A stretch of DNA of 64,000 nucleotides from Pseudoalteromonas sp. DL-6 (GTDB lineage: Bacteria > Pseudomonadota > Gammaproteobacteria > Enterobacterales > Alteromonadaceae). The translations under genes were made by a program, and so were the position numbers. The notes beneath the pieces are model-generated. The model had not been told where the DNA came from. It did no database searches and saw only the letters and a list, made by a program, of their open reading frames with translations. Of the stretch, positions 1 through 64,000 are shown one piece after another; the stretch's first letter is position 1; each line of letters starts with the position of its first letter. The DNA is taken from assembly GCF_004328665.1 (NCBI RefSeq), contig NZ_CP019770.1, positions 248,001 through 312,000 on the forward strand, in the 5' to 3' direction.

Positions 1-1
1 A

Positions 2-685
2 GCTTATAAAAAAGAATATAATGTGTTGTTGCTTGATCTTCGTGGTCACGGTAAATCTAATGATCTATTACAAAACTTTGTAGATAATAATTACTCATTT
101 AATAATGTCTCTAAAGACATTATTAATGTGTTAGATCATAACAATATCACCAGCGCACACTTTGTTGGTATTTCATTGGGCACAATTCTTATTCGAAATA
201 TTGCAGAAATCGCCCCGCAATATGTTTCTAGCATGGTGCTAGGTGGAGCGGTTACTCGTTTTAACACTCGAAGTAATACCTTGGTTTATTTAGGCAATAC
301 CTTTAAACACTTGTTGCCTTACATGTGGCTGTATCGTTTATTTGCTTTTATTATGATGCCGAAAAAGCGTCATAAAGAGTCTCGACTTTTGTTTGTTCGT
401 GAAGCAAAACGCTTGTGCCAAAAAGAGTTTATAAAATGGTTTAAATTAGCCATGGACGTAAATCCTTTAATGCAGTATTTCAAAGAAAAAGACATTGATA
501 TACCCATTCTTTACATTATGGGTAAAGAAGATCACATGTTCCTTGGCCCGGTTAAAGAAATGGTAAAGCGCCATAAAAATAGCGTACTGCAAACAATTCA
601 CCATTGCGGCCATGTTTGTAACGTGGAACGCCCAGACTTATTCAATCAACACTCGCTTGCTTTTATCGCCCAACAAAATCGTTAG
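2..685 (+). CDS. alpha/beta hydrolase, 5' end outside window
   Basis: The reading frame is open from base 2, so the gene starts upstream of the window; the GTG at 23 is only an internal valine. The visible part has the alpha/beta-hydrolase core: the DLRGHGKS strand-loop, the nucleophile elbow GISLG (Ser), an acidic residue in YIMGKEDHMF and a catalytic-type His in HCGHVCNVERPD near the end. A lid-like, basic, aromatic-rich insert (MPKKRHKESR region) lies between the elbow and the Asp. The substrate cannot be told from sequence; the family includes esterases, lipases and C-C hydrolases. It converges on the cys operon. Confidence 0.85.
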   Translation, partial: AYKKEYNVLLLDLRGHGKSNDLLQNFVDNNYSFNNVSKDIINVLDHNNITSAHFVGISLGTILIRNIAEIAPQYVSSMVLGGAVTRFNTRSNTLVYLGNTFKHLLPYMWLYRLFAFIMMPKKRHKESRLLFVREAKRLCQKEFIKWFKLAMDVNPLMQYFKEKDIDIPILYIMGKEDHMFLGPVKEMVKRHKNSVLQTIHHCGHVCNVERPDLFNQHSLAFIAQQNR

Positions 686-735
686 GGTTGTAGAAGGAAT
701 AAACCCAACGGGATATAGAGCTGCTCGCGACACTA

Positions 736-760
736 AGCCCGCAGCCCGTAGCCCGTAGCG
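736..760. repeat. 7-bp tandem repeat, three units
   Basis: The units AGCCCGC, AGCCCGT and AGCCCGT lie head to tail at 736-756 and are followed by AGCG. They sit in the 77-bp gap between the convergent hydrolase and cysQ genes, and are more GC-rich than the surroundings. A second heptamer array with a different unit is at 31608-31635. Confidence 0.7.
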
Positions 761-762
761 TT

Positions 763-1533
763 TTATTCTTCTATCGCACTCACCACAAAATACGGATTTA
801 AGTATTCATCTTTGGTGTTGTAAATAAGCGGGCTGCCATCAAGTTGAGTGACTTTTGCACCGGCTATTTCGGCAATCGCATGGCCTGCTCCTGTATCCCA
901 TTCACAAGTTGGGCCTAAGCGCGGGTAAATGTCGGCACTGCCTTCGGCGACTAAACACAGTTTAAGTGAGCTGCCTTTTGACACCATTTCAACCTCATCA
1001 AAGCGTTTTACAAATTCAGCTAAATCAGGAGAGGGGTGCGAGCGACTGCCTACAACACGAATAAGGCCTTTGTTAGACTTGGTGGTGACTTTAAGCTCGA
1101 TGCGCTCATCGCCTTTATCTTTAAAAGCACCAATGGCTTCAGCGGCTATGTACGATACACCTAGCGCAGGGGCATCAACCACAGCTAAAACTGGTTTGCC
1201 GTTTTCGATTAGGGCAATATTAACGGTAAACTCGCCGTTCTTTTTAATAAATTCTTTGGTGCCATCAATTGGGTCAACCAGCCAATAGCTTTTCCATGTT
1301 TGGCGTACGTCCCAACCAATATCGGCGCTTTCTTCACTAAGCACAGGAATGTCTGGGGTGAGCTTTTTTAGTCCGGCAATAATGATTTTATGAGCTGCTA
1401 AGTCGGCGTCGGTTACGGGGCTTTCATCAGCTTTGTATTCAACGTTAAAGTCTTTGTTGTAAATACCCATAATCGCGCTTCCCGCTTCGCGAGCGAGAAT
1501 AAGGGTTTCTTCTAGCAGTTCAGTTTGGTTCAT
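763..1533 (-). CDS. cysQ: 3'(2'),5'-bisphosphate nucleotidase CysQ
   Basis: A 256-aa inositol-monophosphatase-fold phosphatase that hydrolyses 3'-phosphoadenosine 5'-phosphate (PAP) to AMP, clearing the by-product of PAPS reduction. The metal-binding residues are visible: SEES (66-69), DPIDGT (87-92) and WDTGAG (212-217). Length fits CysQ (about 246 aa in E. coli). It is the last gene of the minus-strand cys operon, 9 bp after cysC. Presence beside cysC and cysN supports PAP rather than inositol phosphate as substrate; this is inference from context plus family. Confidence 0.93.
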   Translation of the reverse strand: MNQTELLEETLILAREAGSAIMGIYNKDFNVEYKADESPVTDADLAAHKIIIAGLKKLTPDIPVLSEESADIGWDVRQTWKSYWLVDPIDGTKEFIKKNGEFTVNIALIENGKPVLAVVDAPALGVSYIAAEAIGAFKDKGDERIELKVTTKSNKGLIRVVGSRSHPSPDLAEFVKRFDEVEMVSKGSSLKLCLVAEGSADIYPRLGPTCEWDTGAGHAIAEIAGAKVTQLDGSPLIYNTKDEYLNPYFVVSAIEE

Positions 1534-1542
1534 TAGATGGGC

Positions 1543-2136
1543 CTATAGTATATGCTGATGTTTTAGATACGTTATCAGTTGAGCTACCGATTGGTCTAGG
1601 GTGTTTTTACTGGTATCTAAAATTATTTCAGGATTAACTGGCGGCTGGTAAGTAGAATCAATCCCGGTAAAGTGTTTAATTTCACCGGCGCGCGCCTTTT
1701 TATATAAGCCTTTTGGGTCGCGACTTTCACACACCTCAAGAGGGGTGTCGATGAATACCTCGATAAATTCACCCTCATCAACTAACTCACGAACCATGTC
1801 GCGCTCAGCTTTAAAAGGAGATATAAACGCAGTAAGGACTAACAAACCAGCGTCAACCATTAGCTTGGCGGTTTCGCCTACGCGGCGGATATTTTCAACG
1901 CGATCGGCATCACTAAAGCCTAAATCTTTACATAAACCATGGCGTACATTGTCGCCATCAAGTAGGTACGTGTGCGCACCTTGCTGATTGAGTGCTGCTT
2001 CTAGTGCATTCGCAACGGTACTTTTACCTGAGCCAGAAAAACCAGTAAACCATAAAATAGCCGGCTTGTGCTTTTTTTGTTCGCTGCGCTGTACTTTAGT
2101 GGTGGCGTAATTATGCCAAACAATATTGTTATCCAT
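1543..2136 (-). CDS. cysC: adenylylsulfate kinase CysC
   Basis: A 197-aa APS kinase that phosphorylates adenosine 5'-phosphosulfate at the 3' position to give PAPS, the second step of sulfate activation in the cytoplasm. The Walker A motif GFSGSGKST is at residues 32-40 and the conserved [10 protein letters not shown] segment follows near 105. The C-terminal part carries the typical [18 protein letters not shown] segment. It lies 33 bp downstream of the SLC13 permease gene and just upstream of cysQ, all on the minus strand. Full length, no anomalies. Confidence 0.96.
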
Positions 2137-2169
2137 TTGCTGTGTCTCTTTATGCTATAAACGCGGGCA

Positions 2170-3894
2170 TTAAAACGGAAATACCAGCGGGATCAAAGTC
2201 AGTACGGTGATTGAATAAATAATAGAAAGCGGTAGCCCCATCATTACATAGTCTTTTAGTCGGTAGTTACCCGCGCTATAAACCATTAGATTAGTTTGAT
2301 AACCAAAAGGTGAAATAAAGCTGGCTGAAGCGCCAAATGCAACCGCCATAATAAACGGTAAAGGTTCTACATTAAAGCCAATGGCTAATGAGTAGGCAAC
2401 CGGAAACGATAGCGCCGCTGCGGCATTATTAGTGATTAATTCGGTAAATAATACGGTCATTAAAAAGATAGCGATAAACGCGCCATAAGGGCCAAAGTCG
2501 CCCAGCACTACAAACATGGCGTCTGATATTTGCCCGGCAAGGCCGGTGCCTATCATCAGCTTAGCTAAACCTATAGCACTACCTACTACGGCAAGTAACT
2601 CAATAGGAAAGCGGCGCTTTATTTCGCTTAGTTTGATAGTACCACACAGCATTAGGCCAATAAGTAACACTAACAAGCCTTTAACCAGCGGTACTGCACC
2701 TAAAATACTTAATCCCAGTACACCTGCAAAACTTAACAATACAATGTTTGATTGTTTTGCACCGAGGTGGGTTTGTAAATCAAGCCCTGAAATATACACA
2801 AATTCGCGCTTTAAGTTAGTTAAGTCATAAAAGCTTTTACCAGGGGCGAGAATGAGTGAATCACCCGCTTGTAAGCGCACTTGCCCAAGCCCGCCTTGTA
2901 AGCGGTCGTGACCACGGCGAATAGCAATAACGGCCGCATGAAATTGCTCTCTAAAGCGGGCTTCTTTTACCGTTTTGCCAATTAATTTAGACGACTGACT
3001 AACGACAACTTCAACGAGGTGTTCAATGTCTTTTTCGTGTTTGTCATGCACCACTTTTAAGCCGTCAAAACGAGTAAGTAAAGGTACCGACTTTATATCG
3101 CCTACAAACAGCAGTATGTCGTCTTGTTGAATAATATGTTGCGGGGTCACGGCGCAAATGCGGTTGCCATCGCGAATAATTTCAGCCAAAAACAAGTCTT
3201 TTAAATCGCGTAAACCGTTTTCTTCTACGGTGCGGTTTATTAGTTTAGAACCACTTTGTACTTTCCCTTCTAAATAAAAAGGCACCACCTCTTGGCTATT
3301 TTTACCATTGTCGGGCAGGCATTTTAGCATCACTAAAATAGTGATTAAGCCAATACTGAGTGCGCCCAAACCCACCAAGGTAAAATCAAAAAAGCCCAGT
3401 GGCGCCATACCGGCATCTACTGCAAAACCATTTACAATTAAGTTAGTAGAGGTACCAATAAGCGTAATTGTCCCCCCTAAAATAGCGGTGTACGACAAAG
3501 GTAACAGCAGCTTTGAAGGGGAGTGATTTGGGTTATCCTTTATGGCGGTAATTAAAGAGGCAACCACCGCGGTATTATTAGTAAACGACGATAAAAAGGC
3601 GGTAGACAGCCCTAATTTAGTTACTGACTTAACTAAACTACCACTGGATAACGATTTAGCTAAGCGTTGAATAAGTGTGGTTTTTTCTATCGCTATCGAC
3701 ACTAAAATTAATAACACTAAAGTAATTAATGATGAGTTAGTGTAATTAACCAGCATGCTTTCTAAGTCAATTAACCCGGTTAGGTAGCTGGTGCCTATGG
3801 CACTAACAAATAACCATGCAGGATTAATACGGGTGCCAAACAGGCACCCGACTAAAAGCAACATAATGCCTGTTAAAATGAGCTGTTCTACCAT
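2170..3894 (-). CDS. SLC13-family permease with two TrkA-C (RCK_C) domains, probable sulfate transporter
   Basis: A 574-aa membrane protein. The N-terminal half (about 1-190) and C-terminal third (about 385-574) are strings of hydrophobic helices typical of the SLC13/DASS ion-transporter superfamily, including the conserved SFTNNTAVVA and LITNNAAAAL helix-break segments. Between them (about 205-360) are two soluble TrkA-C-like regulatory domains. The gene sits inside the cys operon, 34 bp after cysN and 33 bp before cysC. Known: SLC13 members carry sulfate or dicarboxylates, and homologues with TrkA-C domains include sulfate transporters. Inferred: this one imports sulfate. It replaces the CysTWA ABC system in this locus. 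Confidence 0.85.
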   Translation of the reverse strand: MVEQLILTGIMLLLVGCLFGTRINPAWLFVSAIGTSYLTGLIDLESMLVNYTNSSLITLVLLILVSIAIEKTTLIQRLAKSLSSGSLVKSVTKLGLSTAFLSSFTNNTAVVASLITAIKDNPNHSPSKLLLPLSYTAILGGTITLIGTSTNLIVNGFAVDAGMAPLGFFDFTLVGLGALSIGLITILVMLKCLPDNGKNSQEVVPFYLEGKVQSGSKLINRTVEENGLRDLKDLFLAEIIRDGNRICAVTPQHIIQQDDILLFVGDIKSVPLLTRFDGLKVVHDKHEKDIEHLVEVVVSQSSKLIGKTVKEARFREQFHAAVIAIRRGHDRLQGGLGQVRLQAGDSLILAPGKSFYDLTNLKREFVYISGLDLQTHLGAKQSNIVLLSFAGVLGLSILGAVPLVKGLLVLLIGLMLCGTIKLSEIKRRFPIELLAVVGSAIGLAKLMIGTGLAGQISDAMFVVLGDFGPYGAFIAIFLMTVLFTELITNNAAAALSFPVAYSLAIGFNVEPLPFIMAVAFGASASFISPFGYQTNLMVYSAGNYRLKDYVMMGLPLSIIYSITVLTLIPLVFPF

Positions 3895-3927
3895 GCTTTA
3901 AATGTTCCTAACAGGCGTTCATTAACG

Positions 3928-5352
3928 TTATAGCTTTGAGATATCAAGCGCTTGCCAATGTGGAAAGTGCTTGCGTACGAGGGCATTAAATTCAACTTCA
4001 AAGTCGCTAAATTGTCCCGCGTTTTCTTCACTTTGCAGTACCTGTTCTATCATTCCCGCTGCAACCGTTAAGTTTGATAAACGATCAATAAGAATAAACG
4101 AACCGGTTTCATGATTATGATGGTACTGATCGGCTAAAATAGTCTCGGTCAGCTCCAGTGTCACAATCGCAATTTCGTTTAACTGCAATGAATCTGCACT
4201 GCCATGCTCTAGGGTGTTTACATCAATAGTATGGTCTATTTTTGTGACCATGGCCGAGGTGTTTTTACTGCCAAGTTTAAGGTTGTAGCTTTTACCGAGT
4301 ACCAATGGTGACTCGTGCATCCACACAATTTTAGCCTGTAATTGGTTGGTTACTTGCGCTTGCGAATTCGCAGGTACAATAACGTCTCCTCGGCTAATAT
4401 CTATTTCAGTATTGAGGGTCACTGTAATTGCTTGGCCAGCTTCGGCGGTGTCGAGGTTGCCATCAAAAGTAACAATTTCTTTAATATGTGATGTTTTACC
4501 TGAAGGCAGTACCTTCACTTCATCACCTACACGTAATTTACCTGATGTAAGCGTGCCTTGAAAACCCCGGAAGTTTAGATTAGGGCGTACCACGTATTGC
4601 ACCGGAAGACGCGCTTCAAAACCGGTGTCAATTTCAGCTGCTGGTGAGTCTTCTAATAGCTCAAGCAACGGCTTGTCGGTGTAATAAGGAGTATGTGCAG
4701 AGCGGGTTACTACGTTATCGCCTTTAAGTGCCGACATAGGCACAAACTTAATGTTTGATACGTTAAGTTGCTCGGCAAATTTTAAATAGTCAGCTTTAAT
4801 TTTTTCATAAACCGTTTCGTCAAAATCAACAATATCCATTTTGTTAACCGCAACCACAAACTGCTTAATACCTAATGAGTCACAAATAAAACTATGACGT
4901 TTAGTTTGTACCTGCACACCATAACGTGCATCCACTAAAATAATGGCAACATCACTGGTTGATGCACCGGTAACCATGTTACGGGTGTACTGCTCATGCC
5001 CTGGGGTGTCGGCAATAATAAACTTACGCTTAGCGGTTGAGAAATAACGGTACGCTACGTCAATTGTTATGCCTTGCTCACGCTCAGCTTGAAGGCCATC
5101 AACTAACAGTGCTAAATCAAGCTCTTCACCGGCGTTACCCACTTTTTCGTTATCTTTATGAAGCGCGGCTAGCTGATCTTCATAAATTTGGTGACTATCG
5201 TGCAGTAGGCGGCCAATGAGGGTTGATTTACCGTCATCCACACTGCCACACGTTAGCATGCGCAATAAGCTTTTATCTTGTTGACGTGCTAGGTAAGCGT
5301 CTATACCAATTTCTTTTACTTCATTAAATGTATCGTTATTTAGGTTAGACAT
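3928..5352 (-). CDS. cysN: sulfate adenylyltransferase subunit 1 (GTPase) CysN
   Basis: A 474-aa EF-Tu-like GTPase whose GTP hydrolysis drives ATP sulfurylase, forming APS from ATP and sulfate. G1 is GSVDDGKST (36-44), G3 is DTPGH (115-119), G4 is NKMD (170-173); beta-barrel domains follow. It is the CysN form without a fused APS kinase, matching the separate cysC downstream. Its ATG overlaps the cysD stop by one base (TAATG), indicating translational coupling of the CysDN complex. Confidence 0.97.
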   Translation of the reverse strand: MSNLNNDTFNEVKEIGIDAYLARQQDKSLLRMLTCGSVDDGKSTLIGRLLHDSHQIYEDQLAALHKDNEKVGNAGEELDLALLVDGLQAEREQGITIDVAYRYFSTAKRKFIIADTPGHEQYTRNMVTGASTSDVAIILVDARYGVQVQTKRHSFICDSLGIKQFVVAVNKMDIVDFDETVYEKIKADYLKFAEQLNVSNIKFVPMSALKGDNVVTRSAHTPYYTDKPLLELLEDSPAAEIDTGFEARLPVQYVVRPNLNFRGFQGTLTSGKLRVGDEVKVLPSGKTSHIKEIVTFDGNLDTAEAGQAITVTLNTEIDISRGDVIVPANSQAQVTNQLQAKIVWMHESPLVLGKSYNLKLGSKNTSAMVTKIDHTIDVNTLEHGSADSLQLNEIAIVTLELTETILADQYHHNHETGSFILIDRLSNLTVAAGMIEQVLQSEENAGQFSDFEVEFNALVRKHFPHWQALDISKL

Positions 5353-6251
5353 TAGAAATACCCCTCACGTTTTTTCTTCTCCATAGAGCCTGCTGAGTCA
5401 TGATCGATCACTCGACCTTCGCGTTCAGATGACGATGAAAGCAGCATTTCTTCAATAATTTCGGTTAGATTGCTGGCTGTAGATTCAACTGCACCAGTCA
5501 GCGGGTAACAGCCTAATGTTCTAAAGCGAACCGACTTCATTTGCGGCACTTCACCTTCATTAAGCGGCATGCGATCGTCATCAACCATAATTAGCGTGCC
5601 ATCGCGCTCTACCACAGGGCGCTCTTTAGCAAGATACAGTGGCACCATTTCGATGTTTTCTTGATAAATGTATTGCCAAATATCTAGTTCAGTCCAGTTA
5701 GATAGTGGGAATACACGAATGCTTTCACCTGGGTTCACTTGGCTGTTATAGGTATTCCAAAGCTCAGGGCGTTGGTTTTTAGGATCCCAGCGATGGTGTT
5801 TATCACGAAATGAGTAAACACGCTCTTTGGCGCGTGATTTCTCTTCATCACGACGTGCGCCACCAAATGCGGCATCAAAACCGTATTTATTCAGCGCTTG
5901 CTTTAGCCCTTGAGTTTTCATGATATCGGTATGTTTACCCGAACCATGCGTGAATGGGCCTACACCCATTTCGATACCTTCAGGGTTTTTGTGCACGATT
6001 AAATCAAAGCCGTACTCTTTAGCTAAACGGTCGCGAAACTCAATCATTTCACGAAACTTCCAGTTGGTGTCTACGTGTAATAACGGAAACGGAATCTTTG
6101 CAGGGTAAAATGCTTTACGAGCTAAATGCAAAAGTACCGATGAGTCTTTACCGATTGAGTAAAGCATAACTGGGTTCTCAAACTCAGCGGCGACTTCGCG
6201 CATGATTTTGATACTTTCAGCTTCAAGTTGCTGAAGGTGAGTTAAAGCCAT
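5352..6251 (-). CDS. cysD: sulfate adenylyltransferase subunit 2 CysD
   Basis: A 299-aa ATP-pyrophosphatase-family protein, the catalytic subunit of ATP sulfurylase together with CysN. The PP-loop SIGKDSS is at residues 32-38. Conserved [16 protein letters not shown] and [14 protein letters not shown] segments are present, and the C-terminal REGYF tail is as in E. coli. The stop overlaps the cysN start, and cysG ends 43 bp upstream, so cysG-D-N form the start of the operon. Confidence 0.97.
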
Positions 6252-6294
6252 TGTTGGTCGTCCTACTAAAATGATTAAATTAAAATCTGTTAAA

Positions 6295-7716
6295 TTACGC
6301 TACGTCTGTCAGTGGTTGAGCAAAGCTACTGATCTGCGCTTTTTCACCAAACCAGTGTAATTGGTCATGTAGTGAGGCCACTTCACCTATAATGAGTAAC
6401 GCGGGCGAAATTATTTGATGCTGCTCAATGAGCTGCGCTAATTGGTCTAACTGTCCTGTGACAACACGTTGATTTTTACGGGTGCCGTTTTCAATAATTG
6501 CCACTGGTGTTGTTGCTTCTCGCCCATGTTTTAATAGCTCAGCTTGAATATGCGGCGATTTAATCACCCCCATATAAATAGCCAGTGTTTGGTTTTTTTG
6601 AGCAAGCGACTGCCAATTAAGCTCTTGGCCTTCCTTTTTACAGTGACCAGTAACAAATTGAATAGCTTGGGCATGGTCGCGATGCGTTAAAGGGATGCCT
6701 GCATAGGCACTACAGCCTGCGGCCGCTGTTATACCTGGCACTATTTGGTAATTTACGTTATTGGCTGCCAGTACTTGTACTTCTTCGCCACCACGGCCAT
6801 AAATAAACGGGTCGCCCCCTTTAATACGGCATACTTTTTTACCTTGCTGCGCTAAATCAACTAGCATCTGATTAGTATCTTCTTGAGCTACGCTATGATC
6901 GCCTAAGCGTTTACCCACACAAATTAAATCAGCATCGCGGCGCACTAATTCCATAATTTCATCGGAAACCAAGTAATCATATACCACCACATCGGCTTGT
7001 TGCATTAGTTGCAATGCTTTTAGGGTGAGTAGCTCCGGATCCCCAGGGCCTGCACCCACTACGTATACTTCGCCTTCTGGTTCAACTTTGGCATCTAGCA
7101 TTTGCTCTAATTGTTGCTCAGCGCCATGGGTGTCACCGGTTTGGACTTTACTCACTACTGATGAATCAAATACGCCTTCCCAAAACTGGCGACGATCGGC
7201 AAAGTGTTTAAAGCGCTGTTTTACTTTATGGCGAAAGCCACCGACTAAGTTGGCTAGCGGGCCAATATGCTGCGGGATAAGTGTTTCGAGCTTTTCGCGT
7301 AAACGCCGTGCTAATACCGGCGCGGTACCTGCGCTTGAAATCGCAATGGTAATTGGGTTGCGATCAACAATAGAGGGGAAAATAAAGGTACATTTAGGTT
7401 GATCATCCACCACGTTTACAAACACATTACGGGCATTGGCGAGTTCAAATACCGTATTGTTAACTTCATCATTGTCGGTGGCGGCAATAATCAAAATTTT
7501 GCCATCAAGATGTGACTCTTCAAAATAGGCATCTATTAATGTTACTTCATTGTTGTGAGCATGTTCTTTTAATTCATCACAAAACCATGGGGCAACTAAG
7601 GTTACAGCGGCACGCGCTTTTAAGAACGCGCGGCATTTTCGCAAGGCAACCTCTCCACCGCCAACTACCAATACTGGCTTGTTGTCGAGTTTGGTAAAGA
7701 TAGGTAAATATTGCAC
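6295..7716 (-). CDS. cysG: siroheme synthase CysG (trifunctional)
   Basis: A 473-aa fusion making siroheme for sulfite (and nitrite) reductase. Residues 1-150 form the precorrin-2 dehydrogenase/ferrochelatase part: the NAD-binding GGGEVA motif (19-24) and SSAGTAP with Ser128, the position known to be phosphorylated in Salmonella CysG. From about 216 comes the uroporphyrinogen-III C-methyltransferase domain, with [12 protein letters not shown] at 220 and [13 protein letters not shown] further on. It is the first gene of the minus-strand operon; its promoter must lie in the 265-bp gap before deoC. Confidence 0.96.
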
Positions 7717-7981
7717 TGAGTAACGCCCCTAAAAAAGATAATAAAGTGTATAACGCAAAGGCAGAATATAGCGGCTATTGATAAGTAAAAAATAATTAAA
7801 TCTTAGTTGATATACTTAAAAGTTATATAAACTGTGTTTTTTAGGTCTAAATCTTATTTAGTAAGGGGGAGAGTGACATTTAGTATAAAAAACGCGCTTA
7901 TAGTGTTTGGTTATGAGCTATAGCAAGATTAAGCTATGATACGTATATAGTTTAAGGTTTCTAAAATTTCATGGGCATAAA
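7717..7981. other. divergent intergenic region, cysG / deoC
   Basis: This 265-bp AT-rich region separates the divergent cys operon and deoC, so it must carry both promoters. I could not identify convincing paired -35/-10 elements, a CysB or DeoR/CytR-type site, or a hairpin. No ORF of note is present. Confidence 0.5.
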
Positions 7982-8734
7982 ATGACAAATAACATTCAAA
8001 ACGCCATGCTAGCTGTTAGTTTAATGGATTTAACCAGTTTAAACACCGATGATAGTCAAGCTAGTATTAATGCATTAGTAAACAGTATTGATCCTAAGTT
8101 AGGCACGCCTGCTGCAGTTTGTGTGTTTAGTGAATTTGTAGATGATGCAAAAATAGCACTCGCTAATCGGTTATTGAGTCATGTAAAAGTGGCCACAGTG
8201 ACTAACTTTCCTACAGGTGATGTGCCACTTAATGAAGTGCTTAATGAAACACTAATAGCTATAGAGCGGGGGGCCGATGAAATTGACTTAGTCATTCCTT
8301 ACAAAGCACTTATAAAAGGCGAGGCCGATACCGTGCTGGAATACGTGAGTGAAAGTAAAAAAGCATGTGGTAGTCGCGCTAAACTTAAAGTGATTATTGA
8401 AAGCGGTGAACTAAAAACACCTGCACTTATTGCTCAAGCAACTGAGCTTGCTATTCAAGGGGGAGCTGATTTTGTAAAAACCAGCACCGGTAAAGTTGCG
8501 GTTAACGCCACGCTTGAAGCAACTGAAATTATGCTTAAAGTTATTAAAAAGTCATCAAAACCAGTTGGCTTTAAGGCCGCTGGCGGGGTAAAAACCTCTG
8601 TAGATGCCAATGCTTATATGCAACTAACAACCGAGATTATGGGGCATGAATATTTAGCACCAGAGACATTTAGGTTTGGCGCTTCCTCGCTTTTAAATGA
8701 CGTTTATAAGGTATTGCATGAAGCGCAGCAGTGA
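7982..8734 (+). CDS. deoC: deoxyribose-phosphate aldolase DeoC
   Basis: A 250-aa class I aldolase that cleaves 2-deoxyribose 5-phosphate to acetaldehyde and glyceraldehyde 3-phosphate in deoxynucleoside catabolism. The Schiff-base lysine lies in VKTSTG (Lys166), with the assisting acid in EIDLVIP (100-106). Family length (259 aa in E. coli). The usual deoA/deoB/deoD partners are not adjacent. Its 3' end overlaps the next gene by 17 bp. Confidence 0.96.
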   Translation: MTNNIQNAMLAVSLMDLTSLNTDDSQASINALVNSIDPKLGTPAAVCVFSEFVDDAKIALANRLLSHVKVATVTNFPTGDVPLNEVLNETLIAIERGADEIDLVIPYKALIKGEADTVLEYVSESKKACGSRAKLKVIIESGELKTPALIAQATELAIQGGADFVKTSTGKVAVNATLEATEIMLKVIKKSSKPVGFKAAGGVKTSVDANAYMQLTTEIMGHEYLAPETFRFGASSLLNDVYKVLHEAQQ

Positions 8735-9218
8735 TGCCGAAAAACAACAATTGGAGCACGATGCAGCTAAGTTGTTTCTGCGTTGCTATGAACAGCAAAC
8801 CGGCATTCATATGCGCCACATTTGGCATAATGAACCCGATAGACCTGATGTAAGCTGTTACCAAGCAAATGAGCAACTCGATATAGAAGTAGCGCATTTA
8901 TACGCTAGTGAAACCGAAGCAATGGCCGTGCTAGGCCGACCACTGTCGATACAAATGCAACGTGACTTAGCTGACATGGCTCAACAACCCAGTGAAAACC
9001 GACTGCAATCAGCATTAGGACGATTGCTCAAACAAAAAGCGACTAAGCGTTATTACTCAAAACGTACCTGGTTGCTAATTCGTAACGCTAGCACTATTTG
9101 GCATAAGAGCGACTTTGAAGCGGTAATAAAAACAATAGCTTTTCCAAATACCCATCAATTTGAGCAAATATGGTTACTGTGTGATTTTTATCGCGGTGAG
9201 TTATTACGAGTAGATTAA
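8718..9218 (+). CDS. conserved hypothetical protein overlapping deoC
   Basis: I do not recognise this family with confidence. The frame is open from 8697, but the ATG at 8718 is preferred because AAGG (8708-8711) stands 6 bp before it; this gives a 166-aa soluble protein translated from inside the last codons of deoC. It has no signal peptide or membrane helix. The segment PDRPDVSCYQ followed by LDIEVAHLY recalls the acidic strand pair of PD-(D/E)xK nuclease-like folds, but the lysine is not where expected, so this is only a suggestion. A terminator follows the stop codon directly. Confidence 0.75.
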   Translation: MKRSSDAEKQQLEHDAAKLFLRCYEQQTGIHMRHIWHNEPDRPDVSCYQANEQLDIEVAHLYASETEAMAVLGRPLSIQMQRDLADMAQQPSENRLQSALGRLLKQKATKRYYSKRTWLLIRNASTIWHKSDFEAVIKTIAFPNTHQFEQIWLLCDFYRGELLRVD

Positions 9219-9246
9219 AAGCGACTAGGGGATAGCCGCTTTTTTT
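9217..9246 (+). terminator. Rho-independent terminator after the deoC pair
   Basis: AAAAGCG, one mismatch, CTA, loop GGGGA, TAG, then CGCTTTT and a T run. The hairpin begins within the stop codon of the upstream gene. Confidence 0.8.
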
Positions 9247-9268
9247 GATTTAAATTGAATTGTATTGA

Positions 9269-10393
9269 TTAGTTAAATTGAAACATGCTGCCTAAGCTTT
9301 CAAGCCCTGATTTTTGAGTTTTTGCTAAACATTTTGTGTCATCTAAAGATTTCTTTGTTGTTTCGTCGGCAAGGCCTGTTACTTTCAAGCTCTTTTCTTG
9401 TTGATATTCGCGCAGTGCTAATACAGTTTGGCGGTCGTATTCTACGTCTTCAGTCTCAAATTCTTCATAATTAGGTTGGTTTTTTAAATACCCTAAGCAA
9501 ACCAAGTTCATACGAGACATTGCCAAATCCATTTTTTCGTAATGTGGCATTCTATGATTCGGCACATCGACAGCTACAGACGCTGTTCTTTTACTTGTTA
9601 CTTTTGGCGGTGGTGGCGCTGTATAGCCTGCTGCAAGCGTGTTGTTTTGGTTATAGCGATAGTAGGTATCTGGAATCTTAGTTTCTAAAAATTCAACGGC
9701 TTTAATTATTACTTCACGTAGTGCCTTTTCTTTTGGGGTGTCTGACCAACCGCTAAGACTTCCTCCAACGAGTGCGCCACCAAAGTTAGTCGCTGCGCTA
9801 GTAAAGTCAAAATCTTTGCTGCCACCCTCAACGCTAGTAGCGGCGAGAATACGTGAAGTGCGTGTATCAATTAAGCGTAGGTCAATAGCCATATGCGATC
9901 CAGAAAAGCCAGCTGAAACAGAGCTAAACACATCACCAATAAAACCGCCCGAACCAACACTTGCCCCTGAACTGTCATCATCAAATTCAGTAACCGCTGC
10001 AACGACTACAATCTCAGCGCCTTCAATTTCGCCATACGCTGCACCCGATTGTGCACTCACTCTGCCTGATACAGCTAAATCTTGCTCCGAAAGCACAGCG
10101 TCTAGTGCTTGGCGCTCCAATACAATAAAGCGATTAGTGCCAACAAGTGCAGTGGTAAGTTGATCTGCCATACCTTCACCGATCTCTTTTCGCCACCATC
10201 TAGAGTTATTCGACTTATCAGTGAAACGCGCCACAGCGATACGTGCTTTAGGGCCATTGTATTGCTGTTTGCTTACTTCATTAATGTCAGGCGAGTTTTG
10301 ATTTGAGGTAACGTTTGTTGAGGTGCTTTGGCATGCGCTTAAGCTGGTTATTAATGCTGTGGCAAGTAGCGTTTTTTGTATGGATGAGAGCAT
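9269..10393 (-). CDS. CsgG/HfaB-family outer-membrane lipoprotein with C-terminal extension
   Basis: A 374-aa predicted lipoprotein: a hydrophobic signal ends in the lipobox LSAC (Cys21). Residues about 48-240 match the CsgG family (KARIAVARFTDKS, GMADQLTTALVGTNRFIVLERQ, ATSVEGGSKDF). The C-terminal ~90 residues resemble a peptidoglycan-binding domain 1 helix bundle (LAMSRMNLVCLGYLKN and VLALREYQQEKSLKVTGLADETT). CsgG itself is the curli secretion pore, but no csgA/B/E/F genes are nearby, so a curli role is not supported. It lies 134 bp downstream of the hybrid regulator on the same strand. Confidence 0.85.
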   Translation of the reverse strand: MLSSIQKTLLATALITSLSACQSTSTNVTSNQNSPDINEVSKQQYNGPKARIAVARFTDKSNNSRWWRKEIGEGMADQLTTALVGTNRFIVLERQALDAVLSEQDLAVSGRVSAQSGAAYGEIEGAEIVVVAAVTEFDDDSSGASVGSGGFIGDVFSSVSAGFSGSHMAIDLRLIDTRTSRILAATSVEGGSKDFDFTSAATNFGGALVGGSLSGWSDTPKEKALREVIIKAVEFLETKIPDTYYRYNQNNTLAAGYTAPPPPKVTSKRTASVAVDVPNHRMPHYEKMDLAMSRMNLVCLGYLKNQPNYEEFETEDVEYDRQTVLALREYQQEKSLKVTGLADETTKKSLDDTKCLAKTQKSGLESLGSMFQFN

Positions 10394-10526
10394 AGGATTT
10401 TCCTTAATTTATCTGCTTAATTACATTTGTAGTTATTTTTTTAGCAATGGCTAATTAAGGTTAATTTAAATAAATCAGTAGCTTAAAAATAGTACTCAGG
10501 CGAAAGCTTTGAGTACACACGCGAAG

Positions 10527-13500
10527 CTAATTACTTTTACATGTTTGCGCTTCTCGGTATTGTTTTGGTGTAAGTGAATATTTGGCTTTGAAACAACGGG
10601 CGAAGTAACTTTGAGAACTAAAGCCGGTGTTATCTGCAACTAAACCTATGGTTAAGTCGCTATCAGTTAATAATTTTGCTGCATATTCTAAGCGGGTATT
10701 GCGAATGTAATCGCTGGGTGTAATGTCAAAAAGTGCTTTCATTTTTAATTGCAGTGCACGAGGGCTCAAACACATTGCACTGGCAAACTCTTCGACGCTA
10801 AATAGTTCATTTTGGTAATTTTCACGCAAAATTGTTTTTAAGCGTTCTGTAAACGTGTAATCTTTATTCTGCTCTATTTGTGCATCTAAGGTCACAGCAT
10901 GTGCTTGGGCTGATAACTGTTTTATTAGGTGCTTATTTAACGCATCACGAATGCCTAATAAGCCATGAACCCGACTTTTTAATAATGATGCTTCAAAGGG
11001 TTTACACAGGTAGTCATCGGCCAGCAAATCAAGCCCCTTTATTCGACTGCGACTGTCTGCTTTGGCAGAGAGTAATAAAACAGGGATATGATTAATAGAG
11101 ATATCTGAGCGAATGGCACTGAGAAGTTGATATCCATCCATCGTAGGCATCATTACGTCACTGAGCACTATATCGGGCATTTGAGTTTGGCACAGCACTA
11201 GCCCTTCTTCTCCATTATTAGCGGTGAGGCAGGTGTAGTTATCACTAAATAATGAAACCAGTAACTCACGCATTTCTTCGTTATCTTCAACAATGAGTAG
11301 TTTTTTGTTGTTTTCTACCAGCATAGTTTGAGAGGACGCTAGTTGTTTATCCGTTAATAAGTTATCTGATTCACACAATGGCAACGTGACTGTAAAACAA
11401 CTTCCTTTGTTTATTTTACTGGCTAATGAAATTTGCCCGTCGTATTGCTCTACAAGCTGCTTAACCAGCGCGAGACCTATACCACTGCCTGTTTGGTTGT
11501 GTGTTGCAATACGAGTAAAGCGTTCAAAAATAAGCGCTTGCTGGTGCTCTTCAATACCAATACCAGTATCAGATATCGTTATAACAACATTATTGTTTGT
11601 GTTAGAAAGCGTTAGATTAACGGTTCCATCTGATGGGGTGTATTTAAGTGCATTGGTCAATAAATTATCAATAATAGATAAAGTATGTTTAGTTTCTAAA
11701 TTTATGTAACTAGGCTGTTGCGTCGTGTCTTTAAAAGAAAAATTAATATTTTTTTGGGCAAACAAAATAGCAAAGTCGTCTACTATTTGCGCTACAAAAG
11801 GGCTTAAAGAATAAGCGGATACATTCTCTGTAGCCGAACTTGGACGCTGACTTAACTGTAATAACTCATTGATTAAATTAAGAAGGCGGTGCCCGTTGCG
11901 CTTAATTATAGAAACTTGTTGTTGTGCTTGAGCACCAAGTTGTTGCTGTTGTAAGTTTTCTACTGGCGCTAAAATTAAGCTCAATGGCGTTTTAAGTTCA
12001 TGACTAATGTTATCTAAAAATTGGGTCTTTAGTTGATTGAGCTTTCTTTCTTGTTGAATGAGTTGCTCTGCGGTTTTAGCTCGATAGCGTGACGCTAAAA
12101 TTAACCATGTAATAATCAAAACTATTATAAAATAAGCCGCATAGGCTAATTGCGTTTGCCACCAAGGAGGCGTTACTGTCAGCTTTAGCATAGTGTGAAC
12201 TTTGCTCCATTGCCCGTATTGATCTTTTACTTTTAATTGTAATTGATAGTTACCTGCACTTAGCTGTGAATAGTTAACTTGTCGTTGGCTTGCATCGGTA
12301 TAGATAAATTGCTTATCTAAACCATTTAGCTTGTAAGCATACTGATATTGATTAGTCGATGAAGCGTTATTAACGGCGGCATATTTAAAGCCAATGACCC
12401 CTTGGCTGGTTGGAAAAGAGAGTTTTTTAGTATGGTTTATTAGTTTTGCAGGCTGCTTTTGATCTGTTAGATAGTTTTTTGTTTTACTTGCTTGGTTGTA
12501 AATTAATAGCTCAGTTAATACTGGGGTTGGGGATGAAGTACTCAGTTGCAGTTTACTAGGGTAAAACTGATTAAAGCCATTGATTCCGCCAAAAAATAGC
12601 TCGCCATCAGGTGCTTGAAAAGCGGCACCTAAAATAAACGAATTATGCTGCACGCCGTCACGAGGTAAAAAATGCTGCATAGCTTGATTCGTGGGATTAT
12701 AGCGAGTCAGTCCTTGGTTACTGCTTAGCCATAAGTAGCCTTTGCTATCATCTTTAATGGCAAAAATATTATCGTTTAGTAATCCATCATGTTCGGTAAT
12801 GTAAGAGATTTTTTGTGTTTTTTTATCAAGGCGGTTTAAACCACCAAAGGTACCCACCCATAAAGTATCGTTATTTTGCAGGTGCAAAGAGGTGACCATA
12901 TTATGGCTTAAACCAGTTTGCGATGCCTGATTGGCGGGGTAATGAGTAAATGATTCATCTTCCATGCTTAGATAATCTAAACCTGCACGCGTCCCGACCC
13001 ATAATCCGTTTGTATTTTGATCAAAAAGCAGAGTAAACACGGTATTGTTAGCAAGACTATTAGTCGAGTCGTCGTGCTTGTAATGTTGAACCTCTAAGGT
13101 ATCGGGATTAAAGCGTGTTAAACCTTGATTGCTACCTAGCCATAAATTTCCTTTAGGATCGCTCGTTATCGCATAAACACGATCGCTGCTAAGCTGATGG
13201 CTTTGCATTGTATAGGTAATAAAATTATCTTCAGTTGGTTTATATTGCAGTAATCCGCCGCCATAAGTGCCAATCCAAAGTCGCTGCTTGTTATCTTCAT
13301 GCAGGCTAAAGACATTATTATTGGTTAGGCCGCTTTGTAATTTTGAGTTAACTTTATAGTGCTTAAAACCTGTGTCGGTTTGTTTGTTTAAACCGTCACG
13401 CGTACCAACCCATAATTGGCCTTGTGTATCTTTGAGTAGAGCGCGAACAAAATTATGACTAATGGTATTGTCATCATCGCTCAAGTGCTGTTGATGCGAA

Positions 13501-14516
13501 AATTGATTTTGCTTTTTATCATAACGTTGTAACCCATAGCCATCTGTACCAATCCAAATGATACCGAACCGATCTTGATAAAGTGACAATAGGTAATCAT
13601 TAGCAAGCCCATTTAGTTGCTGCTTATTGTGCGGTATGTGCTCAAAGTTATTTTTAGATGTACTTTGCTCTGTTTTGTAAAATAAACCTTTACCATAACT
13701 TGTTAGCCACAAGGTATCGGTGTCGTCAACTAAGATATCGGTGATCCATACACCTGCAAACTGAGCAAACTCCCCAAAAGCCTCTGTTTTAGGGTTAAAT
13801 AGGCTAAGCCCTTGTTTGCTTGCTACTAATAGCTGCCCTTGTGCATTTAATTGCAGCCGCCATAAATTTTTATGACTTCCTGCAATGTGATTAAACGTTT
13901 TTAGCTCTGGGTTAAATTTAATTAACCCCTCGTCGGTCGCTAACCAGATATTCTGTTGTGTATCTATAACAATATCTTGTATGACTGTATTAGCTTGCTC
14001 AGGGCTAGTATAGCTAAATGACTCAACTTCATTATTGACTATATTTAATCGTGTTAACTTTCCATGTTCATGGCCTAACCAAATATTATTTAGGTTATCT
14101 GGCGCCAGTGACCATATACGGTTATCAGTAATCGCCAACTCAGTTTGTGTATTAAAAACCTTAAATTGACCGGTTTGAGTATCAAGTAAGTTTAAACCAT
14201 TACTGGCTGTAGAAAACCAGATAGCATGAGGGCCGCCAGCAAGGCAATCGGTGACCCAGTTTCCTGAAATACTAGCCTCAGTAGGGTGAGACTTGAAGCG
14301 TTTAAACTCATAACCATCAAAGCGATTAAGACCGCCTTGTGTCGCAAACCAATGAAACCCTTGCTCATCAGTGATGCTGCATGTAATGGAATTTTGCGAT
14401 AATCCTTGCTCACTCGAAAATGTATCTAAGTGAATAGGGCGGGCAATAAGCATGCTATGAAACAAGCAAAAAAAACTTAAAATGAGGGTTTTGAATAGGG
14501 GGTGAAGTAAAGGCAC
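10527..14516 (-). CDS. hybrid two-component system regulator (propeller sensor, kinase, receiver, AraC HTH)
   Basis: A 1329-aa single-chain two-component system. Order: signal peptide (1-25); two seven-bladed periplasmic propellers built of repeats like WIGTDGYGLQRYD and LWLGSNQGLTRFNP (about 30-690); Y_Y_Y domain (about 735-805); one membrane helix (about 815-835); HisKA with the H box NISHELKTPL; HATPase with DTGIGI and GSGIGLAL; receiver domain with IVEDNEEM and the phospho-acceptor Asp in VLSDVMMPTMDG; and a C-terminal AraC-type helix-turn-helix. The catalytic motifs look intact. Such HTCS proteins usually sense oligosaccharides and sit beside the genes they control; here none are adjacent except the CsgG-like gene. 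Confidence 0.95.
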   Translation of the reverse strand: MPLLHPLFKTLILSFFCLFHSMLIARPIHLDTFSSEQGLSQNSITCSITDEQGFHWFATQGGLNRFDGYEFKRFKSHPTEASISGNWVTDCLAGGPHAIWFSTASNGLNLLDTQTGQFKVFNTQTELAITDNRIWSLAPDNLNNIWLGHEHGKLTRLNIVNNEVESFSYTSPEQANTVIQDIVIDTQQNIWLATDEGLIKFNPELKTFNHIAGSHKNLWRLQLNAQGQLLVASKQGLSLFNPKTEAFGEFAQFAGVWITDILVDDTDTLWLTSYGKGLFYKTEQSTSKNNFEHIPHNKQQLNGLANDYLLSLYQDRFGIIWIGTDGYGLQRYDKKQNQFSHQQHLSDDDNTISHNFVRALLKDTQGQLWVGTRDGLNKQTDTGFKHYKVNSKLQSGLTNNNVFSLHEDNKQRLWIGTYGGGLLQYKPTEDNFITYTMQSHQLSSDRVYAITSDPKGNLWLGSNQGLTRFNPDTLEVQHYKHDDSTNSLANNTVFTLLFDQNTNGLWVGTRAGLDYLSMEDESFTHYPANQASQTGLSHNMVTSLHLQNNDTLWVGTFGGLNRLDKKTQKISYITEHDGLLNDNIFAIKDDSKGYLWLSSNQGLTRYNPTNQAMQHFLPRDGVQHNSFILGAAFQAPDGELFFGGINGFNQFYPSKLQLSTSSPTPVLTELLIYNQASKTKNYLTDQKQPAKLINHTKKLSFPTSQGVIGFKYAAVNNASSTNQYQYAYKLNGLDKQFIYTDASQRQVNYSQLSAGNYQLQLKVKDQYGQWSKVHTMLKLTVTPPWWQTQLAYAAYFIIVLIITWLILASRYRAKTAEQLIQQERKLNQLKTQFLDNISHELKTPLSLILAPVENLQQQQLGAQAQQQVSIIKRNGHRLLNLINELLQLSQRPSSATENVSAYSLSPFVAQIVDDFAILFAQKNINFSFKDTTQQPSYINLETKHTLSIIDNLLTNALKYTPSDGTVNLTLSNTNNNVVITISDTGIGIEEHQQALIFERFTRIATHNQTGSGIGLALVKQLVEQYDGQISLASKINKGSCFTVTLPLCESDNLLTDKQLASSQTMLVENNKKLLIVEDNEEMRELLVSLFSDNYTCLTANNGEEGLVLCQTQMPDIVLSDVMMPTMDGYQLLSAIRSDISINHIPVLLLSAKADSRSRIKGLDLLADDYLCKPFEASLLKSRVHGLLGIRDALNKHLIKQLSAQAHAVTLDAQIEQNKDYTFTERLKTILRENYQNELFSVEEFASAMCLSPRALQLKMKALFDITPSDYIRNTRLEYAAKLLTDSDLTIGLVADNTGFSSQSYFARCFKAKYSLTPKQYREAQTCKSN

Positions 14517-14638
14517 TGGCTTCCTTGTGCGAACAGTATTCCTAAAATTGGAACAATCATAAACTGCTTTTTTAATAATGTTAAGTTTGATTTTTACAGT
14601 CGCCAGAGAGATTTTAAGTTATGGGTATCTTTTTACTC

Positions 14639-14666
14639 TTGTGTTAATGAATTGCGTAAGTATAAT
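14639..14666 (+). promoter_or_regulatory. promoter of tRNA-Trp / secE-nusG
   Basis: TTGTGT at 14639-14644, a 16-bp spacer and a perfect TATAAT at 14661-14666 place the start near 14673, just before the tRNA at 14682. Confidence 0.7.
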
Positions 14667-14681
14667 AGGCATCCACTTTGC

Positions 14682-14758
14682 AGGGGCGTAGTTCCAATTG
14701 GTAGAACAGCGGTCTCCAAAACCGACGGTTGGGAGTTCGAATCTCTCCGCCCCTGCCA
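14682..14758 (+). tRNA. tRNA-Trp (anticodon CCA)
   Basis: A 77-nt tRNA with encoded CCA. The acceptor stem AGGGGCG pairs with CGCCCCT; the D stem is GTTC/GAAC, the anticodon loop CTCCAAA (CCA at 14716-14718) and the T arm GGGAG TTCGAAT CTCTCC-type. It closely matches E. coli tRNA-Trp. The top pair of the anticodon stem is G-A rather than Watson-Crick. The linkage to secE is as in Vibrio and Shewanella. Confidence 0.97.
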
Positions 14759-14837
14759 ATTTTTACAAAGTGAGCAAAGTCTAGAACTAAAAATCGGTTT
14801 AAGTAAGCTTGTTTTTAAGTTTAGATTTTAATGGATT

Positions 14838-14859
14838 AACCCTGTCGACGTGCAGGGTT
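14838..14859 (+). other. hairpin between tRNA-Trp and secE
   Basis: AACCCTG, an 8-nt loop and CAGGGTT form a perfect 7-bp stem about 80 nt after the tRNA and 30 nt before secE. There is no U tract beyond GTTGTTG, so it looks more like a processing or stabilising element in the tRNA-secE transcript than a strong terminator. Confidence 0.5.
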
Positions 14860-14888
14860 GTTGTGTCTGTAGTTAAGGTAATAATATT

Positions 14889-15266
14889 ATGAGCACGAAT
14901 GTGGAAACACCATCAAGTGGGATGGATGCGGTAAAGTGGCTTGTGGCAATTGTGCTACTTGCAGGCGCAGTAGTTGGTAATTATATGTATGCAGAACAGT
15001 CTGTATTATTACGTGCTATTGGTGTTGTTGTTGCCGTTGCAGCGGGTTTAGGCATCGCAGCAGTAACTGAAAAAGGACGTACCTTTCTAGCTTTTGCAAA
15101 AGAAGCACGTATTGAAGTACGTAAAGTAGTTTGGCCAACGCGTCAAGAGACAACGCACACGACATTAATCGTAATGGTTGCAACAGTGATTATGGCATTA
15201 ATCCTTTGGGGATTAGATGGCATATTATTCCGCGCTGTAGGCTTTTTAACTGGATTGGAGATCTGA
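14889..15266 (+). CDS. secE: preprotein translocase subunit SecE
   Basis: A 125-aa inner-membrane protein of the SecYEG channel. Three hydrophobic segments (about 18-34, 40-57 and 93-113) give the three-helix form found in enterics. The conserved amphipathic segment [17 protein letters not shown] (about 72-88) precedes the last helix. Co-transcribed with nusG, 4 bp downstream. Confidence 0.96.
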
Positions 15267-15270
15267 TCCC

Positions 15271-15828
15271 ATGTCGGATGAGAATAACGAAAAGAAACTA
15301 CGTTGGTACGTAGTACAGGCTTTCTCAGGTTATGAGAAGCGTGTTGCTCAAACATTATTAGAGCACATTAAAATCAAAGGTCTAGAAGATAGCTTTGGTG
15401 AAGTATTAGTCCCTACTGAAGAAGTCGTAGAGATGCGTGCTGGTCAAAAGCGTAAATCTGAGCGTAAATTCTTCCCAGGTTACGTACTAGTACAAATGGA
15501 TATGAACGATGCAAGCTGGCACTTAGTAAATAGCACTGAACGTGTTATGGGCTTTATTGGTGGCACATCAGACCGTCCTGCGCCTATCAGTACTAAAGAA
15601 GCTGATCGTATTCTTAACCGTCTACAAGAGAACGCAGAAGCGCCTAAACCAGCAACATTATTTGAGCCGGGTGAAGTGGTTCGTGTTACTGATGGTCCAT
15701 TTGCAGACTTTAGTGGTGTGGTTGAAGAAGTTGACTACGAAAAGAGCCGCGTTAAAGTGTCTGTACTTATTTTTGGTCGTTCTACGCCAGTTGAGCTTGA
15801 ATTTGGTCAAGTTGAACAAGATAAGTAA
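15271..15828 (+). CDS. nusG: transcription termination/antitermination factor NusG
   Basis: A 185-aa factor that binds RNA polymerase and links it to Rho or ribosomal S10. The N-terminal NGN domain starts with [18 protein letters not shown]; the KOW domain is at the C-terminus ([18 protein letters not shown]). Length is close to the E. coli protein (181 aa). The gene ends 50 bp before a strong terminator. Confidence 0.97.
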
Positions 15829-15879
15829 TTGATTTAAAGCGTCGCGTTAAAAACTTTTAAATTTTTGGCACGAAGCTTG

Positions 15880-15918
15880 AAAAAGGCCGCTGATTAACTT
15901 ATAATCAGCGGCCTTTTT
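15880..15918. terminator. secE-nusG terminator
   Basis: A perfect 16-bp stem, 15880-15895 with 15903-15918, begins with five A and ends with five T around a GC-rich core, with a 7-nt loop. It separates secE-nusG from the L11 operon and could work in both directions. Confidence 0.93.
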
Positions 15919-16045
15919 GTATTCAGGGAAAACGTTTGTTTAGCTGTTTACTAAAAAGTGAGAAACCAATTTTTAAACTGGGAAGCCGCTAGAGTACGCG
16001 TCCTCGCGCGCACAAGGCTAAGACCCACCTAATGAGGTATTTATA
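15919..16045 (+). promoter_or_regulatory. rplK leader region
   Basis: This 127-bp region after the nusG terminator must hold the rplKA promoter and the mRNA site for autoregulation by L1, known in E. coli. I cannot point to a convincing promoter or to the L1-binding stem. AATGAGG just before the ATG serves as ribosome binding site. Confidence 0.4.
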
Positions 16046-16474
16046 ATGGCTAAGAAAGTTGAAGCTCTAATCAAGCTACAAGTTGCTGCTGGTATGGCTA
16101 ACCCTAGTCCTCCAGTAGGTCCAGCACTAGGTCAACACGGTGTAAACATCATGGAATTCTGTAAAGCGTTCAACGCACGTACAGAATCTATCGAAAAAGG
16201 CGCTCCAGTTCCTGTAGTGATCTCTGTTTACGGCGACCGTTCATTTACGTTCGACATGAAAACGCCACCGGCTGCTTACTTACTTAAGAAAGCTGCAGGT
16301 ATCAAATCTGGTTCAGGCCGTCCTAACACTGAAAAAGTAGGCACAGTAACTCGTGCTCAACTTGAAGAAATCGTTGAGACAAAGAAACCAGACCTTACAG
16401 CTTCTGATTTAGAAGCTGCGGTTCGCACTATCGCAGGTTCTGCGCGTGCGATGGGCTTGAACGTAGAGGACTAA
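16046..16474 (+). CDS. rplK: 50S ribosomal protein L11
   Basis: 142 aa, the same length as E. coli L11. L11 binds 23S rRNA at the GTPase-associated centre. The proline-rich N-terminal segment ([20 protein letters not shown]) and the C-terminal RNA-binding part are intact. First gene of the rplKA pair; rplA starts 5 bp after the stop. Confidence 0.98.
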
Positions 16475-16478
16475 GATA

Positions 16479-17183
16479 ATGGCTAAATTAACTAAACGTA
16501 TGCGTACTATCCGCGAAAAAGTGGAAGTAACTAAAGATTACGAAATTAACGAAGCAGTTGCTCTTTTAAAAGAACTAGCAACAGCTAAATTCGTAGAAAG
16601 TGTTGACGTTGCTGTTAACCTTGGTATCGATGCTCGTAAATCTGATCAAAACGTTCGTGGTGCGACTGTACTACCTAACGGTACTGGTCGTGACGTTCGT
16701 GTTGCTGTATTCACTCAAGGCGCTAATGCAGAAGCTGCAAAAGAAGCCGGTGCTGAATTAGTAGGCATGGAAGATCTTGCTGACCTAGTTAAGAAAGGCG
16801 AGATGAATTTTGACGTTGTTGTTGCATCACCAGACGCTATGCGTGTTGTTGGTCAACTAGGTCAAATCTTAGGCCCACGTGGTCTAATGCCAAACCCTAA
16901 AACTGGTACTGTAACACCTAACGTTGCAGAAGCAGTTAAAAATGCGAAAGCAGGTCAAGTGCGTTACCGCAATGACAAAAATGGTATCATCCATACTACT
17001 ATTGGTAAGGTTGATTTCACTGCTGAGCAGTTACAACAAAACCTTGAAGCTCTAATTGTTGCGCTTAAGAAGGCTAAACCTTCTCAAGCTAAAGGTGTTT
17101 ACTTGAAGAAAGTAACTATCTCTACAACAATGGGCGCAGGTGTTTCTGTTGACCAAGGCACTTTAAGCACAGTTGTTGCTTAA
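16479..17183 (+). CDS. rplA: 50S ribosomal protein L1
   Basis: 234 aa, as in E. coli. L1 forms the mobile L1 stalk on 23S rRNA and is the translational repressor of the L11 operon in E. coli. The conserved segments [17 protein letters not shown] and [11 protein letters not shown] are present. Tightly coupled to rplK. Confidence 0.98.
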
Positions 17184-17190
17184 TTGAGTG

Positions 17191-17219
17191 TTTACATGGC
17201 GTGAAATTTGTACTATAAT
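17191..17219 (+). promoter_or_regulatory. rplJ promoter
   Basis: TTTACA at 17191-17196, a 17-bp spacer and a perfect TATAAT at 17214-17219. It lies immediately after rplA, so rplJL-rpoBC have their own promoter besides read-through from rplKA, as in E. coli. Confidence 0.85.
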
Positions 17220-17225
17220 TTTGCG

Positions 17226-17503
17226 CCATTTTGCTGATTAATTTAGTTAATCGCAAAGTAAAGAATTCGGGTTGAAGTCCATAATTTCGAATCGCCTTCG
17301 GGCAACGCGATAAATTGGGCTTCCGTCCAAGACCGTAGGCGGCTTCGGCCTTAATATTACCTACGTAGACGGTGTGAATCCCCAGATAGATTTTTCCTAA
17401 TCTTCTGGCTCTCGCCGTAAAAAGCATCTCCACCTTTATTGGTGGGGAAGAGTAAAACAGGGAAGCCGATGTACGGTAACCCATTAAACCAGGAGTAACA
17501 CCC
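17226..17503 (+). ncRNA. L10 leader (rplJ autoregulatory mRNA element)
   Basis: The ~275-nt untranslated leader holds the conserved L10(L12)4 binding fold. TCCAAGACCGTAGGCGG-type sequence with a CTTCGG tetraloop and the returning CCTACGTAGACGGTG strand lies at about 17318-17373, closely matching the E. coli element. Further hairpins follow up to the rplJ ribosome binding site. Known role: excess L10-L7/L12 complex binds here and represses translation. Confidence 0.88.
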
Positions 17504-17998
17504 ATGGCTTTAAATCTTCAAGGCAAAAAGGCAATTGTTGCTGAAGTCAACGAAGCAGCCACTGGTGCTCTATCTGCAGTAGTTGCAGATTCTCGTGGTG
17601 TAACAGTTGGTGCAATCACTGCCCTTCGTAAAGAAGCTCGCGAAGCGGGTGTTTGGATGAAAGTTGTCCGTAACACTCTAGCTAAACGTGCTCTTGAAGG
17701 AACAGACTTTGAATGCCTATCTGATTCATTTGTTGGTCCAAGCTTAATCGCTTTCTCATCAGAGCACCCAGGTGCTGCTGCGCGTATCTTTTCAGACTTC
17801 GCGAAAAAGAATGAGAAATTTGAGCTTAAAACGGCCGCTTTTGAAGGTAATGTAGTAGATGCAGCTATGCTTGCAACTCTACCTACATACGACGAAGCTG
17901 TTGCACGCTTAATGAGCGCTATGAAAGAAGCGTCTGCTGGTAAATTGTGTAAAACAATTGAAGCAGTACGTGTACAGAAAGAAGAGCAAGCTGCTTAA
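17504..17998 (+). CDS. rplJ: 50S ribosomal protein L10
   Basis: 164 aa (165 in E. coli). L10 anchors the L7/L12 dimers of the ribosomal stalk. N-terminal rRNA-binding domain and C-terminal helix for L7/L12 are both present. Preceded by AGGAG seven bases before the ATG and by the L10 leader that it regulates. Confidence 0.98.
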
Positions 17999-18072
17999 TT
18001 TTAAGCTGTTTAATCCCTTTCGGTGTAAATTTATTTGGACCTTAGAGTCCGTTAATTATTAGGAAATTTGTA

Positions 18073-18435
18073 ATGTCTGTAACTAAAGACCAAATCCTTG
18101 ACGCAATTGCTGAAATGTCAGTAATGGACGTTGTTGCTCTAGTTGAAGCAATGGAAGAAAAATTCGGCGTAACTGCTGCAGCTGCTATGGTAGCAGGTCC
18201 TGCTGCTGAAGCTGCTGAAGAGAAAACAGAATTTGACGTAATCCTTACTGGCGCTGGCGCTAATAAAGTTGCGGCAATCAAAGCTGTACGTGGCGCAACT
18301 GGTCTTGGCTTAAAAGAAGCTAAAGCTCTAGTTGAAGCTGCTCCAACTCCAGTTAAAGAAGGTATCTCTAAGGAAGAAGCTGAAGCTCTTGCTAAAGACC
18401 TTACAGAAGCTGGTGCTGAAGTTGAGGTTAAGTAA
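18073..18435 (+). CDS. rplL: 50S ribosomal protein L7/L12
   Basis: 120 aa. The acidic, Ala-rich protein has an N-terminal dimerisation domain, a hinge (about 38-52) and the C-terminal factor-binding domain ([20 protein letters not shown] onward). It recruits translation GTPases. Separated from rplJ by 74 bp and followed by an attenuator. Confidence 0.98.
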
Positions 18436-18476
18436 TCTAGCTTTTGCTAGGTTCGCTGCCTGAGAAATCAGGCAAG

Positions 18477-18507
18477 GGCTGGTGATTATTTAATCACCGG
18501 CCTTTTT
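18477..18507 (+). terminator. rplL-rpoB attenuator (Rho-independent)
   Basis: GGCTGGTGATT, loop ATTT and AATCACCGGCC form an 11-bp stem with one G-U pair, followed by five T. Position and form correspond to the partial terminator between rplL and rpoB in E. coli, which lowers rpoBC expression relative to the ribosomal proteins. Confidence 0.9.
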
Positions 18508-18539
18508 GCGCTATAGAGCGACTATTCTTATAGCGCAAA
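18505..18539 (+). other. perfect 11-bp inverted repeat overlapping the attenuator U tract
   Basis: TTTGCGCTATA (18505-18515) and TATAGCGCAAA (18529-18539) pair perfectly around a 13-nt loop. The left arm uses the last three bases of the attenuator's T run. E. coli has an RNase III processing hairpin in the same intergenic region; this is a candidate equivalent. Confidence 0.7.
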
Positions 18540-18608
18540 TAAAATCTGATTTATTCTTTAATTTCAACGCTTTATAGTTTGCTAGTGTTGAGGTGGGATT
18601 AAGTTGGA

Positions 18609-18670
18609 ACAACAGTTAATGTTGTACATCTTGGCATAGATGCCAGTTAAGTCTGTTCTTACAAGAACAG
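18609..18670 (+). other. series of short hairpins in the rpoB leader
   Basis: Three successive stems: ACAAC/GTTGT (18609-18625), TGGCAT/ATGCCA (18632-18645) and CTGTTCT/AGAACAG with loop TACA (18653-18670). They fill the leader just before rpoB. rpoB translation is autoregulated in E. coli; whether these stems serve this is unknown. Confidence 0.5.
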
Positions 18671-18703
18671 GTCGGGTCAAAGATCAGCAAGCTGAGGAAC
18701 CCC

Positions 18704-21700
18704 ATGGCTTACTCTTATTCTGAAAAGAAACGTATCCGTAAGGATTTTGGTAAACGTCCACAAGTTTTGGATATACCTTTCTTACTGTCGACGCAGTTAG
18801 AATCGTTTAAAAAATTCTTAGTCCCGGACGCTGATGGCGATCATGGTTTGGAAGCTGCCTTCCGTTCTGTGTTCCCAATTAAAAGCTACTCGGGAAATTC
18901 TGAGCTTCAATACGTAAGTTATCGTATTGGTGAGCCAGTATTCGATGTAAAAGAATGTCAAATTCGCGGTGTGACTTATTCTGCTCCACTTCGCGTGAAA
19001 CTGCGTCTTGTAGTAATGGACAAAGAAGCTCCAGGCACAGTTAAAGACATTAAAGAGCAAGAAGTTTACATGGGCGAAATTCCGCTCATGACCGATACCG
19101 GTACTTTTGTAATCAATGGTACAGAGCGTGTTATCGTTTCTCAGCTACACCGTAGCCCTGGTGTATTCTTTGATAACGACCGCGGTAAAACTCACTCGTC
19201 AGGTAAAGTGCTTTATAACGCACGTGTAATTCCTTACCGTGGTTCATGGTTAGACTTCGAATTTGATGCAAAAGATAACTTATATGTACGTATTGACCGT
19301 CGTCGTAAATTACCGGCGTCTATCATCCTACGTGCACTTGAGTACACGAGTGAAGAAATCCTAGATATCTTCTTCGATACTACTGCGTTTGAAATTGCAG
19401 ACGGTAAAGTTCTCATGGAACTTGTACCTTCACGTTTACGTGGTGAAACTGCCGCTTTTGATATCAAGAGCGAAGACGGTGAAGTCCTTGTTGAAAGCGG
19501 TCGTCGTGTTACGGCTCGTCACATCAAGAGCATCGAGAAAAAAGGCATTAAGCAATTAGAAGTACCACATGAGTACATCATCGGCCGTGTATTAGCGAAG
19601 AACTATGTTGATGAATCAACAGGTGAAATCATTGCTACTGCGAATGACGAGCTAACGCTTGAAATGATGGCTGAATTGGTTAAAGCCGGTCACACTACCA
19701 TTGATACGTTATACATCAATGAAGTGGACAGCGGCGCTTACATGTCAAATACATTGAACATTGACTCGTCAAGCAACCGTTTAGAAGCACTAGTAGAAAT
19801 TTATCGCATGATGCGCCCAGGCGAGCCACCGACGAAAGACGCGGCTGAAGCCTTATTTGAGAACTTATTTTTCTCAGAAGAACGCTATGACTTATCAACA
19901 GTAGGTCGTATGAAGTTCAATAGCCGTGTTGGTTACGATTCAGACACAGGCCCTGGCACATTAAGCAAAGAAGACATCGTAGCGGTTATGAAAGTATTGA
20001 TTGCTATTCGTAACGGTGTTGGCGATGTTGATGATATAGACCACTTAGGCAACCGTCGTATACGTAGTGTTGGCGAAATGGCTGAGAACCAATTCCGTGT
20101 AGGTTTAGTACGTGTAGAACGTGCTGTACGTGAGCGTTTAAGCTTAGGTGACCTAGATGCGATCATGCCACAAGATCTTATTAACGCTAAGCCTATTTCG
20201 GCAGCTGTTAAAGAGTTCTTCGGCTCGTCTCAGTTATCACAGTTTATGGACCAAAATAACCCGCTATCAGAAGTAACGCACAAGCGTCGTATTTCTGCAT
20301 TAGGTCCGGGCGGTCTAACTCGTGAACGCGCTGGCTTTGAAGTACGTGACGTTCACGTAACTCACTACGGTCGCGTATGTCCAATCGAGACTCCTGAGGG
20401 TCCAAACATCGGTCTAATTAACTCATTGTCTACGTATGCACGTACCAATGACTACGGTTTCTTAGAAACACCTTACCGCAAAGTGGTAGACGGTGTAGTA
20501 ACTGATGAAGTTGATTACCTATCAGCCATTGAAGAAGGTCAGTTTGTTATCGCACAGGCGAACTCAAACTTAACTGAAACCAATGAGTTTGTAGATGAAC
20601 TTATTCCATGTCGTCACAAAGGTGAATCAACCTTTATGGGTCGCATGGACCAGCAATATATGGATGTATCACCACAACAGGTGATCTCTGTAGCGGCCGC
20701 ACTTATCCCGTTCCTAGAACACGATGATGCTAACCGTGCATTGATGGGTTCAAACATGCAACGTCAAGCAGTACCAACATTGAAAGCGGACAAACCGTTA
20801 GTAGGTACTGGTATTGAGTTAACACTAGCGAAAGATTCTGGTGTAACGATTGTTGCAAAACGTGGTGGTGAAGTAATGTATGCCGACGCAAGTCGCATCG
20901 TTGTTAATGTACATGAAGAAGAACGCATCCCTGGTGAAGCGGGCATCGACATCTACAACTTAACCAAGTACACACGTTCTAACCAAAATACATGTATTAA
21001 CCAAAAGCCGACTTGTATGGTTGGTGAACCGGTTACTCGTGGCGATGTGTTAGCAGATGGTCCTTCGACTGACTTAGGTGACTTAGCCCTTGGTCAAAAC
21101 CTTCGCGTGGCATTCATGCCATGGAACGGTTACAACTTCGAGGATTCAATCTTACTATCAGAGCGCGTAGTTGAAGAAGATCGTCTAACGACTATTCATA
21201 TTCAAGAACTACAGTGTATCGCCCGTGATACTAAATTAGGCTCAGAAGAGATCACAGCAGATATCCCGAACGTGGGTGAATCTGCACTAGGCAAGCTTGA
21301 TGAATCAGGTGTTGTATATATTGGTGCTGAAGTTAAAGGCGGCGATATCCTAGTAGGTAAAGTGACTCCGAAAGGCGAAACGCAATTAACTCCTGAAGAA
21401 AAGCTACTACGTGCTATCTTCGGTGAGAAAGCGTCTGACGTTAAAGATAGCTCTTTACGTGTACCAAACTCTGTAACTGGTACTGTAATCGACGTACAAG
21501 TTTTCACCCGTGATGGCGTTGAAAAAGATAAACGTGCGTTAGAAGTTGAAGACATGCAGCTTCGCGAAGCGAAGAAAGACTTCAACGAAGAGTTCCGTAT
21601 TCTAGAAGCCGGTGTTTTAGACCGTGCACGCAAGTTACTTGTGGCAGCTGGTTTCGATGAAGACAACTTAGCGTCACTGAATGCTGAAAAGTTACTAACT

Positions 21701-22729
21701 CAAAGCCTTGCTGAAGAAGACAAGCAAGCTGAACTTGAGCAACTAGCTGCACAGTACGATGAGCTTAAAGCTGAATACGATAAGAAGTTTGAAAACAAAC
21801 GTCGTAAAATTACCCAAGGTGATGACTTAGCACCAGGCGTACTTAAGATTGTTAAAGTATACCTAGCTGTTAAACGTCGTATCCAACCAGGTGATAAAAT
21901 GGCGGGTCGTCACGGTAACAAAGGTGTTATCTCGACTATCGTACCAGTAGAAGATATGCCATACGATGACAAAGGTCGTACGGTAGATATCGTACTAAAT
22001 CCACTAGGTGTACCATCGCGAATGAATATCGGTCAGATCCTTGAAACACATATGGGTCTAGCTGCACGCGGTATTGGTGAGCGCTTAGAAGAAATGATGA
22101 AAGAGCAACGCGAGCTTCATGAGCTACGCGCATTCATCAAACAAGCTTATGAGATCGGTGAATCTCGTCAGGTTGTGGATATTGCTAGTTTCTCTGATGA
22201 CGAGATTCGTCGTTTAGCTGAAAACTTAAAAGGTGGTTTACCGATTGCTACTCCTGCATTTGATGGCGCGAAAGAAAGCGAAATCAAAGACATGCTAGAG
22301 CTAGGCGGCTACCCTAGAAGTGGTCAGGTTACACTTTATGATGGCCGTACTGGCGATCAGTTTGAACGTCAAGTAACTGTAGGTTACATGTACATGCTTA
22401 AACTTAACCACTTGGTTGACGATAAGATGCACGCGCGTTCTACTGGTTCTTACAGCCTTGTTACTCAGCAGCCGCTGGGTGGTAAAGCACAGTTCGGTGG
22501 CCAGCGTTTTGGTGAGATGGAAGTATGGGCACTTGAAGCTTACGGTGCTGCTTACACGCTACAAGAAATGCTAACAGTGAAATCGGATGACGTGAACGGT
22601 CGTACTAAGATGTATAAAAACATCGTTGATGGTAACCATAAAATGGAACCAGGTATGCCAGAATCGTTCAACGTATTGTTGAAAGAAATCCGCTCACTGG
22701 GTATCAACATCGAGTTGGAAGAAAATTAA
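18704..22729 (+). CDS. rpoB: DNA-directed RNA polymerase subunit beta
   Basis: 1341 aa (1342 in E. coli). Forms the catalytic cleft with beta'. The rifampicin-binding segment [18 protein letters not shown] (about 508-525) followed by [13 protein letters not shown] has the wild-type residues at the known resistance positions, so the allele should be rifampicin-sensitive. [12 protein letters not shown], which lies at the active centre, is near 1065. Ends 104 bp before rpoC. Confidence 0.99.
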
Positions 22730-22736
22730 GCCAATT

Positions 22737-22764
22737 AGATGCTGCAGTTAACGCTGCAGCATCT
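22737..22764 (+). other. 11-bp hairpin in the rpoB-rpoC spacer
   Basis: AGATGCTGCAG, a 6-nt loop and CTGCAGCATCT pair perfectly, eight bases after the rpoB stop. No T run follows, so it is not an intrinsic terminator; an mRNA-stability or processing role is possible. Confidence 0.7.
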
Positions 22765-22833
22765 GTTATGGCTGAATAGAATGTAGGGACGAGAACATCC
22801 GTCCTCAAGATTAACTCCGACAGGAGAGCTAAG

Positions 22834-25800
22834 GTGAAAGACTTACTTAAGTTTCTGAAGCAACAAAATAAGACCGAAGAATTCGATGCAATTCGCATTG
22901 GTCTTGCTTCACCAGACATGGTTCGTTCATGGTCATACGGTGAAGTAAAGAAACCTGAGACTATTAACTACCGTACTTTCAAGCCTGAGCGCGATGGCTT
23001 ATTCTGTGCCCGTATTTTCGGCCCAGTGAAAGATTATGAGTGTTTATGTGGTAAATATAAACGCCTTAAACACCGTGGTGTGATCTGTGAAAAGTGTGGC
23101 GTTGAAGTAACACTCACTAAAGTGCGTCGTGACCGTATGGGTCATATAGAACTGGCAAGTCCAGTTGCGCATATATGGTTTTTAAAATCATTACCGTCAC
23201 GTATCGGCTTAATGCTTGATATGACGCTTCGTGATATTGAACGTGTTCTTTACTTCGAATCATTCGTAGTAACTGAACCTGGTATGACAACGCTTGAGCG
23301 TGGTCAACTATTAGGTGAAGAAGAATACCTAGATGCACTTGAAGAGCACGGCGATGAGTTTGAAGCGAAGATGGGTGCTGAAGCAGTATTAGACTTACTG
23401 CGTGAACTCGATCTTGCTCAATTAATTGCAGAAATGCGTGAAGAGTTACCAACAATTAACTCTGAAACTAAGCGTAAAAAGATCACTAAACGTCTTAAGT
23501 TAATGGAATCGTTCCACCAATCAGGTAATAACCCTGAGTGGATGATAATGACAGTACTTCCAGTATTGCCACCTGACTTACGTCCATTAGTACCACTAGA
23601 CGGTGGTCGTTTTGCGACATCTGATCTAAATGACCTTTACCGTCGTGTTATTAACCGTAATAACCGTCTTAAGCGTCTACTAGATTTAGCTGCACCAGAT
23701 ATTATCGTACGCAACGAAAAACGTATGTTACAAGAAGCGGTAGATGCGCTACTTGATAACGGTCGTCGTGGTCGTGCAATTACAGGTTCTAACAAACGTC
23801 CACTTAAATCGCTTGCTGATATGATCAAAGGTAAGCAAGGTCGTTTCCGTCAGAACTTACTTGGTAAGCGTGTAGATTACTCTGGCCGTTCTGTAATTAC
23901 GGTTGGTCCTACACTTAAGCTTCATCAGTGTGGTCTTCCTAAGAAGATGGCATTAGAGCTTTTCAAACCATTCATCTATGGCAAATTAGAACGTCGCGGC
24001 ATGGCTACGACAATCAAAGCAGCTAAAAAGATGGTTGAGCGTGAAGTAGCGGAAGTATGGGATGTACTAGACGAAGTAATTCGTGAACATCCAGTATTAC
24101 TTAACCGTGCACCAACACTTCACCGTTTGGGTATCCAAGCGTTTGAACCTGTGCTTATCGAAGGTAAAGCGATTCATTTGCACCCATTAGTATGTGCGGC
24201 CTACAACGCCGATTTCGATGGTGACCAAATGGCGGTACACGTACCGCTAACAATTGAAGCGCAGCTAGAAGCTCGTGCGTTAATGATGTCGACAAACAAC
24301 ATCTTATCGCCTGCTAATGGTGAGCCAATCATCGTTCCTTCACAGGACGTTGTATTAGGTCTTTATTACATGACGCGTGACCGCATTAACGCCAAAGGCG
24401 AAGGCGCCGTATTTAAAGATCCAAAAGAAGCAGAAAAAGCATACCGTAGTGGTAATGCCGACCTTCACGCGATAGTGAAAGTACGTATTAGCCAATCAGT
24501 TAAAAACGAAGAAGGTGTTGTTGAAGACACTGTAACCGTGATTGATACTACTGTTGGTCGTGCGATTCTGTCTCTAATTTTACCAAAAGGGATGCCGTAT
24601 GAGTCAATCAACCAAGCCCTAGGTAAAAAGCAGATTTCTGGCTTAATTAATGAGTGTTACCGTCGTCTTGGTCTAAAAGACACCGTTATGTTTGCTGACC
24701 AAATCATGTACACCGGTTTCCACTATGCAATGAAGTCAGGTGTTTCAATTGGTATCGATGACTTAGTTATCCCACCAGTTAAAGCATCAATCATTGAATC
24801 AGCTGAAGCTGAAGTAACTGAAATCAACCAACAGTTCCAATCAGGTCTTGTAACGGCTGGTGAAAAGTACAACAAAGTTATCGATATCTGGTCACGTGTA
24901 AATGAAAACTTATCACGTGAAATGATGGCCAACTTGTCAAAAGACACGGTTATCAATGCCCAAGGTGAAGAAGTAGAGCAACCGTCATTTAACTCAGTGT
25001 TTATGATGGCCGACTCAGGTGCTCGTGGTAGTGCTGCTCAGATCCGTCAGCTAGCAGGTATGCGTGGTCTAATGGCACGTCCAGATGGTTCAATCATCGA
25101 GACGCCAATCACGGCTAACTTCCGTGAAGGTCTAAACGTACTTCAGTACTTCATCTCAACGCACGGTGCGCGTAAAGGTCTTGCCGATACAGCACTGAAA
25201 ACAGCGAACTCGGGTTACCTAACGCGTCGTCTAGTAGACGTTGCACAAGATTTGGTAATCAATGAAGACGATTGTGGCACAGAAGATGGCTTAACAATGA
25301 AACCGCTAATTGAAGGTGGTGACGTTGTAGAAGCACTTCGCGAACGTGTACTAGGTCGTGTTGTTGCTGAAGATGTTGTAATTCCAGGTACTAATACAGT
25401 ACTTGTAGAGCGTAACATCATGCTTGACGAAAAACTGTGTGACCTTTTAGAAGAGCACTCAGTAGATGAAGTTCGTGTACGTTCAGTTATCACCTGTGAT
25501 AACGACTTTGGTGTTTGTGCTAAGTGTTATGGTCGTGACCTTGCACGTGGTCATATCATCAACGCGGGTGAATCAGTAGGTGTTATCGCGGCACAGTCAA
25601 TCGGTGAGCCGGGTACACAGCTTACGATGCGTACCTTCCACATCGGTGGTGCGGCATCAAGAGCGTCTGCTGAAAATAATGTACAAGTTAAAACGAACGG
25701 TACATTAAAACTTCACAACGCTAAATATGTATTAAATACAGACGGTAAGATTGTTATTACCTCACGTTCTACCGAGATCACTATCATTGATAGCTATGGT

Positions 25801-27006
25801 CGTGAGAAAGAACGTTATAAAGTACCTTACGGTGCGGTATTAACAGTGCAAGACAATGCAGAAGTTCAAGGTAACGACATCGTTGCTACTTGGGACCCGC
25901 ATAGTCACCCAATCGTTCTTGAGCATAAGTCAAAAGTATCGTTCAGCGATATCGATGATTCAAACACTGAAGCACAGACTGATGAACTAACCGGTTTAAC
26001 CCGTGTAGTTGTTAAAGATCTTGCTAAAGCGAATGCGAAAGAGCCGAAACTTATCATTGAAAGTGATGAGCGTGGCTTGCAAGAAACGCGTCTTCCTTCA
26101 TTCACCACGATTGAAGTAACTGACGGCGCGACTGCAAACCCAGGTGACGTGTTAGCACGTATTCCGCAAGAAGGTTCGAAAACTCGTGATATCACGGGTG
26201 GTCTACCACGCGTAGCCGACTTATTTGAAGCGCGTAAGCCGAAAGATCCAGCTATTTTAGCTGAAATCACCGGTACGATTAGCTTCGGTAAAGAGACTAA
26301 AGGTAAGAAACGTCTAGTTATTACACCAGCTGAAGGCGATCATTACGAAGAAATGATCCCTAAGTGGCGTCAACTTAACGTGTTTGAAGGTGAGCAAGTG
26401 TCTAAAGGTGAAGTTATCGCCGATGGTCCAGAATCACCGCATGACATCTTACGCCTACGTGGTGTGACTCATGTTGCTAACTACATTGTTAACGAAGTGC
26501 AAGAGGTTTACCGTTTGCAAGGCGTTAAGATCAATGATAAGCACATTGAAACTATTATTCGTCAAATGCTACGTAAATGTATCATTCTAGACGGTGGTGA
26601 TACTGAGTTCTTAGCCGGTGAGCAAATTGAAGTGGCACGCGTTAATATCGCAAACCGCGACCTTGAAGCTCAAGGTAAGATCCCAGCTAAGTTTGAAATC
26701 CAGTTAATGGGTATCACAAAAGCATCACTAGCGACAGAATCTTTCATCTCAGCAGCCTCGTTCCAGGAGACAACTCGTGTCCTAACAGAAGCCGCTGTAA
26801 ATGGTAAGAGCGATGAACTACGCGGTCTGAAAGAAAACGTAATTGTGGGTCGATTGATCCCAGCCGGTACCGGTTTTGCGTATCATCAAGAGCGTATGGC
26901 TCGTCGTAAGCAAAAAGACGTTGTTGAAGAGCAAACGGTAAGTGCAGAAGAGGCAACTCAAGCACTAACTGATGCTTTAAACGCGGATTTATCTGGAAAT
27001 CAATAA
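22834..27006 (+). CDS. rpoC: DNA-directed RNA polymerase subunit beta'
   Basis: 1390 aa (1407 in E. coli), starting at GTG with AGGAGAG upstream. Zinc-binding cysteines [20 protein letters not shown] are at about 70-88; the Mg-binding NADFDGDQM motif is near 458-466; the second zinc site ([13 protein letters not shown]) is near 890. No insertion or break seen. Confidence 0.99.
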
Positions 27007-27072
27007 ACCGAATCTAATCAATAGATTAGAGTTTAGCAAGGTAGTTATCTGCTGCCTTGCGAGCGGTTTAGG

Positions 27073-27101
27073 TTGACAGGTCAATCTTTGCTCATTAAAA
27101 T
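27073..27101 (+). promoter_or_regulatory. str operon promoter (rpsL-rpsG-fusA-tuf)
   Basis: A consensus TTGACA at 27073-27078, a 17-bp spacer and TAAAAT at 27096-27101. Predicted start is near 27108, leaving a leader of about 93 nt before rpsL. Confidence 0.85.
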
Positions 27102-27167
27102 TCCGCCACCCATTTACTTGCACGTTTAAAACATGCTGGTAAAACAAGGGCGGATTTTTTATTTTTT
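27102..27167 (+). terminator. probable rpoC terminator with long loop
   Basis: TCCGCC (27102-27107) pairs with GGCGGA (27149-27154), followed by TTTTTTATTTTTTT. The 41-nt interior includes a smaller GCA-GTTT/AAAC-TGC stem (about 27120-27136). The left arm lies just before the predicted start of the str transcript, so only rpoBC mRNA would contain both arms. Confidence 0.6.
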
Positions 27168-27200
27168 TCAGTAGTAATTTTAATTTCAGGAGCTATTTAA

Positions 27201-27575
27201 ATGGCAACTATTAACCAGCTAGTGCGTAAGCCACGTCGTAGCAAGGTTACTAAAAGTAACTCAGCTGCGCTTAAAGCGTGTCCGCAAAAGCGTGGTGTAT
27301 GTACTCGCGTATATACAACTACACCTAAGAAACCAAACTCGGCGTTACGTAAAGTAGCTCGTGTACGTTTAACTAACGGTTTCGAAGTAACTTCATACAT
27401 CGGTGGTGAAGGTCATAACCTTCAAGAGCACAGTGTAATCCTAATCCGTGGTGGTCGTGTTAAAGATTTACCAGGTGTGCGTTTTCACACTGTACGTGGT
27501 GCACTTGACTGTGCAGGCGTTAGCGACCGTCGTCAAGCTCGTTCTAAATACGGTGCAAAACGCCCTAAAGGCTAA
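27201..27575 (+). CDS. rpsL: 30S ribosomal protein S12
   Basis: 124 aa, as in E. coli. S12 lies at the decoding centre. The loops known to mutate to streptomycin resistance, TPKKPN (Lys42/43) and GRVKDLPG (Lys87/88), are wild type. First gene of the str operon; preceded by CAGGAG. Confidence 0.99.
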
Positions 27576-27672
27576 TTGTTTTCCGTTAGTAAGGCCAAGC
27601 ACTAAATATTATTAATTATTGTTTTGGGTGATTGTTCCAAAAGGACAAACCTGAATAAACCGGAGATACAAA
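27576..27672 (+). promoter_or_regulatory. rpsL-rpsG intercistronic region (possible S7 operator)
   Basis: This 97-nt spacer has the same length as the E. coli region (about 96 nt) where S7 binds and represses the str operon. I did not verify the S7-binding fold here; the call rests on position and length only. Confidence 0.4.
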
Positions 27673-28143
27673 ATGCCTAGAAGACGCGTAATAGGTCAAC
27701 GTAAAATTCTTCCAGATCCTAAGTTCGGATCGGAACTTCTTGCTAAATTCGTTAACATCGTAATGTTAGACGGCAAGAAATCTACTGCTGAAAAAATCGT
27801 TTATGGTGCGCTAGACGTGGCTGCTGAGAAATCAGGCAAGTCGCACCTAGAAATCTTTGAAACTGCACTTGATAACATCCGCCCACAGGTAGAGGTTAAA
27901 TCTCGCCGTGTTGGTGGTTCAACTTATCAAGTACCAGTTGAAGTACGTCCAGTACGTCGCAACGCATTAGGTATGCGTTGGTTAGTAGACGCTGCACGTA
28001 AGCGTGGCGAAAAATCTATGGGCTTACGTTTAGCTCAAGAAATCGTTGACGCTGCTGATAACAAAGGCACTGCGGTTAAGAAACGTGAAGACGTTCACCG
28101 TATGGCTGAAGCGAACAAAGCATTCGCTCATTACCGTTGGTAA
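27673..28143 (+). CDS. rpsG: 30S ribosomal protein S7
   Basis: 156 aa. S7 nucleates assembly of the 30S head and contacts the E site. The basic N-terminus ([20 protein letters not shown]) and the C-terminal [15 protein letters not shown] tail are conserved. It lies between rpsL and fusA as in the classic str operon, with fusA 28 bp downstream. Confidence 0.99.
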
Positions 28144-28170
28144 TCTGTCCTTAACCTTTAAGAGGATTTT

Positions 28171-30285
28171 ATGGCACGTACAACTCCACTTGAGCGTTAC
28201 CGCAATATCGGTATTTGTGCTCACGTAGATGCAGGCAAAACCACCACAACAGAACGTGTTCTGTTCTACACAGGTCTTTCTCATAAGATCGGTGAAGTAC
28301 ATGATGGCGCCGCAACTATGGATTGGATGGAGCAGGAACAAGAGCGTGGTATCACAATCACTTCTGCTGCAACAACGTGTTTCTGGAAAGGGATGGACGC
28401 GCAATTTGACGACCATCGCATCAATATTATTGATACCCCAGGACACGTAGATTTCACTATCGAAGTAGAGCGTTCTTTACGTGTACTAGATGGTGCGGTA
28501 GTTGTTCTTTGTGCTTCATCGGGTGTACAGCCGCAAACTGAGACAGTTTGGCGTCAAGCGAACAAATACGAAGTTCCGAGAATGATCTTCGTAAATAAAA
28601 TGGATCGCACGGGCGCTGACTTCTTAACGGTTGTAAGCCAGGTGAAATCTCGTCTTGGAGCAACGCCTGTTCCAGTCCAGCTGCCTATTGGCGCTGAAGA
28701 CGACTTTAAAGGTGTTATTGACCTTATTAAAATGAAAGCCATTAACTGGAATGATGAAGACCAGGGGATGACTTTCTCTTATGAGGCAATACCGGCAGAA
28801 CTTCAGGAACTAGCCGAAGAATGGCGCTCTCACTTAGTTGAAAGCGCTGCTGAAGCTACTGAAGAACTAATGGATAAATACTTAGAAGGTGAAGAGTTAA
28901 GCGAAGCAGAAATTAAAAATGCTTTGCGTCAACGCACATTAGCGAACGAAATTGTTCCCATGACGTGTGGTAGTGCATTTAAAAACAAAGGTGTTCAAGC
29001 TGTGCTTGATTGCGTTGTTGAATATATGCCCTCACCAACACAAGTGAAACAAATCCAAGGTATCTTAGAAAATGGTACTGAGGAAGAGCGTCCTGCTGAT
29101 GATAAAGCGCCGTTTGCTGCACTTGCATTCAAGATTGCAACAGACCCGTTTGTTGGCACTTTAACCTTTTTCCGTGTTTACTCTGGTACTGTTAAACAGG
29201 GTGACGCGGTATATAACCCAGTAAAAAGTAAGCGTGAGCGTCTTGGTCGTATCGTTCAGATGCATTCAAACTCACGTGAAGAGATCAAAGAAGTCTACGC
29301 AGGCGACATCGCGGCGGCTATTGGTCTCAAAGACGTAACAACAGGTGAGACACTGTGTGATCCGAACTCTATCATTACGCTTGAGCGTATGGAGTTCCCA
29401 GAACCAGTTATCTCTGTTGCGGTTGAGCCTCGCACAATCGCTGACCAGGATAAAATGGGTATCGCGCTAGGAAAACTAGCGGCAGAAGATCCGTCTTTCC
29501 GCGTACAAACTGACGAAGAATCAGGCCAGACTATTATCTCTGGCATGGGTGAACTTCACCTTGATATCATTGTCGACCGTATGAAACGTGAATTCAGTGT
29601 TGAATGTAACGTTGGTAAGCCGCAGGTTGCATACCGAGAAGCTATTCGTTCAACTGTTGAAGTTGAAGGGAAGTTTATACGTCAATCAGGTGGTCGTGGT
29701 CAATATGGTCACGTCTGGCTTAAACTTGAACCGATGGATATTTCGGATGATGAAGCCCCAATTTACGAGTTCGTTAACGAAACCGTAGGTGGCTCAGTAC
29801 CGAAAGAATACATCCCTGCGGTAGACAAAGGTATCCAAGAGCAAATGGCTCAAGGTGTACTGGCAGGCTACCCATTACTTGGTGTTAAAGCGACTTTATA
29901 TGATGGTTCATTCCATGATGTAGATTCGAATGAAATGGCATTTAAAATAGCAGGTTCACTGGCTATGAGACAAGGTGCGCTAGATGCAAACCCTGCACTT
30001 TTAGAACCAGTAATGAAGGTTGAAGTACTCACTCCTGAAGCAAACATGGGTGATGTAGTTGGCGACCTAAACCGTCGTCGCGGCATGATCGAAGGCATGG
30101 AAGATGCACTTGGTGGCCTTAAGCAAATTAATGCTGTGGTACCACTCTCTGAAATGTTCGGTTATGCGACTGCTTTACGATCTGCAACACAGGGCCGTGC
30201 CTCATACTCTATGGAGTTTTTGAAGTACGCTGAAGCCTCTAAGCAGGTTGCAGATACAATAATTTCAGCTCGCGCTGTAATATGA
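28171..30285 (+). CDS. fusA: translation elongation factor G
   Basis: 704 aa, identical in length to E. coli EF-G. GTPase motifs AHVDAGKTT (17-25), DTPGHVDF (about 89-96) and NKMDRTGAD (about 143) are intact, followed by domains II-V ending in the SMEFLKYAE region. Drives translocation on the ribosome. 63 bp before tuf. Confidence 0.98.
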
Positions 30286-30348
30286 TTTTTAGCTTGTTTA
30301 ACTTAATAGTGAGTTAGACTTTAATTTCTTTATTAGGAATTTTTTAAG

Positions 30349-31533
30349 ATGGCAAAAGCAAAGTTTGAACGCGTAAAACCGCATGTAAACGTAGGTACAA
30401 TCGGCCACGTTGACCACGGTAAAACGACATTAACAGCAGCAATCACTAACGTACTTGCAAAAGTATACGGCGGTGTTGCTAAAGATTTCGCATCAATCGA
30501 TAACGCTCCAGAAGAGCGCGAGCGTGGTATCACAATCTCAACTTCACACGTTGAGTACGATACACCAACTCGTCACTACGCACACGTAGATTGTCCTGGA
30601 CACGCCGATTATGTTAAAAACATGATCACTGGTGCTGCTCAAATGGATGGCGCTATCTTAGTAGTAGCTGCGACTGATGGCCCTATGCCACAAACTCGTG
30701 AGCACATCCTACTTTCTCGCCAAGTTGGCGTTCCTTACATCGTTGTGTTCATGAACAAATGTGACATGGTTGATGATGAAGAGCTTCTTGAGCTAGTAGA
30801 AATGGAAGTTCGTGAACTTCTTTCTGAATACGACTTCCCAGGTGATGACTTACCACTAATTCAAGGTTCTGCACTTAAAGCACTTGAAGGCGAAGAGCAA
30901 TGGGAAGCTAAAATCATTGAGCTTGCAGAAGCACTTGATTCTTACATTCCAGAGCCAGAGCGTGACATCGATAAGCCATTCATCATGCCTATCGAAGACG
31001 TTTTCTCAATCCAAGGTCGTGGTACTGTTGTAACTGGCCGTGTTGAAGCTGGTATCATCAACGTGAATGACGAAGTTGAAATCGTTGGTATCAAGGACAC
31101 TACTAAGTCTACTTGTACTGGTGTTGAGATGTTCCGTAAGCTTCTTGACGAAGGTCGTGCTGGTGAGAACATTGGTGCACTTCTACGTGGTACTAAGCGT
31201 GAAGACGTTGAACGTGGTCAAGTACTAGCTAAGCCTGGTTCAATCAAGCCACACACTACATTCACTTCAGAAGTATACGTACTTTCGAAAGATGAAGGTG
31301 GTCGTCATACTCCATTCTTCAAAGGTTACCGTCCACAGTTCTACTTCCGTACAACTGACGTAACTGGTGACGTACAGTTACCAGAAGGCGTAGAAATGGT
31401 AATGCCTGGTGATAACGTTAAGATGACAGTAACTCTAATCGCGCCAATCGCGATGGACGAAGGTCTTCGTTTCGCTATCCGTGAAGGTGGCCGTACTGTA
31501 GGTGCTGGTGTTGTAGCAACTATCGTTGAGTAA
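30349..31533 (+). CDS. tuf: translation elongation factor Tu
   Basis: 394 aa. Delivers aminoacyl-tRNA to the ribosome. G1 GHVDHGKT (19-26), G3 DCPGH (81-85), G4 NKCD (136-139). Codon choice is strongly biased as expected for a very highly expressed gene. It is the last gene of the str operon. Whether a second tuf copy exists elsewhere cannot be seen; the usual position before tRNA-Trp-secE is taken by an unrelated gene. Confidence 0.99.
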
Positions 31534-31558
31534 TAGTTAGCCTAGCTAATTAATACTA

Positions 31559-31588
31559 AAAAAACCCGAGCTTAGTCTCGGGTTTTTT
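31559..31588. terminator. str operon terminator
   Basis: AAAAAACCCGAG, loop CTTAGT and CTCGGGTTTTTT: a perfect 12-bp stem with an A/T flank on both sides, 25 bp after tuf. Confidence 0.95.
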
Positions 31589-31607
31589 AATGCCTGCAAT
31601 AAAGTAC

Positions 31608-31635
31608 AGGTTTCAGGTGCGAGGTTTCAGGTTTT
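31608..31635. repeat. 7-bp tandem repeat, four units
   Basis: AGGTTTC, AGGTGCG, AGGTTTC and AGGTTTT lie head to tail. The AGGT start is constant and the last three bases vary. It is in the 270-bp gene-free gap between tuf and the next gene. Together with 736-760 it suggests a genome-wide class of intergenic heptamer arrays. The rest of the gap (31636-31803) has a TATAAT at 31761-31766 without a clear -35. Confidence 0.7.
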
Positions 31636-31803
31636 AGTGAGTGAAGTTTGGCTTCCCTGCTGTTGCCGTAACGAAGTTTAAAACAGCATTGATACCGCTG
31701 CTTAAAAAATAACTAGGCTATTTTAAAGCGTGTTTATCGTTATTTAAGTTGGAACGTTGTTATAATAGGTAATAATTAAATAGTCAGTAGCGCAGAGAGT
31801 CCA

Positions 31804-32166
31804 ATGGAACTTGAACAAGATAGCAATTTAACCCTCCCTTTATTTATTCTAGATGAAACACTCAGTACTCGTGACTTAGCACAGCCTGATGTGGAAATTT
31901 CAGTTATTTTAAGTGATGAGCTACTGACTCAGCTATGCCAAAACCCCAGTGCTGACAGTAGTATTGGCATAAGCATTACAGACTATGAATTGAATATCAT
32001 CAATTCAAGCTTTTCAAGTGTCGTGCAAAGCGAGCATGACGCTCAACTAACGCTTACTCAAGGCCCTCTATTAAGCGCTGCAGTGACTACAGCTGATGAT
32101 CTAACGTTTGTGTCACCTCAAATCGATATGATGCCAACATTCGATTTAGGCGACGAGGCAGAGTAA
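31804..32166 (+). CDS. small acidic protein of unknown function, coupled to CTI
   Basis: I do not recognise this 120-aa protein. It is strongly acidic, with no signal peptide, membrane helix, cysteine cluster or obvious repeat. GAGAG about 7 bases before the ATG is an acceptable ribosome binding site. Its stop overlaps the start of the cis/trans isomerase gene (TAATG), so the two are translationally coupled and probably functionally linked. Confidence 0.75.
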   Translation: MELEQDSNLTLPLFILDETLSTRDLAQPDVEISVILSDELLTQLCQNPSADSSIGISITDYELNIINSSFSSVVQSEHDAQLTLTQGPLLSAAVTTADDLTFVSPQIDMMPTFDLGDEAE

Positions 32167-34496
32167 TGAAGAAGGTCATTATAAGTACCTTTGTGCTGAT
32201 TATTTTAAGTGGCTGTGCCTACTTAGGGAATGCGCATTATAACGAGCTGTTTGGTCCCGAAAAAACACAAGCGCGTATTGTTGACGCTAAAAGTGGTGAA
32301 GGTGCCGAATTTCTTCAGCATGTAAAGCCTGTAATAGACACTCGCTGCGTAGTTTGCCATGGTTGTTATGATGCGCCTTGCCAATTAAAGTTGTCGTCTC
32401 CTGAGGGGATAGATAGAGGGCTGAGTAAAGAGCTGGTGTACGATGGTACTCGGTTATTAGCCTCAACGCCGAGCCGATTATTATTTGATGCAACTACCAC
32501 TGAGCAATGGCGTGATAAAGAGTTTAGCCCGGTATTAAACGAGCGAGCACAAAATGAAGAAGCCAATTTAGCGGGTAGTGTGTTATTTAATACGTTGGTA
32601 TTAAAGCAAAGTTCACCTTTGCCAGAAGATGAAGTATTAGATGAGCGCTTTGATTTCTCGCTTAGCCGCAACCAAAGTTGTGCGACCATGGGTGAGTTTG
32701 ATCAATTAGCGGATGAGCAACCGCATGCGGGTATGCCTTATGGTTTACCTGGTGTGTCGGCTGCTGAATTTCAGCACTTACAAAATTGGATTAAAAAAGG
32801 CGGGAAAATGGCGCATATTAAGCCGCCATCAGCTACTGAGCTTGCAAAGGTAAAAAACTGGGAAGCATTTTTAAATCAAGATGGTTTGAAGTATCAGTTA
32901 TCAGCCCGTTATATTTATGAACATTGGTTTTTAGCGCACATCTATTTTAGTGATGCGCAATCACCAAACTTTTTTAAGTTGGTACGCTCAAGCACCCCTC
33001 CGGGTGAAGATATTAAGTTAATTAACGCTCGTCGTCCTTATGATAAGCCAAACGTTGAGCGTGTTTATTATCGACTGCTTCACGACCGTTCAACTATTTT
33101 GTCAAAAACGCATTTGCCACTTAAGTTAACGGATGAGAAGTTAACACGCTTATATCAGCAGTTCATCGCACCAAAATACACAGTATCTAGTTTACCCAGC
33201 TATGAGCCAGCACTTGCCTCAAACCCATTTAAAACTTTTGAAGCATTGCCTATTGATGCTAAATATCAATTTATGCTCGATGAAGCTGAGTTAATTATTA
33301 TGGGCTTCATTAAAGGGCCTGTTTGCCGTGGTCAAATTGCATTGAACGTAATTAATGACCATTTTTGGGTGGCATTTGCCGATCCTAAAAAAGTGGCAAC
33401 TCCAGAGGTTGGTAAAATGCTAATGCAACATGAAGACGCATTAGAGTTACCAGCCGCAGAAGAGAGCAATGCGCTACCTATTTCTAACTGGGTAAAATAT
33501 TCAGTTCGTGAAAAACGTTATTTAAAAGCCAAGGTTGAGCTAGCTAATAAAATGTTCAAAAATGGCGAGCACTTAACTACTGATTTACTGTGGAAAGGGG
33601 AAGGGCATAACCAAAATGCGGCGCTGACAATTTTTCGTCATTTCGATAGTGCAACTGTTGTAAAAGGCCTTGTTGGCCAGCAACCTAAAACAATGTGGGT
33701 ACTTGACTACGCACTGTTTGAGCGCATTCACTACTTACTAGTGGCAGGCTTTGATGTGTATGGCAATATTGGCCATCAATTAATAACGCGTTTATATATG
33801 GATTTTTTACGCTTGGAAGGCGAGCAAAACTTCCTTGCGTTATTACCCGAGTCACAACGCGAAGCTATTAAGCAAAGTTGGTATCGTAAATCACCGCCAA
33901 GTCTATCGACCTTTTTCGAAAATAACCGTGAGTTTAGTCAGCCCAGTGGTATTAATTACCAAACTGATAAGCCACAATCAGAGTTATATGGATTAATTAA
34001 ACAAACGCTTGAGCCGGTATTGAGTCCTCGTTATGACTATAAAAAAGTTCCTGCACCATTAAGTGCAATTAATTCCATGCCTGCTAAAGCTATTAACTTA
34101 CTCCCGCAGCTATCCTATGTGTTAGTAAAAGAGCAAGATGAGCACAAGGCTTATACGATTATTCATCATAACGCGCATTATAATATTTCGAGCTTATTAA
34201 ACGAAGACGGCCAGCGTGCTTATGAAGAAGATACCGTGACAATTGTGCCAGGTTTTATTGGTGATTACCCATCAGCAATTTGGTATTTAAATAACCCGCA
34301 ACAAGTTGCTGCATTTGCAGAGCAGCTACCGCTTATGCAAGTAGAGGCGGATTATCGGGCTTTAAAGTCTAAGTTTGCGATTCGTCGAACGCACCCGCAG
34401 TTTTGGCAATACAGCGATATATTACATCACGTTGCCCGCCAGTATCGAGGGGTTGAATTTGGTATGTTTGATTATAACCGTTTAGAAAATCGTTAA
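32166..34496 (+). CDS. cti: fatty acid cis/trans isomerase (CTI), lipoprotein-type
   Basis: A 776-aa periplasmic haem protein that converts cis- to trans-unsaturated phospholipid acyl chains, a fast response to solvents or heat known from Pseudomonas and Vibrio. The start [17 protein letters not shown] looks like a lipoprotein signal with Cys17 in the lipobox. The haem motif CVVCH is at about 59-63, in the context CVVCHGCYDAPCQ. The rest matches the CTI family (long, with repeated WVAFADP/KYSVRE/NQNAALT segments). Coupled to the small acidic gene upstream; a terminator follows. Confidence 0.92.
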   Translation: MKKVIISTFVLIILSGCAYLGNAHYNELFGPEKTQARIVDAKSGEGAEFLQHVKPVIDTRCVVCHGCYDAPCQLKLSSPEGIDRGLSKELVYDGTRLLASTPSRLLFDATTTEQWRDKEFSPVLNERAQNEEANLAGSVLFNTLVLKQSSPLPEDEVLDERFDFSLSRNQSCATMGEFDQLADEQPHAGMPYGLPGVSAAEFQHLQNWIKKGGKMAHIKPPSATELAKVKNWEAFLNQDGLKYQLSARYIYEHWFLAHIYFSDAQSPNFFKLVRSSTPPGEDIKLINARRPYDKPNVERVYYRLLHDRSTILSKTHLPLKLTDEKLTRLYQQFIAPKYTVSSLPSYEPALASNPFKTFEALPIDAKYQFMLDEAELIIMGFIKGPVCRGQIALNVINDHFWVAFADPKKVATPEVGKMLMQHEDALELPAAEESNALPISNWVKYSVREKRYLKAKVELANKMFKNGEHLTTDLLWKGEGHNQNAALTIFRHFDSATVVKGLVGQQPKTMWVLDYALFERIHYLLVAGFDVYGNIGHQLITRLYMDFLRLEGEQNFLALLPESQREAIKQSWYRKSPPSLSTFFENNREFSQPSGINYQTDKPQSELYGLIKQTLEPVLSPRYDYKKVPAPLSAINSMPAKAINLLPQLSYVLVKEQDEHKAYTIIHHNAHYNISSLLNEDGQRAYEEDTVTIVPGFIGDYPSAIWYLNNPQQVAAFAEQLPLMQVEADYRALKSKFAIRRTHPQFWQYSDILHHVARQYRGVEFGMFDYNRLENR

Positions 34497-34509
34497 TTAT
34501 ATCGTAAAT

Positions 34510-34536
34510 AGCCCAGCTTTTTAGTTGGGCTTTTTT
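34510..34536 (+). terminator. CTI terminator
   Basis: AGCCCAGCT, loop TTTT, AGTTGGGCT (one G-U pair), then TTTTT. Confidence 0.9.
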
Positions 34537-34612
34537 ATATCTAATAATTAGTGAATTAACTGATTAACTTGCTACAGTTAGATTAAAGTGAAAATAAAAA
34601 GCAGCTTGGTTT

Positions 34613-36337
34613 ATGTTTAATATTGTAAAGAGTATTCGCAAACGTTATCGGTGGGCATTAATTGCTATTGCCTTGCTGATCAGCGTATCCGCATTACTCA
34701 TGCAATACGTCTTTTCTGTGCAAAAATACGATGCGAAAATTATCAATATAGCAGGTAAGCAACGGATGCTGTCACAAAAAATAGCGTGGCATAGTAATGC
34801 GCTAATTAACCAAACAGCTAACAACGAACAGCATCTGAAATCGTTAGCTTACTCACTTGGGCTATTCGAACAAGGACATACTTTTTTACTCACTAAAAAT
34901 GAGCAAGGTGAGGCGATTTATTTAAATGCTGCTTTAGTTGATTTATATTATGCCGCCCCAGGCAGCTTAGATACCGAGGTATCTAGTTTTATAAAACAAG
35001 CAAAAAAATTACTGACCCAACAAGAACAAGCGAATCCCGCGGTGTTTTCTGTGGGCGAGATTGAAGCATTATTAAAAAAATTAGACACCGCGGTGAGCTT
35101 ATTTGAGCAGCAAGCGGTGACAAAGGTTAATTGGGTTGCCAATATTGAGCTGTTGTGTTGGTTTTTGACTCTAGCGTTATTGCTTCTAGAGTTAAGATTT
35201 GTGTTTATGCCAATGGAAAGGCAAGTTTTGCAGACTCTGCTTGAGTATCAACAACAAAAAGAATTTGCCGAGCAAGTCAGTCAGAATAAAGAGCATTTTA
35301 TTGCACGCGCCAGTCATGAGTTTAGAACCCCGTTACAGGGATTAATTAGTTCTATAAATGAATTAACCATTCCCAGCTCGCAACAACAAATTAAGCTTCA
35401 AGCTCAGTACTGTTCAACTCGGTTGCTAGCAATGCTAGGTGAACTTCAAGATTTACAGGCGCTTAGTTTAAATCGCTGGTCGTTAAAGCCAACCTCAGAC
35501 AACCTACTAACAACTTTAAACAAAATACTGGCGGTGTATCAATATGGCTGTACTGAGAAAGGGTTAAAGTTAATTACCGAGTTAGCACCGAGCTTAGACT
35601 GTGCGGTGATAATAGATCACGCACGGCTACAACAAATTGTTTCTGAACTACTTAATAACGCATTAAAGTTTACTGAGCAAGGAGAGGTCACCGTCATTGC
35701 TACGCTCAATAACCATCGGTTAGAGTTAAGCATAAAAGACAGTGGTTGTGGCTTTAGCCACCCGGTTGATCAGCTCGAGTTAGACAACAATCAACAAAGT
35801 AACCATTTTCAAGGCCTCAGAACAGGGCTTACCCGCGTGCAATATATTGTTAATGCGCTTAATGGCGACATTCGTTTTGAGAATAATCATCCACAAGGCG
35901 CCATTGTATTTTTGAGCCTACCATTAGAGATGGACACAAGCGAAACTATGCCAACGCGCTTGCCTGATGATCTTAAGTGTTTAGTGGTTGAAGATAACCC
36001 GCTCAACATGTTGGTTCTAACAAAGTTATTAAGTTCTTTGAACATACAGGTTGAATCGGCTGAAAATGGCAAAGTCGCTTGTGAAATGGCGGCTGAAAAT
36101 AGCTATGATGTTATATTTATGGATTTAAATATGCCGGTTATGGATGGCTTTGAAGCCACAAAGCTGCTACATGAAAAAGACAAAACACGACCCATTATTG
36201 TGGTTACCGCAAACACTTCTGATAGTGATATAGCTCGCGCTAAAGCTTGTGGAGCAATAAGTCATATTCATAAACCCATAGATCAGCAAAGTATAATAGC
36301 GGCACTAAATGATGCTCTTCTAACAGAGGTTGATTAA
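34613..36337 (+). CDS. hybrid sensor histidine kinase with PilJ-type N-terminal domain
   Basis: 574 aa. A membrane helix (about 14-33), then a type IV pili/nitrate-sensor-like domain marked by INIAGKQRMLSQKIAWH (about 44-60), a second helix (about 176-198), HisKA with H235 in ARASHEFRTPLQG, HATPase with the N box LNNALKF and DSGCGF, and a C-terminal receiver with VVEDNPLN and Asp504 in IFMDLNMPVMDG. The G2 box region (QGLRTGLTRVQYI) departs from the usual GxGLGL. No response-regulator gene is adjacent; output is probably by phosphorelay to a distant Hpt protein. Confidence 0.93.
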   Translation: MFNIVKSIRKRYRWALIAIALLISVSALLMQYVFSVQKYDAKIINIAGKQRMLSQKIAWHSNALINQTANNEQHLKSLAYSLGLFEQGHTFLLTKNEQGEAIYLNAALVDLYYAAPGSLDTEVSSFIKQAKKLLTQQEQANPAVFSVGEIEALLKKLDTAVSLFEQQAVTKVNWVANIELLCWFLTLALLLLELRFVFMPMERQVLQTLLEYQQQKEFAEQVSQNKEHFIARASHEFRTPLQGLISSINELTIPSSQQQIKLQAQYCSTRLLAMLGELQDLQALSLNRWSLKPTSDNLLTTLNKILAVYQYGCTEKGLKLITELAPSLDCAVIIDHARLQQIVSELLNNALKFTEQGEVTVIATLNNHRLELSIKDSGCGFSHPVDQLELDNNQQSNHFQGLRTGLTRVQYIVNALNGDIRFENNHPQGAIVFLSLPLEMDTSETMPTRLPDDLKCLVVEDNPLNMLVLTKLLSSLNIQVESAENGKVACEMAAENSYDVIFMDLNMPVMDGFEATKLLHEKDKTRPIIVVTANTSDSDIARAKACGAISHIHKPIDQQSIIAALNDALLTEVD

Positions 36338-36403
36338 ATCTCACTTGCCTAATTGTTATTTTGTACGTTAACTTTAATTTTAAGCCTCATTTTGGGATCT
36401 AGT

Positions 36404-37855
36404 GTGCGCTCAATTTTACTTCAGCAATTTAATGGTTATTTATCCACCGGTGGCAATAATCGGTATTATATTAAGGATTTAACTTGGCAAGTAAAACAGG
36501 GGGAACACTGGGTATTACTTGGCGGCAATGGCGCCGGTAAATCTGCGCTTGGGGCTACGCTTATTGGTGAAGCCAAGCAACAAAGTGGGCAACGTCATAG
36601 TACTTTTAACAATCTACAGTTGGTTTCAAGTGATTTACAAAAGCAGTTATTGAGCGCTAATCGCAAAAGTGATAAACCACAAAAAGTAACCGATATACTC
36701 TTTTCTGAACCTGAAATAAATAGCGATTTATGCCAACAGCTAATTACGGCTCTTAATTTTGATGCCTTACTTAATCATAATTTTACCGATTTATCGACCG
36801 GTGAAACACGTAAATTATTATTGATTAAAGCACTGTCTGCTAACAGTGATTTAGTTGTGCTTGATGAACCATTTGATGGCTTAGACACTAAATCGTCTGG
36901 GCAGTTAAACCGCCTATTAAAGCAACTAAGTACGCACACTTGCTTTGTGTTTGTACTAAACCGTGTTGATGAAATTCCTGCGATTGTTGATCACTTTGCT
37001 TATGTGAGCAAGGGTCTTTTACAACATAGCTTAGCAAAACCGTGCGCAGCAAAACGAGCCGATTTGTTTAAGTTACTGCATTTAGAACATACACCTATAA
37101 CTATTCCAGATTCACCCGAACCCGCTTTTATTTCAAATGTAAACGCGCCACTCGTTAAGCTTACTGATGCGCATGTACGTTATGGTGAACAGACTATTTT
37201 TGAGAACTTAAACTGGACAATTAAGCAACACCAACATTGGCAACTTACCGGCAAGAATGGCTCAGGAAAAACCTGTTTATTAAATTTAATCACCGGTGAT
37301 AACCCTCAGTGCTATAACAATGAGATTGAGGTGTTTGGTTTCAAGCGTGGCACAGGAGAGAGTATTTGGGATATAAAACAGCATATTGGTTATATCTCTA
37401 ATACCTTGCATTTACAGTATAGAGTGAGTATTTCGGCGCTCAATACTGTTATCTCTGGGTTTTTCGATAGTATTGGTTTATATCAACAAGCCAGTGAGCT
37501 ACAAATGCGGTTAGCGAAACAGTGGTTGGCACTAATTGGCCTTAGCGATAAAGCTAATTGCGCTTTTACTCAACTATCGTATGGCGATCAGCGCTTATTA
37601 CTTATTGTACGCGCAATGGTCAAACACCCCGCCTTAGTTATTTTAGATGAGCCATGTTTAGGGCTTGATGAGGCAAATCGTCAACGCGTTTTACTGCTGA
37701 TAGAAAAGGTGTGTGCGGCAAAAACGAGTACCGTTATTTATGTAAACCATCATGCAGCAGATACCATTAAAGGGATTGAACACACCCTAAAAATGGAAGA
37801 TTTTAAACCAACTTACTATGAACAGCATACGGCTCATAGTGAGTCGATTATATAA
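36404..37855 (+). CDS. modF: ModF/PhrA-like double ABC ATPase
   Basis: Two fused ABC ATPase domains with no membrane part. First domain: Walker A GGNGAGKSAL, signature LSTGETRK, Walker B LVVLDEPFDGLD. Second: GKNGSGKTCLL, LSYGDQRLLL, LVILDEPCLGLDE. The order and the LSTGETRK signature match E. coli ModF (about 490 aa). The frame is open from a TTG at 36353, but the GTG at 36404, preceded by GGGA, gives a normal N-terminus (483 aa). No molybdate uptake genes are adjacent, so the molybdenum link is by family only. The C-terminal Walker B region is intact. Confidence 0.88.
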   Translation: MRSILLQQFNGYLSTGGNNRYYIKDLTWQVKQGEHWVLLGGNGAGKSALGATLIGEAKQQSGQRHSTFNNLQLVSSDLQKQLLSANRKSDKPQKVTDILFSEPEINSDLCQQLITALNFDALLNHNFTDLSTGETRKLLLIKALSANSDLVVLDEPFDGLDTKSSGQLNRLLKQLSTHTCFVFVLNRVDEIPAIVDHFAYVSKGLLQHSLAKPCAAKRADLFKLLHLEHTPITIPDSPEPAFISNVNAPLVKLTDAHVRYGEQTIFENLNWTIKQHQHWQLTGKNGSGKTCLLNLITGDNPQCYNNEIEVFGFKRGTGESIWDIKQHIGYISNTLHLQYRVSISALNTVISGFFDSIGLYQQASELQMRLAKQWLALIGLSDKANCAFTQLSYGDQRLLLIVRAMVKHPALVILDEPCLGLDEANRQRVLLLIEKVCAAKTSTVIYVNHHAADTIKGIEHTLKMEDFKPTYYEQHTAHSESII

Positions 37856-37859
37856 GCTT

Positions 37860-38738
37860 TTATAACTGAGTCACCGTGAATCCTTGGTCACGCAGTTGTT
37901 TAATTAAGCCATGTTGCTCAACTAAATGCAGAGCACCTACAGCTATAAAAATATTGCCTTGTTCAAGTTTTGGGGTGAGCTGAGTGACCCAATTATTATT
38001 ACGCTCAATTAGCATCACTTGTTCGCTTTGTTGGCCGTATTGGCTGTTATCAAAACTGGTGTGGTAGTAGCTGGTTAGGGTTTTCATATCGCCCTGTTTC
38101 CATGCATTTACTAGAGAAATAAAGTAGGTATTAATATCACTGAGTTGTTCAAAGGTTTCTGCCATCATAGCGTTGCTTAATGACTCTAACCCATTAAACA
38201 TTTGTAGTTGCTGCTCTATGGTTTCAAGCTCTGCAATTTTAATATTATGCTGTTGGGCATAATCTAATATTTGCTTATCAATGCCATTTTTATCTGAATA
38301 TCCTGCGTTTTGAAACTCAATTTGCATCATGGTTAACATCACAGCCCAAGGTTTAAAGCTTTTGAACATGGCAATATCAATCGACTTTTTAGCAAAGTAG
38401 TCTTTCAGGAGTTGATAATTTTCTGTCGACAGCTCGCTCTGTAAAGTGCGGCCATTTGCTAGCAGCATAAACGGCATAGAACGTTGCTGCATTTGTAGTG
38501 GAGAGAGTTTACTAATATCCACTTCAACAACCACTTGATTACTGTCATCCAATGCACGAGTTACCTTTTGTGGTAGGCCTTTCATGCTGGCATCACCTAC
38601 ATGCACGGTGCCAAATAAATACGAACTAGCGCCTTGTTTTTCTATTTTGAACAGAGCAGGAGCTGCATAGCCATTCACACTAAATGCTAAAACAACGAAC
38701 GCCATCAATAAATGACTGATACGCAATGACACTTTCAT
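37860..38738 (-). CDS. TraB/GumN family protein
   Basis: 292 aa with an N-terminal signal peptide (cleavage likely after VNGYAA), so probably periplasmic. Conserved family segments: SYLFGTVHVGDASM (about 39-52), a central acidic/helical region and GALHLVEQHGLIKQLRDQGF near the end, with the paired GTxH and GxxH metal-binding-type motifs. TraB/GumN relatives (TIKI/PrgY) are proposed metalloproteases, but the bacterial function is not established. Converges with modF, 4 bp apart. Confidence 0.88.
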   Translation of the reverse strand: MKVSLRISHLLMAFVVLAFSVNGYAAPALFKIEKQGASSYLFGTVHVGDASMKGLPQKVTRALDDSNQVVVEVDISKLSPLQMQQRSMPFMLLANGRTLQSELSTENYQLLKDYFAKKSIDIAMFKSFKPWAVMLTMMQIEFQNAGYSDKNGIDKQILDYAQQHNIKIAELETIEQQLQMFNGLESLSNAMMAETFEQLSDINTYFISLVNAWKQGDMKTLTSYYHTSFDNSQYGQQSEQVMLIERNNNWVTQLTPKLEQGNIFIAVGALHLVEQHGLIKQLRDQGFTVTQL

Positions 38739-38825
38739 AAAAAATCCTAACCAAGTTTAAGTTGTTTTATAAATACTAACTTAGTTTACTTTATAGGTAA
38801 CGTAAAAATGCCAGATTAAAAAACG

Positions 38826-40750
38826 CTATTGGTACCAATTATTGCTGTAGGCCATGTTGCCATAGTTAGCCAAAGCGCGTGCTTGTTTAATAAGCTGGCT
38901 ATCATCACTGCTAGCGTGTAATTGTTTATTTTTATAAATATAGCTGGTTGCTGGTTTGTTTGGCTGCAAAATCACGACTTTATCATTGAGCATATATGCA
39001 AAGTTTTTATCATATTGCATCATTGCACGTTGCTTGCTTTTAGCCACTGGTTGAGTGAGGTCATGACCAATCATCGGGTGCTCACCGCTGGCGCCAATAA
39101 GCGACAGTAAGGTGGCGGGAATATCTAGTTGACTGGCTAATTGATGATCGCGTTTGGGCTTAATGTCTTTACCAAAAATAACTGCAGGAATTTTAAAGTG
39201 ATCAATCGGTACTAGGCTCGAGCCCATCACCCGCGAGTCATGATCAGCAATAACAATAAAAACCGTATTGTCCCAATAGCTCGACCTTTTCGCTTTTTCG
39301 ATAAATTTACCCAGCGCATAGTCGGCATACTTAGCGGCGTTATTACGGCTTTGTTTTGGTTGTTCAAACAGGGTTATTTTGTCATCTGGAAATTCATAAG
39401 GGCTGTGGTTAGAGCTGCTAAAAATCAAACTAAAAAATGGCTTTTGCTGTTGTTGCAACTTATTCAGTTCTTTATCTGCTTGAGTAAATAAATCTTCGTC
39501 GGATGCGCCCCATGAGCCATTAAAATCGATGTTATCGAAGTTTTCACTATCCACAATATCACTAAAGCCATTACCTAAAAAAAAGCTGCGCATATTGTCA
39601 AAATGGCTTTCACCACCGTAAATAAATTGAGTTTGGTAATCTTGCTTTGTTAAGAAACTGGCTAAGGTGAAAAAGTCACGTTGTGATTTATCTAGTTTTA
39701 CAACCGCACGGGAGGGAGTGGGTGTAAAACCGGTTATCACCGCCTCAATACCTCGTACAGAGCGAGTGCCTGTAGCGTATAAGTTGTCAAAGCCCCAACC
39801 TTGTTGATAGAGCGCATCTATATTCGGTGTTAAAGGTAAGCCTCCTAAGGTGCCTACATAGCGAGCACCCAAGCTTTCTTGCAGAATAATAACCAGGTTT
39901 TTCTTTTTACCTCGGTAGCTTGCCTGATGAAAAGTGCGGGTAGGGGCATTTGGATTATTAAATATTGCTTGAGGGTACTGCGCACTGTGGCGAGTAACTC
40001 ATCTTGAGGAACCTTACCATAATATGCCTGACTTGATTGCTCATTGGTGAGTTGTTTTAACGCAAATACTACACTATAGAGTGAATTAAGCGTAAGGTCA
40101 TTCAGCAAGTGGTCGGTCGAAAATGCCACCATAGCGGGGTTTAATGGACGATGCCCTAATGAGTTTCGAGCGCCTAACAGTGTTAGGCTACATATAATAA
40201 CAGCTAATAGTGATAGTTTTATTGCCCCTAATGAGGAGCGGTTGTGCCATTGCTGAGTAAGAATTTTGTTAGCAAATTTAATAGTGAACACGAGCGCTAA
40301 AACAGCAAAGAGGGCTTCGAGTTTGTACCCTGAAAAAATCATTTTAGAGACTTCTTTAGGATATATAAGATATTCAATAAATAGGCGGTTAGGGCGTAAG
40401 TCGTATTCGTTAATAAACGTGGGTGTAATAACCTCAAAAAACACTAACATTGCAGCCATTATCACTAAATACCATTTTACGATTCCTCGAATATAAGCGG
40501 TTAATTTGAGGGCATGTGCTGCAAGAGTTAGTAATAAAGCGGGGGTTATTATATAGCATAATGTTGCTATATCAATACGCAAACCGCCTACAAAAACAAA
40601 GTGCCAGGCGCCTTCGGTAAATACACGATCACTGTGCCACAAACTTAAACCTAATCGCGCAAAAGTTAGCCAGCATAGGGATGCGAAAAAAAATCCCCCT
40701 AAAAGCCACAATGGCCCCAGTACTTTTTTACTTTGACTAATTAAGCCCAT
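38826..40750 (-). pseudogene. LTA synthase-type sulfatase-family membrane transferase, split by a 1-nt frameshift
   Basis: The N-terminal half (40750 down to about 39962) encodes five membrane helices; the C-terminal half (about 39960 down to 38826) encodes an alkaline-phosphatase-superfamily domain with the expected Thr in YATGTRSVRG, NHSPYEFP and VFIVIADHDSR. The halves join in sequence only if one T is added to the short T run (AAA on the plus strand at 39960-39962): reading then continues ...KQYFNNPNAPTRTFHQ. The second half has no own start with a ribosome binding site. Joined length is about 641 aa, normal for the family. ATG at 40750 overlaps the dgkA end by 10 bp. It may be a true mutation or a sequence error. 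Family members transfer glycerophosphate or phosphoethanolamine from phospholipid, releasing diacylglycerol. Confidence 0.85.
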
Positions 40751-41112
40751 AAAACAGACCACCAAAGCAAAACAGTAATGAGCATGGCGATAAATACACT
40801 GGCAGAGGCGATATCTTTAGCTAGGCCTGATAGTTCATGATATTCGCTACCGATGCGATCAACCACCACTTCGACTGCGGTATTGACCAACTCAGCAAAT
40901 AACACAAACAATAAGCTGGCAATTAATATTAACTTGCTACTTAAAGTAATTTCTTGCAAGCAGGCAAATACGCCTAGCAAACTAAATAAAACCAACTCTT
41001 GCTGAAAAGCAGCTTCAAAGCGGCTCATCCATTTTAAACCATTAAACGTGTGTTTTAGGGTAAAAATAACACGCATTAAGCCTTGGCGTTTTATTACGGT
41101 TTTATTATTCAT
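40741..41112 (-). CDS. dgkA: diacylglycerol kinase DgkA
   Basis: 123 aa, three-helix inner-membrane enzyme that phosphorylates diacylglycerol to phosphatidic acid with ATP. The signature FAELVNTAVEVVVDRIGSE followed by YHELSGLAKDIASA matches E. coli DgkA closely. It overlaps the upstream phosphoethanolamine transferase gene by 4 bp and the downstream LtaS-like gene by 10 bp, so the three are one operon. The neighbours produce diacylglycerol, which this enzyme would recycle. Confidence 0.97.
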   Translation of the reverse strand: MNNKTVIKRQGLMRVIFTLKHTFNGLKWMSRFEAAFQQELVLFSLLGVFACLQEITLSSKLILIASLLFVLFAELVNTAVEVVVDRIGSEYHELSGLAKDIASASVFIAMLITVLLWWSVLWA

Positions 41113-42800
41113 AGGGTGTTTTCGCTATTCTTAGTGCTGCATGCAGCAAGTATGTCTTGTGAGTGTTGGTAGGTTTTTGTATTGATCCCCACCATGGTTA
41201 ATAAAGTATGAAAAACAGCATCATGTGACAGCAGCTGCGAGTGATTTAAGCTGTTTAAACAAGTAGGAGTAATACCTTGGTTATGTTCATCGGCCCATAA
41301 ATAAAGCGGCACATGAGTTTGTGTGCTGGGTGCTAATGCGTATGGAAAACCATGTAAATATGCGCCACTTTCACCGAGTGATTCACCATGATCTGAGACA
41401 TACAAAAATTGCTTGTCTATATCGGTGGGCAGTGCTTTTAATTGCGCTATAACTTGTGCATTAACAAAGTCGCTATAAGCAATGGTGTTGTCGTAGGTAT
41501 TAATCAGTTGAGCTTGACTGCAGTTTTGAATATCGCTTTGCCCACAGGTTGGAGTAAATTTTTTAAACTTCTCAGGGTAGCGTTTAAAGTAAGTGGGCCC
41601 ATGGGATCCCATCATATGCAGCACTATCACTGTATTGGCTTGGCTTAAGTTAGCAAGCTTACGTTTTAGCTGGGCAAGAAGCGCTTCATCAAAACAATAC
41701 TTACCATCGCACAAAGGAGATTTTTTGGTGTCAATATTAATAGTGGGCACTCGCTCACAGACGTTTTTACAGCCGCTATTGTTATCAATCCACAAAACAT
41801 CTGCGCCCGCTTGTTGCATTAAATCAATTACGTTTTGTTGATTGTCACTTTCTAAACGAGAAAAATTGCTTCGGGTTTGCAATGAAAACATACAGGGTAC
41901 TGACACCGCCGTGGCGGTACCGCAAGACGATACATTATCAAAATAACTAACCTGATGTGCTTGAGTGTATAGGTTGGTATTACGCGCATAGCCTTGATAA
42001 GCAAAGTTATCTGCGCGTGCGGTTTCACCTACTACAATTACAGTTACTTTTGTGGCATTTGATGCGGCTAAAGCAGGTGCTGTATCGATGTTTTTAAATT
42101 TAATATCGCTGTAAAGCAGCTGATCAAGTGCATATTTATAGCCACTTGAGAGGTATTGAAATGGAATGATTTCTTTTTTCAATATACGGTTATTTCGACC
42201 TGTTGCCGCGTAATCGGCGTAAAAATTTACTACCACTAAAGCAATCAATGCAGCGCATGCCAGTAGCAATTTAATGCGACTGAGTATTTCTTTGTGTGGA
42301 CGGGCACAGCTTACGTTTATCCGACTTAAAACAAAGACAGGTAAAGCGCCAAAAAGCAGTAAAAAGCCAATAAGTTGCAAGTTTAAATAGCTTAACGCTT
42401 CACTAGAGTCTGTCTCTGCTGCGTTTTGTATCATTGAATAATCAAATACCACACCATAGTTTAACGAACCATAGAGCGCGGCACTTGAGAGCATAAGTAG
42501 CAAATAGTTGATTGGTTTTAATAACCCGCGAACAGACACCAAAGAAAAAAATATAATTAACAAGCACACAAGTAGTAGCGGCACGGAGAATAGAAATAAC
42601 CACGAAAATGTGTGTAACGAAGTAATAGCGCTAAACGCACTATGCATAAATGGAATATTAATAATTAAGCCGTAATAGCATGCCATTAAAATAACAAATA
42701 CATTAGCGCTACAGTTAAAATAAAAGCGTTTTTTAGTGTTTACTTGTGGTTGCTTACTGAGTTTGAAAATTGAATTCATAACAGGTCTCTTTTTAGTCAA
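41109..42800 (-). CDS. eptA: phosphoethanolamine-lipid A transferase (EptA/MCR family)
   Basis: 563 aa (556 if Met8 at 42779 is the start). Five membrane helices in the first ~190 residues, then a periplasmic sulfatase-fold domain. Metal and nucleophile residues are in VGETARADN (Glu259) and SSCGTATAVSVPC (Thr297 by alignment with Thr285 of MCR-1); YVSDHGESLGE gives further metal ligands. Periplasmic cysteines for disulfides are conserved. Transfers phosphoethanolamine from phosphatidylethanolamine to lipid A, lowering negative charge; relatives confer polymyxin resistance. First gene of the eptA-dgkA-LtaS-like operon. Divergent from ilv. Confidence 0.92.
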   Translation of the reverse strand: MTKKRPVMNSIFKLSKQPQVNTKKRFYFNCSANVFVILMACYYGLIINIPFMHSAFSAITSLHTFSWLFLFSVPLLLVCLLIIFFSLVSVRGLLKPINYLLLMLSSAALYGSLNYGVVFDYSMIQNAAETDSSEALSYLNLQLIGFLLLFGALPVFVLSRINVSCARPHKEILSRIKLLLACAALIALVVVNFYADYAATGRNNRILKKEIIPFQYLSSGYKYALDQLLYSDIKFKNIDTAPALAASNATKVTVIVVGETARADNFAYQGYARNTNLYTQAHQVSYFDNVSSCGTATAVSVPCMFSLQTRSNFSRLESDNQQNVIDLMQQAGADVLWIDNNSGCKNVCERVPTINIDTKKSPLCDGKYCFDEALLAQLKRKLANLSQANTVIVLHMMGSHGPTYFKRYPEKFKKFTPTCGQSDIQNCSQAQLINTYDNTIAYSDFVNAQVIAQLKALPTDIDKQFLYVSDHGESLGESGAYLHGFPYALAPSTQTHVPLYLWADEHNQGITPTCLNSLNHSQLLSHDAVFHTLLTMVGINTKTYQHSQDILAACSTKNSENTL

Positions 42801-43037
42801 CGTTGTTATGCTAGGGCGCCATGCTTAAGAAACGCTTAAGAAATCAATTTATTTTATTTTGTTAGCTATAAAATACAGCGGTTTGCTAAAAATTAATCAA
42901 ACCATAATTCACCATTATAAGAATAGTGAATTTCCTTAACTGAAATGAAGGGATAAAAAATTCACTTGAATGTTATAAATTGGATTTTAAAACCTAAGTT
43001 GGCGTGTTTTTATAATTATTTTGGATTGAATTTGGTG
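42801..43037. other. intergenic region between eptA-like gene and ilv promoter
   Basis: A very AT-rich 237-bp stretch that must contain the promoter of the eptA-dgkA operon. I see no clear PmrA-type direct repeat (CTTAAG appears twice, at about 42826 and 42836, in a GCTTAAGAAACGCTTAAGAAA context). The repeat is suggestive of a PmrA box half-site pair but is unproven. Confidence 0.45.
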
Positions 43038-43067
43038 TTGACTTAGTGCCCTGAGCGCGGTACTAAT
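43038..43067 (+). promoter_or_regulatory. probable ilv operon promoter
   Basis: TTGACT at 43038-43043 followed by an AT-rich TACTAATAT block at 43061-43069. ACTAAT at 43062-43067 gives an 18-bp spacer. The -10 is poor, so the exact assignment is uncertain, but position fits the leader transcript. Confidence 0.5.
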
Positions 43068-43079
43068 ATAAAAAGACAG

Positions 43080-43095
43080 CGAAACACGTGTTTCG
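43080..43095. promoter_or_regulatory. 16-bp perfect palindrome at the 5' end of the ilv leader
   Basis: CGAAACACGTGTTTCG is perfectly self-complementary. It lies just downstream of the expected transcription start. It could be a protein-binding operator or a 6-bp RNA hairpin with an ACGT loop at the mRNA 5' end. Confidence 0.6.
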
Positions 43096-43112
43096 TGATT
43101 ACAGAATATTAA

Positions 43113-43196
43113 ATGGTATTAAATTTTATGCTTAACAACGCACTAAACCTAGTCCTGATTATTATCGTGGTGATTATTCCCGCGAGGGCTTCGTAG
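43113..43196 (+). CDS. ilvL: ilv operon leader peptide IlvL
   Basis: A 27-codon ORF (start could also be the Met at 43128) with 5 Leu, 4 Val and 5 Ile codons; seven branched-chain codons are consecutive at 43158-43178 (I-I-I-V-V-I-I), followed by Pro, as in E. coli IlvL (VVIIIPP). The ribosome position on these codons decides whether the downstream terminator forms. There is no good ribosome binding site for either start. Too short for usual gene calling. Confidence 0.88.
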   Translation: MVLNFMLNNALNLVLIIIVVIIPARAS

Positions 43197-43256
43197 TGCT
43201 TTAAAAAACTAAGCATTGAAAAGCCCTCCGCACTTAACCGTCCGGGGGGCTTTTTA
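43182..43256 (+). promoter_or_regulatory. ilv attenuator: antiterminator and terminator
   Basis: Terminator: AAGCCCTCCG (43221-43230) pairs with CGGGGGGCTT (43243-43252, one G-U), followed by T's. Antiterminator: GCGAGGGCTT (43182-43191) pairs with AAGCCCTCCGC (43221-43231) with one bulged C, extended by AGTGCTT (43195-43201) with AAGCATT (43211-43217). The two folds share 43221-43231 and exclude each other. The 5' arm of the antiterminator lies in the leader-peptide codons just after the Ile/Val run, so a stalled ribosome exposes it, while a ribosome at the TAG covers it. Confidence 0.92.
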
Positions 43257-43307
43257 GTTTTAAGATTAAATTTTAACGGGTTGTCACACAGGAATGAGGA
43301 TTTACTA

Positions 43308-44957
43308 ATGACAGGCGCAGAACTAACAATTGATTTACTCGCCAAACACGGCGTAGATGAAGTATTTGGCTACCCAGGTGGTGCTATTATGCCCATTTAC
43401 GATGCGCTGTATGGTGCGCCTGTAAAACATTACCTCACTCGCCATGAACAAGGCGCAGGATTTGCTGCGGTGGGCTATGCACGCAGTACTGGCCGTTTAG
43501 GTGTATGTTTAGCAACATCTGGTCCGGGGGCTACTAACTTAATTACCGCGTTGGCTGATGCCATGATGGACTCAGTGCCTTTACTTGCCATCACCGGACA
43601 AGTACCGACAGCGGCGATTGGCTCTGATGCCTTTCAAGAAATAGACGTGTTGGGTATGTCGCTTTCATGTACTAAACACAGTTATATGGTTGAGCGAGCA
43701 GAAGATTTAGCCGAAATATTACAAGAGGCGATGCATTTAGCGCAAAGCGGTCGACCAGGCCCTGTTTTGGTTGATATCCCCAAAGACATTCAAATGGCGC
43801 AGGTGCCTTTTAAACCTTGGTTAGCGGCAGATGAATACTTGCCCCAACTAGACTTAAATCAAGTCGCTATTGCCAACCAATTACTCAGTGAAGCAAAACA
43901 GCCTGTTGCTTATGTTGGTGGCGGGGTCCATGCTGCTGGAGCACAAGCGCAGTTAATGCAGTTTTTAAATAAAACGCAAATGCCTGCGGTTTCAACCCTT
44001 AAAGCATTAGGCAGTGTGTTACCTGATTACGAATATGATTTAGGTATGTTAGGCATGCATGGCGGTCAAGCAGCTAATTTTGCGGTGCAAGAATGTGATG
44101 TATTAGTGTGTATTGGCGCACGCTTTGATGACCGTGTAACGGGCAATTTAGCTAAGTTTGCAGCAAAAGCAAACGTGATTCATTTAGACATAGATGCAGC
44201 CGAGGTAGGAAAACGTAAACCCGCAAAAGCGTCATTAATTGCTGATTTAAAAACGTCGCTTCCCGCCCTTGAGTGCGTGGTTACACCAAAAGCGTGGTGC
44301 GATCATAGTAAACAAATGAAGGTTAAACACGCGTGGCGCTACGACTACCCTGGTGAAAAAGTATTTGCCCCTTACCTACTTAATCAACTTAGCCTGCGTA
44401 TGCCAAGCACTAGTGTGGTGTGCTGTGATGTAGGCCAGCACCAAATGTGGGTCGCCCAGCACATGAAGTTTAGCCACCCTTGTAACCACTTAAGCAGTGG
44501 TGGTGCAGGCACTATGGGGTTTGGTTTACCTGCCGCCATAGGTGCACAAATCGCGCGTAAAGATGACTTTGTGATCACCGTTTCAGGTGATGGTTCAATC
44601 ATGATGAACATTCAAGAGCTTGCCACTATTCGTCGTAATAATTTACCAGTAAAAATACTAATACTTGATAACCAACGCTTGGGCATGGTGCGTCAATGGC
44701 AGGAGCTATTTTTTGAAGGGCGTTACAGCGAAACTAACTTGTCAGACAACCCTGATTTTGTCCAACTTGCTGCTGTGTTTGGTATTCCTGGACAAACTAT
44801 TACCCACGCTAACCAAGTAGATGATGCAATTACGGCCTTATTAAAGAGTGATGGGCCTTATATTGTTCATGCTTGTATCGATGATAAAGAAAACGTATGG
44901 CCACTTGTTCCACCTGGGGCTGCCAACGATGAAATGATGACGGAGAAAGCACAATGA
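43308..44957 (+). CDS. ilvG: acetolactate synthase II large subunit IlvG
   Basis: 549 aa from the ATG at 43308 (GAGG upstream; an earlier TTG-type start at 43281 is less likely). ThDP enzyme forming acetolactate or acetohydroxybutyrate, first common step of valine, leucine and isoleucine synthesis. ELTIDLLAKHGVDEVFGYPGG with the catalytic Glu in RHEQGAGF, and the ThDP motif GDGSIMMNIQEL to LDNQRLG (about 424-450), are intact. The reading frame is whole, unlike the natural frameshift in E. coli K-12 ilvG. Overlaps ilvM by 4 bp. Confidence 0.96.
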   Translation: MTGAELTIDLLAKHGVDEVFGYPGGAIMPIYDALYGAPVKHYLTRHEQGAGFAAVGYARSTGRLGVCLATSGPGATNLITALADAMMDSVPLLAITGQVPTAAIGSDAFQEIDVLGMSLSCTKHSYMVERAEDLAEILQEAMHLAQSGRPGPVLVDIPKDIQMAQVPFKPWLAADEYLPQLDLNQVAIANQLLSEAKQPVAYVGGGVHAAGAQAQLMQFLNKTQMPAVSTLKALGSVLPDYEYDLGMLGMHGGQAANFAVQECDVLVCIGARFDDRVTGNLAKFAAKANVIHLDIDAAEVGKRKPAKASLIADLKTSLPALECVVTPKAWCDHSKQMKVKHAWRYDYPGEKVFAPYLLNQLSLRMPSTSVVCCDVGQHQMWVAQHMKFSHPCNHLSSGGAGTMGFGLPAAIGAQIARKDDFVITVSGDGSIMMNIQELATIRRNNLPVKILILDNQRLGMVRQWQELFFEGRYSETNLSDNPDFVQLAAVFGIPGQTITHANQVDDAITALLKSDGPYIVHACIDDKENVWPLVPPGAANDEMMTEKAQ

Positions 44958-45196
44958 AACACAACTTAACTATTGCCTTAAAAAGTCAAAGTGTCGCAAT
45001 CGAGCGCTTTTTACGTGTCGTGCGTCATCGTGGTTTTGATTTAACTCACTTACAGCTCAATATGGACGATGGTCAATATAATATGGCGATGACGGTTGAT
45101 AGTGATAAACCAATTTACTTGCTTACCAGCCAGTTAAATAAATTGGTTGATGTGAAACATGTGACGCTACAAAACTTACAGCAACAGGCTGTATAA
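44954..45196 (+). CDS. ilvM: acetolactate synthase II small subunit IlvM
   Basis: 80-aa single ACT-domain regulatory subunit, similar in size to E. coli IlvM (87 aa). Starts with ATGA overlapping the ilvG stop, indicating coupled translation of the enzyme subunits. The ACT core RFLRVVRHRGFDLTHLQL is visible. Confidence 0.93.
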   Translation: MKHNLTIALKSQSVAIERFLRVVRHRGFDLTHLQLNMDDGQYNMAMTVDSDKPIYLLTSQLNKLVDVKHVTLQNLQQQAV

Positions 45197-45297
45197 AATA
45201 AATTTAACGAATTTTACGAGTAACTGACTATTTGGTTATTCATCAATCTTTAGAATGAGGAATGCCCGCATTAATTGCGGCAAACACTGAGGTAACT

Positions 45298-47154
45298 ATG
45301 GCTAAATTAAGAAGTGCAACCACCACTGAAGGGCGTAAACGCGCAGGCGCAAGAGCATTATGGCGTGCAACAGGCATGACAGATACCGACTTTGGTAAGC
45401 CAATTATTGCTGTTGTAAACTCATTTACGCAATTTGTACCGGGGCATGTGCATCTTAATCAGCTTAGTGAACTGATGGCTGAAACCATTACTCAGGCCGG
45501 TGGTGTACCAAAAGAATTTAATACCATTGCTATCGATGACGGTATTGCCATGGGTCACGGCGGTATGCTTTATTCACTGCCATCGCGCGATTTAATTGCC
45601 GACTCGGTAGAGTACATGGTGAACGGCCATTGTGCCGATGCGATGATTTGTATTTCTAACTGCGACAAAATAACCCCTGGGATGATGTTAGCCGCACTGC
45701 GTTTAAATATTCCGGTTATTTTTGTATCGGGCGGCCCAATGGAAGCGGGTAAAACTAAATTAGCGAATATCGATATTAAGCTCGATTTGGTTGATGCTAT
45801 GGTTAAAGGTGCTGATGAATCGGTAAGTGATGCCGACTCAGAGCAGGTTGAACGCTCTGCATGTCCTACTTGTGGGTCGTGTTCAGGGATGTTTACCGCC
45901 AACTCTATGAACTGTTTATTAGAAGCAATTGGCCTTGCGCTGCCAGGTAACGGGACCACGCTTGCGACCCATAAAGACCGCAAACAACTGTATGTTGAAG
46001 CAGGCGCCCGCATTGTTGATTTATGCCGCGAGTATTACCAAAAAGATAACCAAGACGTACTGCCTCGTGCCATTGCTAATAAAACCGCATTTATGAACTC
46101 TATGGTGGTTGATATTGCTATGGGCGGTTCATCAAATACGGTATTGCATTTACTCGCAGCAGCACAAGAAGCCGGTGTTGATTTTGATATGTCACACATT
46201 GATGAGCTTTCACGTAAAACCCCGTTTTTATGTAAAGTTGCTCCAGCTACCGCGCAATACCACATTGAAGATGTACACCGCGCTGGTGGCATGATGGCCA
46301 TAGTACGCGAGCTTGGAAAAGCAGGACTGGTTGATTTATCGGTTAACCATGTTGCTGGTATGACAATGGGTGAGCTGGTTAAAAAATGGGATGCAACTGA
46401 TCCGAACAACGAAGCCGCGCAAAAGTTTTACCGTGCTGGCCCTGCAGGTATTCGAACTACCAAAGCAATGAGCCAAGATTGCCGTTGGGATGAAGGTGAC
46501 AACGACCGTGAAAACGGCTGTATCCGCAGTGTTGAACATGCATTTCGTCAAGATGGCGGCCTGGCGGTACTTGCCGGTAACTTAGCGGTTGATGGCTGTA
46601 TTGTTAAAAGTGCGGGGGTTGTCGATGAAATGCTGCACTTTGAAGGTACTGCGGTTGTGTATGAGTCACAAGATGATTCTGTAGAAGGGATTTTAAATGG
46701 CGAGGTAAAAGCCGGCGATGTGGTGGTTATTCGCTACGAAGGGCCTAAAGGCGGCCCTGGTATGCAAGAAATGCTATACCCAACTAGCTATTTAAAATCA
46801 AAAGGTTTGGCAGAGCAGTGTGCATTAATTACTGATGGGCGTTTTTCAGGTGGCACGTCGGGTTTATCGATTGGGCATGTATCGCCAGAAGCTGCCAGCT
46901 GTGGCGCAATTGCTTATGTTGAAAACGGCGATAAAATTATCATCGATATTGCCACCCGAGAAATTACGCTGGCGTTAAGCGATGAAGAGCTTGAAGCTCG
47001 CAAGCAAAAACAACTGGCTCGTGGTAAACAAGCGTATAAACCGCTTAATCGCGATCGTTATGTATCATCTGCGCTTAAAGCGTATGCGCTACTTGCAACT
47101 AGTGCCGATAAAGGTGCGGTTCGCGATTTAGCCAAACTGGAGGAGCTTAGCTAG
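45298..47154 (+). CDS. ilvD: dihydroxy-acid dehydratase IlvD
   Basis: 618 aa starting at the ATG at 45298, which has GAGG seven bases upstream and aligns with the E. coli N-terminus ([22 protein letters not shown]); the in-frame ATG at 45262 would add 12 atypical residues. Iron-sulfur enzyme that dehydrates dihydroxyisovalerate and dihydroxymethylvalerate. Cluster cysteines are in [12 protein letters not shown] and [18 protein letters not shown]. ilvE, usually between ilvM and ilvD in enterics, is absent; the 100-bp gap has a CCGCA-TTAAT-TGCGG inverted repeat. Confidence 0.97.
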
Positions 47155-47156
47155 TT

Positions 47157-48710
47157 ATGGTTTCTCAAGAACTCGATTATTTTCGCGCGATTATCCAAGC
47201 CAATATGGAGCCTTTAGCCAAGGTGACTGAGGTAAGTGAAATGGCCGAATTGAGTGCACGATTAGGTAATCATGTTTGGTTAAAACGTGAAGATCAGCAG
47301 CCCGTGTACTCGTTTAAATTACGCGGCGCTTTTAATAAATTAAATAAGCTGCCAAAAGGCTCGGTTGTGATCACCGCATCTGCAGGTAACCATGCTCAGG
47401 GTGTTGCACTAAGTGCCTCATACTTAGGACATAAAGCCACCATTGTTATGCCCGTGACCACACCTGAAATAAAGGTTAATGCGGTAAGAGCATTGGGTGG
47501 GGAAGTCGTATTGCATGGCCATCAATTTGATGCCGCAAAAGCGTATGCGCTGGAATTAACTGAGCAGCGAAACGGCGTATTTGTGCCGCCATTTGATGAC
47601 CCTGATGTGATTGTTGGTCAAGGTACGGTTGCCCGTGAATTAATGCAACAGCTTAACGATTTAGATGTGGTGTTTATTCCTGTTGGCGGCGGCGGCTTGC
47701 TGGCAGGTATGGCGGTATACATTAAATCGCTCCGGCCCGATATCAAAGTAATAGGGGTCGAGGCGAATGAAAGCGCCTGCTTAAAAGCTGCTTTAGCAGC
47801 AGGCGAGCCGGTAGAGCTCGATCGCGTTGGCAGTTTTGCCGATGGTGTTGCCGTAAAAATAATTGGTAGTGAAACATTCAGACTGGCGCAAAAGTTTTGT
47901 GACGAAGTAGTCACCGTATCAGACGATGAAATATGTGCAGCCATGCAAGATATTTTTGTATCAACCCGTGCTATTGCTGAGCCTTCAGGGGCGCTTGCAA
48001 CTGCAGGGCTTAAAAAATGGAGCCAACAATCAGGATTAAAAGGGTTGAATTTAGCTGCTATTTTATCAGGAGCTAACTTAAATTTTGACCGCTTACGTTA
48101 TGTGGCTGAGCGCACTGCGCTGGGTGAGAAAAACGAAGCTTTATTGGCAGTGACCATTGATGAAAAGCGCGGTAGTTTTAAACAGTTTTGTGCATCTTTA
48201 GGTGGGCGTGCTATTACCGAGTTTAACTATCGTTATGCGGGGCCTGGCGAGGCGCAAATTTTTGTTGGTATTGCACTGCGTCAAGGGTTAGCAGAACTTG
48301 AAGAGCTTAAACAAAGTCTAACAGATAACAAATATACCTTTTGCGATTTGTCAGATAACGAATTAGCAAAGCTACATGTACGCTATATGGTTGGTGGTAA
48401 AGCCCCAGAGCAGTTACATGAACGCTTACTGCGGTTTGAGTTTCCTGAGTACCCGGGCGCATTAGCGCGCTTTTTAGATACGCTGGGTAGTAACTGGAAT
48501 ATTACTTTATTTCACTATCGTAATCATGGTGGGTCAACGGGTAATGTATTGGCAGGTTTTGCGATTGAACCAAGCCAGTATGAGATGTTTAATGAGCACT
48601 TAAATCGGCTTGGTTACAGTGTTCAAGATGAAACTCACAACCCTTGTTTTACTCAGTTTTTAACTACCCAACCTCAAGCAGAAAAACTTGAAAAGCTCGC
48701 GCTAGCATAA
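47157..48710 (+). CDS. ilvA: threonine ammonia-lyase, biosynthetic IlvA
   Basis: 517 aa. PLP enzyme making 2-oxobutanoate from threonine for isoleucine synthesis. The PLP lysine is in YSFKLRGAFNK (about 51-61); SAGNHAQGVA and the glycine loop PVGGGGLLAG follow. The C-terminal ~190 residues hold two ACT-like domains for isoleucine/valine allostery, so this is the biosynthetic, not catabolic, form. Two bases after the ilvD stop. Confidence 0.97.
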   Translation: MVSQELDYFRAIIQANMEPLAKVTEVSEMAELSARLGNHVWLKREDQQPVYSFKLRGAFNKLNKLPKGSVVITASAGNHAQGVALSASYLGHKATIVMPVTTPEIKVNAVRALGGEVVLHGHQFDAAKAYALELTEQRNGVFVPPFDDPDVIVGQGTVARELMQQLNDLDVVFIPVGGGGLLAGMAVYIKSLRPDIKVIGVEANESACLKAALAAGEPVELDRVGSFADGVAVKIIGSETFRLAQKFCDEVVTVSDDEICAAMQDIFVSTRAIAEPSGALATAGLKKWSQQSGLKGLNLAAILSGANLNFDRLRYVAERTALGEKNEALLAVTIDEKRGSFKQFCASLGGRAITEFNYRYAGPGEAQIFVGIALRQGLAELEELKQSLTDNKYTFCDLSDNELAKLHVRYMVGGKAPEQLHERLLRFEFPEYPGALARFLDTLGSNWNITLFHYRNHGGSTGNVLAGFAIEPSQYEMFNEHLNRLGYSVQDETHNPCFTQFLTTQPQAEKLEKLALA

Positions 48711-48717
48711 TTTATTC

Positions 48718-48748
48718 AAAGCAGGCATCTCATCTAGATGCTTGCTTT
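48718..48748 (+). terminator. ilv operon terminator
   Basis: AAAGCAGGCATCT, loop CATCT, AGATGCTTGCTTT: a 13-bp stem with one G-U pair. The T run after it is short and interrupted (TTTATTAG). Confidence 0.75.
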
Positions 48749-48802
48749 ATTAGCTGTTTTACATATAGTTATAATTAATTATCATGTTTTTGGAAGCCTT
48801 CT

Positions 48803-49852
48803 TTGCTACTTAAAGGAATAATAATTAGCGCCAGCTTGTTTTGTAGTCAGCTAATGGCACAGGAGTCAGTGACGCTGCAGTTAAAGTGGACTCACCAATT
48901 TCAATTCGCCGGCTATTATATGGCCGAGCAAAAAGGCTTTTATGATGAGGTCGGTTTAGACGTCAATATAGTTCCAGCCGATCCAAAACGGCCAAACAGT
49001 TTTGGTGCGGTAGAGCGAGGCGAGGCGCAATTTGGTGTAGCGCATTCAGGTATATTAGAGCGACGTATTGCCGGTGAACCCTTTGTAGCCATGGCTGCCA
49101 TATTACAGTTTTCTCCTTACTGTTGGATGGTAAAAGAAAGCTCAGATATTTTTCATGCCCGTGATTTTATTAACAAGCGTGTAAGTGAAGTCAGCAAAGA
49201 GAGCAATTCTGAGTTACTAACTATGCTTAAGCGCAGTGGTATTGATACCGAAAAACTGGCTGTTTACAAAGGCGATGAATTACAACAAGCATGGATGGAA
49301 AATAAACTAGATGCCATAGAAGTGTATGTTACCGACCTACCTTATCATATGGATCAGCAAGGGGTTGCTCATCGACTTATATGTCCACAACGTTATGGCA
49401 TGGATGTATACGCGGATATTTTATTTACCAGCGACAATATGATTAAGTACCATCCCGATACAGTAGAAAAGTTTTATCAAGCGAGTTTAAAAGGGTGGCG
49501 CTACGCGGTAATGAATATGGATGAAGCCATTGCTATTACCCAGCAGTTTTATGCGCCTGATCGCAGCTTCCATCAACTGGCATATGAGGCAGAGGTACTG
49601 AAAGACTATATTGCTCCACCGAGTACTAATGTGGGTAATATGTCGATGGCCAAATGGCGTTTAATTGCTGATTTATATGAGGTTGATCAAACAAAGTTTG
49701 ATGAAGTAAAAGCTGATTTTATTTATAAATATAAAAAACAAGAAACGCTGCAGCTTTCTTGGATGCTGATTGCGGCTATTATAATAAGCATTATTTCTAT
49801 CCCCCTCTATTTACGTTTAATACTTAAATCGGCTAAACAAAAGCGGGTATAA
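48803..49852 (+). CDS. NMT1/THI5-like substrate-binding protein with C-terminal membrane anchor
   Basis: 349 aa from a TTG start with GGAAG eight bases upstream; no in-frame ATG fits. A signal peptide (MLLKGIIISASLFCSQLMAQ) precedes an NMT1/THI5-type periplasmic binding domain (VTLQLKWTHQFQFAGYYMAEQKGFYDEVGLDVNI). A single membrane helix (WMLIAAIIISIISIPLYLRL, about 316-336) and a short basic tail end the protein. Similar domains are usually the sensor part of GGDEF or kinase proteins in marine bacteria, or belong to ABC transporters; neither output domain nor permease/ATPase genes are present. Ligand unknown. Confidence 0.85.
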   Translation: MLLKGIIISASLFCSQLMAQESVTLQLKWTHQFQFAGYYMAEQKGFYDEVGLDVNIVPADPKRPNSFGAVERGEAQFGVAHSGILERRIAGEPFVAMAAILQFSPYCWMVKESSDIFHARDFINKRVSEVSKESNSELLTMLKRSGIDTEKLAVYKGDELQQAWMENKLDAIEVYVTDLPYHMDQQGVAHRLICPQRYGMDVYADILFTSDNMIKYHPDTVEKFYQASLKGWRYAVMNMDEAIAITQQFYAPDRSFHQLAYEAEVLKDYIAPPSTNVGNMSMAKWRLIADLYEVDQTKFDEVKADFIYKYKKQETLQLSWMLIAAIIISIISIPLYLRLILKSAKQKRV

Positions 49853-49916
49853 GGTTAAGCAACTCCCTTGCTCTGTGAGGTTAAAAAAATAACCACTTAA
49901 TTAGGCGCTATTGTGC

Positions 49917-49925
49917 TGGTATAAT
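49917..49925 (+). promoter_or_regulatory. extended -10 promoter for methyltransferase gene
   Basis: TGGTATAAT is a perfect extended -10 (TGnTATAAT), 30 bp before the ATG at 49955. No good -35 is visible, which extended -10 promoters can do without. Confidence 0.6.
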
Positions 49926-49954
49926 TAAGCGTCTTTTTTATATCCTAAGCTGTT

Positions 49955-51142
49955 ATGACCTTAACTGAGCAATTTTCTGCCCTCGACTCGTTGCTAATGA
50001 ATACCCGCTCGTATTGGCAGTGTACTGCGTTTGATTTTGACGTCTTACCTTGGCCTGAATTACATGCACCCTTAAGCGCTTTGTCTGACCAGGCAGTTGC
50101 CGAGTTAGACTCTGATCAAGAGCAGCTTTATCAGTTTTTTTCATCTTATATTCCCGCTGTTGAGCAACTTAGCCGATTAGTGTCATTACCTGCCATTCCC
50201 AACAGTCGAAAGGAATACCCGTTTTGGATCAGTAATGGTATTAAAGGTCGAAAGTTTACTCAGTTACAAGACTTTGTTGGCGCATTACCCGCTAGTAGCC
50301 AGCCTGTATTGGAGTGGTGTGCAGGTAAAGGCCATTTAGGACGAATGTTAGCTTTTAATGGTGCGCAAAGTGTCCACAGCGTTGAGCTACAATCTCATTT
50401 GTGTGAACAAGGGCAAAAAAGTGCTCAGCAGCAGGGACTGGCAATGCAATTTAGCCAAGCCGATGTCCTCAAAGATAATACTCAGGATTTTTTCAACCCA
50501 CACACTCATGCCGTCGCTTTACATGCCTGCGGCGCGTTACACCAAACTTTTATGCATCAAGCTAGTGCGGCAAAAGTACCACAAATTAGCTTTTCACCTT
50601 GTTGCTATCATTTATTTACTGATAATAATTACCAAGTGATGAGCGAGTACGCTCAGCAAAGCAGGCTTAATTTAACCCACAGAGATTTAAAGCTCGCCCT
50701 GCAAGAAACGGTTACAGCTCCTTCGCGAGTAGGTAAAGTGCGAAAAACAGAAGTGGAGTGGCGACTTGGATTTGATGCCTTAAGAAAGTCACTTACTGGT
50801 GAGTCAGTGTATGTCAGCGTTCCTTCAGTAAATAAAGCGATATTTTCAGATTCGTTTGCAGCGTTTTGTAACTGGGCAGCTGATAAAAAAGCTTTAAAGC
50901 TACCAAAAGATATTGATTACAATAAGTTTTTATTGATTGGGCAGGCGCGAAAAAAAGTAACAGAGCGAGTTGAACTGGTTCGACATGTGTTTAGAAGAGC
51001 AATAGAAGTTTGGCTTGTGCTCGATCGTGCTTTATATTTGCAGCAGCAAGGCTATGACGTCAGTGTTAATACATTTTGTGAGAAGCAATTAACACCCCGT
51101 AATATTTTAATTTTAGCCAGTTTAAAAACGCCCTCGACCTAA
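49955..51142 (+). CDS. SAM-dependent methyltransferase, class I fold
   Basis: 395-aa soluble protein. The SAM-binding motif I is VLEWCAGKGHLGRML (about 115-129), with an acidic motif II (VHSVELQ), then ALHACGALHQTFM and SFSPCCYHL, resembling the methyltransferase domain group of GSTCD-like proteins (Methyltransf_32 type). A CCYH motif downstream of motif IV is characteristic of that group. Substrate unknown; could modify tRNA or protein. Has its own promoter; the carbonic anhydrase gene starts 10 bp after its stop, so they are probably co-transcribed. Confidence 0.85.
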   Translation: MTLTEQFSALDSLLMNTRSYWQCTAFDFDVLPWPELHAPLSALSDQAVAELDSDQEQLYQFFSSYIPAVEQLSRLVSLPAIPNSRKEYPFWISNGIKGRKFTQLQDFVGALPASSQPVLEWCAGKGHLGRMLAFNGAQSVHSVELQSHLCEQGQKSAQQQGLAMQFSQADVLKDNTQDFFNPHTHAVALHACGALHQTFMHQASAAKVPQISFSPCCYHLFTDNNYQVMSEYAQQSRLNLTHRDLKLALQETVTAPSRVGKVRKTEVEWRLGFDALRKSLTGESVYVSVPSVNKAIFSDSFAAFCNWAADKKALKLPKDIDYNKFLLIGQARKKVTERVELVRHVFRRAIEVWLVLDRALYLQQQGYDVSVNTFCEKQLTPRNILILASLKTPST

Positions 51143-51152
51143 AAGAGATGTA

Positions 51153-51818
51153 ATGAGAAATTTAAATAACTTACTAGAAAATAATAAACGCTGGGCATCA
51201 AGAACGAGCGAAGCGAACCCTGAATTTTTTAAAATTTTATCGATGCAACAAAACCCAGAATACTTATGGATTGGTTGCTCTGACTCACGGGTGCCAGCTA
51301 ATCAAATTGTTGATTTACTGCCGGGTGAGCTGTTTGTGCACCGTAATGTTGCCAACGTAGTCGTTCACACCGATCATAATTGTTTATCGGTTATGCAGTA
51401 CGCGGTCGAAGTATTAAAAGTAAAGCATATTATGGTAGTTGGCCACTACGGTTGCGGTGGCGTGCAAGCGGTACTAAATGAGGACCGCTTTGGCTTTATT
51501 GATAACTGGCTTCGCCACGTTGGTGATGTAAAAGAAAAACACCTAGAGCAACTTAATGCTCTGCCAGAAAAACAACGCCTGGATCGTTTAATAGAACTCA
51601 ATGTGATTGAGCAAGTGCGTAACGTATCACGAACCAGCATTGTTCAAGATGCATGGTTAAGAGGCCAGGAACTCACGGTGCATGGTTGGGTATATGGCTT
51701 AGAAAATGGTCATTTGCATGACTTAGAATCGGTAGTTAGTTGTGCCGAAGAAGAGTGTGAAAGCTATAAAAAAGCAGTACACCATGTACTAAATAAATCT
51801 GCGGACAGTCACCTTTAA
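51153..51818 (+). CDS. can: beta-class carbonic anhydrase
   Basis: 221 aa (220 in E. coli Can). Interconverts CO2 and bicarbonate in the cytoplasm. Zinc ligands and the Asp-Arg dyad are at the same numbers as in E. coli: Cys42, Asp44, Arg46 (CSDSRVP), His98 and Cys101 (GHYGCGG). Its stop is followed after one base by the next gene. Confidence 0.97.
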   Translation: MRNLNNLLENNKRWASRTSEANPEFFKILSMQQNPEYLWIGCSDSRVPANQIVDLLPGELFVHRNVANVVVHTDHNCLSVMQYAVEVLKVKHIMVVGHYGCGGVQAVLNEDRFGFIDNWLRHVGDVKEKHLEQLNALPEKQRLDRLIELNVIEQVRNVSRTSIVQDAWLRGQELTVHGWVYGLENGHLHDLESVVSCAEEECESYKKAVHHVLNKSADSHL

Positions 51819-51819
51819 T

Positions 51820-52464
51820 ATGGCTAAAACGGCGCTAATAATCGGCAGTACCGGCTTAGTTGGCAGCCAGTTATTACAGCAGCTGTTAGCATCTCCTTGC
51901 TATTCAAAGGTAGTGAGTTTATCGCGCCGCCAATTAGACTTTTCCCACCCTAAATTAATTAGCCATGTTATTGATTTTGAAAGTTTGACGCATTATGTTG
52001 AATTGTTCAAAGGTGACGTGTTCTTTTCTTGCTTAGGGACCACATTAAAGCAAGCGGGTAGTGTGGCTGCACAACGTAAAGTTGATTTTGAATACCAATT
52101 TATTTGCGCGCAAATGGCGGCCAATAACGCTGTTCCGCATTATTGTTTGGTATCGTCAAGTGGCGCAAATGCACATAGTATGAGCCGTTACCTAAAAATA
52201 AAAGGGGAGCTTGAGCAGCAGGTAAAGCAGCTTGGCTTTGCACGCTTGAGTATTTTGCAACCGTCTTTATTAGTCGGCGAGCGTTCAGAGCTTAGAATTG
52301 CAGAAAAGCTCGGTGAGGTGGTACTTCCACTGCTGACGCGTTTTGGCATCCTCAAACGGTATAGACCCATTACCGGTGAGCAAGTAGCTAATAAATTGCT
52401 GAGGGTAAGCATAGAGCAGCAACAAGCAACGGGTTACTATGTGCTGGACGAGCTATTTGAATAA
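51820..52464 (+). CDS. NAD(P)-binding Rossmann-fold oxidoreductase (YbjT/HTATIP2-like)
   Basis: 214-aa atypical short-chain dehydrogenase-like protein. N-terminal dinucleotide motif GSTGLVGSQLL (about 8-18), FSCLGTTLKQAGS, YCLVSSSGANA and a long helical region with YLKIKGELEQQV, where a YxxxK-like pair may be the remnant active site. Related to HTATIP2/TIP30 proteins; the reaction is unknown. Co-directional with can, one base apart. Confidence 0.85.
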   Translation: MAKTALIIGSTGLVGSQLLQQLLASPCYSKVVSLSRRQLDFSHPKLISHVIDFESLTHYVELFKGDVFFSCLGTTLKQAGSVAAQRKVDFEYQFICAQMAANNAVPHYCLVSSSGANAHSMSRYLKIKGELEQQVKQLGFARLSILQPSLLVGERSELRIAEKLGEVVLPLLTRFGILKRYRPITGEQVANKLLRVSIEQQQATGYYVLDELFE

Positions 52465-52474
52465 CTGAGTGATT

Positions 52475-52505
52475 AGCGCCATAAAGCAGGTTCGTCTATG
52501 GCGTT
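52475..52505. terminator. hairpin between convergent genes
   Basis: AGCGCCATA and TATGGCGTT pair (9 bp, one G-U) around a 13-nt loop between the oxidoreductase and ubiK. T richness after it is moderate on the plus strand (ATATTTATT). Probable shared terminator, weak. Confidence 0.5.
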
Positions 52506-52512
52506 ATATTTA

Positions 52513-52776
52513 TTATTCAGCGTCTGTTTTTGCTGATAATTGCTGTTCAAGTATCGCTACTTTTGCTTCTAATTCAGTTAGCTTTTCACGGGTGCGGATC
52601 AGCACTTGGCTTTGAATATCAAACTCTTCACGGCTTACAAAGTCCATTTCGGCAAGCTTATTTTGTAACACTTGCTTGGTTTTACCTTCAAGTGTGTCAG
52701 CCAGGTTTTTTACGCCTTGTGGCATGTTATTAGTGATCTGTTTCGCAATTTCTTCAAGTTTTGCTGGGTTAATCAT
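52513..52776 (-). CDS. ubiK: ubiquinone biosynthesis accessory factor UbiK (BMFP family)
   Basis: 87 aa. The start MINPAKLEEIAKQITNNMPQ and the C-terminal coiled coil (LIRTREKLTELEAKVAILEQQL) are typical of UbiK/YqiC, a trimeric factor that assists the soluble ubiquinone synthesis complex with UbiJ. Stand-alone gene, divergent from rep. Confidence 0.93.
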   Translation of the reverse strand: MINPAKLEEIAKQITNNMPQGVKNLADTLEGKTKQVLQNKLAEMDFVSREEFDIQSQVLIRTREKLTELEAKVAILEQQLSAKTDAE

Positions 52777-52889
52777 AGTCGTCCCTTGCCTGTTGCCTAA
52801 AATGATAATAACTAATATTACCTTATTGGCTAGGCGTATTGTAGTGATTACGTTAAAATTGCCCGTCTTTTTGCAATCAGCTGGTCGTT

Positions 52890-54908
52890 ATGAAACTCAA
52901 TCCTAAACAAGATGAAGCGGTAAAGTACATTAGTGGTCCTTGCTTAGTATTAGCCGGCGCAGGCTCGGGTAAAACACGAGTTATCACCAACAAAATTGCG
53001 TACTTAGTACAGAAATGTGAGTATCAAGCGCGTAATATTGCGGCGGTTACCTTTACCAATAAAGCGGCTAAAGAAATGCGCGAGCGGGTTTTGCAAACCT
53101 TAGGCAAACAAGAGTCTAAAGGCTTATGGGTGTCTACCTTTCATACGCTTGGGCTTGAAATCATCAAAAAAGAGTTAAAAACACTGGGTTTTAAGCCTGG
53201 TTTTTCGCTGTTTGACGACCAAGATACGAATCAATTACTTGCTGATTTAACCGAAGACGAGCTTAAAAAAGATAAAGACCTATTGAACCTGCTAAAAATG
53301 CAAATTGGTAGCTGGAAGAATGAACTCATTTTACCAGAGCGAGCTATTGGTGAAGCACGCGATGCACAAAAGTCTTTATTTGCGCAGCTTTATGCGCGCT
53401 ATCAAAATCAATTAAGAGCGTATAACGCGCTGGATTTTGATGATTTAATTATGATCCCCACACTGCTTTTAAGCAGTAATGCTACATCACGTGAGCGTTG
53501 GCAACAGCGTTTTCGCTATTTATTAGTAGATGAATATCAAGATACCAATACCAGCCAATATCAATTAGTGAAATTACTAGTAGGCGAACGAGCACGCTTT
53601 ACTGTGGTGGGAGACGACGATCAGTCAATTTACTCTTGGCGTGGTGCTCGTCCACAAAACTTGGTGTTATTAAGTAAAGATTACCCTGGGCTTCGATTAA
53701 TAAAACTAGAACAAAACTACCGTAGTGCTGGGCGCATTCTTAAAGCAGCCAATATCTTAATTGCAAATAACCCCCATGAGTTTGAAAAGAAGCTGTTTAG
53801 TGAGTTGGGCTATGGTGAGCAAATTAAAGTCATTGGTTGTCGCGATGAAGAACATGAATCAGAACGTGTGGTTGCAGAGATTATTTCTCATAAATTTATG
53901 AAACGTACCAGCTATAAAGATTACGCTATTTTGTACCGAGGTAACCACCAAGCGCGTGGTTTTGAAAAGTCGTTAATGAGTAACCGTATCCCGTATAAAA
54001 TTAGTGGCGGGATGTCGTTTTTTTCACGTTCTGAAATTAAAGATATCATGGCTTACTTGCGTCTATTGGTGAATCAAGATGATGACAATGCTTTTTTAAG
54101 AATTGTGAATACGCCACGTCGTGAAATAGGTACGGTCACGCTTGAAAAGCTTGGCACCTTAGCTAATGAAAAACACCAAAGCTTGTTTGCGACCTGCTTT
54201 GATAACGACTTAGGGTATAGATTAAAAGGCCGTGGTTTAAATGCATTATCAGGGTTTGCTAGGTGGGTGGTTGAGCTTTCAGATAACGCAGTGCGCAGTG
54301 ATACACTGGAGGCGGTTAAAGATTTAGTGCGTAATATTAATTACGAGGCTTACTTGTATGAATCATCGCCAAGTGCCAAAGCCGCCGAAATGCGGATGAA
54401 AAATGTCTCGGAGCTGTATCGTTGGATAACAGACATGTTAACAGGTGATGCCGATAATCCGCCAATGACACTGGCTGAAGTGGTTAGTAAGTTGACCCTG
54501 CGCGATATGCTTGAGCGTAACGAAGAAGAAGATGAAGCTGATGCGGTACAATTACTAACTTTGCATGCCTCAAAAGGGCTCGAGTATCCCTATGTATTTA
54601 TGGTGGGTATGGAAGAAGGATTGTTACCACACCAAGTAAGCATTGACGAAGATAATGTTGATGAAGAACGCCGCCTTGCGTATGTAGGAATCACCCGCGC
54701 GCAACAAGAGCTCACCTTAACCTATGCTAAAATCCGTCGTCAGTTTGGTGAAACATCGCAAACAGAGCTCAGCCGGTTTGTGCAAGAGTTACCGCAAGAT
54801 GACTTAGCCTTTGAAAACAAAAAAGCGCCTAACACCCAAGCTGAGCGTATGGAAAAAGGCCAAGCGCGGGTTGCCAACTTAAGAGCGATGCTGAAAAAGC
54901 CGCAATAA
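52890..54908 (+). CDS. rep: ATP-dependent DNA helicase Rep
   Basis: 672 aa (673 in E. coli). Superfamily 1A 3'-5' helicase that removes proteins ahead of the replication fork. Walker [11 protein letters not shown] (about 22-31), [20 protein letters not shown] (about 215-221), [13 protein letters not shown] and the C-terminal [12 protein letters not shown] motif are present. The 113-bp gap from ubiK must hold divergent promoters. Confidence 0.96.
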
Positions 54909-54921
54909 TATATGTTTAGTG

Positions 54922-57486
54922 TTATTTTAATTCTGAATTTTTAAGTGTGGCTGACATAGCGCTAGTTAGTGGGTGCTGTTTAGCAACAAATAGGTTTAGA
55001 CCGTGTTTATCTAAAAGGGCTCTAAAGTTTAATATTGACGGGCCTTTAGCTATTACTTTGATACGTTTAAGCTTAGTAATAGCAAGCACCCCCTGCAACT
55101 GCAAATCGTAGCATTCTTGCTGTAATATTCGCTTACTAAAGGTGGAGCTAAGCAGTAAATAATCACACTCTATCTCAGTCAGCAAATTAAGCTCGCATTT
55201 GTCTTTTGCGAAATTGTTCAAGCCAATCGAGTAACCGTTCTTTTTAAGTTGTTTTAAGTTTTCTAATTGCAGCGAACTGGCATAACGCAACTCTTGCTCA
55301 TCAAATAATAAGCAAAGCTGGTCACTGTTTACCGACTGTTTTAGTGTCGCTTTTAGTAAAGAAAACTCATGCTCTTCTAACAGTAAGCTTGAGCAAGGCA
55401 ATAGCGCAACGGCTATTTCTGCATGTTGTGCTTGTTTATAAGCTTGTTGAATGAGTTGTAGTTCAACTTTGGCATGTTGCTCTTTATCATTAGCAAACTT
55501 CTTTAAAATATCAAAGCTGGTAAAGCCAAGGACTGGGTGTTCACCAAAAGCCTCAAATAACGATGCACACTGATAATGCTCATCTAAGGTGATAATATCT
55601 GAACTACGAAACGTCATAGGTAATACATCAAGATGATGCAATGTTTGTGACTCGTGTTGCAACATAGGCTCAGTGAGCAGTGGGTGAAATAACTCGAAGC
55701 GGTTTTTTCCTGAATTCTTAGCATAATACATAGCTGCATCGGCGTCGCGAATGATTTCATCGGTATGTTTATAGCTTTGCTTTGAGTAGGTAATCCCAAT
55801 ACTGGCACCACTTTGTACACACACACCTTTAGTACAAAATGGCTTTTGCATAATTTTAATTATGCGATTGGCAACATCTTCTGCCTGGTTTGGCTCAGTC
55901 AGGTGGGTCAGTAATACTACAAACTCATCTCCGCCTAAACGCGCTAATAAGTCATGTTCACGAATACATTGTGAGAATAATTTGCTAACACTAATTAAAA
56001 ACTCATCACCGGCATGATGCCCGAGTTGATCATTAATATCTTTAAACTTATCAAGATCAATAAACAGCACTGCAAAGTGTTCATCGCTGTGGCGTTGATA
56101 ATACTGTAGGGTTTTTTCTAATTGAGTTAAAAATAAATTCCGATTTGGTAAGCCAGTTAGTGAGTCGTGATGAGCATCGTGATAAAGCTGTTGTTCTATT
56201 TTTTTACGCTCATCAATTTGCATTTGCAAATGTAAATTTGCTTGGCTTAATTCTTTAGTTTTTTCATCAACCCGTGAAGCAAGCTCTTGGTGGCTCTTTT
56301 TTAGCGCCTGTGAAGCTAATTTTGTTTGTAACACCGTGGCAATTTGATGCGATACAAAGGTGATCAGTTCTGCATCATCGTGTGTGAAAAGGTGTTCATT
56401 ATTATAAGCCTGGCAAACAATTAAACCTATAACCCCTTGCGAGGTTTTTAGCGGGGCACCTAGCCAGCTGGTGGCTCTCTTCGATTCATCAATTGGTTTC
56501 TCACGCTCTACAATGCCGCTATTTAATAACTCTTGCGCTCTTTGCGGGTGAATTATTTGTGTTTCTTCGGTGCTGATCACCAGTTCGCTATAACCCTTTG
56601 CAAAACGCCTTGGTTGGGTGCTGCCTTGAAATTCATCAACACTGTAAGGAAAGCTGATCCAACCCGATTCTTTATCATAGAAGGCAATATAAAGGTTTTT
56701 CGCGTAAGTAATGGTTTTTATTATTTCGTGTATTTGAAAATAAGCATCATCTAAGTTTTTAGCTTGAGTTGTTAGCTCTGAAATTTTAAATAATATCTGC
56801 TGGCGTTGCAGGGCACTTTTTCGCTGTTGTATTTCAATGTTTAATGCGTCATTACTTTGCGTTAATGCCCGGGTTCTTAGTTTTACTTCTGATTCGAGTA
56901 ACTCTCGTTTTTTAACCCGTTCAATTGCGGTGGCTAAATAGAGTGACATGGCTTCAAGCAGGTTGATTTGTTGCGAACTATAACCTTGTTGTGTGTCGTA
57001 ACTTTGCGCGGCTAACACGCCAATTATGTTTTTTTCTTGGTAAACGGGGACGCCTACCCAATGTTCTGCAGGTGTACCTAATGCTCTAAATAAGCCTTGT
57101 TGGGCAGCATCATGCATTTGCTGTTTGGTAAAGTAAGTGGTTTTCCCTTGCTTGAAGACATAACCCGTTGCGCCTTCTTCAAAATTATTATCTCGATTAA
57201 GTGCCACCGCAATACCATCTTTTTCATCAGAGAAATAAGACAATTCCAACTGTTGCGATTGGGGGTCAACCAGTACCACATAAAAGCTTTTACTCGGAAC
57301 ATACTTTTGTAAAATGTCATGAATAGCAGGGTAGAGTAAGGTTAATTCGGCAACAGTACTTGCCTGCTCTGATAATTGTATCAGAGCATTGTGGAGGTGG
57401 TAGGCATGTTTGTACTTTTTTAATAGTGCTTTTAGTCGTTTATTTTGGCGCACTACGCTATTAGGTACAGTGAGTTTATCTTCCAA
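54922..57486 (-). CDS. GAF-GAF-GGDEF protein with degenerate EAL domain
   Basis: 854-aa cytoplasmic signalling protein. Two GAF domains (about 37-195 and 240-395), a coiled coil (about 395-440), a GGDEF domain (about 445-605) with ARLGGDEFVVLL and an I-site RxxD five residues before it (REHD), and a C-terminal EAL-like domain (about 640-845). The cyclase site and product-inhibition site look intact. The EAL domain keeps the fold pattern but its catalytic positions are lost: the usual DDFG reads NNFA, and AEGVE reads AKGPS. Likely a sensor-controlled c-di-GMP synthase whose EAL part is a binding or structural module. Confidence 0.92.
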   Translation of the reverse strand: MEDKLTVPNSVVRQNKRLKALLKKYKHAYHLHNALIQLSEQASTVAELTLLYPAIHDILQKYVPSKSFYVVLVDPQSQQLELSYFSDEKDGIAVALNRDNNFEEGATGYVFKQGKTTYFTKQQMHDAAQQGLFRALGTPAEHWVGVPVYQEKNIIGVLAAQSYDTQQGYSSQQINLLEAMSLYLATAIERVKKRELLESEVKLRTRALTQSNDALNIEIQQRKSALQRQQILFKISELTTQAKNLDDAYFQIHEIIKTITYAKNLYIAFYDKESGWISFPYSVDEFQGSTQPRRFAKGYSELVISTEETQIIHPQRAQELLNSGIVEREKPIDESKRATSWLGAPLKTSQGVIGLIVCQAYNNEHLFTHDDAELITFVSHQIATVLQTKLASQALKKSHQELASRVDEKTKELSQANLHLQMQIDERKKIEQQLYHDAHHDSLTGLPNRNLFLTQLEKTLQYYQRHSDEHFAVLFIDLDKFKDINDQLGHHAGDEFLISVSKLFSQCIREHDLLARLGGDEFVVLLTHLTEPNQAEDVANRIIKIMQKPFCTKGVCVQSGASIGITYSKQSYKHTDEIIRDADAAMYYAKNSGKNRFELFHPLLTEPMLQHESQTLHHLDVLPMTFRSSDIITLDEHYQCASLFEAFGEHPVLGFTSFDILKKFANDKEQHAKVELQLIQQAYKQAQHAEIAVALLPCSSLLLEEHEFSLLKATLKQSVNSDQLCLLFDEQELRYASSLQLENLKQLKKNGYSIGLNNFAKDKCELNLLTEIECDYLLLSSTFSKRILQQECYDLQLQGVLAITKLKRIKVIAKGPSILNFRALLDKHGLNLFVAKQHPLTSAMSATLKNSELK

Positions 57487-57609
57487 TGATGTTTAACCAG
57501 TTATAATTGTTTTGTATAGTTATTAATCATTATAGTTCCACTTTTAACATTTTGCGTCAAGTAGATATTTTTCTTAATTGTGCAGCGAAAAGTCGGGAAT
57601 TAGGAACAA

Positions 57610-57637
57610 AAAAGGCTTACTAAAGAGTAAGCCTTTT
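57610..57637. terminator. cytochrome c5 terminator
   Basis: AAAAGGCTTACT, loop AAAG, AGTAAGCCTTTT: a 12-bp perfect stem with A/T flanks. On the minus strand it ends the cytochrome gene and lies upstream of the GGDEF gene. Confidence 0.88.
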
Positions 57638-57664
57638 ATTTAAAACTTTTTGCGCTAGCTAATT

Positions 57665-58057
57665 TTAGTTAGCAGTCATAAAGTCGATTGCTGCGCTTAT
57701 TTCATCATCAGAACAATCCATACACGTACCACGCGGTGGCATTGCATTAAAACCATTGATCGCATGGTCTAATAAGGTGTCACTACCTTTAGCAAGGCGC
57801 GGTGCCCAATCGTCAGCTGATTTAGGAGCGCCTAAAGCACCAGTGCCATGACAAGCAAAACAGGCTGCTTGATATACTTGCTCGCCTGAACGAGGACCCG
57901 TAGGTGCAGCAACCGCTACTTTCTCACCTTCAAGGTAAACAGCACCAATAGGCGCTAAACGTTTTTTAATTGCATCTTCAGTCATAGAGTTATCATATGG
58001 CTGTGCGTATGCGGTGGTTGCTAGCACAAGTAATGCTGCAGCTGATAGTTTTTTCAT
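57665..58057 (-). CDS. cytochrome c5 family protein
   Basis: 130 aa with a signal peptide (cleavage likely after TTAYA), so periplasmic. The haem c site CFACH is at about 86-90, and the distal Met is in NAMPPRG. Two further cysteines in CMDCSDDE form the disulfide typical of cytochrome c5. A small electron carrier; partner oxidases or reductases are not adjacent. Monocistronic by its own terminator. Confidence 0.93.
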   Translation of the reverse strand: MKKLSAAALLVLATTAYAQPYDNSMTEDAIKKRLAPIGAVYLEGEKVAVAAPTGPRSGEQVYQAACFACHGTGALGAPKSADDWAPRLAKGSDTLLDHAINGFNAMPPRGTCMDCSDDEISAAIDFMTAN

Positions 58058-58261
58058 TTTGCCTTGCCCACTTCAATTTGAACGTGATCAATCACGATTT
58101 TAAATGACGGAATTTAGAACAATTATAACTCCACTCAGTGATTTATAAAATGCTCAGAGTCGATTTTATTTATAAATACGACTAATGATTGTCCTAACTC
58201 AATAAATTACCAAGATAAAACGGGATCATTAGGCATATAAATGCGATCAGAACCCTTACGA

Positions 58262-58909
58262 CTAACTCATAACCAATACGTTACGTACTAGTTTTTCGAT
58301 TCCTACATCGGCATCCATAATTGATTGTGCCAACATATAAGCAGGCGTTGTAACTAGCTTATTGTTTTTATCAATAACAATATCATCCACTTTACACTCA
58401 ATATGCTCAGCGCCTAATGAAGTTAAAACATCGGCTGTGTCGCTATCATTACCAATAGTGATTTGTGGTTTATTATAAATGAATGGTAATAAAGCGGGTG
58501 CAATACACATATAGCCGGTGGCTTTGTTTGCTTTTGCAAATGCTTTACAAGCGCTGAGTACCTCGTCATTTACTTTTGCGTTAGTGCCATTAATAGCAAA
58601 GTCAGATAAGTTTTTAGCTACACCAAAGCCGCCAGGGATAATTAAAGCGTCAAATTGTGTAACGTCTAATTCTGTTAGTGATTTAATGTTACCACGGGTA
58701 ATACGAGCCGATTCTACTAATACATTACGCGGCTCTGCCATTTCCTCACCAGTAATGTGATTAAGGGTATGGTGCTGCGTAATATCGGGTGCAAAACACT
58801 GATACTGAGCATTATTTTTTTCAATGTGTAATAAAGTCAATACTACTTCATTAATTTCACTGCCATCAAATACGCCACAACCCGCTAAAATTACCGCTAC
58901 ATTTTTCAT
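58262..58909 (-). CDS. elbB: ElbB/GATase1-like glyoxalase
   Basis: 216 aa from the ATG at 58909, chosen because GGAG lies nine bases before it and MKNVAVILAGCGVFDGSE aligns with the start of E. coli ElbB; the frame is open further up to 58951. DJ-1/PfpI superfamily; the nucleophile-elbow cysteine is in YMCIAPALLPF and the oxyanion region in LIIPGGFGVAKNL. E. coli ElbB has glyoxalase activity in vitro and affects isoprenoid output, with uncertain physiological role. Divergent from polA. Confidence 0.93.
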   Translation of the reverse strand: MKNVAVILAGCGVFDGSEINEVVLTLLHIEKNNAQYQCFAPDITQHHTLNHITGEEMAEPRNVLVESARITRGNIKSLTELDVTQFDALIIPGGFGVAKNLSDFAINGTNAKVNDEVLSACKAFAKANKATGYMCIAPALLPFIYNKPQITIGNDSDTADVLTSLGAEHIECKVDDIVIDKNNKLVTTPAYMLAQSIMDADVGIEKLVRNVLVMS

Positions 58910-59059
58910 ATTATTTTGCTCCATAGAAGTCACTTTAATAAAGTTTAACACGACGAATCAGTCGATTTAAAAATTTATTTGCTGGTTTTTTAGCCGCAAA
59001 GTAAGTTGTTATGCGCTATATGCCATTTGATAACTAGTAAGGGTAAAAAAAATTATAAA

Positions 59060-59081
59060 GGATCGCTATGATCTTTGATCC
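59060..59081. promoter_or_regulatory. cluster of three GATC sites
   Basis: GATC occurs at 59061, 59070 and 59077 in a 21-bp inverted-repeat context (GGATC...GATCC). In Dam-methylating gammaproteobacteria such clusters can bind SeqA. Lies between elbB and polA. Confidence 0.45.
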
Positions 59082-59285
59082 ATTATGCTAGAATGCTCAT
59101 CCAGTTATTTAAATGGACGTAAATAATCAAAGTGGGTTACAACACCAGTAACGGTTTAAATGCCTTTTCCACATTGATAAAAAAATAATAAAAAAGAACC
59201 TCGAATTATCTTTTTTTAAACAAAACAATAAATTACAAACTAATCTAAGCATTTTGCTATGTTTCGGATGGATAGTTTGTGGGTG

Positions 59286-59306
59286 TTATCTACATAGTTA
59301 TCCACA
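59286..59306 (+). promoter_or_regulatory. two tandem DnaA boxes upstream of polA
   Basis: TTATCTACA (59286-59294, one mismatch) and a perfect TTATCCACA (59298-59306), same orientation, 12 bp apart. They lie about 115 bp before polA, downstream of a very AT-rich stretch (59160-59260). The remaining part of the 58910-59419 gap shows no ORF of note. Confidence 0.6.
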
Positions 59307-59419
59307 AGTTGCTAAAAATGTAGCGCCCTTAATCACATTAATTCACAGTCGTTTTATTTACTGCCTTATGGCATGCTTATACTTATATTACTTTTTTGTA
59401 TTTAGGATCCAATTTTACC

Positions 59420-62155
59420 ATGGCTCAGATCCCCGAAAACCCGCTTATTCTTGTTGATGGCTCTTCATATTTGTTTCGTGCTTATCATTCTCCACCTCAT
59501 TTAACTAATTCTAAAGGTGAAGCCACTGGCGCCATTTATGGCGTGGTAAACATGTTGAAAAGTTTGATCAAACAATACGATCCCTCACATATGGTGGTGG
59601 TGTTTGATGCCAAAGGTAAAACTTTTAGAAATGACATGTACAGCGAGTATAAAGCGAATCGTCCGCCAATGCCTGATGATCTGCGTACCCAAATAGCGCC
59701 GCTACATAGCATTATTAAAGCGATGGGCTTTCCATTAATTAGTATTGAAGGTGTAGAAGCCGATGACGTGATTGGTACATTTGCGCGCATTGCTTCTGAG
59801 CAACAACGCCATGTATTAGTATCAACTGGCGATAAAGATATGGCGCAGTTGGTTAATGAGCATGTTACTTTGATCAATACCATGACCGACAGTATTTCAG
59901 ATCCCGACACTGTGGTTGAAAAGTTTGGTGTTGGACCTGAGCTTATTATCGATTATTTAGCCTTAATGGGCGATAAAGTAGATAATATTCCTGGTGTTGA
60001 AGGGTGCGGGCCTAAAACTGCGGTTAAATGGTTACAAAAGTACGGATCGCTTCAAGGCGTAATTGATAATGCTGCTGATATCAAAGGTAAAATAGGTGAA
60101 AAGCTTGCAAAAGCGATTGATCATTTACCATTAAGCTATGAACTTGCCACTATTAAGTGTGATGTGGAGGTTGAATCTGATCTTGATACTTTTAAATTGC
60201 AAACACCGAATAAAGACGAATTAATTGCCTTATACGGTGAGTGTGAATTCCGTCGCTGGTTAGCTGAATTACTAGACAATCCAAAAGATGCTGACACACA
60301 TTTAGCGGTCCCAACCCAAGAGAATGAGTTGCCAAAAGTTGAAGATGCGCACTATGAAACGATTTTAACGCAAGCACAATTTGATGCATTGATAGAGCAG
60401 CTCAATGAAGCTGAGCTATTTGCTTTTGATACTGAAACAACCAGCCTAGAGTATATGAAAGCGCAATTGGTAGGGATGAGTTTCGCAGTAAAAGCTGGGG
60501 AAGCTGCCTACTTACCAATTGCACACGATTACCCAGGCGCACCTGAGCAGCTTAGCCTTGAATTTGTGATGCAAAAGTTAGGGCCTATATTAGCAGATGA
60601 AAATAAAGCTAAAGTTGGTCAAAATTTAAAATATGATAAAAGTGTGCTTGCCAATGCTGGCTATGAATTAAATGGTATTAAGTTTGATACTATGTTGGAG
60701 TCTTATGTTTTTAACAGCGTAGGTACTCGTCATGATATGGACTCATTAGCACTTAAATATTTAGGCCACAAAAATATTAGCTTTGAAGACATTGCTGGTA
60801 AAGGTAAAAAGCAGCTCACGTTCAATCAAATCGAACTTGAAAAAGCGGCGCCTTATGCCGCAGAAGATGCCGATATTACTTTGCGTTTACACCAAGTACT
60901 ATGGCCGAAACTTGAAGCGGATGAAAAGATTAAATCGGTGTTTGAAAATATAGAAATGCCACTAGTAAGCGTTATTTCTGACATTGAGCGCACCGGTGTA
61001 GCGATTGACAGTAATATGTTAGCAGCACATAGCCAACGTTTAGGTGAACGATTACTTGAGCTTGAAAAAGAAGCGTTTGAAATCGCAGGCGAACCGTTTA
61101 ACTTAAGCTCGCCAAAGCAATTACAAGTACTGTTATTTGAAAAACTAGAATTGCCCGTTATCAAAAAAACACCCAAAGGCGCGCCTTCTACAGCAGAAGA
61201 AGTACTGCAAGAATTAGCACACGATTACCCATTGCCTAAAGTGATTATTGAGCATCGCGGTTTATCTAAGCTTAAATCAACTTACACAGATAAATTGCCA
61301 CTGATCGTGAATGAGCAAACCAAGCGTGTGCATACTTCTTATCATCAAGCGGTAACAGCAACGGGTCGATTAAGTTCAAGCGATCCTAACCTACAAAATA
61401 TTCCTATTCGTTCAGAAGAAGGGCGCCGTATTCGTGAAGCCTTTATTGCTGCTGATGGATATAAAATTGTGGCGGCCGATTACAGCCAAATAGAGCTGCG
61501 TATTATGGCGCATCTTTCACAAGATAAAGGGTTGCTCAACGCCTTTGCAAATGGCTTAGATGTGCATAGCGCTACAGCTGCTGAGGTATTTGGAGTTGAG
61601 CTTGAAGAGGTTACATCTGATATGCGCCGTAAAGCTAAAGCCGTTAACTTTGGCTTAATTTATGGCATGTCGGCATTTGGTTTGGCACGTCAACTTGATG
61701 TACCACGCCATGAAGCGCAGCATTATATTGATAAATATTTTGAGCGTTTCCCAGGTGTTTTAGAATACATGGAAACGACCCGTGAAAAAGCAGCAGAAAA
61801 TGGTTACGTAGAAACTATTTTTGGCCGCCGCTTACATTTACCAGAAATAAATGCCCGCAATGGAGCACGCCGCAAAGGCGCTGAGCGCGCAGCAATTAAT
61901 GCCCCTATGCAAGGCACTGCTGCCGATATTATTAAAAAAGCCATGTTAACAGTACATGCATGGGTTAACCAGCAAGCGCCTAATACGGTTAAGCTACTTA
62001 TGCAGGTACACGATGAATTGGTATTTGAGATTAAAACAGAGTGCACTGAGCAATACACTCAGCAAATTTGTGAGCTGATGTCACAAGCGGCACAGCTAGA
62101 TGTACCACTTATAGTTGAAGCTGACGAAGGTGATAACTGGGAACAAGCGCACTAA
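59420..62155 (+). CDS. polA: DNA polymerase I
   Basis: 911 aa from the ATG at 59420 (MAQIPENPLILVDGSSYLF aligns with E. coli); the frame is open upstream to 59396. 5'-3' exonuclease domain (1-~300), 3'-5' exonuclease (about 320-520) with an intact DTETTSL proofreading motif, and the polymerase domain with motif A ADYSQIELR, motif B RRKAKAVNFGLIYG and motif C QVHDELVFE. Works in Okazaki-fragment maturation and repair. Confidence 0.98.
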   Translation: MAQIPENPLILVDGSSYLFRAYHSPPHLTNSKGEATGAIYGVVNMLKSLIKQYDPSHMVVVFDAKGKTFRNDMYSEYKANRPPMPDDLRTQIAPLHSIIKAMGFPLISIEGVEADDVIGTFARIASEQQRHVLVSTGDKDMAQLVNEHVTLINTMTDSISDPDTVVEKFGVGPELIIDYLALMGDKVDNIPGVEGCGPKTAVKWLQKYGSLQGVIDNAADIKGKIGEKLAKAIDHLPLSYELATIKCDVEVESDLDTFKLQTPNKDELIALYGECEFRRWLAELLDNPKDADTHLAVPTQENELPKVEDAHYETILTQAQFDALIEQLNEAELFAFDTETTSLEYMKAQLVGMSFAVKAGEAAYLPIAHDYPGAPEQLSLEFVMQKLGPILADENKAKVGQNLKYDKSVLANAGYELNGIKFDTMLESYVFNSVGTRHDMDSLALKYLGHKNISFEDIAGKGKKQLTFNQIELEKAAPYAAEDADITLRLHQVLWPKLEADEKIKSVFENIEMPLVSVISDIERTGVAIDSNMLAAHSQRLGERLLELEKEAFEIAGEPFNLSSPKQLQVLLFEKLELPVIKKTPKGAPSTAEEVLQELAHDYPLPKVIIEHRGLSKLKSTYTDKLPLIVNEQTKRVHTSYHQAVTATGRLSSSDPNLQNIPIRSEEGRRIREAFIAADGYKIVAADYSQIELRIMAHLSQDKGLLNAFANGLDVHSATAAEVFGVELEEVTSDMRRKAKAVNFGLIYGMSAFGLARQLDVPRHEAQHYIDKYFERFPGVLEYMETTREKAAENGYVETIFGRRLHLPEINARNGARRKGAERAAINAPMQGTAADIIKKAMLTVHAWVNQQAPNTVKLLMQVHDELVFEIKTECTEQYTQQICELMSQAAQLDVPLIVEADEGDNWEQAH

Positions 62156-62214
62156 TTTAGTATGCCAAGGATGCCTTGTCTTAGGTAAACACAACAGTTA
62201 AAAAGAATTATTTA

Positions 62215-62239
62215 AAAGCGCCAATAGGCGCTTTCTTTT
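62215..62239 (+). terminator. polA terminator
   Basis: AAAGCGCC, loop AATA, GGCGCTTT, then CTTTT: an 8-bp stem 60 bp after polA. Confidence 0.88.
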
Positions 62240-62330
62240 AGCTTGCAGGTTAAAAAAAAGTTAAATTAAACAGCAGTTTGTATTAAATCGTTAGAGGTTC
62301 GTCAATTCGCTTCGAATATCGATAATATGC

Positions 62331-62360
62331 TTGTATTTTTACGCTTGCTTTTGGTAAAGT
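62331..62360 (+). promoter_or_regulatory. promoter of candidate small RNA
   Basis: TTGTAT (62331-62336), an 18-bp spacer and TGG-TAAAGT (extended -10; hexamer 62355-62360). Predicted start near 62367. Confidence 0.55.
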
Positions 62361-62366
62361 GCCGCC

Positions 62367-62480
62367 CGTCCTCATCCTGTAGGACATCCTGTTGATGATG
62401 CATCGTAAGATGCAACGTATTGATAGCTTCTCCCCAGTTTGCTATATCGGCCTATCATATATTTGATGGGCCGTTTTTTT
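62367..62480 (+). ncRNA. candidate small RNA in the polA-engB interval (Spot 42 position)
   Basis: Between the polA terminator and yceI, with no ORF, is a second strong terminator: CGGCCTATCA (62448-62457) and TGATGGGCCG (62464-62473) with seven T's. A promoter lies about 110 bp before it. Inside: a TGCATC-GTAA-GATGCA hairpin with a GNRA loop (62399-62414) and a direct repeat CATCCTGT (62373-62380, 62385-62392). Size (~110 nt) and position after polA match Spot 42 (spf), reported in Alteromonadales, but I see no convincing sequence match to enteric Spot 42. It may be a divergent Spot 42 or a different RNA. Confidence 0.6.
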
Positions 62481-62649
62481 AGCTTTACTCCAAAGCGTTA
62501 AATTTATTCTCTAATTGCACTTAGCATTTCAAGTGATACCATCAGTTTACTGGGCGTTTTCTTTTTACCTCAGCGTACTAGTGATTTTCAATTTGACTGA
62601 TCAAAGTATTATTTTTTCGGGTATAAATCTTTTATTTTAGGAGTGCATT

Positions 62650-63237
62650 ATGTTTAAAACGTTAGCCATAGCAGGTTTATCTTTATCATGTTTACTAGTT
62701 TCAAGTGTTGCATCGGCAAACTGGCAGCTACTCAACGACAAAAGCCAATTAAGTTTTGTCTCAATTAAAAAAAATAGCATTGCTGAGGCAAGCCATTTTA
62801 CTCAGTTAACAGGCCAACTGAGTGAACAAGGCCAGTTTAGCGTAAACGTTGATTTAACCTCAGCTGAAACGTTTATTCCTATTCGTAACGAGCGCCTCAG
62901 CAAGATTTTGTTTGAATCTGACACTTTTGCAAATGCAGTATTAACCGCTGACTTATCTGATAAAGTGTCACTTATTAAGCAGCCTGGGCAGTACGTATTA
63001 AAAGGTGTTAGCGCCGAGCTAGACTTTCACGGTCATAAAAAGCCACTTGCAGTTGATGTACTTGTTAGTAGTGCGGCAAACGGTGATTTAAGCGTAGCAT
63101 CATTCACTCCTATTATTATTAATAGCGATGACTTTAAAGTCACCGAAGGGATAATGCAGTTACAAAAATTAGCCGGCTTACCTTCTATTGCCACTGCAGT
63201 ACCGGTTACGTTTGCACTGACCTTTAAAAAACAGTGA
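62650..63237 (+). CDS. YceI family periplasmic protein
   Basis: 195 aa with a signal peptide (cleavage likely after SVASA). The rest fits the YceI lipocalin-like beta-barrel family, which binds polyisoprenoids or other lipids: WQLLNDKSQLSFVSIKK at the start, and paired strands with LKGVSAELDFHGHKKPL. TAGGAG precedes the ATG. The next gene overlaps its stop by four bases (GTGA). Confidence 0.9.
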   Translation: MFKTLAIAGLSLSCLLVSSVASANWQLLNDKSQLSFVSIKKNSIAEASHFTQLTGQLSEQGQFSVNVDLTSAETFIPIRNERLSKILFESDTFANAVLTADLSDKVSLIKQPGQYVLKGVSAELDFHGHKKPLAVDVLVSSAANGDLSVASFTPIIINSDDFKVTEGIMQLQKLAGLPSIATAVPVTFALTFKKQ

Positions 63238-63752
63238 TTTCACTTAACGAACTTAGCAAGCAACTAAGCGAGCCAAGCAAACCTTTTGAACAATGGCAGC
63301 CTGCTCATTGCGGGCAATTGCCACTGTTGGTTGATGAGCAAGGCAAATGGTTTTATGCGGGTAGTGAAATTACCCGCCAGGCTATGGTAAAGCTGTTTGC
63401 TAGTGTGTTGTGTCGCGAAGATGGGCAGTTTTATTTAAAAACGCCAGTAGAGAAAATTGCGATTGAGGTTAAGGATGCGCCATTTATTATTGTAAGTTGG
63501 CATCGTGAGTCGACATCTGACGGCGATGTTATTTGTTGTATTGATAACCTACAACGTACCTGGTTATTAAGTCATGCAGAACCACTTTATATCAATGACT
63601 ACAAAGGCGGCGCAGTGCCTTATATGCAATTACCCCATGGCTGTTTTGCACGAATTGCCAGAAATGTGTTTTATCAGTGGGCTGAAATAGCCGAAGCAGA
63701 TGAGCTCGGCTATTTTATTACTTCCGCGAATGAGCGGTTTTATTTAGGGTAA
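63234..63752 (+). CDS. DUF1285 domain protein
   Basis: 172-aa soluble protein starting at GTG that overlaps the yceI-family stop (GTGA). It has the DUF1285 pattern: CGQLPLLVDEQGKWFYAGSEI, then KLFASVLCREDGQFYLKTPVEK and APFIIVSW, ending in SANERFYLG. Function not established. It abuts the convergent engB with no spacer (stop codons adjacent at 63750-63755). Confidence 0.9.
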   Translation: MISLNELSKQLSEPSKPFEQWQPAHCGQLPLLVDEQGKWFYAGSEITRQAMVKLFASVLCREDGQFYLKTPVEKIAIEVKDAPFIIVSWHRESTSDGDVICCIDNLQRTWLLSHAEPLYINDYKGGAVPYMQLPHGCFARIARNVFYQWAEIAEADELGYFITSANERFYLG

Positions 63753-64000
63753 TTACTCTGCGTCGGCGGGTGGAATTGCTACGATAGGGCCTAAGTACCA
63801 CTCATCTAACTTTTTAGCGACTTCTGGTAAACCAGTGCCTTTAAGCGATGAAAAGGCATGAACTGTTATATCGCCATCTAATTCACTCAATTCACGACGA
63901 ACACTAAGTACCTGTGATTTACGTGGACCTTGCTTTAACTTATCAGCTTTAGTTAATAATGCTAATACTGGAATTTCACTACCTACAGCCCAATTAATTA
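63753..64000 (-). CDS. engB: ribosome biogenesis GTPase EngB (YihA), 5' part outside window
   Basis: Only the C-terminal ~81 residues are in the window, reading in from the right edge: VLALLTKADKLKQGPRKSQ (G4 motif TKAD) and VHAFSSLKGTGLPEV (G5 motif SSLKG), ending in PPADAE. This matches E. coli YihA/EngB, a GTPase needed for 50S subunit assembly. The link to polA is conserved in gammaproteobacteria. Confidence 0.9.
   Translation of the reverse strand, partial: INWAVGSEIPVLALLTKADKLKQGPRKSQVLSVRRELSELDGDITVHAFSSLKGTGLPEVAKKLDEWYLGPIVAIPPADAE

Follow-up and report, generated by a model that had tools for sequence, protein, structure and literature searches.

The window, i.e. the whole stretch of 64,000 nt that was analysed, contains a polA gene whose stop lies at 62155 and a yceI gene whose start lies at 62650. 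In the interval, a terminator-like site of polA is followed by a promoter-like site and by a compact RNA with its own terminator (Table 1). An earlier note on this DNA had described a promoter-like element, TTGTAT-18-TAAAGT with TG extension, and the sequence bore this out. The -10 hexamer TAAAGT is located at 62355-62360, and the promoter was read from the sequence as sigma-70-like with an extended -10. It agrees with the consensus at 3/6 and 4/6 positions (7/12 in total) and was not listed by a simple consensus promoter scan of the locus; its -10 region, TTTGnTAn[A/T]GT, was conserved in 70/70 loci of the window's genus. The start of the presumed transcript near 62367 was placed from the promoter spacing. 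When the discriminator was included, the fold z was -4.35 and 0/200 shuffles folded equally well. Two terminator-like sites were found, including that of polA, versus a mean of 0.3 in shuffles. Seven ORFs of 20-37 aa overlap the sRNA locus. In a search of a copy of Rfam 15, the polA-yceI interval had no hit at gathering level, and those up to E 10 were unconvincing. Elsewhere in the window the Rfam P26 RNA (RF00630) was detected at 18443-18503 on the + strand with 54.9 bits. The picture of a candidate sRNA unit standing alone between the polA terminator and yceI, with a promoter, a folded RNA and a strong Rho-independent terminator (stem 62448-62473 followed by seven T), was thus confirmed, as was the GNRA-capped hairpin GCATC-GTAA-GATGC.

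Table 1. Features of the polA-yceI interval in the window.
Feature	Position	Strand	Observation
polA terminator-like site	62215-62234		found in terminator scan
promoter	62331..62360	+	-35-like TTGTAT 62331-62336, 18-nt spacer, extended -10 TGgTAAAGT
discriminator GCCGCCC, G+C-rich	62361..62367	+	precedes presumed start; 96% G+C over 70 genus loci
sRNA gene, presumed transcript ~114 nt	62367..62480	+	matches in 108/108 genus genomes; fold z = -4.32
helix H1 GUCCU/AGGAC, loop CAUCCUGU	62368..62385	+	98.2% of cells paired in genus; double changes at all 5 pairs (family alignment)
core CAUCCUGUUGAUGAUG, mostly unpaired, first seed candidate	62385..62400	+	identical in 70/70 loci
helix H2, GUAA loop	62400..62413	+	CG/UA double changes; 100% of cells paired in genus
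helix H3 AUAGC-loop-GCUAU, loop UUCUCCCCAGUUU, second seed candidate	62423..62445	+	UUCUCCCC in 67/70 loci
intrinsic terminator H4 + U run	62448..62480	+	terminator scan, genus and family alignments

Exactly one match per genome was found throughout the genus, the window's own genome included, and 70 of the 108 loci were read individually. Alignment A1 comprised 57 distinct genus RNAs, with L021 left out and L037 trimmed by hand. In A1, 95.9% of the cells of the four-helix structure were paired versus 88.6% in shuffles, 150 cells were changed on both sides versus 47.9, and the covariation score was 0.321 versus 0.171; none of these values was reached by any of 500 shuffles. Four of five covariation measures on A1 beat all 500 shuffles, and the fifth, further pair types (30 versus 27.1), was reached by 22/500. 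Structures slid along A1 scored 0.060-0.098. Compensatory changes, for which the earlier note had suggested an alignment among genus genomes, were found in three of the four helices. Conservation beyond the terminator, set beforehand as a test, was also present (core 70/70, loop 67/70).

The gene neighbourhood was equally examined in the 70 loci. polA was located within 400 nt upstream of the RNA (90-362 nt) in 52/70 and at 1.3-2.1 kb in 8; it was not found inside the fetched piece for 10/70. yceI lay 3' of the RNA in 64/70, with engB beyond yceI in those 64, and engB was directly downstream of the RNA in 6/70 (L031-L036). In the window, yceI and a 172-aa ORF (62650-63752) separate the sRNA from engB; neither was found in L031-L036, where the sRNA adjoins engB, and in L052 the 172-aa ORF alone is missing.

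Lying between polA and yceI on the same strand, the locus could be a conserved 3'-end or leader element of one of these genes rather than an sRNA gene. However, a terminator-like site closes polA upstream, the RNA has its own conserved -10 motif, it persists in the 6/70 loci where no yceI was found, and its counterparts in relatives have a conserved promoter element upstream. We consider this explanation very unlikely.

CATCCTGT occurs twice in the RNA, at 62373-62380 and 62385-62392, and this repeat had been put forward as a seed. The first copy sits in the H1 loop, where CATCCTGT was found in 50/70 loci only, and it was not seen in the other genera read; on these grounds the repeat was rejected as a paired seed. 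The 16 nt around the second copy (core CATCCTGTTGATGATG) were identical in 70/70 genus loci. Thus the second copy stood up as a constant element, whereas the first copy did not and the repeat itself is not a conserved feature.

The constant parts across the family are a stretch near CCUGUUGAU and the hairpin with the UUCUCCCC loop; in the consensus structure neither the stretch nor the loop is paired. The hairpin is H3, the fourth helix (ATAGC-TTCTCCCCAGTTT-GCTAT), and few parts of the RNA family are as constant as its loop: TTCTCCCC was present in 67/70 genus loci and CTCCCC in 2 more, and L052 alone was without it. H3 hardly varies inside the window's genus, so the genus alignment is uninformative on this helix. 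With a search pattern that fixed the inner three pairs, 190 matches were collected from a wider set that includes related and repeated genomes; the stems were ATAGC/GCTAT in 133, TTAGC/GCTAA in 39 and AAAGC/GCTTT in 1, and the outer pair was broken in 17/190 and the next pair in 1. A loop that stays constant while the outer stem changes suggests a presented seed, and the TTCTCCCC loop, absent from the earlier note, is a candidate for a second seed. In the family alignment, H2 was limited to the window's genus (gaps in the 24 rows from the six further genera), and L175 (family f200) folds a different hairpin where H2 would be. Single-sequence minimum-energy folds missed some helices, namely H1 in L031 and L056 and H3 in L093 and L104.

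R1, the covariance model of A1, matched 69/295 family genomes. At E <= 1.2e-4 there were 61 matches in 7 genera: the window's genus accounted for 16, and the remaining 45 came from g288, g290, g292, g305, g311 and g314. polA and/or engB flanked 19/19 checked of these 45 non-genus loci. The other 8 matches were weak, and the four examined (L073, L123-L125) were without polA or engB nearby. Alishewanella aestuarii, Arsukibacterium perlucidum and Rheinheimera pacifica belong to g288, Rheinheimera tangshanensis to g314, Psychrosphaera saromensis to g305, Algicola sagamiensis to g290 and Shewanella aestuarii to g326 of family f187. The family RNA outside the genus is ~90-104 nt long, lacks H2 and has the order H1 - CCCTGTTGAT - H3 - terminator. 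Most of the family loci that were read contain CCTGTTGAT; L110 and L115 have variants of the core. Length across the family was ~90-128 nt, with the ends as cut here. A 33-member family alignment, which was fitted to the structure and hence leans towards it, gave a covariation of 0.386 versus 0.118 +/- 0.011 in shuffles, and 0/500 shuffles reached it.

A second model, R2, matched 18/247 order genomes. Six matches were located between polA and engB in families f187 and f195 (L132, L137, L138, L139, L140 and L144), and five more came from family genomes G246, G502 and G545, with L129 and L133 by engB and L143 by polA. L131 and L145, which had neither polA nor engB in the piece, were retained for their sequence. 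Two genomes carried two copies of the RNA: in G502 (L129, L143) they were 20.7 kb apart, one by polA and the other by engB, and in G246 (L133, L145) they were 2.4 kb apart, one by engB. The R2 match to Shewanella-type members was weak (23-26 bits), and their membership was assigned because of their place, their promoter element and the TAGCTTCTCCCC hairpin. L165 (f191) and L171 (f196) gave weak R2 matches of 24.2 and 19.5 bits downstream of polA with no Spot 42 match, and are possible distant members. Outside the order, searches with R1 (369 class genomes) and R2 (321) under stricter filters found no match beside polA or engB. Matches with no polA or engB in the piece were dropped as chance matches (L072-L077, L123-L125, L128, L130, L134-L136, L141, L142 and L394-L396). 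L396, from class genome G108, was counted among them; here R2 matched weakly, and the piece contains ATCCTGTTGAT and TTAGCTACCC...GCTAA.

The earlier note had placed the RNA in the Spot 42 position with a body unlike Spot 42, as a fast-diverging homologue or a separate regulator, and had proposed a check with the Spot 42 covariance model (RF00021). With E values up to 10 allowed, RF00021 did not turn up in 62000-62800; in the window's own genome it gave no match at E 0.001, and it matched 0/16 genomes of the window's genus within a search of 295 family genomes. The 5' signature of Spot 42, GTAGGGTA..GAGG (GUAGGGUA..GAGG), was absent in 70/70 genus loci. Position and dissimilar body were both upheld. 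The RNA resembles Spot 42 in its polA-engB neighbourhood (with polA at >400 nt or outside the piece in 18/70 loci), its length of ~110 nt, its own promoter, its intrinsic terminator and its presumed role as a base-pairing regulator. Spot 42 is further known for repression by CRP-cAMP and induction by glucose. Unlike Spot 42, the RNA has no match to the model and another core and loop, and in relatives it is a second gene beside Spot 42.

This last difference was seen in a set of 40 intervals 3' of polA, hand-chosen across the order from 133 genomes with a match. RF00021 matched 16/40 at E <= 0.01, and both RNAs were present in 4/40: L156 and L157 (f187 g326, Shewanella), L170 (f195) and L175 (f200). 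In those four, Spot 42 was found at E <= 3.6e-9 and this RNA by R2 at E 0.0014-0.11. The R2 scores were 21-24 bits in L156, L157 and L175 and 15.7 bits (E 0.11) for the copy in L170, where TAGCTTCTCCCC and the promoter region are readable. Another R2 match in L170, at 195-281, was dropped as this RNA, being Spot 42 itself. Among the family genomes, G603 and G671 are examples in which the models likewise found both RNAs.

Named genomes were then scanned for promoter plus loop with the pattern TTAGAGYAAANACTTYA-N(60-90)-TCTCCCC, which gave 89 stretches, of which 80 were examined (L186-L265). The signature GTAGGGTA[CT].GAGG was located 122-217 nt upstream of the promoter element of this RNA in 70/80 of these loci, so that the sole occupancy of the slot expected of an spf orthologue was not observed. 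The tandem signature was found in 29/30 loci of Shewanella, 22/24 of Rheinheimera, 7/8 of Arsukibacterium, 4/4 of Alishewanella, 3/3 of Alkalimonas, 2/2 of Ferrimonas and 3/4 of MAGs; it was not found in Psychrosphaera (0/3), Algicola (0/1) and 'Marinobacter' (0/1). In three of the ten signature-less loci (L192, L255 and L264) the piece starts within 130 nt of the pattern. The contig of 'Marinobacter nauticus' DP3N21-5 (L255) is likely a mislabel or contamination because it is 85% identical over 4.2 kb to Ferrimonas-like DNA; it was kept among the 80. RF00021 reached gathering level in 4/17 loci searched (L186, L187, L216 and L224). Because RF00021 matched 57/295 family genomes and only 1 was above the cut-off, Spot 42 in Rheinheimera and its kin is taken as a sub-threshold match.

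Because both RNAs occur side by side in one genome, they are separate genes, and the RNA of the window would be spf only if the tandem had come from a duplication, of which no sequence sign was seen. A fast-diverged spf orthologue at the spf locus would account for the shared neighbourhood (polA <=400 nt upstream in 52/70, engB adjacent in 6/70 and beyond yceI in 64), for the similar length and for the finding of no other Spot 42 in the genome. It is contradicted by the model, which was unmatched at the locus, by the signature, found in 0/70 genus loci, and by the relatives that hold both RNAs in tandem. On these three grounds a diverged Spot 42 was ruled out, and we regard it as exceedingly improbable; of the two options left by the earlier note, the separate regulator stood and the homologue fell. 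Loss of spf in the window's genus would be the simplest reading of the sequences. Further small elements with promoter- or terminator-like features were seen after Spot 42 in other families, at 460-630 in L163 and at 560-760 in L161 and L175-L177; the latter four have in common an AGTGCTT string that is followed by a terminator-like hairpin. The polA-engB interval may house yet more sRNAs.

We conclude that the locus is probably a stand-alone gene for a trans-acting sRNA of its own family, whose members in many marine and aquatic relatives lie between polA and engB, downstream of spf. By position, the closest described RNA is VSsrna24. It is reported as an RNA of ~60 nt from Aliivibrio salmonicida, encoded 262 nt 3' of spf, repressed by glucose independently of cAMP and, according to its authors, limited to Vibrionaceae (PMC3295665). 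It is also listed among the RNAs of a second vibrio that differ between growth conditions (PMC13250501). The two RNAs are alike in being a second sRNA between spf and engB, a location seen here in six named tandem genera; the search for spf in the window's genus was negative. In family f201, taken for Vibrionaceae, a CU-rich stretch, TTCTCTCCC or TCTCTCCC, close to TTCTCCCC, precedes a terminator-like hairpin in 5/8 intervals (3 by pattern and 2 by eye). L275, L277, L278, L280 and L179 of f201 have TCTCTCCC before such a hairpin at least ~300 nt after Spot 42, and this is perhaps VSsrna24. It is possible that the RNA of the window is the counterpart of VSsrna24 and works alike, and the shared slot after spf and before engB (PMC3295665) points in this direction. 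However, we hold this to be rather doubtful: VSsrna24 is ~60 nt long versus ~90-128 nt for this RNA as cut, R2 found nothing in the two f201 intervals searched with it (L178 and L179), the TTAGAG promoter element was not found in L275-L280, L178 and L179, a CU-rich octamer may recur by chance, and the restriction to Vibrionaceae stated in the same source (PMC3295665) speaks against it.

The polA-engB interval also holds ersA of Pseudomonas aeruginosa, whose RNA is described as having three stem-loops, with an unstructured domain separating the first from the second (PMC8575079). This interval and a similar plan by description are what would favour ErsA as an orthologue. On the other hand, outside the order neither R1 (369 class genomes) nor R2 (321) had a match next to polA or engB, under stricter filters and in samples that may lack Pseudomonas. 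Orthology with ErsA is unlikely. The ErsA promoter is recognised by sigma-22 (PMC7565897), versus the sigma-70-like reading here. From the genus itself, excerpts on the Csr sRNAs Pf1, Pf2 and Pf3 of Pseudoalteromonas fuliginea give 25, 21 and 9 GGA motifs (PMC9927453, PMC11882849). Unlike these GGA-rich RNAs, the present RNA has a single GGA by sequence reading, and a CsrB-type RNA was ruled out. Hundreds of sRNAs have been predicted by RNA-seq in P. fuliginea, according to one paper on its sRNAs, and this RNA may be among them. Those portions of the P. fuliginea and Shewanella sRNA literature that were available mention no RNA at this locus, and no description of this RNA was found in open-licence literature.

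As a separate trans-acting sRNA, the RNA would be transcribed from its own promoter to its terminator and would bind Hfq at its U-rich 3' end. Its unpaired CCUGUUGAU core and its UUCUCCCC hairpin loop would pair with Shine-Dalgarno regions (complements AUCAACAGG and GGGGAGAA), and such pairing would cover ribosome-binding sites, so that translation would be blocked or the mRNA destabilised. In the window's own genome the pattern GGGGAGA..ATG gave 9 matches, all of which were read, versus 11 for the reversed control; the loop complements were thus not enriched before ATG in this genome. The pattern CAACAGG..ATG gave 69 matches, of which 30 were read, versus 19 for the reversed control, an excess to be read with the fact that CAA CAG is common in coding sequence. 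The best-looking target pieces were located before prpC (L324) and before oadG (L296). Both were rejected as conserved targets: the prpC match was not kept in genus members G012 and G028, and the oadG match was not kept in G012, while in G028 the start of oadG was not found. Further candidate sites were located at selO-, lysA- and GGDEF-like genes, named by sequence reading.

Promoters in the other genera have TTTTAGAGTAAATACTTTAA, or a sequence close to it, 5' of the -10, and TTAGAG.AAA.ACTT was absent in 70/70 genus loci. The promoter of the orthologous sRNA seems to have been rebuilt in the genus, with a G+C-rich discriminator versus TTTTAGAGTAAATACTTTAA in relatives. Such discriminators occur in promoters under growth-rate and ppGpp control. 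By analogy, control of this kind may apply to the present RNA, which we take as a lead only.

A still more speculative scenario is an ancestral two-RNA control module between polA and engB in these gammaproteobacteria, in which Spot 42 and the UUCUCCCC-loop sRNA would answer opposite carbon signals and VSsrna24 would be a shortened Vibrionaceae form; the window's genus would have dropped Spot 42, remade the promoter with its G+C-rich discriminator and added a hairpin. The findings add a widespread sRNA family, unmatched in the Rfam 15 copy searched, to a classic sRNA locus, and they warn that an RNA behind polA should not be named 'Spot 42' from its position. The clear syntenic record makes loss, promoter change and helix change traceable, and genomes with Spot 42 and this RNA offer a natural comparison with a genus in which this RNA was the only one of the two to be found.
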